From positions 1-44,816 of the forward strand of contig NZ_JADEWY010000044.1 of the NCBI RefSeq assembly GCF_015207375.1: a stretch of DNA of 44,816 bases. Reading direction: 5' to 3'. A program made the translations under genes and the position numbers. Shown here piece after piece: positions 1 through 44,816 of the stretch. Numbering within the stretch: the stretch's first letter is position 1; each line of letters begins with the position of its first letter. The notes below the pieces were generated by a model. The model saw only the letters and a program-made list of their open reading frames with translations, was not told the origin of the DNA and did no database searches. The stretch is from Coleofasciculus sp. LEGE 07092. Its GTDB lineage: Bacteria > Cyanobacteriota > Cyanobacteriia > Cyanobacteriales > Coleofasciculaceae.

Positions 1-336
1 ACTCAATGTTATTGATGTCATTGAGTCTCACGTTCCGAGCCTTGTCAATAGACACACGATTGAAGTTGTGGGCATTATCTAAAGTGATGTCGAACCTTTC
101 TTCAGGATTACCTTCCTGTGCCTCTTTTCTGGCATTGAGGAGGGTGGCTCCCCTTACCCTCAGATTTTCCCCAACAGCGTCAGTAATTGTACCTTGAGCT
201 GTGACAATCAGATTCTCAGAAATGTCTGTATCGGCGGTGGCTCCTAACTCAATGTTATTGATGTCATTGAGTCTCACGTTCCGAGCCTTGTCAACAGACA
301 CACGATTGAAGTCGTTGTTGACACTATTTAAAGTGA
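1..336 (-). repeat. Internal 246-bp (82-codon) tandem repeat in the haemagglutinin gene
   Basis: The segment starting at base 1 recurs at 247 with almost no change for about 60 bp and weaker similarity to about 336. The period of 246 bp is a multiple of three, so it encodes repeated 82-residue beta-helix units containing [13 protein letters not shown]-like turns. The array probably continues beyond the left edge. Confidence 0.8.
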
Positions 337-2158
337 TATCACCGCTATTCGCATTGAGGGTAGTCGTACCTCCCACACTCACCGCACCACTACCGTTAAT
401 CCCACCCCCCGTTGCTGTCACATTTAAGTTGCCGCTACCTCCAATAGTGATACTCTGTAGGTTGACAGTAGCACCGGAGATGGTCAGGTTACGTCCACTG
501 GTATTGACGGAACTTCCCGTATTCATCATAAAAGAGCCGCCGCCCATGCTATCAGCATCTGCGGTAAATGTGATTGACCCGGAACCATTAACAAAATTCA
601 GCGATACACCATCGGCGATAGTGATATTGTTGGTGGCTTGCAGTAAAACTTCACCCGCGATACCTCCTAGTTTCGTCGTGCTAATTTGGAAATCACCGGT
701 TCCCCCATGTCCAGCCAAAATTTGACCGGCTAGATCACCCATAGGGACATCAGCATTAAGCTGATTATCATTAGCTGCCGCTGGCGGATCACCTGTCCCC
801 GCCACAATAGTAATATTGGCTGGGTCAAACAAAATGCTGCCGTCTAAACCGAACGCTGCATTTACATCAACATTGCCGTCAAAGACTAAATTCTCTTTTC
901 CTGATATCTCGACAAATCCCCCATCTCCCCAATTGCTACCACCACGAGCGCTAATATTACCATCGGCATGAGTTGTTTGGTCAGACCAAACAATGACTCG
1001 ACCCCCATTCCCATTGGTTAGGGCATCTGCTTCAATTACTGAATCTTGACTAATATAGGTAACGTCAGAGTTAGGGATAATTCCTTGACCTTGATACCCT
1101 CCCCCAATTCGCACATCCCCGCCACCATTGGCACCAGAAGCATCAATATTGGCACCAATCAAACCTACTTTATTAGTGCCAATAACATTCACCTCACCGC
1201 CAATCCTCTGTTCCCCCCCTTGATAAGGGGGGGTTAGGGGGGGTGAGACATCAATCGTACCCGATGCAATTGCTACTCCTGTCTCATTCGGTACAATTAC
1301 CCCAGAGTCTGTTAGCTGAACCTCTCCGGCTGGAGTAACCTCAACTCCTGTCTCCAGATTCTCCTGGGAACCCGTCAACAACTCGGCTAAATTCCCAGGA
1401 GTAATCGGCAGCACTAGCCCCACACTATCTCTTGGGGGTTCAATCTCTAAACGTAGTAATTGCCCTTCTTGAGAAATCTCGACTCGGTTAGAACCAGGCA
1501 CTGCCGCTATAGTAATCGTGCCGCCTGGTGCGGTGAGTGTCCCTGTATTAATTACACTGCCAGCGAATAAGTTTAAACTGTTACCCTCTGAAACGGCTAA
1601 ATCGCCAGCGTTGATAATACTCCCAGGTTGCGATAAATCAAAGGCAAATTGACTGGGATTACCAACTAACTGCTGATAATCATTGGCACCGAAAGCATTA
1701 AACCAATTATTATTGCCAAAACCAATACCCGTTGTCGTTGTTGCCGTAAAGTCAGCCGGGACATTTAAACTGGCATTTTGCCCAAAAACAATCCCGGCTG
1801 GATTCATCAAGTATAAATTCGGATTCCCTCCCGTTACCTGAATCAATCCGTTAATAATAGAAGGATCGCCTCCAACCACTCGCCCTAGAATATTGCTCAA
1901 GTCAGGATTCGCCAAAAAGTTAGCAATTTGATTGGCATCCAACCCAAACTGCTGAAAACTGTGGAATAGATTCGCTCCATCCGCCGACAAAGTGCCGCCA
2001 TCAATGTCGAACTGATTACCGCTTTGGTTAACAATCGTACCAGCACCATCCGCTGCTGAGGTAATGGGTAGCGCCAGGACAACGACTTCCAAACCCAAGC
2101 TAAACACCCAAAGCCAAAATCCGGTAACGACGGCTTTTAACACACTTAATTTTTTCAT
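1..2158 (-). CDS. Filamentous haemagglutinin-like TPS exoprotein, N-terminal part (3' end off window)
   Basis: Open minus-strand frame from an ATG at 2158 to the left edge, 719 codons without stop. The start reads [14 protein letters not shown], a Lys-rich hydrophobic signal peptide ending near LPITSAADG. The next ~250 residues match the haemagglutinin-activity/TPS secretion domain: residues about 114-128 contain [18 protein letters not shown], the hallmark of cyanobacterial TpsA proteins, and further on come [16 protein letters not shown] and [17 protein letters not shown], typical of beta-helical haemagglutinin repeats. Family knowledge: such proteins cross the outer membrane through a TpsB/FhaC partner and act as adhesins or carry C-terminal effector domains. 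Neither the partner nor the C-terminus is in the window. A G/C-rich palindromic repeat is inserted in frame (1213-1245), and an 82-residue internal repeat lies near the left edge. The function of the C-terminus is unknown. Confidence 0.88.
1213..1245. repeat. Short palindromic C7/G7 dispersed repeat inserted in frame in the haemagglutinin
   Basis: Seven C, a short TTGATAA spacer and seven G, followed by TTA and a second G7 run. On the gene strand it reads in frame as [13 protein letters not shown] without a stop, interrupting the region between GTIDV and [10 protein letters not shown] close relative (C6 TTGTTAA G6 CTG G6) lies at 32387-32414 in non-coding DNA, so this is a dispersed element rather than native protein sequence. 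Confidence 0.75.
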
Positions 2159-2870
2159 GACGAATAGTTCACCCAGTGCAGGTCGAAGGGAAATTACTAC
2201 TTTAGCAACGACTAGACCTATTGTTTGACTTCACAACATAAGTCGGCAAGCAATAGGGTCATTGAGATGCACTCATATCTTTGGCACCAGCCCAACCTTC
2301 TGAAAAAATCCCACCCTTACGGTCTGGTACTCAGCAATCTGAGCAGCTTGCTACTTTTGCTACTTTAACTAGGTAATAATTGTGGTATTATACACATCTG
2401 CTTATTATTACACTAAGAGCAAGCCACTACTCAGGTGTAGCAGCCAAAATCAACAGTTCTTAATTGTTTTACAAGAATTGGATGTAGATACTTTACAAAA
2501 TCACAAGTCATTGGTGAGTCCAGCCAACTTTCGGATAAATCTGTTACGCGGCTTAACCAAACAAAGGACGAATGACCAATGACCAATGACGAAGCTATGC
2601 ATACGTCCTGTGCTGATATAGGGGCTAATTTTACCAAGGAGCGATCGCACAAGTCCAGGTTACTCCTTTCCCACTCCCCACTCCCCAGCGTTCCAAGTAG
2701 CCCCTCCCAATACAGACACCTTGAGTAAGTGCACACACCCCACTGTATAACAGTCCTGTAATTCGCTAACATCCAAGTAACAATCCTTGCTCGGAAGAGA
2801 GCAAAATCAGGGGAATTTATGTTACATTTCTTAATATATCCCCCCAGACTGTCCCTTATTCTGTGGTGCT
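2159..2870. other. 712-bp intergenic region with short repeats; no convincing gene
   Basis: Lies between the divergent haemagglutinin and ABC ATPase genes, so it must hold both promoters. I see TGACCAA-type heptamers at 2573-2593, two CCCACTC heptamers at 2670-2683 and a HIP1 site at 2641. Short open frames in both directions are broken by these repeats and show no family resemblance. Confidence 0.6.
2573..2593. repeat. Heptamer short tandem repeat (TGACCAA)2-TGACGAA
   Basis: Three consecutive 7-mers: TGACCAA twice, then TGACGAA. This is the short tandemly repeated repetitive (STRR) pattern typical of filamentous cyanobacteria. Confidence 0.75.
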
Positions 2871-3620
2871 GTGTTTATAAAAAGCCGAAGTCAGCCTGAT
2901 TCGCGCTCGTTCAGTTTAGTTGATGCAGAAATAGGCACTATCCGGGCTCGAAGAGTAACGATGACATTTGAGTCAGGGCATCAGCGCTATCAAGTCCTGA
3001 AAGGGATTGATTGGAAAATTAAACGCGGCGATATCCAACTTTTAATGGGACCGTCTGGGTCGGGGAAAACCACCTTACTCTCAATTCTAGCTGGATTGCT
3101 CAAACCAAGCAACGGTCAGGTATATTTGCTGGGAGAAGAGATTACAGAGATGTCTCGCTCCAAGCTAGCACAGTTCAGGCTGCAAAACATCGGCTTTATT
3201 TTCCAGGGGTTCAACCTATTTCCAGCACTAACAGCAGCGGAGAATATAGAGTTCGTCCTCAACGTTAAAGGCATTCGCGGCAAAAAAGCCCGATTTCAAG
3301 CGCAAGAACTGCTAGAACAAGTCGGGTTGGGTTTGCAAGCCCATCAAAAACCAGCAGACTTATCCGGCGGACAGAAACAACGAGTTGCGATCGCTCGTGC
3401 TTTAGCGGGTCATCCTCAGATTATCATGGCAGATGAGCCAACGGCGGCATTAGACTCCCAGAGCGGACATAATGTAATTGAATTACTGCGTCGGCTGGCA
3501 AAGGAAGAAGGCTGCACAGTGCTGATGGTAACTCACGACCCTCGCATTGTCGATGTCGCTGACCGAATTACTCATCTAGAAGATGGGATATTGAAGGCAC
3601 CAGGCATCAGCCAATTCTAA
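2871..3620 (+). CDS. ABC transporter ATP-binding protein (LolD/MacB/DevA type)
   Basis: 249 residues from a GTG start. An alternative start is the ATG at 2961, just before the conserved core, and neither has a strong ribosome binding site. All nucleotide-binding motifs are visible: Walker A GPSGSGKT (60-67), Q-loop FQG (111-113), signature LSGGQ (164-168), Walker B IIMADEP (184-190) and the switch His in VTHD. The order and spacing fit the LolD/MacB/DevA group, ATPases that energise FtsX-like permeases for lipid, peptide or lipoprotein export. No permease or membrane-fusion subunit gene is adjacent, so the partner must be encoded elsewhere. The next gene, metG, starts 20 bp downstream on the same strand, so the two are probably co-transcribed. 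Confidence 0.9.
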   Translation: MFIKSRSQPDSRSFSLVDAEIGTIRARRVTMTFESGHQRYQVLKGIDWKIKRGDIQLLMGPSGSGKTTLLSILAGLLKPSNGQVYLLGEEITEMSRSKLAQFRLQNIGFIFQGFNLFPALTAAENIEFVLNVKGIRGKKARFQAQELLEQVGLGLQAHQKPADLSGGQKQRVAIARALAGHPQIIMADEPTAALDSQSGHNVIELLRRLAKEEGCTVLMVTHDPRIVDVADRITHLEDGILKAPGISQF

Positions 3621-3640
3621 ATTCCCCTACAAGCGAGATT

Positions 3641-5323
3641 ATGCGATATCTGATTACAAGTGCGCTTCCCTATATTAACGGTATTAAACACCTCGGCAAT
3701 CTCGTTGGTTCCATGCTGCCGGCGGATGTCTATGCCCGTTTCCTGAGACAGGAAGGGGAAAGCGTGCTGTTTGTCTGCGCCACAGATGAACACGGTACAC
3801 CAGCAGAACTCGCAGCGCTGGAAGCGGGACTTGATGTCGCTACCTACTGTCAGAAACAGCACGAACTGCAAGCGGATATTTATGATCGCTTCGGGCTTTC
3901 CTTTGATTATTTTGGGCGCACCTCATCACCCAATAACCACGAATTAACCCAGCATTTCTATCAGCGCCTGGATGAAAACGGCTTTATCGAAGAACGAGAA
4001 ATTCGGCAGATTTATTCCTTAGAAGATAATCGTTTCCTACCAGACCGCTACGTGGTCGGAACCTGCCCCCATTGCGGATACGATAGAGCCAGGGGCGACC
4101 AATGTGAGAACTGCACCTCTGTCTTAGATCCCACCGACTTGATCGAACCTCGTTCGGCAGTTTCGGGAAGTACCAATCTAGAAGTACGCTCCACTAAGCA
4201 CCTATTTTTAAAGCTTTCTACCCTCAGTAATGAGGTGCATTCCTGGGTGGATAAGCAGAAAGACTGGCCCAATCTTACTAAATCCATTGCCATGAAATGG
4301 CTGAATGAAGGGTTGCAAGACCGGGGCATTACCCGTGATTTGAGTTGGGGTATACCCGTACCCCGTCCCGGATTTGAGGGTAAAGTTTTCTACGTTTGGT
4401 TTGATGCGCCAATTGGTTATATTGCTGCAACTAAAAGTTGGGCAAAAGAGCAGGTAAACCCGGATGAATGGAAAACCTGGTGGTGCGATGCCGAGGATGT
4501 CCGATACGTCCAGTTCATGGCAAAAGATAATCTGCCTTTCCACACCATTATGTGGCCCGCAATGATTTTGGGGACACGAGAGCCTTGGAAAATGGCAGAT
4601 GATATTAAAGGCTTTAACTGGCTGACGTACTATGGGGGGAAATTCTCCACCAGTTCCAAACGGGGTGTATTTTCAGACCAAGCCCTTGATATTTTACCCG
4701 CCGATTACTGGCGCTATGCCTTAATTGCCATGTCCCCAGAATCTTCGGATTCTGCATTCACCTGGGAGTTGTTTCAAGTCAGGGTGAATAAGGATTTAGC
4801 AGATAATCTTGGTAATTTTGTCAACCGGATTCTGAAATTTGCTGCGAGTCGTTTTCAAGGTACGATTCCAGAAGGGGGTACTCCGGGTGAAGCGGAGAAA
4901 CGGTTGCAGGAGACGTGCGAGAATCTGGTGTCAAAGTTGAGTGGTTTTCTGCAAAATCTGGAGTTTCGTAAAGCCGCAGAAACCCTTTGTGCGTTGTGGA
5001 CGGCGGGAAATCAGTATATTGACGAACGCGCACCGTGGGCGCTGATGAAGACGGATCGGGAAGCGGCGGCGTTGGTGATTCGCACTTGTATTAATTTAAT
5101 TCGGCTTTATGCGATCGCATCTCGTCCGATTATTCCTTTTACCTCAGAAAAGCTGTTCGATGCTTTGCAAATGTCCGTAGAAGAACGGACGCAGAAGTTG
5201 AGTGGTGCGGTGCATCTGAATGCATTAGAACCGGGTCGTGCGTTTGAGGTTCCTCCTCCCCTATTCCGCAAGTTGGAAGATGGGGAAATTGAACAATTAC
5301 GTCAGCAATTTGGGGGTGGGTGA
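3641..5323 (+). CDS. metG: Methionine--tRNA ligase, proteobacterial-like class
   Basis: 560 residues. Charges tRNA-Met with methionine in the cytoplasm. The Rossmann core begins ITSALPYINGIKHLGN; the HIGH motif is HLGN at 17-20. A zinc knuckle has Cys at 142, 145, 155 and 158 (CPHCG...CENC). The KMSKS loop is KFSTSSKRGVF at 334-344, and FYVWFDAPIGY precedes it. The anticodon-binding helical domain follows (KDLADNLGNFVNRILKF). There is no C-terminal EMAP/Trbp111-like tRNA-binding domain. As I recall the families, the HLGN and KFSTS variants with this zinc knuckle are closer to MetRS of alphaproteobacteria than to the usual cyanobacterial enzyme, so this may be a transferred or second copy. It follows the ABC ATPase gene by 20 bp. 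Confidence 0.95.
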   Translation: MRYLITSALPYINGIKHLGNLVGSMLPADVYARFLRQEGESVLFVCATDEHGTPAELAALEAGLDVATYCQKQHELQADIYDRFGLSFDYFGRTSSPNNHELTQHFYQRLDENGFIEEREIRQIYSLEDNRFLPDRYVVGTCPHCGYDRARGDQCENCTSVLDPTDLIEPRSAVSGSTNLEVRSTKHLFLKLSTLSNEVHSWVDKQKDWPNLTKSIAMKWLNEGLQDRGITRDLSWGIPVPRPGFEGKVFYVWFDAPIGYIAATKSWAKEQVNPDEWKTWWCDAEDVRYVQFMAKDNLPFHTIMWPAMILGTREPWKMADDIKGFNWLTYYGGKFSTSSKRGVFSDQALDILPADYWRYALIAMSPESSDSAFTWELFQVRVNKDLADNLGNFVNRILKFAASRFQGTIPEGGTPGEAEKRLQETCENLVSKLSGFLQNLEFRKAAETLCALWTAGNQYIDERAPWALMKTDREAAALVIRTCINLIRLYAIASRPIIPFTSEKLFDALQMSVEERTQKLSGAVHLNALEPGRAFEVPPPLFRKLEDGEIEQLRQQFGGG

Positions 5324-5479
5324 TATAGCAAAAGGCAGAGGGCTTTTATGTTTATTGTGACGAATTTATAGCCGTTGCGTGGCACTTCGTTGCAGCTTCG
5401 CTACCTTTACCCTTTTTAGGTTATTTTTCCTCAATATCTGTCTAAGTAAGTAAACCTAATAATCAGTAAAAATTAGACT

Positions 5480-6331
5480 TTACCCTTTAACTGAACCTTG
5501 GGGATTCAGCCCCACAATTTTTTTTGCTAAACCTAAAGTATTTAACGTTTGAATCGCCCACCAAGTTACATCAATTTCCCACCAACGCTGCCCAGCTTTT
5601 GCCACATTAGGGTGAGCATGGTGATTATTATGCCAACCTTCTCCATAGGTTAAGATCGCTGCCCACCAAAGGTTACGCGAACCATCATCTGAAGAGAAAT
5701 TACGATACCCTCGCAGGTGAGCTGCCGAGTTAATTAACCAGGTGCTATGCCAGAGCAATACTGCCCTTAAGAACATCCCATAGATGACAAACGACCATCC
5801 TCCTAACTCATACAACAGCAATCCCAGAGGAATTTGCAGGAGAAAGAAGTTGCGATTCAACCAACGGTAATAGGGGTCACGGTCTAGGTCAGGTACAAAT
5901 CTTTTATAATGCTCGTAATTGAAAAACTCCTCGCGGACATAAAAAAGCCACAAGATATGGCTCCACCAAAAACCTCGCGAAGCTGAGTAAGGGTCTTTTT
6001 CTGCATCCTCGGTATGGGCGTGATGCATCCGGTGTGCGGAAACCCAGAAAATGGGGCCTCCTTGAAGGGCAAGGGCACCGATGGTAGTAATAATATATTC
6101 CAACCACTTGGGCACCTGAAGACTACGGTGAGTTAAAAGTCGGTGATACCCTAAACAGATACCAATGCTGCCAAATAACCAGTGAAGAACTATCATTACT
6201 CCCAAAGCTGACCAAGAAAAAAACCAGGGAGCCAAAAGAGCTACGGCGTGAACTGCCCCCATAAAAGCAACAGTCGGCCAATTGAGAGCAAGGCGATGCT
6301 TGCCTTCAGGAATAGTTGATTGCGTTGTCAT
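5480..6331 (-). CDS. desC: Acyl-lipid delta-9 fatty acid desaturase
   Basis: 283 residues with a good ribosome binding site (GGAAAGA) just before the ATG. Introduces the first double bond at C9 of membrane-lipid acyl chains, using ferredoxin in cyanobacteria. The three di-iron histidine boxes are intact: HRLLTH (63-68), HRMHH (100-104) and HNNHH (234-238), separated by hydrophobic segments that span the membrane. Length and motif order match cyanobacterial DesC. It is followed 3' by a short AT-rich spacer and is convergent with metG. The upstream gap to the small gene at 6591 is about 260 bp, so it probably has its own promoter. Family membership is clear; the exact substrate position could only be told by close comparison. 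Confidence 0.95.
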   Translation of the reverse strand: MTTQSTIPEGKHRLALNWPTVAFMGAVHAVALLAPWFFSWSALGVMIVLHWLFGSIGICLGYHRLLTHRSLQVPKWLEYIITTIGALALQGGPIFWVSAHRMHHAHTEDAEKDPYSASRGFWWSHILWLFYVREEFFNYEHYKRFVPDLDRDPYYRWLNRNFFLLQIPLGLLLYELGGWSFVIYGMFLRAVLLWHSTWLINSAAHLRGYRNFSSDDGSRNLWWAAILTYGEGWHNNHHAHPNVAKAGQRWWEIDVTWWAIQTLNTLGLAKKIVGLNPQGSVKG

Positions 6332-6590
6332 AAATCTTTCCTAAAAATGCTGTGAATAATTCAGGGTTGGTGCGGTTACTTCCAGTGGCGTTCTCTGTGT
6401 CTCCAGAGCAGTCATTCAGTATCCCTGCACCAGTTGGTTGCCTCGCGCCCTCTTCTCAGATTAGTTCCCTATAAATCCCTTCTCCCGGCTGCATATTAAC
6501 CTCAACAGTTCAGTACCATCCATTTTATTTACTCTTAATAAAAAACTTTTATAAACCTGTATTTTTGCTTAATGAGCGATTAGCGATCGC

Positions 6591-6803
6591 TTATTTCCGA
6601 TCAGCTATAGATCCAGCCTCAACAAGTTCGGCTAGTGAATCGATATCGAACTCGTTCAGAGCTTTGCAGAGATTTTCAAACTGCTTGTATTTCTCCAAGC
6701 TGTACTGACCTTCATCCATGTGTAATATCTGACAAAACTGCTTGTAATCAGTTTTCCAGTGAAAAGTGTTGAGAGCTTGAACAAAGCTTTTGATTGTAAG
6801 CAT
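6591..6803 (-). CDS. Small hypothetical protein (70 aa)
   Basis: 70 residues starting MLTIKSFVQALNTFHWKTDYKQFCQIL. It looks like a genuine small soluble protein: balanced charge, predicted alpha-helical, regular hydrophobic spacing and low Ser/Arg noise. It contains the two segments HMDEGQYSLEKYKQFENL and CKALNEFDIDSLAELVEAG. I have the impression of similar short conserved proteins in filamentous cyanobacteria but cannot name a family. No strong ribosome binding site is visible before the ATG. It lies upstream of desC on the same strand with about 260 bp between them, so co-transcription is uncertain. Confidence 0.6.
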   Translation of the reverse strand: MLTIKSFVQALNTFHWKTDYKQFCQILHMDEGQYSLEKYKQFENLCKALNEFDIDSLAELVEAGSIADRK

Positions 6804-7479
6804 TAAGGAAGCCTTGCGTAATCACAACACCTTTATTAGAAAACTTTTAATCAGCAAATTTATTAATCTTTAGATAGATATGTGCTTAAAAAGCGAGGTG
6901 AATTTTAAATATTTACTAACAACACCAAACCTGCATTAACGGAGCAAAGCTTCAATAAAGCTAGAGATAGCTAACGAGAGATTCCCCGTACTGCAAAAAA
7001 GGAAGTTTGTTTTGCAGCAGGCAACTCCAAAATAATTTAGTCACCGGATAGTCCGGTGGTAAGTCAGACAAAACCTGCCTTAAGGCTCAATGCCCACCTA
7101 ATCTTGCTGATCAGCGCCACTACGAGAGAGAACTCCAAGTCCGTGATGCAGAGAAGACGGAGTTGCGGATGTAAAAAAGGGCTCTGTACTTCTGGAACTC
7201 AGTCAAATCTTCAGAGCTTTGCTGATGTCGGGTTTTTGCTTACCTACGCCTCCAAGGCGGCAGCGATTTGAACTCTTAGGTACGCTATCGTACTCACGAT
7301 TAACTATAACACTTCTGTGCGCCAACGTACAAACTTTGTTAGAGTGGTTATGTAAGCAACTAGCCCTAAAGCTTGTTCTTTAGAGATTTCACCTTTTGAC
7401 ATCGGAAGCGGAACCGTTAAACCGCTCCTTGTGCCGTCAGTTGTCTTTTTTAAACGCAACTGGCTCAAGGAGTGTCTTT
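6804..7479. other. 676-bp intergenic region with two strong hairpins upstream of the Crp-type gene
   Basis: No convincing gene. Two perfect inverted repeats occur: CTGCAAAA/TTTTGCAG at 6991-7017 with an 11-base loop, and CACCGGA-TAG-TCCGGTG at 7042-7058. A smaller one, GTACG-CTAT-CGTAC, lies near 7280-7295. Their order upstream of a regulator gene suggests a structured 5' leader or a small RNA, but no known riboswitch class is recognised. Confidence 0.45.
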
Positions 7480-8193
7480 ATGTCCCTGCCCAACCCCCCC
7501 CCAAGTCCGGTGGAAAACCGGCTTTTGGCTGCTCTCCCCAGTGAGGTCAAAGCACGTCTAGAACCCAACTTGGAAAGGGTCTCGCTGCCTTTCAAGGAAG
7601 TCCTCTACGAGTCCAGAGAACTCATCAAGTACATCTATTTCCCTATTAATGCCGTAGTCTCTATGCTCACCATCGTGGAAGATCGCACCCTAGCGGAAGT
7701 GGGTCTGGTGGGCAATGAAGGCATGGTTGGTCTCTCGGTGTTCTTGAGAATCGAGGCAACACCCTTCAAGGCAATTGTGCAGGTTCCTGGAGAAGGCATG
7801 AGGATGAAGGCGGATGTATTCAATGACTTGGTCAATCCAGATAGTCCGCTTTACAGCCTGCTGCTGCGCTACACACACACCCTGATGTTCCAGATTTCGC
7901 AATCGGCTGCCTGCAACTCCCACCACTCAGTGGAACAGCGTTGCTGCCGTTGGCTACTGATGACGTGCGATCGCGTGCCGTCAAACCAATTTCCGCTTAC
8001 CCAGGAGTTTTTCTCCCAAATGCTGGGGGTGCGCCGCGCCAGTATCACGGTAGTGGCTGGGAGGCTTCAAAAAGCGGAGCTGATTCGCTACAGTCGAGGT
8101 CAGATGACGATCCTCGATAGTCCAGGTCTCGAAGCGGTTAGCTGTCAGTGTTATCGGCTTGTCAAAGAAGAGGAAGACCGCCTACAGACATGA
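7480..8193 (+). CDS. Crp/Fnr-family transcriptional regulator
   Basis: 237 residues from the ATG at 7480, chosen because AAGGAG lies 7 bases upstream; an upstream TTG in the same frame would add 28 residues of unconvincing sequence. The N-terminal half is a cNMP-binding-like beta-roll (YESRELIKYIYFPINAVVSML...VGNEGMVGL). The C-terminal half is a winged helix-turn-helix: LLMTCDRVPSNQFPLTQEFFSQMLGVRRASIT, where recognition helix residues follow LGVRR. Proteins of this subgroup are common in cyanobacteria and alphaproteobacteria; the effector is generally unknown and the cAMP-contacting Arg/Ser pattern is not evident. It stands alone, with a long and structured upstream region that may be its regulatory leader. 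Confidence 0.88.
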   Translation: MSLPNPPPSPVENRLLAALPSEVKARLEPNLERVSLPFKEVLYESRELIKYIYFPINAVVSMLTIVEDRTLAEVGLVGNEGMVGLSVFLRIEATPFKAIVQVPGEGMRMKADVFNDLVNPDSPLYSLLLRYTHTLMFQISQSAACNSHHSVEQRCCRWLLMTCDRVPSNQFPLTQEFFSQMLGVRRASITVVAGRLQKAELIRYSRGQMTILDSPGLEAVSCQCYRLVKEEEDRLQT

Positions 8194-8597
8194 CCCTTGA
8201 AGGTTGCTTGTCGTTTTTTCATGAAGGTAAAATTGGCGTATTTAGAGGTGAAATAAAAACTTATTTTTAATTAGAAAAATTAGAAATTTTTCTCACGTTA
8301 TTAATCGATTAATCTTAAGTTGAATTGCGACTAAAACATAAAATAATTTTTCTGTGATAAAGTAAATATGGTTGCGAAACAGAAGGCAAAGTCAAGCAAG
8401 CTGAAAGCCAAATCCGTCACGCTACAGAATAGATGAAAGATAAAGTCAAGGAACTACTTAAATAAAGTAGAGACGCGACTTCTTTGAAGCGATAAGAAAG
8501 TGCCATCTTGTATCTTTACACCGTAAGGTTTAGGCAGCCAGTATGGTTGTCTAGACTTTTTCAAGAGAATATATTTTACATCGGAAAAATAAAACAG
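8194..8597. other. AT-rich intergenic region containing the csbD remnant
   Basis: 404 bp between the Crp-type gene and the coiled-coil gene. The left half is very AT-rich with no frame worth reporting. The middle carries the decayed csbD (8376-8465). Just after it, GTAGAGACGCGA (8467-8478) looks like one arm of a common cyanobacterial inverted-repeat element, without a matching second arm. Confidence 0.5.
8376..8465 (+). pseudogene. CsbD-like stress protein gene remnant
   Basis: One frame reads ETEGKVKQAESQIRHATE, stop (TAG at 8430-8432), then MKDKVKELLK and a terminal TAA at 8463-8465. This matches the C-terminal half of CsbD-family proteins (EGKxKQAExQxRHA...ENxKDKVKxxL). The N-terminal half is missing: an in-frame TAA lies at 8358-8360. 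So it is a truncated, interrupted copy of a small general-stress protein. Recognition is from family pattern only. Confidence 0.65.
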
Positions 8598-8975
8598 ATG
8601 TCTGAGACTCCCAATTTCGAGAATATCTTGGAAACAATCATACGAGAATCTGAAGAATCTTTGGAAAAAGCCTATCAAGCTGCCTTTGTAGGATTCAATC
8701 AAACTATAAATGCATTAAAAGAATCCTCAGATACCAACATCACAAAAATCCAAGAGGTAACGAAACAAAACCAAATCCAAACCATAGGAGTTTTAAAAGA
8801 AGCCGAACTTAAAAATCTGCAAAAATGGAAAGCGATTATACGGGAAATCGATAACCGCAGAGAAGCTATAATAAACGCAGACTCTAAAAGGCTTGATAAA
8901 TTAATAGAATATATAGAGAAGAAAGAGGCGCAGAAACAAGAAGAATTGTTGGAAGTCATCAATAAAGCCTTATAA
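8598..8975 (+). CDS. Hypothetical coiled-coil protein
   Basis: 126 residues from the ATG at 8598 (MSETPNFENILETIIRESEE). A TTG 90 bp upstream would extend it with sequence unlike the rest. The protein is almost wholly helical and charged: ESLEKAYQAAFVGFNQTINALKES and RREAIINADSKRLDKLIEYIEKKEAQKQEELLEV show heptad spacing typical of coiled coils. No signal peptide, membrane segment or enzymatic motif is visible. AT-rich codon use stands out from the GC-richer neighbours, which could indicate a recently acquired gene. No family recognised. It is the only intact gene between the Crp-type regulator and the dehydratase. Confidence 0.65.
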   Translation: MSETPNFENILETIIRESEESLEKAYQAAFVGFNQTINALKESSDTNITKIQEVTKQNQIQTIGVLKEAELKNLQKWKAIIREIDNRREAIINADSKRLDKLIEYIEKKEAQKQEELLEVINKAL

Positions 8976-9240
8976 ATTTCATCGATTCTAAATAGAAATA
9001 ACCCTAGTCTATCTTTCTCCACAATTTCCTAGGTTAATTTTTCCAGCAGAATTCCGTCCGAATAGTACGGAGAGAGGCTGAAGGATAAAAACCCTTCTAA
9101 GCACTAAACTTCCTCTGACTGGACATGAGCAGATGGAATTCTATCTGCCTTTTCATGGTACTGCTTTATCTTCATCAGTGACTCCGATTAAAATTGGAGT
9201 TGCTTTCCAATCCAGTGAATATTTCGATCTGTCTTGTATA

Positions 9241-10194
9241 CTATCTGACAATCTCGCGTAGTGTTTCCGGTACAGATCGCGGGTTCCATCCTAATTCGGT
9301 GCGAGCTTTAGTAGCATCTACCCGCACACAGCGATCATAAATATAGTGAACTCGTTCTCGACTGAGGGGAGGTTGCCAGTTGAAGAGGCGTCCGATGGGA
9401 TCGAGTAGGTTTCCAGCGAATTGGACGAGGGGTTTGGGTGCTTCAGCAGGGGCGGGAACACCTGTTTGTTGACTAATAAACTCGAACATTTCGCGGGTGG
9501 TGAGTTCTCCGGCGGAAATGATGTATTGTTCTCCAGGTTTGCCCTTTTCAGCCGCGAGAATTATTGCCGCAACTAAGTCATCAACGTGTACAATACCCGT
9601 AATGCGATCGCCCCCTGCCCAAACCTTGAGTCCGCCTTTGAGAAATTGTTTCAACACGGGACCAAAATGGGGGTCATCTGAGCCGAAAATTCCAGAGGGG
9701 AGGACACTAACCACGGGCAACCCTTGGGCGGCAAATTGGTTGACTAATTGTTGAGCTTGGTATTTAGTGCGATCGTAGGCTCCAGAAAAGTCTGTTTGCT
9801 GCCGTTGAAAGGTTTCGTCAACCACTTGACCTTTAGTATCACCAAATACGCCAATTGTGCTGCAATAGACAAGTTTGGATACGCCAACCGCTTGGGCGAG
9901 TTCCAACACGGCGCGGGTGCCTTCTACGTTTACCCGTTCCATTTTGGTGGCATCCACTAGTCCTAGTTCAACATAAGCAGCGGTGTGAAATACCCAGTCT
10001 ACCCCAGTCATTGCTGTTTGCAGGGCATTGCGATCGCTGATGTCGCCGTAAACGAGTTGCAGGTTGCAATGGGTGAGTCGATCTAGATTGCTGGACTTGC
10101 GGACTAAACCGACAACCGTATCACCCCGTTGTTCTAAGGCTTTGACTAAGTGGGAACCTGTAAATCCGTTGGCTCCAGTGACTAGTGCTTTCAT
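9241..10194 (-). CDS. NAD(P)-dependent epimerase/dehydratase (extended SDR)
   Basis: 317 residues. The ATG at 10194 is preferred over the GTG one codon earlier because AGGAGG lies at proper distance before it. The Rossmann NAD(P)-binding motif TGANGFTGSHL is at residues 6-16, the active-site Ser is in VYCSTIGVFG, and the catalytic YxxxK is YDRTK. LPSGIFGSDDPHFGP and TGIVHVDDL are typical of the dihydroflavonol-4-reductase/HpnA-like branch of extended SDRs. It probably reduces or epimerises a sugar-nucleotide, ketone or isoprenoid/lipid intermediate; the substrate cannot be told from sequence. It is followed by a Uma2 gene on the same strand upstream, 66 bp away. A role in the lipid locus at 14.4-18.5 kb is only speculative. 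Confidence 0.9.
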   Translation of the reverse strand: MKALVTGANGFTGSHLVKALEQRGDTVVGLVRKSSNLDRLTHCNLQLVYGDISDRNALQTAMTGVDWVFHTAAYVELGLVDATKMERVNVEGTRAVLELAQAVGVSKLVYCSTIGVFGDTKGQVVDETFQRQQTDFSGAYDRTKYQAQQLVNQFAAQGLPVVSVLPSGIFGSDDPHFGPVLKQFLKGGLKVWAGGDRITGIVHVDDLVAAIILAAEKGKPGEQYIISAGELTTREMFEFISQQTGVPAPAEAPKPLVQFAGNLLDPIGRLFNWQPPLSRERVHYIYDRCVRVDATKARTELGWNPRSVPETLREIVR

Positions 10195-10260
10195 CACTCC
10201 TCCTCTCGTGTAATGTTATTAGACTACAAGAGAAGCTCTTGCGATCGCATAAAACTCCAT

Positions 10261-10830
10261 CTAGAAGCGCTGTCCCAACTTCAGCCAAGAAAATACCTGT
10301 CCAACGGTTAGCCGCAGGTCTAGAAAATCTGGTACTGGTAAACTATCTTCTAGTTGTCGCTTAATTTCCGGTAATTGATTGGGTTGAAAGCAGAGGACTG
10401 CCTTCTCATCTGGGTCAATCAGCCATCCCAGGCTTGTTTGATGTCTGAGACAGAACAGAATATTATCAATTACCTTGGTCTGTGATTGGTCAGGTGAGAG
10501 GATTTCAATTGTCCAATCGGGAGAACGTTCAAAGACGTTGGCAACTTCTCCATCGGCATCGAAGGGAATTTTATCCCATTGAAAAACCGCTACATCTGGC
10601 ACGATGGAGCGTCCTCCGAAGGTACAGCGTAATTCTGGGAATGCATAGGCGATTTTTTTTTGGAATCCTGCCTCGTTGATTGTATCGGTCAGTCGTATTT
10701 GCAGGGTGCTGTGCTTCCCTTGAGGCATGGGTTTTTGGTAGATTTGACCGTTGATAAATTCGCGGGCTGGTTTAGTTTCGGGGAGTTTTAGAAATTCAGT
10801 TAGGGTGAGGGGTTTAGTTGTTGTGGTCAT
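10261..10830 (-). CDS. Uma2 family (DUF820) restriction-endonuclease-fold protein
   Basis: 189 residues. Starts MTTTTKPLTLTEFLKLPETKPA. The PD-(D/E)XK-like core is visible: E in AREFINGQI, SIVPDVAVF with the catalytic Asp, and WTIEILSPDQS with the Glu/Ser of motif III. Uma2 proteins are greatly expanded in filamentous cyanobacteria; their biological role is unclear and a link to mobile DNA is suspected. A near-paralogue is at 33622-34185 (shared PMPQGKHST and ELRCTFGGRSIVPDV). It is transcribed toward the dehydratase gene. Length is typical and the key residues look intact. Confidence 0.88.
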   Translation of the reverse strand: MTTTTKPLTLTEFLKLPETKPAREFINGQIYQKPMPQGKHSTLQIRLTDTINEAGFQKKIAYAFPELRCTFGGRSIVPDVAVFQWDKIPFDADGEVANVFERSPDWTIEILSPDQSQTKVIDNILFCLRHQTSLGWLIDPDEKAVLCFQPNQLPEIKRQLEDSLPVPDFLDLRLTVGQVFSWLKLGQRF

Positions 10831-10936
10831 GGTTGCTTTCCCAATATTTTGCTAGTCGATGGCTGAGAGTATACTCGCACCTAGCAAGATTCAACACGCG
10901 ATCGCTCAATCTGCGAAAAGCAATTTCAATTTTAAG

Positions 10937-12148
10937 CTAGAATTCAGAGTCAGAATCGTACTTAGTACCATCGTCGCTAACTCTTCCATCAGGCATTGTT
11001 GCTCCCCGGAAATCTGCCTTTCTTTCTTCAACACCGCTCAGATCTTTCCCAAAGAATTCAACACCTGTTATGTCAGCGCCAGTCAGGTCAGCATATTGAA
11101 AATTAGTGTTGTCTAATTGAACGTGGCTAAGGTTAGCATCCTTGAGAATAGTATGGCTGAGATCACTGTTTCTCAGGTCGGCACCGCTCAGATTAATACC
11201 GCTCAGGTCTAAACCACTTAGGTCGGTATAGCTCAAATTTGCATTACTTAGATTGGCATTAGTTAAGTTAGCTGTTTTGAGATGGGCATGGCTGAGGTTG
11301 GCATGGCTGAGGTTGGCATGGCTGAGATTGGCATGGCTGAGATCAGTTTTTCTCAGGTTGGCACTACTAAGGTTTGCGCTACTAAGGTTGGCATCAATTA
11401 AGCAATCGGCTTCTAATATGGCACTAGTAAGATCAGCACCAATCAGCTTGACTTCACGTAGGTCTGCCCAACTGAGATTCGCTTCCCTCAGTTTTGCATT
11501 GCTCAAGTCAGCTTTTCGTAGGTTTGCCCTGACCATTTTTGCCTCCTTTAAGTCTGCTGCTTTCAAAACTGCCTCACTTAGGTTTGCCCAATTAAGTTCC
11601 GCCTTTGTTAGAACACTTTCGCTTAGATCGGCTTCAGTCAATTCTGCATAGACCAACCTTGCCAAAATTAGCTTTGCTTGACTGAGCTTTGCCCTCCTTA
11701 AAGTTGCTGTATTCAAAGTTGCTTCTTCGAGATTGGCTTCTATCAAGTCGGCGTTATCCAAGGTAACGTTGCTCAGGTCAGCTTTGTGCAAGATAGCTTT
11801 AGTGAGAATAGCCCCAGTTAGATCTACTCCACTCAGATTTTCCTCATTCAAGCTTGCATCACTGAGATTAGCTCCGATAAAATTCCTCTCCCCGGCTGTA
11901 TATCGCTCCCGAAGCTCCTGTTCTGTCATTCGTTTTGAGGAATCAGCCTCTAGCGTAAACAGCTCGCCTAAGTCACAGCCGAAGTAGTTGCACAATACTT
12001 CAGCCGTGTTGCAGTCAATCCGGTTAAACTCCCCTTTGTAAAGCCTGCTGATGGCATTAATACTAAGGTCAGTCTCTTTAGCTAATTGGTACTGGGATAG
12101 CTCCCGTTTTTCCATCAAACCCTTCAGCTTACAGCAAATTCGTTTCAT
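10937..12148 (-). CDS. XRE-type HTH fused to long pentapeptide-repeat domain
   Basis: 403 residues from the ATG at 12148 (MKRICCKLKGLMEKRELSQYQ); the open frame extends further but without homology, and a GTG five codons upstream is an alternative. Residues 1-65 are a Cro/C1-type helix-turn-helix (LSQYQLAKETDLSINAISRLYKG...). After a short linker, about residues 90-390 are continuous A(D/N)LXX pentapeptides, about 55-60 units, forming a quadrilateral beta-helix; the final ~15 residues are acidic. Family knowledge: pentapeptide proteins such as MfpA/Qnr mimic DNA and protect gyrase, but most cyanobacterial ones are uncharacterised. The DNA-binding head suggests a regulator with a scaffold or DNA-mimic tail. 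It is divergent from the exonuclease gene. Confidence 0.88.
   Translation of the reverse strand: MKRICCKLKGLMEKRELSQYQLAKETDLSINAISRLYKGEFNRIDCNTAEVLCNYFGCDLGELFTLEADSSKRMTEQELRERYTAGERNFIGANLSDASLNEENLSGVDLTGAILTKAILHKADLSNVTLDNADLIEANLEEATLNTATLRRAKLSQAKLILARLVYAELTEADLSESVLTKAELNWANLSEAVLKAADLKEAKMVRANLRKADLSNAKLREANLSWADLREVKLIGADLTSAILEADCLIDANLSSANLSSANLRKTDLSHANLSHANLSHANLSHAHLKTANLTNANLSNANLSYTDLSGLDLSGINLSGADLRNSDLSHTILKDANLSHVQLDNTNFQYADLTGADITGVEFFGKDLSGVEERKADFRGATMPDGRVSDDGTKYDSDSEF
11291..11335 (-). repeat. 15-bp exact tandem repeats within the pentapeptide gene
   Basis: The unit GCTGAGGTTGGCATG on the plus strand (coding LSHAN on the minus strand) is repeated three times with only one change, giving consecutive ANLSH pentapeptides. 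Near-identity at DNA level marks a recent slippage expansion. Confidence 0.75.
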
Positions 12149-12319
12149 AAGCGCTTTGCTCACTCCTTGAGAATTAATCAGGAGGTATATCTCTTTATCT
12201 ACACTAGCGCATATTAGTAACCCTTGCGGATAGTAACGCTTGCGAAAGTAATATGCGACAAGAGTTGACAGGTTGGTATTTGCCAAGTTATCTTGAATGA
12301 GTTCGATGGCAGAAGTGCC

Positions 12320-12354
12320 AAAAAAAAAGACCCCCAAGCGGCTAACTTGAGGGG
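12320..12354 (-). terminator. Rho-independent terminator on minus strand upstream of exonuclease gene
   Basis: Read on the minus strand: an 8-bp stem (CCCTCAAG / CTTGGGGG, one G-U pair), 7-base loop, then TC and nine T. This is a textbook intrinsic terminator, but no minus-strand gene precedes it, since the exonuclease gene at 12392 is on the plus strand. It would end an antisense transcript or shield the pentapeptide gene promoter from read-in. Confidence 0.65.
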
Positions 12355-12391
12355 AAATTATTCAATTTGTAATTCTTTTTCTGTTTTCATT

Positions 12392-13150
12392 ATGGCACAA
12401 AAACTGTTAGCTGTCTCTGAGAGACAGCCCTACACGCTTGATCAAGTTCTAATCGTTGATACCGAGACAACGGGTCTGGAAGTTGACACAGCACAGGTGA
12501 TAGAGATTGGAGCAATCCTGTATTCGGTAAAGCACCAAACCACTATCCAGCAATTTTCCACAATGCTCCCAGCAAATACTAATCCAGCAGAGCATATCAA
12601 CCGGATTAAATCTGCACCCCTAAGGGAAATAACAGAAAAACAAGCTGCTCAGGGGATATTGATACTCACTGAAATGGCTCAGATGGCTGAAGTCGTTGTG
12701 GCGCACAATGCCGAATTTGATAAGAAGTGGTTTGGTCTCTCAAGAAATGGGAATAGTCTACTCCCTGCCTTACTGAACTACAAGGGTAAACCCCTTTCTT
12801 GGGTATGTACCTGTAGTGACTTTGAGTGGCCTTATCAAACTCGCCCTGGTCAATCTCTTATCGAATTGGCAGCAGCGCATGACATTGGGATTTTTGGAAC
12901 TCACCGGGCACTAACAGATTGTCAGTTAATTGCAGCTCTTTTTGATCGCATGGAAAACTTGGAAGCTATGTTTGAGAAAGCCTTGAGACCAAAGGCTTTC
13001 TTTAAAGCTCTTGTAACCTATGACGAGCGAGAAAAAGCCAAAAAAGTGGGTTTCAAATGGATTCCTGAGCGAAAAAGCTGGGAGCGAAGAATGGCTGTAG
13101 AGGATAGCAAAAAACTTCCTTTCCCAGTCATGCAAATAGCACCCTGTTAA
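12392..13150 (+). CDS. DEDDh 3'-5' exonuclease (DnaQ-like) with C-terminal DUF5710-like domain
   Basis: 252 residues from the ATG at 12392 (MAQKLLAVSERQPYTLDQV); an upstream in-frame start at 12293 would run through the terminator hairpin and is unlikely. Exo I is VDTETTGL with the catalytic D and E, Exo II is VVAHNAEFD, Exo III is GTHRALTDC with His and Asp, so the DEDDh set is complete. About residues 205-240, VTYDEREKAKKVGFKWIPERKSWERRM, resemble the small DUF5710 domain found in plasmid and phage-linked DNA-processing proteins. It is probably a DNA exonuclease in repair or defence rather than a Pol III epsilon subunit. Divergent from the HTH-pentapeptide gene, so the pair may share regulation. 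Confidence 0.88.
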   Translation: MAQKLLAVSERQPYTLDQVLIVDTETTGLEVDTAQVIEIGAILYSVKHQTTIQQFSTMLPANTNPAEHINRIKSAPLREITEKQAAQGILILTEMAQMAEVVVAHNAEFDKKWFGLSRNGNSLLPALLNYKGKPLSWVCTCSDFEWPYQTRPGQSLIELAAAHDIGIFGTHRALTDCQLIAALFDRMENLEAMFEKALRPKAFFKALVTYDEREKAKKVGFKWIPERKSWERRMAVEDSKKLPFPVMQIAPC

Positions 13151-13360
13151 TAAGTTGGAGAGGGGTGACAGCCTGACTGTACTAGCAGCGACGCTGCCAC
13201 TCCTCATAAACTCTTTCCTTGAGTTCCTGAAAAAGTAGTAATTAACACTTCGCCGTTGATTGTTTTATTTAAAAGCCAGCTTGCTGAAATCAGCTATAGC
13301 GATCGCATTTAGCCCCTCTCACTCCCATCCCAACATTTCATTAAAGTCCCAAAGCCATTA

Positions 13361-14368
13361 ATGATCGACCATGACCGCTTATTTAAAGAACTCCTAACCA
13401 CCTTTTTCGTAGAGTTCATAGAATTATTTTTACCAGATGTTGCCGCTTATCTGGAGCGTGACTCCATCGCATTTTTAGACAAAGAACTATTCACTGATAT
13501 TACAGCCGGAGAACGATATGAAGCCGATTTAATCGTTAAAGCCCAATTTCAAGAACAAGAATCCTTCTTCCTCATCCACCTAGAACACCAGGCACAGAAT
13601 CAAGCCCAATTCGGTAAGCGGATGTTTCGTTATTTTGCCCGCTTGTCTGAAAAACACGATTTACCCGTCTATCCCATTGCTCTATTTTCCTACAACGCTC
13701 CCCACCGTCCAGAACCGAACGCTTACCAAGTAGTATTCCCCAATAAAATTGTCTTGCAGTTCAACTATGATGTAATTCAGCTCAATCGCCTCAATTGGCG
13801 AGACTTCATGCGTAACCCCAATCCCGTGGCGAGTGCGTTGATGGCGAAAATGAACATTGCCCCCGAAGAACGCCCCAGAGTCAAGTTAGAATGTCTGCGG
13901 TTGCTGGCAACCCTAAGACTCGATCCTGCGAAGATGCAGCTAATTTCTGGGTTTATTGACACCTATCTCCAACTCAATACTGAGGAGGAAGCACGCTTAA
14001 GATCTGAAATTGCTACGATTGAACCAACCGAGCAGGAGGCAGTTATGCAAATTGTTACCAGTTGGATGCGGGAAGGTATAGAACAAGGACTTCAACAAGG
14101 GAGACAAGAAGGACTCCAACAAGGGATACAACTCGGACTGCAACAAGGATTACAACTCGGACGCCAGGAAGGTGAGTCAGCATTAATCCTGCGCTTAATC
14201 ACCCGCCGATTTGGTTTGATTGAGCCTGAGTTACAAGAGTCTATTCGCCAGTTAACCTTACCTCAGTTAGAAACGTTAGCCGAGGCGCTGCTAGAGTTCT
14301 CCGATCGCACAGATTTAGTAACGTGGTTACAACAAGTTTCACAACACTCAGATATCGAACGCTCCTGA
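13361..14368 (+). CDS. Rpn-family PD-(D/E)XK nuclease-like protein with DUF4351
   Basis: 335 residues. The N-terminus MIDHDRLFKELLTTFFVEFIELFLPDV, the D in YEADLIVKAQF and the E in FFLIHLEHQAQ are the signature of Rpn/PDDEXK transposase-like nucleases common in cyanobacteria. A Gln/Gly-rich repeat (IEQGLQQGRQEGLQQG and variants) forms the linker at about 240-270. The C-terminus LILRLITRRFGLIEPELQESIRQL is a DUF4351 domain. Related E. coli Rpn proteins are DNA endonucleases that stimulate RecA-independent recombination. Here the gene stands alone and its role is unknown. No strong ribosome binding site is visible, but the ATG fits the family's start. Confidence 0.88.
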   Translation: MIDHDRLFKELLTTFFVEFIELFLPDVAAYLERDSIAFLDKELFTDITAGERYEADLIVKAQFQEQESFFLIHLEHQAQNQAQFGKRMFRYFARLSEKHDLPVYPIALFSYNAPHRPEPNAYQVVFPNKIVLQFNYDVIQLNRLNWRDFMRNPNPVASALMAKMNIAPEERPRVKLECLRLLATLRLDPAKMQLISGFIDTYLQLNTEEEARLRSEIATIEPTEQEAVMQIVTSWMREGIEQGLQQGRQEGLQQGIQLGLQQGLQLGRQEGESALILRLITRRFGLIEPELQESIRQLTLPQLETLAEALLEFSDRTDLVTWLQQVSQHSDIERS

Positions 14369-14461
14369 CATCTTTCTTCAGTTCGCGCAGGTGGTCACTG
14401 AGCTTGTCGAAGTGCGGACTTTGTTTTTATAGCCCTTGACTTCAGTCGCCAGGTAATTCTT

Positions 14462-15607
14462 TCACAACCCTTTCTCATAAACTCGATACGTCTTATAAAT
14501 CTTCCCCCCCGACGCCTCAATCAACTTGCGAGACGGAAAATTATCCTCCCAAACCCAACCGAGTTCTGCTCGTTTGTAAGGTTTGCCCTTCTTAATTCCC
14601 CCCTGCATTCCCAAATAAATTAACGCCAGAGGCACCATTTTCCGGCGATACTCCGGTAGTGAACAAATCGCTATCACCCGTCCTTGGTCAATCTGACGAC
14701 GATACCACAGAAACTTGAGAATTCCCAGCCAGTTCAGTTTCTCACCAACCTGTTTTAGGGGGATATTATAGTCTGGTAATCCCATCCAAAAGCCAATCAT
14801 TTCCTCCTTATCTTCGGCGATTGGAAAAACATCTGGATCAACTAAACTTTGCAACGCCTTCGCTTCTTCTAGAAATTCTTCCTCAGTTCTAGGGGCAGAA
14901 CTCCAGTTATTGGCAAAGGCACGGTTAAATAGGTGATAAAGGCTAATACAATCTTGCTCAAATTCCTGACCTTTAGTTCTAAGAGGGCGAAAGGTAATGC
15001 CAGATTTACAAGCAATCTGATACGCCTTCTCAAACTTATCCGGTAGGGGCTTATCTAACGGAAAATCATAGGCATAGGCATCCTTAGCTTTTTGCCAGCC
15101 ATCCCGTTCCATAAATTGGGAATAGTAACAGGGATTGTAAGGCATCATCACCATCGGCGGCGTGTCAAAACCATCGACCAAAAACAAACAACTGTTGTGA
15201 GTCGATAAATCGATGGGACCCCGCACCTCTGTCATACCTTGCTCTCGCAACCACTGACAGGCAGCATTGAGTAACGCTTGTGCGATCGCAAAATCTTCAA
15301 CGCATTCAAAAAATCCAAACAACCCAACCGTTTTACCCTCCCGTTCGACCAACCGCTGATTCACCGCTGCCACAATTCGTCCTACTGCCTGGGAAAGGTT
15401 TGAAGGATCTAGGGCAATAAACTGCTGTAATTTTCCATAACTAAAAAAGGAATTAGTGGGTACAAAGTTCTTGGCAACATCACTGCGCAAAGACGGCACC
15501 CAGTTGGAGTCATTAGCATAGACTCGTGCTGGCACATCCAGAAACAGTTCTTGATCTGTTGGAGTTGTAACAGCACGAATCTGAATATCGGTAGTAGTTT
15601 TCAGCAC
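14462..15607 (-). CDS. Large GNAT-like N-acyltransferase, bacterial ceramide-synthase-like class
   Basis: 381 residues from a GTG start preceded by GAAGAGG. The N-terminus reads IQIRAVTTPTDQELFLDVP with DSNWVPSLRSDV, then AVGRIVAAVNQR, GLFGFFECVEDFAIAQALL, GMTEVRGPIDLSTHNSCLFLVDGFDTPPMVMMPYNPCYY. This pattern belongs to a double-GNAT family often annotated as N-acetyltransferase or dATP pyrophosphohydrolase; as I recall, the Caulobacter ceramide synthase bCerS is of this type. It lies 52 bp after the alpha-oxoamine synthase on the same strand, so probably one operon. Inference: it N-acylates the amino ketone or amino alcohol made by that enzyme. Alternative: acylation of another amine. The family fold is fairly sure, the substrate is not. 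Confidence 0.75.
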   Translation of the reverse strand: MLKTTTDIQIRAVTTPTDQELFLDVPARVYANDSNWVPSLRSDVAKNFVPTNSFFSYGKLQQFIALDPSNLSQAVGRIVAAVNQRLVEREGKTVGLFGFFECVEDFAIAQALLNAACQWLREQGMTEVRGPIDLSTHNSCLFLVDGFDTPPMVMMPYNPCYYSQFMERDGWQKAKDAYAYDFPLDKPLPDKFEKAYQIACKSGITFRPLRTKGQEFEQDCISLYHLFNRAFANNWSSAPRTEEEFLEEAKALQSLVDPDVFPIAEDKEEMIGFWMGLPDYNIPLKQVGEKLNWLGILKFLWYRRQIDQGRVIAICSLPEYRRKMVPLALIYLGMQGGIKKGKPYKRAELGWVWEDNFPSRKLIEASGGKIYKTYRVYEKGL

Positions 15608-15659
15608 TTGAACGACCTCTTCATTCAGGAGTTTGAATTAGGAATTTTGAAAGAATTCC

Positions 15660-16940
15660 TCAAGCACTAATCATCGGCTTGTACAATGAATCTCGCGTTG
15701 CTACCATTGCTGTGACCAAGCGATCCATTTCCTCTTTCGTATGCAGAGCATTAGCAGTAATCCGGATGCGGGGTTTGGCAATAAACCAAATGGGTGAAAC
15801 CCAAATCCCGTGGTTCTCGATCATAGACCGACCGAATAGCTTCGGGTCAATCTCTGATGGTAAAATAACAGGAATTACATTCGTTTCACCAATCGCATCA
15901 AACCCCTGTTCGAGCAAGCGCGATCGCAAGTAGCGTGTATTTGCCTGAAGTTGCTGAACGAGTTGGGGAGATTGACGTACCTGACGAATACTCTCTAACG
16001 CCGCCGCCGTGAGGGGAGGTGATAAAGAAATCGTACCAATGGAAGTTGGAGAAACATTTAAGAGGGGAATCAGTTCTTCTACATGAGTGCTAATTGCCGC
16101 CCCCGCAGATGCTGCAAACTTCGAGAACGTAGTCATGATCAGCGGCACAATACCTCGCTCAATCGCGTATTGTGGCTGAATATTAAAATACTCATAAATT
16201 CCCCTACCCGTCGCACCAATCGCCCCACTAGCATGGGCTTCATCCATAACCAATACGCTACCATCATACTGTTGCAGTACGTCAATCATCCCTGGCAGAG
16301 GTGCAATATCTCCGTCCATTGAGAACACGGCATCAGAAATGACCATAATTCGGTCATTTGGACGAACAAACCGACGCAGCTTGCGAGCTAAATCCTCCAC
16401 ATCGCAGTGCCGATAGGCTCTGACACGGACTCGGGGACTATGACCAAACAATTTTCCGGAACGAGTGCCCGCATTCACTACGGCTGAGACAATGCAACCG
16501 TGGTTGAGAACATCCGTCAAAATCACGGTTTCGCGGGTATGCTGGAAGCCAGGAACCTGAATGGCTAGATGACAGTACGCATCCATTAAGGCTTGCATTG
16601 CCATCCAAGCATTCAGAAATAGCTGAGTATGGGGCAGGTGCTTAAACTCAGAAATCTCGTTTTCTAGCTGTCGATGCAAATCAATGCGACCGCTTAACAC
16701 CGAGGTAGAACTGTTAGAGGTGCCATAGTGGAAGATAGCATCAACCGCTGCTTGGCGCACCGCATCATTCTGAACCAAACCCAACACGTCATTCGTGCAG
16801 AAGGTTACAACAGTGTGACGCTTTCCTGTGGCTACAGATTCAATCTCAACTAAATTCCCCTGCTTTTTATGACAAATATACTCATCGGGCTCAAGTCCGC
16901 TTTCGTACCAGCGCTGGACGTATTCTTTGACAACTTGCAC
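15660..16940 (-). CDS. Alpha-oxoamine synthase (serine palmitoyltransferase/AONS/KBL family)
   Basis: 426 residues, GTG start (MQVVKEYVQRW) with GAGGAG about 8 bases upstream. PLP-dependent fold-type I enzyme that condenses an amino acid with an acyl thioester, releasing CO2. Visible residues: His147 in LTDVLNHGCIV (stacks on PLP), SDAVFSMDGD (202-211), Asp233/His236 in VMDEAHASG, and PLP-Lys274 in TTFSKFAAS. The TFSK context resembles serine palmitoyltransferase more than BioF or KBL (TLGK). Sequence from GTSNSSTSVLSGRIDLH is also characteristic of the family. Neighbours: Rieske oxygenase upstream, GNAT acyltransferase 52 bp downstream. It therefore looks like the first step of a sphingoid or other oxoamine pathway; whether serine, glycine or alanine is used cannot be told. 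Confidence 0.88.
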   Translation of the reverse strand: MQVVKEYVQRWYESGLEPDEYICHKKQGNLVEIESVATGKRHTVVTFCTNDVLGLVQNDAVRQAAVDAIFHYGTSNSSTSVLSGRIDLHRQLENEISEFKHLPHTQLFLNAWMAMQALMDAYCHLAIQVPGFQHTRETVILTDVLNHGCIVSAVVNAGTRSGKLFGHSPRVRVRAYRHCDVEDLARKLRRFVRPNDRIMVISDAVFSMDGDIAPLPGMIDVLQQYDGSVLVMDEAHASGAIGATGRGIYEYFNIQPQYAIERGIVPLIMTTFSKFAASAGAAISTHVEELIPLLNVSPTSIGTISLSPPLTAAALESIRQVRQSPQLVQQLQANTRYLRSRLLEQGFDAIGETNVIPVILPSEIDPKLFGRSMIENHGIWVSPIWFIAKPRIRITANALHTKEEMDRLVTAMVATRDSLYKPMISA

Positions 16941-17257
16941 AACTTTACTCCTCTCACCTTAATTCCTAGATAGCTTATTACCTCTGTCTAAAGAAGTATA
17001 TTGTTTAGCTCAGATAGCCGCTATCCAGAGCGGATACCATACCCGACAATTGCTGAGTTTACAAGCTGACGGGGTGTAGGGAACCACCTTACCCCAATAT
17101 GTCTGTACTGCGACAGTATCAGCATCCAGTCAAAGGGGAAGTTGACGAACCGAGCCACGGTCAACTGCAGTGTGAAGTGTGAAGTATGAAGTATGAAATC
17201 ACCCTCTCTAATTTGAGGGGCTTGTCTACCTTCATGATCGCCTGTCTTTTTCATCCT
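16941..17257. other. Intergenic region with heptamer repeat between Rieske and oxoamine synthase genes
   Basis: 317 bp. Four 7-mers (TGTGAAG twice, TATGAAG, TATGAAA) lie at 17171-17198. An open frame of 77 codons crosses them, but it contains the repeat translation and no family resemblance, so I do not call a gene. The gap may separate two transcription units. Confidence 0.55.
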
Positions 17258-18478
17258 TCATCCTTTCGGGTCGCCTTTACAGTTGCCTTCATCTAAATTA
17301 ATGAGTTCTATTGGGTTGGCTCTGTTAACTCTGATGCTATCGCTGGCGACACAGCCGATGCTTTGGCTGTCACTAACGCTTGGCTCTTCAGAAGCTTGCG
17401 AGTCGGTGTGCTGATGGTTTGGCGGCTGACTCGATTGTTGCACAAATTTTTCATACTGCCGGATAATCACCCGTTGAAGAGCGATAATCGCTGGATTAAT
17501 TTCGACATAGCGTCGTTGGCGATTCCCCAGATAAGTTTGCTGTTCGCTTTCGATCATCTCGACATCTTGATCGAGAAATTGCTTAAGTAAAAAGCGCCAG
17601 ATGAACTTAGATAACCAGGGATCGAGAGCTTTTAATAACCACTGCGGCAAGCGGACTTTGAGAAACATCAGGGAAAAGGATTGGGTAAAAGTTGGTGCCA
17701 CTGGCAACCGCATCAGGTATAAAGAGGAAACGCCCTCAAGAGAACTATTATAGTGAGGATAGCGGTATCGGATTGAGACGGTACGGGTCGTTACCTGATC
17801 ACCCTGTTCGCTCAGTCCTAGAAATTTTGTCATCCAACCTTGATAGGAAACTTGGTACTCAGCACAAACTTCTGCATCAGTTTGTTGCAAATTAATCAAG
17901 ACTGGATTGAACCAACCTTGTAAGTTTTTATGCAAAAACCCGTGAAACACATCCATCGTGTTTTCGTTACAGATGGAGAAATGGGCTTGAAATCTGGCTG
18001 GGATTGGCACCATTAACCAATTCGGATCGTCAAACTCTGGAACATCAGGGAAGGGAATCTCCTCTGCCAAGTGAGTATCACCAGGAAAAACCCAGATAAT
18101 ACTATATTTTTCCCGAACAGGATAGCTGCGGACTCTGGCACAGGGTAATTTTTGTTCTTTAGGCAGGTAGGGAATGCCAACACACTGACCCTCTCCGTTA
18201 AATTCCCAGCCATGATAGGCACATAATAGGCGATCGCCTTGGACTTGACCTTTGTGCAGAGCAACTCCTTTGTGAGGGCAAGCATCCTCTAAGGCATGGA
18301 GGTTGCCGTTGGTGTCGCGGTAAAGGGCAATCACTTGCTGCCAAACCACTACAGGCATCACCTGTCCAGCCTGGAGTTGGCTAGCCCAAGCCACCGGATA
18401 CCAGTAATTTGGATTGATACCCACTTCTCTTACAGCATTTTGGACTGTTTGACTGGTTAGGGTCGTAGCCAGTTCCAT
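17258..18478 (-). CDS. Rieske [2Fe-2S] oxygenase
   Basis: 406 residues. The N-terminal Rieske domain has CPHKG (Cys67, His69) and CAYHGW (Cys86, His89), ligating the 2Fe-2S centre. The catalytic domain carries the mononuclear-iron motif NENTMDVFHGFLH with Asp176, His179 and His183 (2-His-1-carboxylate). Hydrophobic residues about 270-310 suggest membrane association, as in the PaO/Tic55-like class of cyanobacterial and plastid oxygenases. A Ser/Gln-rich tail (about 350-406) is unlike the family core. Being upstream of the oxoamine synthase and GNAT genes on the same strand, it could hydroxylate or desaturate their lipid product; the substrate is not known. AGAGGCAGGGG precedes the ATG. Divergent from the MFS gene with 164 bp between them. 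Confidence 0.88.
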   Translation of the reverse strand: MELATTLTSQTVQNAVREVGINPNYWYPVAWASQLQAGQVMPVVVWQQVIALYRDTNGNLHALEDACPHKGVALHKGQVQGDRLLCAYHGWEFNGEGQCVGIPYLPKEQKLPCARVRSYPVREKYSIIWVFPGDTHLAEEIPFPDVPEFDDPNWLMVPIPARFQAHFSICNENTMDVFHGFLHKNLQGWFNPVLINLQQTDAEVCAEYQVSYQGWMTKFLGLSEQGDQVTTRTVSIRYRYPHYNSSLEGVSSLYLMRLPVAPTFTQSFSLMFLKVRLPQWLLKALDPWLSKFIWRFLLKQFLDQDVEMIESEQQTYLGNRQRRYVEINPAIIALQRVIIRQYEKFVQQSSQPPNHQHTDSQASEEPSVSDSQSIGCVASDSIRVNRANPIELINLDEGNCKGDPKG

Positions 18479-18642
18479 AAACCCCTGCCTCTTTTGAGCT
18501 GTTTATCTGACAATATTTAGCCTGCTGGTTGTCCTAAGTCAATCAACCCGTTGGATCGAATCCAAACAGAACGACTAAGCGTCAGACTATCTGAATCTAT
18601 CGGTATGCGTTATGGTTGTCAAAAATTTTAGGAATTTCATTC

Positions 18643-19791
18643 ATGTTCCGCGATCCTAGGCTATTAGTGCTATTGGCAGCAGGTTCCCTCACCACCATGG
18701 CGGGGGGAGTGATTGCACCAATTCTGCCAGAGATGATACAACAACTTGAACTTGATCCAGCTTTTGCGGGGAATCTGGTAAGCCTCCATTGCCTGACGAT
18801 TGCCCTGTTTAGTCCCCCACTGGGAATCTTGGCAGACCGGTTTGGTCATTTGCGAGTGCTGATACCGTCTCTAGTCCTTTACGCCTTGTTTGGCGTTGCT
18901 GGGGCGTTGATGCAGGCACTAGAACCGCTGTTAGTGGTGCGGGGGTTACTGGGTGCAGCGAGTGGTGGTATCGCAGCAGCGAGTCTAGGCTTGCTAGGGA
19001 ATATGTATGAAGGCGAAACGCGATCGCAAGCCCTAGGCTATGCCACCAGTACCCTCACTATCACAGGCATTGCTTTCCCACTTCTAGGTGGTTGGGTGGG
19101 TTCAGTTCACTGGCAGTTTGCTTTCTGTCTTTACGGGTTAGGACTACCTCTAGCGTTTTTAGCCGCATTTTTTTTAGAGGACAAGCAACCCACCAAAGCA
19201 AAGCAGACAGCCAACAACTCTGGCAGCAAACTCAAAGAAATTTTAGGACATCCCCAAACCCTCCGATTGTTACTAGCCCTCAGCCTCGCTTCGATTTCCA
19301 TGTATGCTGTGGTCATTTATGCCCCGATCTACCTGAAAGCGACTATTAATGCTGGAGCAATGGTTAACGGCATTGTTCTGGCGTCTAGAGCCGTGGGTGC
19401 TGCTATCATATCGGCATTTGGAGCAAAATGGCTCGCCAAGAGGTTAGGGGCAGCAACGGCGACGGCTATTGGATTTGGTTTGATGGCATTGACGCTGACA
19501 ACCATCCCATGGCTGCACCAACTTAGTTGGATTTTAGTAACCGCCATATTCTTTGGTGTCGGATTTGGTTTAGTGCTACCCACCCTCTACAGCACCCTAG
19601 CTAATCTCGCTCCCCCAGAACTCCGTTCCAGTGTGCTAGCTGCTGGAACCGGAACGGGATTTTTGGGACAGTTTCTTTCCCCGATATTACTCGGTCCAGT
19701 TTTTGGCTACAGCGGATTAGAAGGCGTCTTTTATGCCGCCGCAGTAGTGGCGTTAGTGGCGGGATTGGTGCTGTTTGCTCGGAAGCTTTAA
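18643..19791 (+). CDS. MFS transporter
   Basis: 382 residues from the ATG at 18643, preceded by AGGAA 8 bases upstream; a TTG 27 bp earlier is possible. Twelve hydrophobic segments are apparent. The loop 2-3 motif is GILADRFGHLRVLIP, the classic MFS motif A, and a central hydrophilic loop EDKQPTKAKQTANNSGS separates the halves. Length and layout fit drug:H+ antiporter-type exporters. The gene is divergent from the Rieske oxygenase gene, sharing a 164-bp intergenic region, so it may be co-regulated and export a product of that locus; this is inference. The next gene is convergent and a fold-back element at 19844-19906 separates them. Confidence 0.9.
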   Translation: MFRDPRLLVLLAAGSLTTMAGGVIAPILPEMIQQLELDPAFAGNLVSLHCLTIALFSPPLGILADRFGHLRVLIPSLVLYALFGVAGALMQALEPLLVVRGLLGAASGGIAAASLGLLGNMYEGETRSQALGYATSTLTITGIAFPLLGGWVGSVHWQFAFCLYGLGLPLAFLAAFFLEDKQPTKAKQTANNSGSKLKEILGHPQTLRLLLALSLASISMYAVVIYAPIYLKATINAGAMVNGIVLASRAVGAAIISAFGAKWLAKRLGAATATAIGFGLMALTLTTIPWLHQLSWILVTAIFFGVGFGLVLPTLYSTLANLAPPELRSSVLAAGTGTGFLGQFLSPILLGPVFGYSGLEGVFYAAAVVALVAGLVLFARKL

Positions 19792-19843
19792 TACCATTTT
19801 CACAAATGATTGTCAGCTATCAAATTCGGTAATTATCAAGTTG

Positions 19844-19906
19844 GTAGGGGCGGGTTTCCCAGCAATTTCGCCTGCCTACCTAGATTATAGATGAACCCGC
19901 CCCTAC
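19844..19906. repeat. 63-bp fold-back element with 13-bp perfect arms between convergent genes
   Basis: GTAGGGGCGGGTT at 19844-19856 and its exact reverse complement at 19894-19906. It has the look of a small dispersed MITE-like element of cyanobacteria and, lying between two convergent genes, could also act as a two-way terminator. Confidence 0.7.
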
Positions 19907-19949
19907 GAAATGTGACTCACTGATAAATGCTAGGTAGTTGTTGCCCCCA

Positions 19950-22079
19950 TCAAAATCGGAATCCCAGAATATTCCAGTAGTCTAGGAACCCAAGAAAACC
20001 CAGTGCTGCTAAGGTGATCGCTGAGTAATGCAATCGACTCATAACTGACCAATACTTGTTTCTCCAAGCTAGCACCGCAAAGACTGGCAAGCCTAGGGTC
20101 AAGCTAGTTGTCACTACGGGAATGCAAAGCAATACCTTTATCAAAAGCGGCATACCGTAAGCAAACTCTGACAAATCCATCAGTGCCAGAGCCAGCACAA
20201 AACTGATGATAAACACTAAGTTTAAGAGGCAGACCAATTCAGCTAGCGATCGCGCCCCATGAGATAATCGTTGATAGTTCCCCAACTGAGTGGGGAAGCA
20301 ACGGGAAAGGGGATTAGTACAATACCCTTGCAACTTTTTAATAACCCAATTCATTATTCCCGATAAGAAGACAAAAACACAAATTCCTAACAAACTCAGT
20401 TGAAACTTTGTCGTTTCGTACCAAGACAACTTTTCAAAGGCATATTTACCTAGGAATAAATGAGTAATACGCCCTCGGTCATCTTCTCGGAATGCCACAT
20501 CAGGAAACGTTATTCCTGAAAATTGGAGAGGACAACCACCCGATTGACCGAACAACATTGGCTCTATTTCCATCAAACGGCTTTTTCCAAGAGTTAAAGT
20601 GCCATCCCTGTTGGCTGTCACTTGCAGTTCAGATGTCGATAGGGGAGAACTGGGTAATAACGCTGCTAGCTTTTCAATACTGCTGTGTGGATAGCGAATG
20701 TATCGATAATTTCCTGTGAAATTGCTAACACGTTTTTGTAGATCTGGCATGATAAGACGAGAATTCGTAATCAAAGAAGACAAATCCCCATTCCCCATTC
20801 TCCATTCCCCATTCCCCTTAGAAAATAGTGCTACAGAATCAGAATATTTTGACTGTGGGTAGTAATGGTCGAGAAAGCGGGTAATGAGTTCATTGTGCAG
20901 CTCACCTTTATCATTGTTGTAGGCAGAAAAAAAGCCCAAGTTCTGGTCGGGGAGTAAAAAGAGATGGCTCTTAAATCCTGCGATATGACCATCATGTTCT
21001 ATGGCACGCAATCCGTTTTGAAACCGTTCGTAAAAACCATAGGCTTGACCGGGCAATTGGGGATGGTGGGTAAACTGTTGTTGATGCATCTGTTGAGCAG
21101 TGGCATCTTGTAAAATGCGGATATTGCCGTAGCGACCATTTTGCAAATGAGCGATCGCAAAATGAGCCATATCAGTAGCCGTTACGTTCAAGGCTCCTGA
21201 TGGCATATCGTTGGTGTAGACTATCGGTAGTTGGTGATAGTTGCCATTTCTATACCGATACCCAACAGCTAGGTCAGATAATAGCGACGGTTTCAACTCA
21301 AAGCTACTGTGACGCATTCCTAGGGGTTGCAAGATATATTCGTCAACGTATTGGGCGAAGGGAAGGCGGGAGATAGCTTCAACTAGATAGCCAGCTAAGG
21401 CAAAGCCCTGATTGCTGTATCGAAGTATCTCTCCTGGAGGCAAAATACGGCGCAGCAGATGCTGGGTAAGATAGTCTCCTAGAGGTGTGATTTCAGATGG
21501 GTTGCGGGCAGCGATGCCGATAAAGTTTTCGTCAATTCCGCTGGTATTAGTGAGTAAGTTGGCAGTGGTGACGGGTTGAGGGTACTTATTCTCCAATTGA
21601 AAATTGTTGAGGTAGTGGTTAACATCCTCGTTCAGGTTAAGTTTTCCCTGTTCTACCAATTGCATGACAGCAGTAGCTGTAAACAGTTTGGAGACAGAAC
21701 CGACGCGAAAGACTGTCTTTTCGGGAATAACAGGGATTTGCGCCTCTCGGTTAGCATAGCCGTAGCCTTTGGCGAAGAAGATTTTGCCACCTTTGACTAA
21801 AACAAATACCGCACCGGGAATGTGTTCGGCTTGCATGCGTTCGGAAAAGAACTGATCTAAGAACGCTTCAAGTTCTTGGGGTTTTGTGAAATTTGTATGA
21901 GGTGATGCTCTAGGAAATAAGGATAGAGGAGTTGAGGTTTGCTGAACGAGTGTACTGGTGATACCTTTTAAGGGTGTCCTGATTTGAGTAGAAAGGGGCA
22001 TTCTGAGTAGACAGAAAAGCACGATAGCAAGAATTACCCCACAGAAGCGTCTGAGAAGAGTAGAGGTTAGCCGTTTCAT
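19950..22079 (-). CDS. Membrane-anchored serine hydrolase, class C beta-lactamase/PBP fold
   Basis: 709 residues, longer than the usual ~400. The N-terminus (MKRLTSTLLRRFCGVILAIVLFCLL) is a signal anchor. The serine-hydrolase core shows the SxxK motif at Ser128-Lys131 (GSVSKLF), YSN at 221-223 and HDGHIAG at 362-368, so all three catalytic motifs are present. From about 570 onward four hydrophobic segments form a C-terminal membrane domain. Family knowledge: such proteins are esterases, peptidases or cell-wall enzymes rather than true beta-lactamases. A GGGGAAT-type heptamer array translates in frame at about residues 420-432 (KGNGEWRMGNG). The upstream spacer is a four-hairpin element. The substrate is not determinable. 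Confidence 0.88.
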   Translation of the reverse strand: MKRLTSTLLRRFCGVILAIVLFCLLRMPLSTQIRTPLKGITSTLVQQTSTPLSLFPRASPHTNFTKPQELEAFLDQFFSERMQAEHIPGAVFVLVKGGKIFFAKGYGYANREAQIPVIPEKTVFRVGSVSKLFTATAVMQLVEQGKLNLNEDVNHYLNNFQLENKYPQPVTTANLLTNTSGIDENFIGIAARNPSEITPLGDYLTQHLLRRILPPGEILRYSNQGFALAGYLVEAISRLPFAQYVDEYILQPLGMRHSSFELKPSLLSDLAVGYRYRNGNYHQLPIVYTNDMPSGALNVTATDMAHFAIAHLQNGRYGNIRILQDATAQQMHQQQFTHHPQLPGQAYGFYERFQNGLRAIEHDGHIAGFKSHLFLLPDQNLGFFSAYNNDKGELHNELITRFLDHYYPQSKYSDSVALFSKGNGEWRMGNGDLSSLITNSRLIMPDLQKRVSNFTGNYRYIRYPHSSIEKLAALLPSSPLSTSELQVTANRDGTLTLGKSRLMEIEPMLFGQSGGCPLQFSGITFPDVAFREDDRGRITHLFLGKYAFEKLSWYETTKFQLSLLGICVFVFLSGIMNWVIKKLQGYCTNPLSRCFPTQLGNYQRLSHGARSLAELVCLLNLVFIISFVLALALMDLSEFAYGMPLLIKVLLCIPVVTTSLTLGLPVFAVLAWRNKYWSVMSRLHYSAITLAALGFLGFLDYWNILGFRF
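20786..20820 (-). repeat. In-gene heptamer STRR (ATTCCCC family, five units)
   Basis: Five contiguous 7-mers: CCCCATT twice, CTCCATT, CCCCATT, CCCCTTA. Same family as the intergenic array at 24273-24307. It is translated in frame in the beta-lactamase-fold protein. Confidence 0.75.
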
Positions 22080-22143
22080 AACCGCTGTTTCTCTCTAATG
22101 ACTGGGTTTAAACTGATAACTTGCACCAGTGGCAACAACCCGC

Positions 22144-22254
22144 CAGTGGTTAAAACCACTGTCTCATAGCTAAAGTCGTCTTTAGACGACTGGATAAGAC
22201 TTGTAGTCCACAAAGCGTGGACTTAAGCTATTAGCCCGGAGTTTTAACTCTGGG
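22144..22254. repeat. Four-hairpin intergenic repeat element
   Basis: Four consecutive near-perfect hairpins: CAGTGGTT/AACCACTG (22144-22161), AGTCGTCT/AGACGACT (22174-22191), AGTCCAC/GTGGACT (22205-22223) and CCCGGAGTT/AACTCTGGG (22235-22254, one G-U). It lies between the spermidine-synthase-like and beta-lactamase-fold genes, both minus strand. Looks like a dispersed cyanobacterial element; it may affect transcription between the two genes. Confidence 0.7.
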
Positions 22255-22276
22255 TGGGTTTTCGGGTTTACTTACC

Positions 22277-23872
22277 TTAATAAGTTGCCCAACGGGGGTC
22301 AGACTGGTAGCGGACAATTACCGGATGAGAGAGGCGGTTCACCTCAACATCACGCAACTGAATATCTTTAGGTAACTCAAATAAATGGCGCAAAATAGGC
22401 TCAGTAAGATAGCGAGTCGGCACAGGTAATTTTAAAGTATCTGATTGAATAGGCTGCCGCGACGCTAATACAAAACCCCAAGGACCAAAACTGGGAACAT
22501 CCACTACATAAGGATGTGTTGATAGTCCGACATCTGCTAGTGTTGCCACAATACAGCTTAGAACATCTGGTGCAAAAAAGGGACTAGAGGCTTGAGTAAC
22601 GAAAACTCCACCATCGGCTAATCTTGGCAGCAGACGCTGATAGAATCCTTCTGTATACAACTTGGCAAGAATTGCCCGGTCTGGGTCAGGAAAATCGGCA
22701 ATAATGACATCAAAGGTTTCATTGAGTTCTGGTACTGCCACAAACGCATCAGCATTGAGTACCTCAACACGAGAGTCAGCTAAGGCATCCCCATTAACCT
22801 GTACTAACTGAGGATGATGACGTGCCAATTTCACCACTTCCGGGTCTAACTCAATTAGCACCACCCGTTCTACCTCTGACCATTTCAGGACTTCTCGCAC
22901 CGCCATCCCATCACCAGCACCCAATACCAACACACGACGCTTACCACTACTGGCACTCATTGCCGGATGCACTAGTGCTTCATGATAGCGGTACTCATCA
23001 AGAGTAGACAGTTGCAAGTCCCCGTCGAGGAACAGTCGCAAGTCTTTTCCCTGCCGAGTTAGGACGATGCGTTGGTAGGATGATTGGATGCGCGTGATAA
23101 CTGGCGCTTGATACAAGGTATTTTCTAGCCTATTGCTTATTGGAATTGCTGCGGGTGCCAAGACACAAAGCAGGACAGCCACGGCTAACCCCACATATCC
23201 CCAGCGGCGGAGTCTGGGAAAGTGCCTACCAATAGCAAAAACCATGAAAGCAGGTAACGCCCCCAAGACAAAGGCGGCTGGGAACAAACCGATTAGTGGC
23301 AGCAGCAGCAGGGGAAACGCTAAGGAACCCAACAGTGCGCCCAAATAATCGAGTGCCAAAACACCAGCTAAGGCGTCCCGCACTCCCTCTTCTAGTTCCA
23401 GCACCCGTGTCAGTAGCGGCACTTCCAAACCCGCTAAGATACCTAGCACTACTGTTACCAGACCCAATCCCAACCACAGGGAACCGCCAATAATAAATAA
23501 AGCGAATAACCCTAAGGGTAGTAGGGCAGTCAGGGGAGCAATTAGCAATTCAACCTTGACAAATGCCGAGAGCAACTGGCGCTGTTGTAACGGAGATTTC
23601 GTGTCTGTCGCAATAAATCGGCTCAGGTAAGACCCGATACCCATTGCCGCCAAAAATCCTCCAACCGCCACACCATAGGATAGCGCTTGATTTCCTACTA
23701 AGTAACTGGCGAGGGTTCCCAAAAGCAGCTCAACCGCTAATCCGCAGATAGAGGAAACTGCAGCGGCGGCAAGCAGTAGTCGCTTCTGAGTACGGCTCAA
23801 CGATAGAATATGCGATCGCGTGGCGGTAGTATTGACATTTTGGCTATTTTGTGAATTTGAATTTTGGAGCAT
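22277..23872 (-). CDS. Membrane spermidine-synthase-like protein (SpmSyn domain with N-terminal membrane helices)
   Basis: 531 residues. About residues 30-255 contain seven or so hydrophobic helices (LLLAAAAVSSICGLAVELLLG onward); residues about 265-475 form a spermidine-synthase-type methyltransferase fold, with the nucleotide/SAM-binding loop VLVLGAGDGMAVREVL near 313-328, ELDPEVV and DVIIADFPDPD. In true spermidine synthases the substrate is putrescine plus decarboxylated SAM. Membrane-fused forms are widespread in bacteria and uncharacterised. The last residues EVNRLSHPVIVRYQSDPRWATY close the protein. It follows two membrane-type genes on the same strand (24325-25353 and 23994-24248), suggesting an operon of envelope proteins. 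The aminopropyl transfer activity is not assured. Confidence 0.88.
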   Translation of the reverse strand: MLQNSNSQNSQNVNTTATRSHILSLSRTQKRLLLAAAAVSSICGLAVELLLGTLASYLVGNQALSYGVAVGGFLAAMGIGSYLSRFIATDTKSPLQQRQLLSAFVKVELLIAPLTALLPLGLFALFIIGGSLWLGLGLVTVVLGILAGLEVPLLTRVLELEEGVRDALAGVLALDYLGALLGSLAFPLLLLPLIGLFPAAFVLGALPAFMVFAIGRHFPRLRRWGYVGLAVAVLLCVLAPAAIPISNRLENTLYQAPVITRIQSSYQRIVLTRQGKDLRLFLDGDLQLSTLDEYRYHEALVHPAMSASSGKRRVLVLGAGDGMAVREVLKWSEVERVVLIELDPEVVKLARHHPQLVQVNGDALADSRVEVLNADAFVAVPELNETFDVIIADFPDPDRAILAKLYTEGFYQRLLPRLADGGVFVTQASSPFFAPDVLSCIVATLADVGLSTHPYVVDVPSFGPWGFVLASRQPIQSDTLKLPVPTRYLTEPILRHLFELPKDIQLRDVEVNRLSHPVIVRYQSDPRWATY

Positions 23873-23993
23873 TAGCGTTAGCCCCCCACATTTGAGTTAA
23901 CTTATATCTGGCATCTCTACTTAATCAGCGGTTTTTTTAAAACGCAGAGGTACGCGGAGGTTAAGGGAGGTTTTGGTGCAAGATTGAGTTAAG

Positions 23994-24248
23994 TTACTTT
24001 CCTGCACTGGGTCCACCGCCGCGAAAACTACCGTAGGACGACCGATTCGGGAGAGGCACCCAGATTACTCCACCGGAGGTTCCAGTAGTGTTCTCATTGT
24101 AGGTGCCGGATAAGCTTGTCCCTCGTCGAGACCAGTAGTTTCTTTGTTTCTCTTCTCCCAGGACTAGGGCAGAACGTTGGGTATAGCCAGCGATGATGGT
24201 AAATACTGCGATCGCAACAGCCGTTGCTGCCAAAACTTTAGTCAGCAT
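23994..24248 (-). CDS. Small secreted or membrane-anchored protein, unknown function
   Basis: 84 residues. The first 22 (MLTKVLAATAVAIAVFTIIAGYT) form a signal peptide or anchor; the rest is Gly/Ser-rich and polar (RRGTSLSGTYNENTTGTSGG, FRGGGPSAGK). I do not recognise a family. It lies between the 342-residue membrane protein (75 bp upstream) and the membrane spermidine-synthase-like gene (121 bp downstream), all on the minus strand, so it may be a partner in the same envelope function. A GGGGAAT heptamer array lies just upstream. Confidence 0.65.
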   Translation of the reverse strand: MLTKVLAATAVAIAVFTIIAGYTQRSALVLGEEKQRNYWSRRGTSLSGTYNENTTGTSGGVIWVPLPNRSSYGSFRGGGPSAGK

Positions 24249-24272
24249 TCTGTGGAACTCCTGTCTAACAAT

Positions 24273-24307
24273 GGGGAATGGGGAATAGGGAATAGGGAAT
24301 GGGGAAT
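24273..24307. repeat. Heptamer STRR (GGGGAAT/AGGGAAT, five units)
   Basis: GGGGAAT twice, AGGGAAT twice, GGGGAAT once, contiguous. It fills the gap between the genes at 24325 and 23994 and is the same heptamer family as the array inside the beta-lactamase-fold gene. Confidence 0.8.
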
Positions 24308-24324
24308 TTTTATCTAACTGCTGT

Positions 24325-25353
24325 TTAGGTCTGTTGGTCTTGAGGATTTTCGGAGATGTCTAATGGAGATGGACTAATCTGCACGACTTCAACGCTTTGC
24401 CGGGTACGGGTGCGATCGCGGACGGTGAGAGTAGTTTGATCTACGGGGGCATCTGGCATGACTTCCACATGGAACCCGTAAGAACTGCGGGGTTCTAGAA
24501 TGAAAAACGCCTGTACTTTGCCAGTGGCTTCTTCAACCTTACCGTTTTCTTTCTTGTACCTAAGAGTCATTGGCAAAGAGTGAGCATAAATTTGTTCGCC
24601 ATAGGCGTCGTTGATAAACAGGCGAACTTCAAGCTGACGGGGTGAGGTTTCATCGGATTTCACGTCCACCTTAACCCGCACGAGGCGATCGGAACCCCCC
24701 GCTGTGCCGCGTCCACTAGGATCGCTATCGCGTATTGTTTTTGCGATCGCTTTTTTCCCACTGAGGGGAGTAGCCATAAAAGCGATAAGGGCAAGGCTAC
24801 CAGCGCCAATTAAACCAGGCAACAAGTAGCGCGTATCAACAACTCCATTTTGAACCGTCACTTTAAATTGCACAGGTTCATCAAGTTCTTGTCCAGATAT
24901 CTGTCCGTACTCTAATACTGCAACAGCGATGCTGACTTGCTCATTTTTCTGGGCGCGAACGTCAAGTCCACCTAAAGTGTCTTCTTCAGACCAACTTCCG
25001 GACTCCCCTTCTTCATACCAAGTGCCGGACTCCTTCCAAGCTTCCTTGATAGCAGAGGCAATAACTTGACCTTGTTGATCGAATAGTTGAATTTCGTAAG
25101 TAACCCATCGATTCGTTGGAATCAGCGCTTTAACATCAATCCGTAAAGCACCAATGGGTTGACGACTGAGTTGGATTGCCTCAAGTTGAGCAGGTTCGTC
25201 TTCACTGGCACTGACAGTAGTAGAGACTAGTGTTTTCTGAAAAAACTGAGCAACGATAAATGCCAGAAGCACCAGCCCTGCTGCACCGAGAGCAATGTAA
25301 GACCACGGATCGATAAAACGACCCATGTGTCGAGTTTGAATAGTAACGGGCAT
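24325..25353 (-). CDS. Membrane protein with two anchoring helices, unknown function
   Basis: 342 residues; starts MPVTIQTRHMGRFIDPWSYIALG, with an alternative ATG ten codons in. A transmembrane helix at about 17-38 (YIALGAAGLVLLAFIVAQFF) and a second near 175-195 (LLPGLIGAGSLALIAFMA) flank a polar, beta-rich domain (RIDVKALIPTNRWVTYEIQLFDQQGQ). A second beta-rich domain follows (RLVRVKVDVKSDETSPRQLEVRLFINDAYGEQ). The two globular parts look like related beta-sandwich modules, possibly a duplication. No named family recognised. First gene of a minus-strand set with the 84-residue protein and the membrane spermidine-synthase-like protein, which suggests they work together in the envelope. Confidence 0.78.
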   Translation of the reverse strand: MPVTIQTRHMGRFIDPWSYIALGAAGLVLLAFIVAQFFQKTLVSTTVSASEDEPAQLEAIQLSRQPIGALRIDVKALIPTNRWVTYEIQLFDQQGQVIASAIKEAWKESGTWYEEGESGSWSEEDTLGGLDVRAQKNEQVSIAVAVLEYGQISGQELDEPVQFKVTVQNGVVDTRYLLPGLIGAGSLALIAFMATPLSGKKAIAKTIRDSDPSGRGTAGGSDRLVRVKVDVKSDETSPRQLEVRLFINDAYGEQIYAHSLPMTLRYKKENGKVEEATGKVQAFFILEPRSSYGFHVEVMPDAPVDQTTLTVRDRTRTRQSVEVVQISPSPLDISENPQDQQT

Positions 25354-25567
25354 TGGCTTTTTTTCTCAACACGTTGTTAACTACATGGTGCCAGAAGTCT
25401 TTTCCAGAAACCGTGAGGCTTTTTCCTGGCTTTGGGGGAATGTATTAATTTTGGTTCACCTGGTTGGGTGAATCAACAAGATGAAGTCTTATTTCCGTAA
25501 TCGATTGTAGTATGACTGTAGCCAATTGCAACCTCTAGTTGCTGCTATTGAGGCAACTCACACATTT

Positions 25568-26022
25568 ATGATTACTCTAACCATGCGCCCCTATGCGGGG
25601 GAAGCGGATTTAGAAGCGATCGCACACCTCATCAACACCTGTGAAGCCGTTGATCGCTTGGACTCAGGGACATCTGTCTCAGAACTACAGCGATCGCTTG
25701 ATGAACCATCAGTAGACAAAGCGCGTGGTCTTTGTCTGTGGGAAGATGCAGAGGGTCAGCTCATTGGCTTTGGTCGGTTGTGGATTGCTCCAACAGGCGA
25801 AGTTATTGACGGATTTCTGGGAATTCGCGTCCACGCGGCTTTCGCAAGATAGGACTGGGACGGGCAATGCTGCTATCTGGACTACAGCGTTTACAAGCGG
25901 CTGGTGTAGAAACAGCCAAGCTTGGTGTTGATGCTAAAAATCTGTCTGGTGCGCTGCGGTTATACGAATCCGTCGGTTTTAATACAACGAATACCCACAT
26001 TTCCTATATCAAGGACGTTTAG
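25568..26022 (+). pseudogene. GNAT N-acetyltransferase gene with single-base frameshift
   Basis: The first part starts at the ATG at 25568 and reads MITLTMRPYAGEADLEAIAHL through GFLGIRVHA, then hits TAG at 25850. From 25840 another frame continues the domain: FRKIGLGRAMLLSGLQRLQ, DAKNLSGALRLYESVGF, to a TAG at 26020-26022. The motif (R/Q)xxG(I/L)GxA of acetyl-CoA binding spans the join. So one base is missing around 25835-25840, either a true mutation or a sequencing error. The intact protein would be a ribosomal-protein or amine acetyltransferase of about 151 residues. Confidence 0.75.
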
Positions 26023-26099
26023 CTATCCGTCACAAGTGCTACTTGCTGTAGTGCTTAAGTGGAATGTCACTGACTGAACGACTAGAAGAGACAAGAGAG

Positions 26100-26132
26100 A
26101 TGGGGAGGATAAATTAAATCTATCTTCCCCAT
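26100..26132. terminator. Hairpin terminator between convergent genes
   Basis: A 12-bp stem, ATGGGGAGGATA (26100-26111) with TATCTTCCCCAT (26121-26132), one G-U pair and a 9-base loop, followed on the plus strand by TTTT. It serves the acetyltransferase gene and probably also the convergent DHOD-like gene. Confidence 0.6.
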
Positions 26133-26153
26133 TTTGAACTATGAACTCTAGAA

Positions 26154-27170
26154 TTATGGTGCAAATGCCATGAGTTCCGGTTTATAAGTCTGAATTGCCT
26201 TCATGTACTGCGCCCGTTCAAAGGCACTTTCATCGGGACAGTTAATCTGACTCATACTTCCCTGCATCTGTTTCACCGACTCGTACTCATGCTCCTCCAT
26301 CCAATGGCGCATTTCTTGCTCAACATCTTGCAAATGCCCAATTCCATGACGCAGTAGGACACTCACAATCTCCGTCACCTTGGCACCCGCCATCATCATC
26401 TTGATGACATCTTGCCCTTTCTGAACGCCACTGGTTGCGGCGAAGTCAACCGGGAGGCGACCATACAAAATAGCAATCCAGCGCATCGGTAAGCGCATGG
26501 CTTGCGGTGTACTCAGCAGTACATTGGGTGATACTTCCAGCGCTTCGATATCAATATCCGGCTGGTAGAATCGGTTAAACAGTACCAAACCGTTAGCACC
26601 AGAATCTGTTAACCGCTTCGCCATGTTTGCCATGTTGCTGAAAAACGGGCTGAGTTTCATAGCGACAGGAATCGTCACCTCAGATTTAACGGCTTGCAAG
26701 ATATCTAGATAAGTCTGTTCAACCTGTTCCCCCGTCATTGACATATCCGTGGGAATGCTGTATATATTCAACTCCAGCGCATCCGCCCCCGCCTGCTGGA
26801 TTTCCTGGGCATAGTGCGTCCATCCCCCTAAAGTTGAGCCGTTGAGACTGGCGATAATGGGAATACCTACCGTTTCCTTTGCCTTATGGATATGGTTCAG
26901 ATATTCTTCAGCCCCGACATGAAAGACTTCAGGTTCTGGAAAATAGCTAAGGGCTTCGGCGAAACTTTCTGTCCCGTATTCTAAGTGATGGTGTAGCTCC
27001 AGCTTTTCCTGCCGCAGTTGCTCCTCAAATAAGGAATGCAGCACTACAGCCGAAGCACCCGCATCCTCCATCCGCTTGATGTTGTCGATATCTTCAGTCA
27101 AGGGTGCAGCCGCGCCTACTACCAGGGGCGATCGCAATTCTAACCCCATGTAAGTCGTTGTCAGATCCAT
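26154..27170 (-). CDS. Dihydroorotate dehydrogenase-like FMN protein
   Basis: 338 residues. TIM-barrel flavoprotein of the DHOD family. Visible elements: MDLTTTYMGLELRSPLVVGAAAPL at the N-terminus, GIPIIASLNG for FMN binding, ADALELNIYSIP and IPVAMKLSPFFSNM with the Lys that contacts flavin and substrate, and FNRFYQPDID. The usual Cys/Ser catalytic base of dihydroorotate oxidation is not clear, and pyrD is normally separate, so this is best called DHOD-like. It lies 121 bp downstream of nifJ on the same strand, an association I recall as common in cyanobacteria. A role in a ferredoxin- or NAD(P)-linked fermentative step is likely but unproved. Confidence 0.9.
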   Translation of the reverse strand: MDLTTTYMGLELRSPLVVGAAAPLTEDIDNIKRMEDAGASAVVLHSLFEEQLRQEKLELHHHLEYGTESFAEALSYFPEPEVFHVGAEEYLNHIHKAKETVGIPIIASLNGSTLGGWTHYAQEIQQAGADALELNIYSIPTDMSMTGEQVEQTYLDILQAVKSEVTIPVAMKLSPFFSNMANMAKRLTDSGANGLVLFNRFYQPDIDIEALEVSPNVLLSTPQAMRLPMRWIAILYGRLPVDFAATSGVQKGQDVIKMMMAGAKVTEIVSVLLRHGIGHLQDVEQEMRHWMEEHEYESVKQMQGSMSQINCPDESAFERAQYMKAIQTYKPELMAFAP

Positions 27171-27269
27171 CTTTTTTAACCTCTCAACTTACTGTTAGCA
27201 ATCTGTAGGAAACCTTGGTTAGGAAGTAGAAAGTAGTCAGGGGAAATAGAAAATCTTCCCCTACTTCCT

Positions 27270-27290
27270 ATTCCCTACTCCCTACTCCCC
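27270..27290. repeat. Heptamer STRR (ATTCCCT/ACTCCCT/ACTCCCC)
   Basis: Three heptamers adjoining the 3' end of nifJ, with looser copies (CTTCCTATT) before them. Same pyrimidine-rich family as the other arrays in the window. Confidence 0.65.
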
Positions 27291-27291
27291 C

Positions 27292-30200
27292 CTAAGTACT
27301 CGCCGTTTCCTTAACCTCCCCACCCGCAGGGGTAGACTTACCATTACCATGACCGTTGCGAGTGTCCAACTGACGGGCTGCCAGATATTGGTACATTTGC
27401 CAACGAGTATTTACATCTTGTTGGGCGGCTTCGAGTAAGTGTTTAGCATCCTCTGGCTTCGTTTTGGTCAACATTTTGAAGCGATTCTCCTTGTACATCG
27501 ATTGTTCCACGGAGAATTTGGGACTACGCATATCCAGTTGCAAAGGATTCTTCGCTTCTTTCACCAACTCTGGATTATACCGATACAGCAGCCAGCGTCC
27601 TGCATCCACCATTGCTTTCTGATGGGACATCGCCGTTGTCATATTAATCCCGTGGGCGATGCAGTGAGAATAGGCAATGATTAAGGATGGACTGTTGTAG
27701 GCTTCGGCTTCCAAGAACGCCTTCAGGGTATGTTCGTCCCGCGCACCCATTGCCACACTAGCCACGTAGACATTACCGTAGGTCATGGCAATTAAGCCCA
27801 AGTCTTTCTTCGGTGCAGGTTTGCCGCCAGCGGCAAATTTAGCAACAGCACCACGAGGGGTAGCCTTTGATGCTTGCCCGCCGGTGTTGGAATAAACCTC
27901 AGTATCCAGAACCAGGATATTGACATTGCGACCACCGGCAATCACATGATCTAAGCCACCGTAACCGATATCATACGCCCAACCGTCACCGCCGATAATC
28001 CAAACACTCTTCTTCACTAAATAATCTGCCAGACTCAGGAGTTGCTTGGCGTCGGGGGAATTAAGTCCTTGCAGTTTTTGCTTGAGTTCGGCAACCCGTT
28101 CCCGTTGTTCCCAAATGTCGGCTTCAGATTTTTGCTCGGCGTTGAGGATAGCACTGACTAAGTTATCGCCAATTTCACCCGCCAACTTCTGGAGTAACTC
28201 GCCAGCAAATTGAGTATGCTTGTCAATGGAAACCCGGAAGCCTAAACCAAATTCGGCGTTATCTTCAAACAAACTATTTGACCAAGCAGGTCCCCGTCCT
28301 TCAGCATTCTGCGCCCAAGGGGTAGTAGGCAGATTGCCGCCGTAGATCGAGGAACAACCTGTGGCATTAGCAACCACCATGCGATCGCCAAACAACTGGG
28401 TTGCTAACTTGAGATAAGGTGTCTCCCCACACCCCGCACAAGCCCCGGAGAACTCAAACAGCGGTTCCTGCCACTGTTGCTGCCGGATGCGGTCTAAGTT
28501 CAGCGAACGGCGATCGGGATTGGGGATACTTAAGAAGAAGTCCCAGTTTTCCCGTTCTTGCTCCCGCAGGGGTAGCTGAGATTCCATGTTAATGGCTTTC
28601 AGTTTAGGCTGAGACTTATTCTTCGCTGGGCATACATCTACACAGATACCGCAACCCGTACAGTCTTCAGCCGCGACTTGAATGGTAAATTTCTGTCCGG
28701 CAAACTCTTTATCTTTGGTATCCGTGGATTTAAAGTTAGCGGGTGCGCCGTCTAAAACCTGCGGATCGTAAGATTTTCCCCGGATCACTGCATGGGGGCA
28801 AACGATAACGCACTTGCCGCACTGTACGCAGACATCGGCGTCCCAAACCGGGATTTCCAGGGCAACATTGCGTTTTTCCCATTGAGTTGTGCCTGTGGGG
28901 AATGTGCCATCAACGGGCATAGCACTGACGGGTAGGTTATCACCACCACGGGCAATCATCTGACCTAAGACTTCTCGCACAAACGCTGGAGCCGTATCGG
29001 GAACAGGTGGTAGTAGTTCAGCAGTGCTGTCAACAGTATCTGGCACTTGAACTTCGTGCAGATTGGCTAGGGTATTGTCCACCGCTTCGATATTCATGCG
29101 GACAACTTCTGCCCCTTTCTTACCGTAAGTCTTTTCAATGGACTTCTTGATTTTGGCGATCGCTTCTTCTCGTGGTAAGACGTTAGCCAAAGCAAAGAAG
29201 CACACCTGCATCACCGTATTGATGCGCCGTCCCATGCCGCTGCTAGTCGCCACTTGATTGGCGTCAATGACGTAAAACTTGAGGTTCTTATTAATAATTT
29301 CTTGCTGTACGGGACGGGGTAGTCGGCTCCACACCTCATCAAGTCCGAAGGGGCTATTCAGTAGGAAAGTAGCACCGGGGGCAGCAGAACTCAGGACGTT
29401 TAATTTTTCTAGGAACAGCCACTGATGACAGGCGACAAAGTTGGCTTTGTCGATTAGGTAGGTGGAACGGATTGGCTCTGGACCGAAGCGCAGGTGAGAA
29501 ACGGTAACGGAACCGGATTTTTTGGAGTCGTAAACAAAGTAACCTTGGGCGTAGTTGTTGGTTTCTCCGCCAATAATCTTGATTGAGTTCTTGTTAGCAC
29601 CCACCGTGCCGTCTGAACCTAACCCATAGAACAAGCACCGCACCACGCTATCCGGTTCGGTGGAGAAATTGGCATCGAAGGGTAAGCTGGTGTGGGTGAG
29701 GTCGTCGTTAATACCGATAGTAAAGTGGTTTTTCGGTTTTTCCGCAGCAAGGTTATCAAAGATGCCCTTGATCATCGCTGGCGTGAATTCCTTGGAGGAT
29801 AAGCCGTAGCGTCCGCCGACCACTTTGGGCATTGGGGCTGACCATTCTTCATAAAGGGCGGTAACTACATCCAGATACAGGGGTTCGCCACCGGCACCGG
29901 GTTCTTTTGTGCGATCGAGAACGGCGATACTCTGGGTTGTGGTGGGTAAAGTGGCAACTAACCGTTTTATATCAAAGGGGCGATAGAGCCGGACTTTGAC
30001 AACTCCTACTTTTTCACCTTGGCTGACTAAATAGTCTACGGTTTCGTGAACGGTTTCGCAGCCGGAACCCATCAGTATGACAACTCGTTCGGCATCGGTT
30101 GCACCGTGATATTCAAAGAGCTGATATTGTCGTCCCGTCAGTTCGGCGAACTTGTCCATGGAGGTTTGGACAATATCGGGACAGACGTTGTAGTAAGGAT

Positions 30201-30900
30201 TAACTGTTTCCCTGGCTTGGAAGTAAACGTCGGGGTTTTGTGCTGTACCCCGCAACACTGGATGGTCGGGGGATAAGCCCCGAGTCCGGTGCGCCATTAC
30301 CAAATCATCATTGATCAGAGTTCGCAGGTCATCCTCCGTCAGCAATTCGATTTTCTGAATTTCGTGGGAGGTGCGGAAGCCGTCGAAGAAATGGATGAAG
30401 GGAACTCGCGTTTCTAGGGTTGCCCCTTGAGCGATTAGGGCGAAATCGTGGGCTTCTTGTACTGACGCTGATGCGAGTAGGGCAAAACCCGTGGCGCGGC
30501 ACGCCATTACGTCTTGGTGGTCGCCGAAGATGGACAGGGCTTGGGCAGCAAGGGATCGCGCGGCAACATGAATGACGGCTGAGGTCATTTCCCCAGCAAC
30601 TTTGTACAGGTTGGGGATCATCAGCAACAATCCCTGAGATGCTGTGAAGGTGGTGGTTATAGAGCCTGCTTGCAAGGCACCGTGTACTGCACCTGCCGCC
30701 CCTGCTTCGCTTTGCATCTCGACAACTGCAGGAATAGTTCCCCAGAGGTTGGGTTTACCTTCCGATGACCAAGCATCTGCCCACTCACCCATGGGTGAAG
30801 CGGGTGTAATCGGATAGATAGCAATCACTTCATTGAGTGGATAGGCAACGCGGGCAACTGCCTCGTTACCGTCTAAGGTGGCAATAGTTCTCTTACTCAT
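27292..30900 (-). CDS. nifJ: Pyruvate:ferredoxin (flavodoxin) oxidoreductase
   Basis: 1202 residues, full length for the single-chain enzyme. Oxidatively decarboxylates pyruvate to acetyl-CoA, CO2 and reduced ferredoxin or flavodoxin in the cytoplasm. The N-terminal domain has YPITPASPMGEWAD (pyrimidine binding); two 4Fe-4S ferredoxin motifs lie near residues 690 (CVQCGKCVIVCPHA) and 745 (CTGCGICVDVCPAK). The third cluster is in GACAGCGETPYLKL. Thiamine diphosphate binding is GGDGWAYDIGYGG with the NTGGQASKATP turn. The enzyme supports fermentation and low-potential reduction, in some cyanobacteria nitrogenase. No nif genes are in the window, so nitrogen fixation cannot be inferred. A DHOD-like gene follows 121 bp downstream on the same strand. 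Confidence 0.97.
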   Translation of the reverse strand: MSKRTIATLDGNEAVARVAYPLNEVIAIYPITPASPMGEWADAWSSEGKPNLWGTIPAVVEMQSEAGAAGAVHGALQAGSITTTFTASQGLLLMIPNLYKVAGEMTSAVIHVAARSLAAQALSIFGDHQDVMACRATGFALLASASVQEAHDFALIAQGATLETRVPFIHFFDGFRTSHEIQKIELLTEDDLRTLINDDLVMAHRTRGLSPDHPVLRGTAQNPDVYFQARETVNPYYNVCPDIVQTSMDKFAELTGRQYQLFEYHGATDAERVVILMGSGCETVHETVDYLVSQGEKVGVVKVRLYRPFDIKRLVATLPTTTQSIAVLDRTKEPGAGGEPLYLDVVTALYEEWSAPMPKVVGGRYGLSSKEFTPAMIKGIFDNLAAEKPKNHFTIGINDDLTHTSLPFDANFSTEPDSVVRCLFYGLGSDGTVGANKNSIKIIGGETNNYAQGYFVYDSKKSGSVTVSHLRFGPEPIRSTYLIDKANFVACHQWLFLEKLNVLSSAAPGATFLLNSPFGLDEVWSRLPRPVQQEIINKNLKFYVIDANQVATSSGMGRRINTVMQVCFFALANVLPREEAIAKIKKSIEKTYGKKGAEVVRMNIEAVDNTLANLHEVQVPDTVDSTAELLPPVPDTAPAFVREVLGQMIARGGDNLPVSAMPVDGTFPTGTTQWEKRNVALEIPVWDADVCVQCGKCVIVCPHAVIRGKSYDPQVLDGAPANFKSTDTKDKEFAGQKFTIQVAAEDCTGCGICVDVCPAKNKSQPKLKAINMESQLPLREQERENWDFFLSIPNPDRRSLNLDRIRQQQWQEPLFEFSGACAGCGETPYLKLATQLFGDRMVVANATGCSSIYGGNLPTTPWAQNAEGRGPAWSNSLFEDNAEFGLGFRVSIDKHTQFAGELLQKLAGEIGDNLVSAILNAEQKSEADIWEQRERVAELKQKLQGLNSPDAKQLLSLADYLVKKSVWIIGGDGWAYDIGYGGLDHVIAGGRNVNILVLDTEVYSNTGGQASKATPRGAVAKFAAGGKPAPKKDLGLIAMTYGNVYVASVAMGARDEHTLKAFLEAEAYNSPSLIIAYSHCIAHGINMTTAMSHQKAMVDAGRWLLYRYNPELVKEAKNPLQLDMRSPKFSVEQSMYKENRFKMLTKTKPEDAKHLLEAAQQDVNTRWQMYQYLAARQLDTRNGHGNGKSTPAGGEVKETAST

Positions 30901-31702
30901 AGTCTCGAACCTTTATCAGTCGCTAGGTAATACTTTTTCTGGCTCAAAATTGTGAATGCGGGAAATATTTCCTCTTTCCCCATACAAAACTACAAAAAAT
31001 CGAGATTAGACTGCAAGAAATGCTGAAGGATAAAACCTCTTTTAACAACTTCTATGTTGTTTTGCTTAGAGTTATAAGGTATAGAGAAGAGGAGCAATGA
31101 CCTCCGATATGAATAGATAAGAGTTGATTCAGGGAAGTTGAACCGTTTATGAAGGTTCTGCCTTTATTCCTCTATTATCTAACAAAATTTTATCGATTGA
31201 GATGGTCTAATTTTTTTCTTAAACTTCCGGTTTTTTTTACAAATTAAATGGTCTAATTCCTGGGAAATAGTTGTATTGGTTTTTACACCTAACCTAGGAT
31301 AATTTTTAAATAAATTATTAGTTGGCATTAATTAAGAAATATTAGGTTTTGTAAATCTAGAGAGTTGAGCGTCTGAACGTTTAGATCAGCTAACGGATTC
31401 ATTAATTTTCTTGAAGTTAATTTGGGTTACTCGGTAGAGGTTGAGTATTTATACTTAATTGTCTCCAGTTTGGTGAGTGCTTCCTAATATTTTTTGATAC
31501 TACAGATTGAAGTTCGAAATGTATGTTTTAACAGCATCCGTGTAGGTTTTGTCAGGATTTGTTAATTTATCCCGTGTAATTAAGCGAAATCGCTCTCATT
31601 TTGTAAAAATAAATACAGAAGTCATTTTAATCGCTTCTCCTTAGTGCGGCTGAGGGGAAGTGCTTTTCACTAGTTTTGATGGATTTGAGACGGAGAACGA
31701 GT
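30901..31702. other. Long AT-rich intergenic region upstream of nifJ; no gene seen
   Basis: 802 bp between divergent nifJ and the small frameshifted gene. Very AT-rich with homopolymer runs, an AACAAC/GTTGTT hairpin near 31050 and a GAACC/GGTTC hairpin near 31145. ATGGTCTAAT occurs twice about 45 bp apart. I could not see a clear NtcA (GTA-N8-TAC) site. Promoters for both genes must lie here. Confidence 0.55.
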
Positions 31703-31952
31703 ATGTCCCTTCAAACAACCCCTTCAGTGTGTCTACCAGCACCCGCCCTAGAAAAGGCGATCGCTTCAGGCTGGAACCCAGTTTGCCACATCACTTACAA
31801 CCGTGATGCTTGGGTCAAATTGATCCAGTCTCTCAGCGAATATGCATTTGACGAAGCCAAGTTGCTTTGTCAGGTGTCCCCAAACACCTGGCAAAGCTTG
31901 GGTGCCAGATCATGGTGAGGTTGTTCTCGATAGAAGCCATTTCTATTGTTGA
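31703..31952 (+). pseudogene. Small conserved cyanobacterial-type protein gene with +1 frameshift
   Basis: Starts at the ATG at 31703, with GGAG 7 bases upstream (MSLQTTPSVCLPAPAL). It reads ITYNRDAWVKLIQSLSEYAFDEAKLLCQ up to NTW, then one extra A in the AAA at 31893-31895 moves the frame. After it, AWVPDHGEVVLDRSHFYC ends at TGA 31950-31952. Without the extra A the protein would be about 82 residues and resembles a short conserved family that I recall in filamentous cyanobacteria (ending VAWIPDYGEAxL). Either a true decay or a homopolymer error. Confidence 0.65.
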
Positions 31953-31963
31953 TCGAGGGAATG

Positions 31964-32032
31964 GGTTCCCGATGGGAGATCGTAAGCCAAACCAAGAATG
32001 CATTGTTTATTCCTTGGCTTATCTCGGGAACC
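31964..32032. other. Compound stem-loop between two small genes
   Basis: Outer arms GGTTCCCG (31964-31971) and CGGGAACC (32025-32032), and inner arms TAAGCCAA (31983-31990) and TTGGCTTA (32014-32021), both perfect, enclosing a 23-base loop. Lies between 31952 and 32069. Could be a terminator lacking a U-tract, an RNA processing site, or a regulatory leader of the next gene. Confidence 0.55.
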
Positions 32033-32068
32033 TGGCAAAAGTTGTAGGTATCAGATTGATTGAGTGCT

Positions 32069-32305
32069 ATGAACACCGAATTAGCTATTGATTGGGATGA
32101 AATGTTTGAGTATCTACCGGGGACGACTGTAGAACTCAAAAACCAGCCAGGGGTTTTGCATCAAATTGATTGCTATGAACCCATGATGGTTCCTCCTATT
32201 TGGTTAGCAAACGATCCGCGCCCCCGCTATCCTCATGAGTTACAGATTGTGTCACGTCAGGCAGTATCGGTCTGTTCCTTGGAGCAGGAACCCGTTTCGG
32301 TGTAA
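32069..32305 (+). CDS. Small hypothetical protein (78 aa)
   Basis: 78 residues from the ATG at 32069 (MNTELAIDWDEMFEYLPG). A TTG three codons earlier is possible. The sequence TVELKNQPGVLHQIDCYEPMMVPPIWLANDPRPRYPHELQIVSRQ has the regular character of a conserved protein; it lacks a signal peptide and membrane helices. I do not recognise a characterised family. It follows the frameshifted small gene by 116 bp, across a strong stem-loop, so the two may be a pair. Confidence 0.6.
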   Translation: MNTELAIDWDEMFEYLPGTTVELKNQPGVLHQIDCYEPMMVPPIWLANDPRPRYPHELQIVSRQAVSVCSLEQEPVSV

Positions 32306-32805
32306 GCGTTTCTGACTACCTACCATCTCTACACCAACTCAAGTTATACCCAATGGGTTTGAATTTGGCACATATTCTCTCTTGCTCCCCCCTTGTTAAG
32401 GGGGGCTGGGGGGGTTCCAGATGTGCCATTGGAAAAGCCAATTGGTATTAACTGACATCTTGCACCTTTGTCGATAAGCCCGAAAATCAGCCCGGAGTTC
32501 TCCGTCTTCCCCACTCCCTAAGGTAACTTTCGATAGTCCTCTAGTGGAAAGGGAGTAGGAGGGATGGGGAGGAGTCATTTAGAGATTTTGCCAAAACTAC
32601 TAATGCAAACTATTCTCAAAAAGCTTGGGAAGCTGGTATGCTGGTTAACAGTCAATTGTTGACGATTATTCTCAAGAATTTTGTTACTGCCAGAGTTCTG
32701 GTGGGCAGGTGGTGCTGGATTTATGAACTTCAGCTCCTAGCCTTCATTAGCTGGACTGGCTATTCACTGGTTGTTATCTATTGTTTTTTACAAAAGGTGA
32801 TTTGA
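32306..32805. other. Intergenic region with C6/G6 palindromic repeat; no gene
   Basis: 500 bp. The element at 32387-32414 (C6, TTGTTAA, G6, CTG, G6) belongs to the same family as the one inside the haemagglutinin gene. A short minus frame across 32396-32578 is made mainly of this and pyrimidine-rich repeats and is not credible. Confidence 0.55.
32387..32414. repeat. Palindromic C6/G6 dispersed repeat, second copy
   Basis: CCCCCC TTGTTAA GGGGGG CTG GGGGGG-type element, relative of 1213-1245. This copy is in non-coding DNA. Confidence 0.75.
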
Positions 32806-33546
32806 ATGCCAACTACACCGGATGTCCTTTGGTTAAATGTAAGCCCTAGCTTGCAGCGCTTCGATCAGCCCCTGATTCGTTACTTATCCCGACAAGTAGC
32901 GATCGCTCAATGGGACTATCAACAAAGCCAGGATGAGCCGAGTTCGGTGGATGTACCAGTAGTGTTACTGCATGACTACCTCAAATCCTGCGATCGCCCA
33001 ATTCACCTAATCGGTCACGGCACCGGAGGATTGGTGGGACTGTTGTATGCTCGTAAGTATCCAGAGCGAGTCAAATCCTTAACTCTATTAGCAGTAGGCG
33101 TTCATCCCGCCATTGACTGGCAAGCTCACTACTATGTTCAACTTCAGTTGCTGCGCTGTAGCCGCCAAATGGTTTTGACTCAAATGGTTTACAACTTATT
33201 TGGCGATCAGGATAGGTACGCGACTAGGGGTTTGATTAAAATTTTAGAGCAAGATTTAAAGCGCTCTCCCTCTCCTCACTCTTTATTTAAACGGGTATCC
33301 TTACCCCCTGGCGGAGTTCCAGTCCCGTTGATGGTGTGCGGTAGTCGAGATGATATAGTGGTAGATCCGAATGAACTGCAAGGATGGCTTCCTTGGTTTA
33401 AGGAGAGCGATCGCTTGTGGCAATGTATAGATGGTGGTCATTTCTTCCACAATTATCATCCCCAGTCTGTAGGAGAGCAGGTTTTCGACTTTTGGCAGTC
33501 TGTGGGTTCGCCGTCTGTTATGCCGTCATCCCTGGGGCGTTGTTGA
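32806..33546 (+). CDS. Alpha/beta-hydrolase-fold protein lacking the Ser nucleophile
   Basis: 246 residues, ATG preceded by AAAGGTGA. Alpha/beta-hydrolase layout: the nucleophile elbow is LIGHGTGGLVGLLYARKYPERV, where G-H-S-x-G has become GHGTGG, with Gly72 at the catalytic Ser position. The acid is probably Asp in GSRDDIVV (182-183) and the His is in DGGHFFHNYHP (His212). So the fold and two triad residues are kept but the nucleophile is not a Ser. It may be a non-catalytic binding protein, or Thr73 may substitute, or it may catalyse a cofactor-free reaction. No neighbour reveals the substrate. I had the impression of the same GHGT motif in homologues, which would mean it is not a random mutation; this needs an alignment. 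Confidence 0.85.
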   Translation: MPTTPDVLWLNVSPSLQRFDQPLIRYLSRQVAIAQWDYQQSQDEPSSVDVPVVLLHDYLKSCDRPIHLIGHGTGGLVGLLYARKYPERVKSLTLLAVGVHPAIDWQAHYYVQLQLLRCSRQMVLTQMVYNLFGDQDRYATRGLIKILEQDLKRSPSPHSLFKRVSLPPGGVPVPLMVCGSRDDIVVDPNELQGWLPWFKESDRLWQCIDGGHFFHNYHPQSVGEQVFDFWQSVGSPSVMPSSLGRC

Positions 33547-33621
33547 ATCCAAACCAGCTACGCGATTGAATCCTATGGGTCTATACAATAGAATATAAAA
33601 CTCCTTTGGAAGCGACTTCAA

Positions 33622-34185
33622 ATGGTACAAACCCCCTCTAAACTACTTACCTTAGACGACTTTCTGAAGCTACCCGAAACGAAACCTGCCAGTGAGTACA
33701 TTAAGGGTCAAATTATTCAGAAACCAATGCCTCAAGGAAAGCACAGCACAATTCAGACAGAACTGTCTACAGCTATCAATGCAGTAGTGAAGCCTCGAAA
33801 AATTGCACGGGCTTTCTCAGAACTGCGGTGTACATTTGGCGGACGGTCGATTGTACCTGATGTGTCTGTGTTTGTTTGGGATAGAATTCCTCGTGATGAG
33901 AAGGGCGAAATTGCTAACGTTTTCCCCTTTGCTCCGGATTGGATCATTGAAATTTTATCGCCTGATCAAAGCCAAATGAAAGTCACGAAAAAAATTATAC
34001 ACTCCTTGAACTATGAGACTCAAGCAGGTTGGTTGATTGATCCAGACGAGCAAACGGTGTTAGTTTATCTCCCGAAGCAGCAGCCGGAAATATTAGATGA
34101 ACCAGAACAGCAGCTTTCTGTGCCATCGTTTGCGAGTGAGCTACGGCTTACAGTAGAAGAATTGTTTGGTTGGTTGCTGGAGTAA
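33622..34185 (+). CDS. Uma2 family (DUF820) restriction-endonuclease-fold protein, second copy
   Basis: 187 residues. MVQTPSKLLTLDDFLKLPETKPASEYIKGQI, PMPQGKHSTIQ, ELRCTFGGRSIVPDVSVF and WIIEILSPDQSQ give the PD-(D/E)XK-like core. About half of the residues appear identical to the protein at 10261-10830, so the two are paralogues. Function is unknown in the family; the expansions in filamentous cyanobacteria suggest a link with mobile DNA or with a toxin-like role. It starts 75 bp after the alpha/beta-hydrolase-fold gene on the same strand and ends before a 219-bp spacer leading to the convergent porin gene. Confidence 0.88.
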   Translation: MVQTPSKLLTLDDFLKLPETKPASEYIKGQIIQKPMPQGKHSTIQTELSTAINAVVKPRKIARAFSELRCTFGGRSIVPDVSVFVWDRIPRDEKGEIANVFPFAPDWIIEILSPDQSQMKVTKKIIHSLNYETQAGWLIDPDEQTVLVYLPKQQPEILDEPEQQLSVPSFASELRLTVEELFGWLLE

Positions 34186-34404
34186 ATCCAATTCAATAAG
34201 GGTGTGTTACAGCAAACCTAAAGCACCTTAACCCGCCACAAATTAGTAGACAAAACTAGCTATTAGGGGGTAAAAAATGTGAATTGCAAGGACATGATAG
34301 GACACGCCACTAAGATAATTTGCTGAAAAAATAGCAACGAATGGCTTAACAGTGAAACTCACCGAAAAGCCATCCGTTACATCTGCTACCAAATCCGCTA
34401 CCAC

Positions 34405-36468
34405 CTAGAACGTAAAAGTAGTCCGCAACACGCCCACCAAAGTTGTATCGTTATTGGCATCACTCTCCGGATTAAATAGGACAAACGCCCCTGGAGTAAT
34501 GCTGACGTTATCAGTGACCTTAAAGTTGTAAAATGCCTCTAGATGGTAAGGCGTTTCTCGGTCAACACCGGGTTCAGTCAGTTCAGCCGCACCGCCAGCA
34601 TCCACCCGATGCAGGGGTTGTCCAAAGAGCAAACCGGCTGTATTCCCTTCCTTCAATAAGTCCTGGAAATACAACCCCGCCATCCAAGTCGTAAAGTTGG
34701 AGGATGCATCAGGTCCAGCGGCGGAATCGACAAAGAAATAAGCACCGTAACCCGTGAGGGCAATCTTGGGTGTGAAACGCCAATTGACCGTAGCACCGAC
34801 AGAATTAACATGAACAGGTGTCGTTAAAATGCCACCAACAATGGGATTACCATTAGCGTCAACAGTTAGTCCCGGAATGTTAAGGGCGTTGGATGAAAAT
34901 CGGGTCAGTCCCAAACCCAATATATTGAGGTCATGGTAGCTGTAGGCGTAGTTAAGACCGATATCGAAATTACTGCTAGGTTTGACCGTTAACTGAGCCG
35001 CCGCCACGTTACTGCCACTAAAGAAACCTGCGCCTAAGATATTATTGGGACTCTGTTCTGGAATAGCCGCGTTGACACTACCATACAGCGCCCGCAAGTC
35101 TATACTATCGGAAATACCCCAGATAAAACCCACAGCAGACGCCAAACCCGTTTGTGATGTACCCCCTGATATTCTGACGACGGGGTTTAATGTGGCAAAT
35201 CGAGAAATAGCGCCCTGTCCTTCACTGGAGAAGGGAATAATGGCGGGGAACGCATCGGACGCTTCTGCTGATGTGCCAGCAAACAGGGTGAGATTGTTAA
35301 TCCCAGAGGGAAAGATGTAAAGCAGCTTGTAAAGCTCGATATCGTTAGAACCGATAGTAGTCGAAAGGTCTTGGGGATTGAATCTGGGAAACTGCGGTTC
35401 AAAGCTCAATTTGGTCGAACCTTCACTCAAGAAAGAATCCCGCCCAGGAAACAGCGCTCCTTGAACACTACCAGCTCCGGTTATATCACCCCCGAAGTTG
35501 TAAGCCTGCAAGCCTGTAATCAGCAAGTCTTTCCCAGTAAAACTGGTATTGAGGTTCAACCGTACTCGGTCAACTAGGATAATATTGGCATCATCTCCAG
35601 TATCTGGGTCGCCCCCTGTCGCACCAACTAATGAGAAGATGACTTCACCGTTTAATTTGGTTGTGGTGGAGAATTGATTATCTTCTAAAAAGGCAACCCG
35701 TCCTTCCAGGTTATCTACCCTGGCTCCCAAGGTTGCTAGTTCTGCCTCAAATTCCTCAACCAGCCGCCGTAAGGTCGTGAAATCCTCTTCAATTGTTCCA
35801 GAGGGACGACCAACAATCAATCGCTCAATTTGCTGCAAACAGGCATTTAAACCAGCAGCAAACTCGTAACGAGTCAAGGCGCGGTTGCCGCGAAAGGTGC
35901 CAACTCCTTCGGAGAACGCTTCGCGAACGGGATATCCTGCAATACAACCGTAGCGCTCGACTAAGCTTCTTAATGCCTCATACGCCCAGTCTCCCGGAGA
36001 GACATCTGAGAGTTGAGACACAGATGTTACTTGTCCCATTTCCGAGGAGTCTATGGGTTTAAGGAGTTCGGAGACAGGCGTTACCTGTTCCATCGATTCT
36101 GCTTCTTTAGTCTCAACCCGTTGAGCCAGAATGTCAGGTTCAGTAGGTTTGGATGTGACTGGGTTGGAATCTTGTGATATTGGTTCTGGGATGTCTATCT
36201 GAGATGAGAGGTTTAGCAACCTATGCTCACTCCCCTCTCCTGGTTGCAAAAGGGCTGAGGGAGAGGTTAACTCAATAGTATTGGGCTGAGAGGTAATACT
36301 CTTTTCTAGGTCAGGTAATGAATTAGATAGCGTTGGGGATAGTGCCTCAGTCGTCTCGGCAGCAGCAGGGTTTATTCCCAAAGAAACAGAGCCTGCAATT
36401 AAATACAATAAACTTACTTGACTGACAAAGGTCAGTTGATGGTTATTCAAAGTTAGTCCCTCACACAC
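34405..36468 (-). CDS. Outer-membrane porin with SLH domain (SLH-OprB family, iron-uptake-porin type)
   Basis: 687 residues from a GTG at 36468; a TTG 18 bp downstream (MNNHQLTFVSQ) with GAGG before it is an equally good start. After a signal peptide (LLYLIAGSVSLGINPAAA) and a Ser/Thr/Pro-rich stretch, an SLH domain at about 149-200 (SQLSDVSPGDWAYEALRSLVERYGCIAGYP) binds the peptidoglycan-linked polymer. A coiled coil (FTTLRRLVEEFEAELATLGARV, about 226-262) follows. The rest is a beta-barrel ending in aromatic TTFTF, as expected for an outer-membrane protein. Family knowledge: these SomA/SomB-like porins admit small solutes and inorganic iron. Monocistronic here, with no neighbour of related function. 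Confidence 0.9.
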   Translation of the reverse strand: MCEGLTLNNHQLTFVSQVSLLYLIAGSVSLGINPAAAETTEALSPTLSNSLPDLEKSITSQPNTIELTSPSALLQPGEGSEHRLLNLSSQIDIPEPISQDSNPVTSKPTEPDILAQRVETKEAESMEQVTPVSELLKPIDSSEMGQVTSVSQLSDVSPGDWAYEALRSLVERYGCIAGYPVREAFSEGVGTFRGNRALTRYEFAAGLNACLQQIERLIVGRPSGTIEEDFTTLRRLVEEFEAELATLGARVDNLEGRVAFLEDNQFSTTTKLNGEVIFSLVGATGGDPDTGDDANIILVDRVRLNLNTSFTGKDLLITGLQAYNFGGDITGAGSVQGALFPGRDSFLSEGSTKLSFEPQFPRFNPQDLSTTIGSNDIELYKLLYIFPSGINNLTLFAGTSAEASDAFPAIIPFSSEGQGAISRFATLNPVVRISGGTSQTGLASAVGFIWGISDSIDLRALYGSVNAAIPEQSPNNILGAGFFSGSNVAAAQLTVKPSSNFDIGLNYAYSYHDLNILGLGLTRFSSNALNIPGLTVDANGNPIVGGILTTPVHVNSVGATVNWRFTPKIALTGYGAYFFVDSAAGPDASSNFTTWMAGLYFQDLLKEGNTAGLLFGQPLHRVDAGGAAELTEPGVDRETPYHLEAFYNFKVTDNVSITPGAFVLFNPESDANNDTTLVGVLRTTFTF

Positions 36469-36956
36469 AAAAGTTGTATTTAGTTGGAGTCTTGACCAAA
36501 ATCAACAAGCTGTGGTGACATGACTTGCTATTGTTATCGGATTTACGCTCTGGGGCACATCCCTAAAATTGCTCATTTCCCTATCCGCAGCTTGGTTAAT
36601 TTTGAAAATCAAGTCTATAAACTAGTATGCGATCGCCATCAGGAGTTATGAGCTTGGCAATTATCGAAAGTTGAAATAGTCTTGTTAAAATCTAATAATG
36701 GGATGATGGGACGTTTTACAGCCTCTTCATGATAAAGAGCTGTATTTGACTACTTCCAGGATTCTGGCGTGGTACTGATTGGCGAAAGCCTATTAATTTA
36801 CAGGGTGACGTGGCACTTATCCGGATTTTTATGGCTAAAGATTTTCACGAAGAAGAAGTAACGGCGTCAGTCGTTGAACAGTGTCTAACCGATTGTGAAC
36901 ACACCCTCCCTGCGGAATTCAAACGTTACTTACTCTGCCAGTGAATGACTGCCTGG
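36469..36956. other. Intergenic region between porin and fold-back element
   Basis: 488 bp. Contains a HIP1-like GCGATCGC near 36630. A small frame at 36831-36944 (37 residues, MAKDFHEEEVTASVVEQCL) looks protein-like but has no clear start site signal. Otherwise nothing recognised; the porin promoter lies at its left end. Confidence 0.45.
36831..36944 (+). CDS. Possible very small protein (37 aa), uncertain
   Basis: Reads MAKDFHEEEVTASVVEQC then LTDCEHTLPAEFKRYLLCQ and TGA at 36942-36944. A GTG at 36810 would extend it to 44 residues. The composition, with regular Glu/Val/Cys, is more protein-like than most of the surrounding frames, but there is no ribosome binding site and no family recognition. 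It could equally be a gene remnant. Confidence 0.25.
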   Translation: MAKDFHEEEVTASVVEQCLTDCEHTLPAEFKRYLLCQ

Positions 36957-37102
36957 TTGACTGACAAAACTTGCGAGCAGATGCCTAGAAAGCCCTCACC
37001 CTAGCCCTCTCCCTTGGGGAGAGGGAACAAGAATATCAATCGGCTCCCCTCTCCCTTGGGGAGAGGGGTTGGGGGTGAGGGCGTTAGACTTTTGTCAGTC
37101 AA
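36957..37102. repeat. Nested fold-back element (146 bp) next to the CRISPR array
   Basis: Outer arms TTGACTGACAAAA (36957-36969) and the exact reverse complement TTTTGTCAGTCAA (37090-37102). Inside, CCCTCACCC (36993-37001) pairs with GGGTGAGGG (37073-37081), and between them sit two more hairpins, each made of a CCCTCTCCC arm and a GGGAGAGGG arm. The inner part resembles a common dispersed CCCTCTCCC repeat; the outer arms make it look like a complete insertion unit. Confidence 0.7.
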
Positions 37103-37121
37103 TGAGGAATAACTGCCCTGT

Positions 37122-37735
37122 GTTTCAATCCCTGATAGGGATTAAGTGGAGTTTAAACAGCTCTCCGTTGTCGCGTGTCTTTATGATTCTCTGTTTCAAT
37201 CCCTGATAGGGATTAAGTGGAGTTTAAACCGATTTAGCTATTTTTTCCTCTAAGGATTCGCCAGTTTCAATCCCTGATAGGGATTAAGTGGAGTTTAAAC
37301 CATTGATGAGCTGGACGAAATCGCCGCGATCGCAAGAGGTTTCAATCCCTGATAGGGATTAAGTGGAGTTTAAACCCAAGGTTGTCGAGAAAAACGCAAA
37401 TCCAACAACCGACGTTTCAATCCCTGATAGGGATTAAGTGGAGTTTAAACAACTTAAAAATAATCCTGGGACAAGCATCACGAACGTTTCAATCCCTGAT
37501 AGGGATTAAGTGGAGTTTAAACCCTAAAAGAGCAGTCAGGATTAAAATTCGGACCAGTTTCAATCCCTGATAGGGATTAAGTGGAGTTTAAACGCCCTTT
37601 GCTAGAGTTTGTTACCGCCTCGGTTTTGTTTCAATCCCTGATAGGGATTAAGTGGAGTTTAAACGTACAATCCCCAAACCCGCACCCCTGGCATTCTTGT
37701 TTCAATCCCTGATAGGGATTAAGTGGAGTTTAAAC
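37122..37735 (-). CRISPR. CRISPR array, 9 identical 37-bp repeats and 8 spacers
   Basis: Repeats begin at 37122, 37193, 37264, 37339, 37414, 37486, 37557, 37628 and 37699. On the plus strand each begins GTTTCAATCCC and ends GAGTTTAAAC; all nine read the same. Spacers are 34, 34, 38, 38, 35, 34, 34 and 34 bases. On the minus strand the repeat ends GGGATTGAAAC, giving the standard 8-base handle ATTGAAAC of class 1 (type I/III) crRNAs, so transcription is probably leftward from the flank at 37736. All repeats being identical, degeneracy does not help orient the array. No cas gene is in the window; it would have to rely on Cas proteins encoded elsewhere. Confidence 0.95.
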
Positions 37736-38064
37736 CGCAGGCATCCAGAACCCTTACCGTCTTTAGTTTTCAAGGTGCGTTGGTGACGGACTCCTCTTAT
37801 AGTAGCATTCCAGAGCCAAAGAGTGACAAGAGGGAAATAAAAAATCGTCTGAAATCTAGTCATAGCAATGGTTTCATAAACCGTGACACTCTCCTTGAAA
37901 CAGCAAAGACTGCAAACCCTTATGGAATAAGGAATGCAGCCCCAAAAAGAGATTCCCCCCAAAAAACACCTACTGGTTGTCACCTTGTTGACACTTTCCG
38001 GTCTTCAGACACGGGGATTCTGCCGACAGAGTAGACTGAGGTAGTGTCCACAATCTAACTCTCG
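37736..38064 (-). promoter_or_regulatory. Probable CRISPR leader and flanking non-coding region
   Basis: 329 bp between the array and the P-type ATPase 3' end. On the minus strand, reading toward the array, there is TATAAG (37796-37801) and then ACCTTGAAAACTA (37764-37776) close to the first repeat; similar ACCTTGA-AACTA sequences are, as I recall, seen at leader ends in cyanobacterial arrays. Overlapping open frames on both strands look like chance. Confidence 0.5.
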
Positions 38065-40872
38065 CTAAAGTTCAGTTATTTGAATTCCAGAGTTCTCCCT
38101 CTGTCTGCGCCGCAGCCACCCCTTATCCAACTCCATTGCCCAAATAACAATAGTACTCAAAACCAAACTGACACCCAAATCACCTACTGACAGAGCTGTA
38201 GTCTTAAAAATTCCCTGTAAGAACGGAACATATATCACCGCCAGTTGCATGAAAAAGGTGAGGATAACAGCTCCCAGTAACGGCTTGTTTGCCAGCAGAT
38301 TCATCGTAAACAAGGAATTCCGCTCAGAACGCATACTTTCAGCCAAGCCAATTCGGGAAAACGCCAAGGTGCAGAATACCATCGTCTGCCAACTAACCTG
38401 CCCAGCCGACCAATAACTGTAATCAACCGCCAGTAAGACAATACCCAATAGTAGCCCAATCCAAACAATATCTCGACCCACCCCGCGACTAAATACACTC
38501 TCTTTAGGATTGTGAGGTGGACGGCTCATAATATTTGGTTCAGCAGGCTCTACCCCTAATGCCAGCGCCAGCAATCCATCCGCTAATAAGTTAATCCAAA
38601 GAATTTGCAGAGGCAGGAGGGGCAGTGGCATTCCCAAGAAAGGAGCAAGCAAGATAACCCAGAGTTCACCGCAATTCCCCGTCAAGGTATATTTAATAAA
38701 CTTGCGAACATTGTCGTAAATAACCCGTCCTTCTTTCGTTGCCGTAACGATTGTGGTAAAATTGTCATCCAGCAAAACCATATCAGCAGCTTCTTTGGCA
38801 ACATCTGTACCCGTAATACCCATTGCTACCCCAATATCCGCTTTTTTGAGAGCCGGTGCATCGTTCACACCATCACCCGTCATGGCAACAATATGCCCTC
38901 GGTTTTGCAACGCCTGCACGATTTCCAATTTGTGCTGGGGTGAAACACGGGCGTAGACAGAGACTTCCTCGACTAACTTTTCTAACTCGCTGACTGAGAG
39001 CTGATCCAAATCCTGACCCGTCAGCATATAACTATCAGTGGAAATGCCTAGTTCAGAGGCAATATGCCGAGCGGTTAAAGGATGATCGCCTGTAATCATT
39101 ACAGGGCGAATGCCCGCTTTTAGGCAAGTCTGCACTGCATCTTTGACTTCAGAACGGGGCGGATCAATGATGCCGATCATACCCACAAATACCAAGTCTT
39201 GCTCCAGAGTATCTTGGCAGCGATCGCTCTCTAAAGCTCGGACAGCTACCCCTAAAACCCTAAAGCCATCTCCGGCTAGCTGGTTATTGGTATGAGAAAT
39301 GAGCTTAGACCAGAAATTGTTCAGGGGGGCAATCTTACCGTTAACCCAAACCTGATTGCAAACCGCTACCAGACTATCAACCGCGCCTTTCGTAAAGGCA
39401 ATGTAAGGAGAACTCCCGAACGCCATCCGCCACTGTCCTAACCAATCCAACCCTTCTGGAAAGTTGCCGTTATTTATCGGCAGTTGGTGGATTGTCGTCA
39501 TCCGCTTGCGCTCTGAGTTAAAGGGGGCTTCGGCAACCCGCTTAAAGGTATTTTCTAAATCAGTTTTCACTAGTCCCAAACGAGCGGCAGCAACTACTAA
39601 GGAACTTTCCGTCGGATCGCCCATGGCATGAAAAGAATGGGATTGATCAGGAACTAACTCTAACAATGCATCATTGCAAAGTGCCGCCCCCGTCAGGAGT
39701 AAGGCGGCTGCGGGTTGGGCTTTGAGCAGGTTGGATAACTCGCCATTTTGACCTAAGGGGGTAATATATTCCTCTGTTGGGATAACGGTTTCATTGGTTA
39801 GAGTACGCTCTGGAACCGTTAAATCAATACGATGCTCCATGAGATCGAGACAAGTAACCGTCATCCGGTTTTCAGTCAGCGTCCCTGTTTTATCGGAGCA
39901 AATTGCGGTAACAGAACCTAAGGTTTCCACCGCAGGCAACTTACGGATGAGGGCGTGCTGCTTGAACATCCGCTGCGCCCCCAACGCTAAAGCAATGGTG
40001 ACAACGGCGGGCAAGCCTTCGGGAATAGCTGCCACCGCTAGACTCACTGCCATGAGGAACATTAATTTGACACTCTCTCCCCGCAGCAGCCCCAGACAAA
40101 AAATGACGATAACCAGGACTAAAATAGCGATCGCCAATACCCACCCTAATTGGTCTAAGCGTTGCTGGAGGGGAGTTGCCTCCCGGTCGATGTTCTGAAT
40201 AGCAGTGGCAATTCGCCCCAACTCAGTGTTCATCCCCGTTTCAGTCACCACAGCACTCCCTCGTCCATAGGTAATCGAAGTCCCCATATAGACCATATTG
40301 TGTCGGTCAGCTAGGGAAAGATTGCCAGGATTCAGGTCTTGTGCTTGTTTGTCGGCGGGTTCCGATTCACCTGTCAGGGAGGCTTCTGAGGCACGCAGGT
40401 TGAAACTCTCTAGCAAGCGGCAGTCCGCAGGCACTAAGCTCCCCGCGTCCAAAATTACAATATCACCCGGCACCAAGTCACGGGCGGAAATTTTTTCCAC
40501 TCCCCCTTGACGGCGGACTTTAACGGTGGGAACCGCTAACTTTTTAAGGGCGATGATTGCCTGTTCAGCTTGATACTCCTGCCGAAATCCTAAGAAGGCA
40601 TTAAACGCAACAATAGCAAAGATAGCGATCGCATCTTGATACTCACCCAAGAGTGCTGAAATCAGAGCAGCGACAATCAAAACCACCACTACTGTAGCGG
40701 TCAACTGTTCCCACAAAATCTTCCAGGGACTTTCAACCTTTTGGTCCCTTAATTCGTTAAGACCATGGATTTCTAAGCGACGGCGAACCTCAGACGACTG
40801 AAGACCAATCGCTGCATCAGTATCCAGCCGCTTGAGTACATCTATTAGATTGAGGGCGTACCAGTTAGTCAT
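38065..40872 (-). CDS. P-type cation (Ca2+) ATPase, PacL type
   Basis: 935 residues. Type II P-type ATPase pumping Ca2+ (possibly Mn2+) out of the cytoplasm. The actuator has TGES (167-170); PEGLP (284-288) lies in the M4 ion-binding helix; phosphorylation is at DKTGT (327-331). MITGDHPLTA and TGDGVNDAPALKKADIGVAMG mark the P-domain hinge. Ten membrane helices are spread as usual, with GNCGELWVILLAPFLGMPLPLLPLQILWINLLADGL in the C-terminal part. Length matches PacL/SERCA-like bacterial pumps. It overlaps a TCATTAT heptamer repeat at its start codon and lies downstream of the RNB-domain gene, 122 bp away on the same strand. Confidence 0.95.
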   Translation of the reverse strand: MTNWYALNLIDVLKRLDTDAAIGLQSSEVRRRLEIHGLNELRDQKVESPWKILWEQLTATVVVVLIVAALISALLGEYQDAIAIFAIVAFNAFLGFRQEYQAEQAIIALKKLAVPTVKVRRQGGVEKISARDLVPGDIVILDAGSLVPADCRLLESFNLRASEASLTGESEPADKQAQDLNPGNLSLADRHNMVYMGTSITYGRGSAVVTETGMNTELGRIATAIQNIDREATPLQQRLDQLGWVLAIAILVLVIVIFCLGLLRGESVKLMFLMAVSLAVAAIPEGLPAVVTIALALGAQRMFKQHALIRKLPAVETLGSVTAICSDKTGTLTENRMTVTCLDLMEHRIDLTVPERTLTNETVIPTEEYITPLGQNGELSNLLKAQPAAALLLTGAALCNDALLELVPDQSHSFHAMGDPTESSLVVAAARLGLVKTDLENTFKRVAEAPFNSERKRMTTIHQLPINNGNFPEGLDWLGQWRMAFGSSPYIAFTKGAVDSLVAVCNQVWVNGKIAPLNNFWSKLISHTNNQLAGDGFRVLGVAVRALESDRCQDTLEQDLVFVGMIGIIDPPRSEVKDAVQTCLKAGIRPVMITGDHPLTARHIASELGISTDSYMLTGQDLDQLSVSELEKLVEEVSVYARVSPQHKLEIVQALQNRGHIVAMTGDGVNDAPALKKADIGVAMGITGTDVAKEAADMVLLDDNFTTIVTATKEGRVIYDNVRKFIKYTLTGNCGELWVILLAPFLGMPLPLLPLQILWINLLADGLLALALGVEPAEPNIMSRPPHNPKESVFSRGVGRDIVWIGLLLGIVLLAVDYSYWSAGQVSWQTMVFCTLAFSRIGLAESMRSERNSLFTMNLLANKPLLGAVILTFFMQLAVIYVPFLQGIFKTTALSVGDLGVSLVLSTIVIWAMELDKGWLRRRQRENSGIQITEL

Positions 40873-40903
40873 TGGTCATTATTCATTATTTATGGGTCAT
40901 TAG
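40869..40903. repeat. Heptamer STRR (TCATTGG/TCATTAT/TCATTAG) at the ATPase start codon
   Basis: Five 7-mers in register; the ATG start of the P-type ATPase (40870-40872, minus strand) lies inside the first one. The repeat may have affected the translation start region. Confidence 0.7.
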
Positions 40904-40994
40904 CAAACACCAACCGATAACTTATCCGTTACATCCACGACTCCCATCCGTTGCCATTCGCTGACCTAATAACAAATGATCAATGACAAACGAC

Positions 40995-43274
40995 TTAATC
41001 TTCTAAATCTTCATTACTTGCCACGCTACCACCACTAACCGTTACCAGGTCAATTTGCTGACGGTAATAATCAACGCTTTTGACTTGAACTTCGACGCGA
41101 TCGCCAAGTCGATATGCCGTGCGGTTTTTACGACCGACTAAGCAAGCATGGCGAGAGCGATACTCATACCAGTCATCTTTGAGGGAACTGACGTGAACCA
41201 ATCCTTCTACAAGCAAGTCTTCAATTTCGACAAAGAACCCGTAGGACTGAACGCCGGTAATCAGTCCGCTGAAGACATCCCCGGTGCGATCTTTCATTTG
41301 TTCGGCTTTTTTCAACCCCTCTAAATCCACCTCTGCATCCTCAGCCAGCTTCTCACGATCATTGAGATGGGGAATGAGTGAAGTTAATCTCATTTCCAAG
41401 TCTTGCTGGCTATCCGGGGGTAAAACATTCCAGCTAATATTACCGTGAGAGCTGCTGTGGTTGAGGTTGACGTGCTCTTTAGAACGGGTAGAACGGCGAT
41501 CGCGTCCTTCCTCAAAAATTGCCCCCAACACCCGTTGTACAAATAAATCTGAATAACGCCACAGCGGTGAGATGCAGTGGGTATAGGCAGTGGTATCCAG
41601 TGCCAGACCAAAATGAGAGCCAGGTTTAGAGCCGTAAGCAACTGGCTTTAAGGTGGACTGTAACAAATGAGTCAGCACTTGCGGGGCGGTTGATTTGGCA
41701 AAAAGTTGGGTGAAGCGCTGGTAGTCTTGGGGGGTGACATCCTCCTCGGAGGTTTGCTGCAAATCTAGTCCGAGATTCGTACTCAATTTACTCAAATCTT
41801 CTAGCTGATCGAGGTCTGGAGACGTTTGCACGCAATAAATCCCTGGCACACCGAGGGCGTGTAGATGAGATGCCACGGCTTGATTGGCTAACACGATTAA
41901 GTCGGCTAGAAGCGATCGCAGGGGCATAGATGCAGAAACCAGAATAGCTCCAATCCGCCCTTCATCTTTATAAGGGGGACAAACGCGCACGATCGCTTCT
42001 TTCTTGTCCGGTACACTCAGATCAAAAGCTCCCCGCTGCTGCCGTTGCGCTCTGACTGCGGGACTCAAGGTAAAAAACAGTTCCTTGAGCATTTCTACAG
42101 TTGGAGCTAACTCCGGTTGAACGTCTTGATGACCTCCCAACAGCGATTGTGCCTGTTCATAACTGAGCTGATGATCTACTTGAATGATGGAGGGATGAAT
42201 CTCAAATTCTAAAAGTTCACCCGTTTCATCCAGGGACAGCAGCACTGAAATCGCCAATCGATCTTCACCGGGAACCAGAGACAGTTGAGTTATTGCTGTT
42301 TCTGGCAGCAACGGTAGTACCGTGTCTCCCAGATAAACAACGGTGCCTCGTTTTCTCGCTTCTTTATCTAGGGGGGAATCGGATGGTATCCAATAGGCTA
42401 CATCTGTAACGTGAATCCCGAGCTGCCAGCGTCCTGTTTTGGTTTTTTTGAGAGTAAAGGCATTTTCGACTATAGCACTTCCCGGACTAGCTGATGGGTC
42501 TTCAATTGTTACCGTCAATAATGAACGCAAATCAAGGCGTTTTTTTGAGTCTGTTTTGCGTAACTGTTTGGGTAAGGCGTCGGCGGCGTTGAGAACTTGT
42601 TCAGGAAACTGACGGCGCAAATCGTGCTTACAACATACAATGTCGGTATCAGCCGCATCTTCTGCGTCATTTCCTAGAATGCGTGCCACTTTGCCCATGG
42701 GGGGGGTATGTCCCAAGGGGTAGCGCAGTACTTGGACGTGAACCAAATGATCGACGGCTTGCTCTAGAATAGTGCCGTTCGGTTTGAGTTCGAGTTCAAA
42801 CAGAAGGCGATCGTCAAGGGGAACGGCTTGGTAATTGCCCTGTTCAGCTTGCCTGACTCGCGCCAGCACGGAGGGATTTACTCGTTCTAGAATTAACCGT
42901 ACCTGTCCTTCGGGGGAACGGCGGCGGCTGCCTTCTTTGGTAATTTTTACCAGAACGCGATCACCATTCCAAGCGGTACTCAGATGGCTCTTCTGAATGT
43001 AAATATCATCGGCTCCTTCAACATCTTGGATTGCAAAGCAGAATCCTTTACTAGAGCAGCGCAGTTTGGCTTCCACCACGTCTTCTTCGTAGACTCGGCG
43101 ATACCTGCCTCGTTCTTTAACTAAAATTCCAATTTTTTCTAGGGCATCCAAAGCGATGTGGAGTTTTTGGAGATTCGCTTCATCCTGACAACCCAGCTTT
43201 TTTTCCAAAATCTTGGGAGCTACTGATTTGTCATCTGTGAAATTGGAAAGCAATGTAGCGATTGAAAATTCCAT
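40995..43274 (-). CDS. RNase II/R-family (RNB-domain) protein with substituted catalytic residues
   Basis: 759 residues. Order: N-terminal helical domain, cold-shock-like domain (about 65-180), RNB domain (about 250-590), S1 domain (about 660-750, DVFSGLITGVQSYGFFVEIEDLLVEGLVHVSS). In active enzymes the RNB site has TID...D-x-D-D-A; here the aligned residues are TIEDPSASPGSAIVENAF (256-273), so the Asp cluster is lost. SPIRRY of active enzymes is SPLWRY (569-574), and YRVHE is YCVQT (480-484). It is thus probably an RNA-binding protein without exonuclease activity, like yeast Ssd1. The Synechocystis Zam protein is an RNB relative that might be the orthologue; that is uncertain. Upstream gap to 43988 is 713 bp. 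Confidence 0.88.
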   Translation of the reverse strand: MEFSIATLLSNFTDDKSVAPKILEKKLGCQDEANLQKLHIALDALEKIGILVKERGRYRRVYEEDVVEAKLRCSSKGFCFAIQDVEGADDIYIQKSHLSTAWNGDRVLVKITKEGSRRRSPEGQVRLILERVNPSVLARVRQAEQGNYQAVPLDDRLLFELELKPNGTILEQAVDHLVHVQVLRYPLGHTPPMGKVARILGNDAEDAADTDIVCCKHDLRRQFPEQVLNAADALPKQLRKTDSKKRLDLRSLLTVTIEDPSASPGSAIVENAFTLKKTKTGRWQLGIHVTDVAYWIPSDSPLDKEARKRGTVVYLGDTVLPLLPETAITQLSLVPGEDRLAISVLLSLDETGELLEFEIHPSIIQVDHQLSYEQAQSLLGGHQDVQPELAPTVEMLKELFFTLSPAVRAQRQQRGAFDLSVPDKKEAIVRVCPPYKDEGRIGAILVSASMPLRSLLADLIVLANQAVASHLHALGVPGIYCVQTSPDLDQLEDLSKLSTNLGLDLQQTSEEDVTPQDYQRFTQLFAKSTAPQVLTHLLQSTLKPVAYGSKPGSHFGLALDTTAYTHCISPLWRYSDLFVQRVLGAIFEEGRDRRSTRSKEHVNLNHSSSHGNISWNVLPPDSQQDLEMRLTSLIPHLNDREKLAEDAEVDLEGLKKAEQMKDRTGDVFSGLITGVQSYGFFVEIEDLLVEGLVHVSSLKDDWYEYRSRHACLVGRKNRTAYRLGDRVEVQVKSVDYYRQQIDLVTVSGGSVASNEDLED

Positions 43275-43987
43275 CCAACAATCCTTTTTGTCGATCCTGA
43301 TTTTGCTTGATGTGGCTCTGTTAGCAAAGCGCTCGTCTGTAGGGATAGTTTCCAGCCGCGTGTCCCAACTCAGGGCGTGTTGCTGGTAACTGGGCGTTCA
43401 TTGCCTGAACTAACTGCCAACTGTAATTGTTGTGTTCCGCTTGCCAGAAAAGAGGTTCAAGTCACTCGTTCAAGGATGACTTGCCAGGATGAGATGGGTT
43501 AGATCTCTGGAGAATGACTGATGATTACCACGGGTTCAACGACAGTGGTATGTTTTCGAGCCAGATATCCTCCTACCCCATTCGATCGCTTCTCGACAGC
43601 ACAGTTATCGTAAAATGCAATCTCTTGAGATAAAGAACTGTTAAGTGAGAAGCTACCGATACCGGGTGAGTATTAATTGAGCCACCCAGTTTCTGGTTAA
43701 CGGACACACACTCTGACGCACTACCTGTTACGGAATGTTACCGCTCTTCGTTACTGAATCGTTTTGCGGCTAGGGCAGTGAGTTACAGTGACAAGGGTCT
43801 TTATTTATTGTAGGTTCTAGATGCCCGTTCACAAAATTCGTTCTGTAAAAGAATACACAATAGTAAGTGAGTCAGGTGAGGAGTCTTGAGAAGAAGAAAG
43901 CCTGACTCGTAACAATGCAGCTTTGTGCAAACAGAATTTAAAATGGTTTGACTCCTGTCTCCTGACTTCTTCCTTCAGTAAAAGATT
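43275..43987. other. Long intergenic region between divergent genes; no gene seen
   Basis: 713 bp. It must hold promoters for the RNB gene (minus) and the gene at 43988 (plus). I see no open frame of note, tRNA cloverleaf or known riboswitch. Short runs such as CTGTTACGGAATGTTACCG and CAGTGAGTTACAGTGAC give weak repeats. Confidence 0.5.
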
Positions 43988-44791
43988 ATGTTGAATCAAT
44001 TCCGAGTTCGCTATCCTAAAGGCAGCCTTATTGGTGAGTTAGTCACGATTGATCGCGGTCAATACATCGTGCGCTGCTTGATTCAAGTTGAAGGCACGAC
44101 ATTGGCAACGGCTCTTGCGGCTGCTGAAACAATTGAGTTGGCAGAAGATAAAGCTAGAAACCGAGCGTTAGTGGCTTTGGGGATCGACCCGACAGCCGTC
44201 AATGGCAGCTTAAAGTCCTCAATCGCTCCTCAAGAGGTGTCAGTGTTGCCCCAACCCACTCCTCCGGTTACTACTGCATTCTCACCAGAAAGCCTAGAAC
44301 CAACTCCATCCCATGAAGTTTCATCCAGTCCCAGCACCAGCAGTGTTACGAGTACTTCTAAATCAGAATCAAAGCGCAAGAAAAAAACCACACCAGTGGT
44401 AATACCCCCAGAGGGTGACGATGAAATAACGGTGACGGAGGAGTTTTCAGTCCCTGAGATGAAGCCATTACCCGAGGAGGTGGAAACCCCGGTGATGGCA
44501 GAAACTGACTTGTTTGAGCCTACGCCTGATTCAATTCCAGCCCCATCGTTTTCTGAAAGTAAATTGGATAGCGATACAAGCAGCCAGCCAACACCTGAAA
44601 ATCCTGTTGACTTCTCAGAAATTATTGCCAGAACCAATGTAGAACTGAAGCGTTTAGGTTGGACGCAGCAGCAAGGACGCGATTATCTGGTACAAACCTA
44701 TGGAAAGCGATCGCGTCAGTTGCTAACCGATGAGGAGTTACTCGACTTCCTGCATCATCTAGAATCTGAACCGACACCGGATTCGGATTAA
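43988..44791 (+). CDS. Hypothetical protein with conserved N- and C-terminal modules, acidic low-complexity centre
   Basis: 267 residues. An N-terminal module of about 67 residues (MLNQFRVRYPKGSLIGELVTI, VEGTTLATALAAAETIELAEDKARNRAL) and a C-terminal module of about 50 (IIARTNVELKRLGWTQQQGR, YGKRSRQLLTDEELLDFLHHLE) are separated by ~140 residues rich in Pro, Ser, Thr and Glu. The end modules have the look of conserved domains and I recall the C-terminal type in several cyanobacterial proteins, but I cannot name the family. The linker holds a short basic segment SKRKKKTTPVV. A nucleic-acid role is conceivable. It begins after a long intergenic region and ends 25 bp before the window edge, so its downstream context is not seen. 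Confidence 0.8.
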   Translation: MLNQFRVRYPKGSLIGELVTIDRGQYIVRCLIQVEGTTLATALAAAETIELAEDKARNRALVALGIDPTAVNGSLKSSIAPQEVSVLPQPTPPVTTAFSPESLEPTPSHEVSSSPSTSSVTSTSKSESKRKKKTTPVVIPPEGDDEITVTEEFSVPEMKPLPEEVETPVMAETDLFEPTPDSIPAPSFSESKLDSDTSSQPTPENPVDFSEIIARTNVELKRLGWTQQQGRDYLVQTYGKRSRQLLTDEELLDFLHHLESEPTPDSD

Positions 44792-44816
44792 GAGTGGGAG
44801 CGGAGGAGATGGGGAG

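What the first reader, a model, noticed from the sequence alone, without database searches (positions are those of the whole stretch)
14462..18478. Candidate cyanobacterial sphingolipid-like or oxoamine-lipid locus
Three minus-strand genes in order: Rieske oxygenase, an alpha-oxoamine synthase with serine-palmitoyltransferase-like TFSK PLP-lysine context, and a large GNAT acyltransferase of the class that, as I recall, contains the Caulobacter ceramide synthase. The last two are 52 bp apart, both with GTG starts and purine-rich ribosome binding sites. Condensation, N-acylation and hydroxylation are the steps of ceramide-type lipid making, which is little known in cyanobacteria. An MFS transporter is divergent from the Rieske gene. 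The sequences are seen; the pathway is inference.
Basis: partly seen in the sequence, partly recalled or inferred. Interest (0 to 1): 0.78.

Follow-up and report, generated by a model that had tools for sequence, protein, structure and literature searches.

The report
Cyanobacterial ceramide-like lipid gene set
A patchily distributed group of cyanobacteria carries genes that occur together and look like a diverged version of the bacterial pathway for ceramide-type membrane lipids, a class of lipid whose genetic basis in cyanobacteria is not known.

Summary
In 292 cyanobacterial genomes, orthologues of AOS, GNAT and SDR occur in the same 22 genomes, even where unlinked; Rieske orthologues occur in 15 of those 22 and none of the other 270. 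The GNAT belongs to the family of bCerS/aca (Caulobacter CC_1154, E. coli YghO); AOS-GNAT-SDR operons also occur in Rubrobacter and Streptomyces. A route of condensation, N-acylation and reduction, with optional oxygenation, is well supported by inference. Against a plain 'sphingolipid locus': the AOS fails every SPT, BioF and KBL cut-off tested and forms its own long-stemmed clade of unresolved place; GNAT and SDR are separate deep lineages too. Substrate and product are unknown. I read it as a diverged cyanobacterial variant of the bacterial ceramide pathway.

The parts
15660..16940 (-). alpha-oxoamine synthase (426 aa, GTG start): predicted condensation of an acyl thioester with an amino acid
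   Evidence: H147, D233, H236, T271, K274, R393 align with H159, D231, H234, T262, K265, R390 of a Sphingomonas SPT; orthologues in 22 of 292 genomes
14462..15607 (-). GNAT of the bCerS/aca family (381 aa, GTG start): predicted N-acyltransferase
   Evidence: orthologues (56% identity or more) in 22 of 292 genomes
   Evidence: adjoins the GNAT gene in relatives; GANGFTG and YDRTK motifs; orthologues in the same 22 of 292 genomes
17258..18478 (-). Rieske non-haem iron oxygenase (406 aa): predicted oxygenation of the product; accessory
   Evidence: CxH..CxxH at 67 and NxxDxxHxxxH at 173; orthologues in 15 of the 22 carriers and 0 of 270 others
18616..19791 (+). MFS transporter divergent from the Rieske gene; possible exporter, membership uncertain
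   Evidence: homologue in the fetched neighbourhood of 11 of 22 carriers; not counted in non-carriers
10198..14461 (.). 4.3 kb between SDR and GNAT with Uma2, pentapeptide/HTH, exonuclease and DUF4351 genes, taken as an insertion, not part of the pathway
   Evidence: gap 0-893 bp in nine other carriers, 5.2 kb in G159

Best explanation
A cyanobacterial ceramide-like pathway. Inferred steps: (1) the AOS condenses an activated fatty acid (acyl-ACP or acyl-CoA, not tested) with an amino acid, probably serine but possibly another, giving a long-chain aminoketone; (2) the bCerS-family GNAT N-acylates it; (3) the extended SDR reduces the keto group, before or after acylation; (4) in about two thirds of carriers the Rieske enzyme oxygenates the product; an MFS protein may export it. 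Shown: gene identities, catalytic motifs, co-occurrence, partial operons, homology to known ceramide operons. Not shown: any substrate, product or order of steps.
For: Same 22 of 292 genomes for AOS, GNAT and SDR (set identity checked), although 6 of the 22 have neither AOS-GNAT nor GNAT-SDR linkage. AOS-GNAT adjacent on one strand in 14 of 22; GNAT-SDR in 9 within 1.5 kb and 11 within 8 kb. Rieske orthologues in 15 of 22 and 0 of 270. The GNAT matches the N-acetyltransferase in a Sphingomonas locus whose AOS passes an SPT cut-off (833 of 670 bits) and E. coli YghO, which PMC9386255 lists as the 'aca' counterpart of CC_1154. AOS-GNAT-SDR run contiguously in Rubrobacter and Streptomyces. GNAT E265 and R310 are in 29 of 29 cyanobacterial GNATs and in 9 and 10 of 10 ceramide-context ones, against 0 and 1 of 11 others. 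All 6 carriers tested have a separate BioF above cut-off, one only just (426.6 against 426.45).
Against: The AOS scores higher on BioF (225 bits) than on SPT models (112-167) and is below every cut-off tested. In both trees it is outside the SPT clade, on a stem of 2.1-2.2 changes per site, and sides weakly with cyanobacterial BioF (76/74 in the first). The GNAT is a separate deep clade, and the SDR sides with HpnA rather than proteobacterial CerR. No acyl-ligase-sized family recurs in the neighbourhoods of more than 4 genomes, apart from the genes named (ACP-sized ORFs were not clustered). NHAS reads NHGC, and where the Sphingomonas SPT has R378 the clade has an invariant W385 followed by a 4-residue deletion, so serine binding cannot be assumed.
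Confidence: 0.6

Rival explanations
1. Same chemistry, other amino acid: the AOS uses glycine, alanine or a sulfonated amino acid, so the product is an N-acylated 1-deoxy or sulfono-lipid rather than a serine-based ceramide. (A sub-case of the best explanation; confidence counted apart.)
For: The AOS is its own lineage with clade-specific insertions and a shortened substrate loop. Structure matches do not single out SPT: ThaOS, KBL, SPT and ALAS chains all lie at Z 41-42, cysteate acyl-ACP transferase 7u7h at 40.2.
Against: The catalytic residues are common to AOS enzymes; nothing points to a particular other amino acid.
Confidence: 0.25
2. A small secreted natural product: the AOS and GNAT make an N-acylated aminoketone, the SDR and Rieske tailor it, and the MFS protein exports it; not a membrane lipid.
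For: MFS gene beside the set in 11 of 22; patchy distribution; the Rieske's nearest solved relatives are tailoring enzymes SxtDIOX and SxtT (88 and 81 bits).
Against: The genes are kept together in 6 genomes where AOS-GNAT and GNAT-SDR are unlinked, unlike a typical cluster; the GNAT is of the ceramide-synthase family. DdmC is as close to the Rieske as SxtT (80 bits), so that match is not specific.
Confidence: 0.12
3. A sterol or hopanoid tailoring locus: Rieske and SDR act as SdmA and SdmB or HpnA, and the AOS and GNAT are unrelated neighbours.
For: The best NCBIfam model for the Rieske is SdmA (234 bits) and those for the SDR are HpnA (216) and SdmB (151).
Against: All are far below cut-offs of 600, 367.65 and 600; the genome has a separate true HpnA (469.6 bits); the SDR tracks AOS and GNAT in 22 of 22 genomes but the Rieske in 15.
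Confidence: 0.04
4. The AOS is a second BioF or a KBL for biotin or threonine metabolism.
For: BioF is its best NCBIfam model, and it sides weakly with cyanobacterial BioF in the tree.
Against: 225 of 426 bits for BioF and 194 of 460 for KBL; a canonical BioF is present in all 6 carriers tested; full co-occurrence with GNAT and SDR.
Confidence: 0.03

Closest known systems
Bacterial ceramide pathway Spt / bCerS (aca) / CerR (epi) of Caulobacter, Sphingomonas and E. coli BL21
   Same: One AOS, one bCerS-family GNAT and one extended SDR that co-occur, with the same AOS catalytic residues and the same GNAT family (PMC9386255, section 13).
   Different: AOS below SPT cut-offs and outside the SPT clade; no acpR or aasR seen beside it, though ACP-sized ORFs were not clustered; a Rieske enzyme added; all three proteins are separate deep lineages.
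AOS-GNAT-SDR operons of Rubrobacter radiotolerans and Streptomyces sp. NBC_01001 (plasmid records)
   Same: Same three families in the same order.
   Different: Their AOS score 377-444 bits on SPT-CFB (below its cut-off) and lie in the SPT clade; no Rieske is annotated beside them; about 33% (GNAT) and 28-31% (AOS) identical to the window proteins.
BioF (8-amino-7-oxononanoate synthase)
   Same: AOS fold and catalytic residues; best NCBIfam score of the AOS.
   Different: 225 of 426 bits; the genome has a canonical BioF elsewhere.
SdmA/SdmB sterol demethylation enzymes and HpnA
   Same: Nearest NCBIfam models of the Rieske and the SDR.
   Different: Far below cut-offs; true HpnA is a separate gene.

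Membership tests
Serine palmitoyltransferase | passes a curated SPT equivalog cut-off (NF047599, NF047600, NF047603) | tested here: not met
   158.4/500, 167.3/640, 111.9/670 bits; three SPT controls (L074, L075, L226) each passed at least one
Serine palmitoyltransferase | lies in the SPT clade | tested here: inconclusive
   outside in both trees; held with SPT not rejected, p 0.149 and 0.436
Serine palmitoyltransferase | AOS catalytic residues (PLP lysine, stacking His, Asp, His) | tested here: met
   K274, H147, D233, H236 aligned; shared by other AOS, so not specific
Serine palmitoyltransferase | makes 3-ketosphinganine from serine | not testable with these tools
   needs enzyme assay
bCerS (aca) | full-length homology to bCerS-family proteins of known ceramide loci | tested here: met
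   29-34% over 98-99% of the protein to Sphingomonas, P. veronii, Diaphorobacter and E. coli members; Caulobacter bCerS itself was not obtained
bCerS (aca) | nested within the bCerS clade | tested here: inconclusive
   own clade (100/100), deep branches unresolved
bCerS (aca) | N-acylates a long-chain base | not testable with these tools
   needs enzyme assay
CerR (epi) | extended SDR with GxxGxxG and YxxxK | tested here: met
   GANGFTG at 8, YDRTK at 141; not specific to CerR
CerR (epi) | groups with CerR-like proteins of ceramide loci | tested here: inconclusive
   17-row unrooted tree: with HpnA (97/97); the Aureispira CerR-like protein is on the same side; few outgroups
HpnA | passes TIGR03466 cut-off of 367.65 | tested here: not met
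   216.2 and 217.3 bits; the genome's other copy has 469.6
BioF | passes TIGR00858 cut-off of 426.45 | tested here: not met
   225.3 bits; canonical BioF elsewhere, 462.8 bits
KBL | passes NF005394 or TIGR01822 cut-off | tested here: not met
   193.6/460 and 168.5/493 bits
SdmA sterol monooxygenase | passes NF052579 cut-off of 600 | tested here: not met
   234.1 bits

The most novel reading that the evidence does not exclude
Cyanobacteria own a separately diverged ceramide-type pathway: a new AOS class, a bCerS-like acyltransferase and an HpnA-like reductase put together in the same three-step logic as in proteobacteria, with a Rieske enzyme as the oxygenating step, making a lipid class not yet described.
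Probability: 0.3. Interest if true: 0.82.

Novelty: new variant of a known kind. Interest (0 to 1): 0.63.

Why it matters
PMC8895605 (parts 1-5 of 8 read) says that two ceramides have been reported from cyanobacteria (Scytonema julianum, Moorea producens) without a genetic basis, and found that Nostoc punctiforme makes no unbranched sphingolipids and has one AOS, a BioF. This gene set names three core genes to test and predicts which strains should make such lipids. It also shows the AOS + GNAT + SDR logic with diverged parts, which bears on whether that logic arose or was rebuilt more than once. Since sphingomonads live in cyanobacterial cultures (PMC13028669, abstract and passages seen), knowing the genes would help to assign a lipid to the cyanobacterium rather than to a companion.

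Tried and rejected
Considered and rejected: BioF or KBL function; HpnA or sterol locus; a defence system (no PADLOC match for AOS, GNAT or Rieske); TFSK as proof of SPT. Canonical SPT of the CFB type over its cut-off: 0 of 292 cyanobacterial genomes; the alpha- and beta-proteobacterial SPT models were not run over the genomes.

Led nowhere: the GNAT model was poor (8 sequences, mean pLDDT 51.7), so no fold comparison with bCerS was made. The AOS model was good (81.1), but its best matches to ThaOS, KBL, SPT and ALAS are tied. Phmmer of the GNAT against the PDB gave nothing better than E 0.45. No Caulobacter bCerS sequence was obtained; Sphingomonas and E. coli YghO stand in.

Rows used: AOS tree 1 had 47 rows (8 of 22 cyanobacterial orthologues; 25 of 68 distant loci that are not cyanobacterial BioF). 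Tree 2 had 48 rows after dropping Bact_L224, L193 and L179 and adding four. The AU test printed (p 0.0127) left out three rows nested in the SPT clade and should not be used; one search repeats it with them (p 0.436). GNAT tree: 9 of 22 cyanobacterial orthologues, 14 of 44 plasmid records, 7 distant cyanobacterial ones. SDR tree: 9 of 22 cyanobacterial, 7 CerR-like, 1 HpnA. In the ORF clustering only ORFs of 90 aa or more were used, and one cluster of 7 genomes was left aside because its members with coordinates printed overlap the AOS gene on the other strand. The MFS was counted only near carriers. Seen as passages only: PMC11334938, PMC11087976, PMC12872458, PMC10331486, PMC12619533, PMC13028669; PMC9386255 passages plus section 13 whole; PMC6272925 search listing only.
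Full report
Observation. The window holds, on the minus strand, a Rieske oxygenase (17258-18478), an alpha-oxoamine synthase (AOS, 15660-16940) and a 381-aa GNAT (14462-15607), and a divergent MFS gene (18616-19791, plus strand). AOS and GNAT are 52 bp apart; both start with GTG after purine-rich stretches.

The missing gene. In many relatives the gene next to the GNAT is an extended SDR reductase. In the window it lies at 9241-10197, parted from the GNAT by 4.3 kb with a DUF4351 protein, an exonuclease, a pentapeptide/HTH protein and a Uma2 protein. In nine other carriers the gap is 0-893 bp on the same strand; in G159 it is 5.2 kb; in the remaining 11 the two are unlinked.

Co-occurrence. 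The same draw of 292 cyanobacterial genomes was searched with each protein. GNAT: 40 genomes at E <= 1e-3, with a clear gap: 22 at 56-100% identity (472 bits and more), the other 18 at 34% or less (158 bits and less). AOS at E <= 1e-100: 22 genomes, 72-100% identity. SDR at E <= 1e-90: 22 genomes, 64-100%. The last two limits were set by me and the next-best matches were not displayed. The three sets are identical and cover 17 genera. If genomes were independent draws, such an identity of two sets would have a chance near 1e-33; they are related, so this is only a scale. More telling, in 6 of the 22 (G011, G033, G045, G116, G135, G286) neither AOS-GNAT nor GNAT-SDR is linked within 8 kb, yet all three are kept; and in families f2 and f26 some genomes have all three (G002, G066, G207; G215) while G118 and G170 are in none of the three hit lists. 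AOS and GNAT sit side by side on one strand in 14 of 22, GNAT and SDR in 9 (11 within 8 kb).

Rieske and MFS. Rieske orthologues (56% identity or more, about 490 bits or more) occur in 15 of the 22 and in none of the other 270; the next level is a 42%, 263-bit paralogue, found in many genomes with and without the set (at most six candidates per genome were scored). In 13 of the 15 the gene lies beside the AOS on the same strand, 79-2052 bp away. Clustering ORFs of 90 aa or more in the fetched neighbourhoods gave AOS 22, GNAT 22, SDR 22, Rieske 15, MFS 11, an ABC ATPase 8, and a 7-genome cluster of ORFs that, where coordinates were printed, overlap the AOS on the other strand; no other family reached more than 4 genomes. 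ACP-sized ORFs were not clustered.

Named carriers. In the DNA held, all ten have a Rieske match (48-73%; partial in L143), 7 the GNAT and 4 the SDR at orthologue level.

GNAT. The protein has only a marginal Pfam GNAT match (23.6 bits) and no NCBIfam match; the homologues from ceramide loci that I tested have none either. In plasmid records it matches 44, all under 60% identity. Among them: the N-acetyltransferase of a Sphingomonas parapaucimobilis locus with ACP, AOS and LptF/LptG, whose AOS passes an SPT cut-off (833 of 670 bits); P. veronii and Diaphorobacter loci whose AOS also pass one (615 and 582 of 500); and E. coli YghO, beside an AOS 46% identical to the Sphingomonas SPT and an SDR. 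PMC9386255 lists yghO as counterpart of CC_1154, one of the genes required for dihydroceramide formation. In Rubrobacter radiotolerans and Streptomyces sp. NBC_01001 AOS, GNAT and SDR are contiguous in that order. The family also has members with no AOS in the fetched stretch, in Chloroflexota, Clostridia, Rhizobium and Tunicatimonas, so family membership alone does not prove ceramide synthesis. The tree puts the cyanobacterial GNATs in their own clade (100/100), with deep branches unresolved. Yet E265 and R310 are in 29 of 29 cyanobacterial GNATs and in 9 and 10 of 10 ceramide-context GNATs, but in 0 and 1 of 11 other homologues. 'Ceramide-context' means an AOS in the fetched stretch (9) or, for Roseomonas, LptF/LptG and lipid genes only (1). 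The residues were picked from the same data, so they are suggestive.

AOS. The catalytic residues are present and align with those of a Sphingomonas SPT. But scores are BioF 225 (cut-off 426), KBL 194 (460), SPT 112-167 (500-670). Against 9 distant AOS the clade has three insertions and a four-residue deletion in the loop before RIR, NHGC in place of NHAS, and an invariant W385 where the Sphingomonas SPT has R378. In two trees it stands on a stem of 2.1-2.2 changes per site, outside a well-supported clade of SPT and GNAT-linked AOS (100/98 and 99/100) and weakly next to cyanobacterial BioF. Holding it with SPT is not rejected (p 0.149, 0.436), nor with KBL (p 0.272). So it is a separate AOS lineage of unsettled place. 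It is not the biotin enzyme: all six carriers tested have a canonical BioF elsewhere, one just over the cut-off. The predicted structure is a standard AOS with tied best matches.

SDR. It has the cofactor and YxxxK motifs and scores 217 bits on HpnA (cut-off 368), while the same genome has a true HpnA (469.6 bits). In a small unrooted tree it sides with HpnA rather than the proteobacterial CerR-like proteins.

Reading. The best account is a ceramide-like pathway: condensation, N-acylation, ketone reduction, and oxygenation in most carriers. That it works like the bacterial ceramide pathway is well supported; that it is that pathway is not shown, as the AOS fails the SPT cut-offs and the substrate is unknown.

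What is in print. Searches of the held open-access library listed one paper on the genetics of cyanobacterial sphingolipids: PMC8895605 (parts 1-5 of 8 read). It states that no genetic basis had been reported, shows that the single AOS of N. punctiforme did not act as an SPT in E. coli, and notes extra AOS genes in M. producens and S. julianum. Only the first 15-25 papers of the longer listings were shown. Most subscription papers are not held, and Stankeviciute et al. 2022 was not, so an earlier mention cannot be excluded. Caveat: sphingomonads live in cyanobacterial cultures (PMC13028669, passages seen), so lipid reports from xenic material need care.

Noticed in passing
L233, L235, L255 (genomes G211, G058; also G083): A second, unrelated cyanobacterial sphingoid-base candidate: an open frame of about 1100 aa with AMP-ligase, ACP and AOS domains (Pfam scan on the 884-aa part held in L233). 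The AOS domain of G211 and G058 nests in the SPT clade (99/100); the three genomes score 444-449 of 640 bits on SPT-CFB. A classical SDR follows (seen in L233, L235, L255); the L233 one has TSC10 3-ketodihydrosphingosine reductase as best PDB match (117.7 bits against 88 for the next).
   Followed up: partly
genomes G001, G007, G016, G021, G041, G050 (same phylum, other classes): Distant GNAT homologues (25-34% identity) occur in genomes that also have an AOS of 306-404 bits on SPT-CFB (canonical BioF reaches about 300-350 there), on other contigs.
   Followed up: partly
window 5480-6331: Fatty acid desaturase (69 bits) on the same strand as the gene set; a homologue lies in one other carrier neighbourhood, G215.
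   Followed up: no
window 2871-3620: ABC transporter ATPase with homologues in the neighbourhoods of 8 of 22 carriers (window's own included), probably only because the family is common.
   Followed up: no
AOS start, window 16940 and 21 orthologues: The codon aligned with the AOS start reads V in plain translation and M as a start in all 22 genomes, that is GTG.
   Followed up: no
L226, Diaphorobacter sp. JS3051 plasmid pDCB2: A plasmid typed as conjugative IncP carries an AOS above an SPT cut-off, a bCerS-family GNAT, ACP, fatty acyl-AMP ligase, LptF/LptG-like permeases and CDP-alcohol phosphatidyltransferases: a mobile sphingolipid-type gene set.
   Followed up: partly
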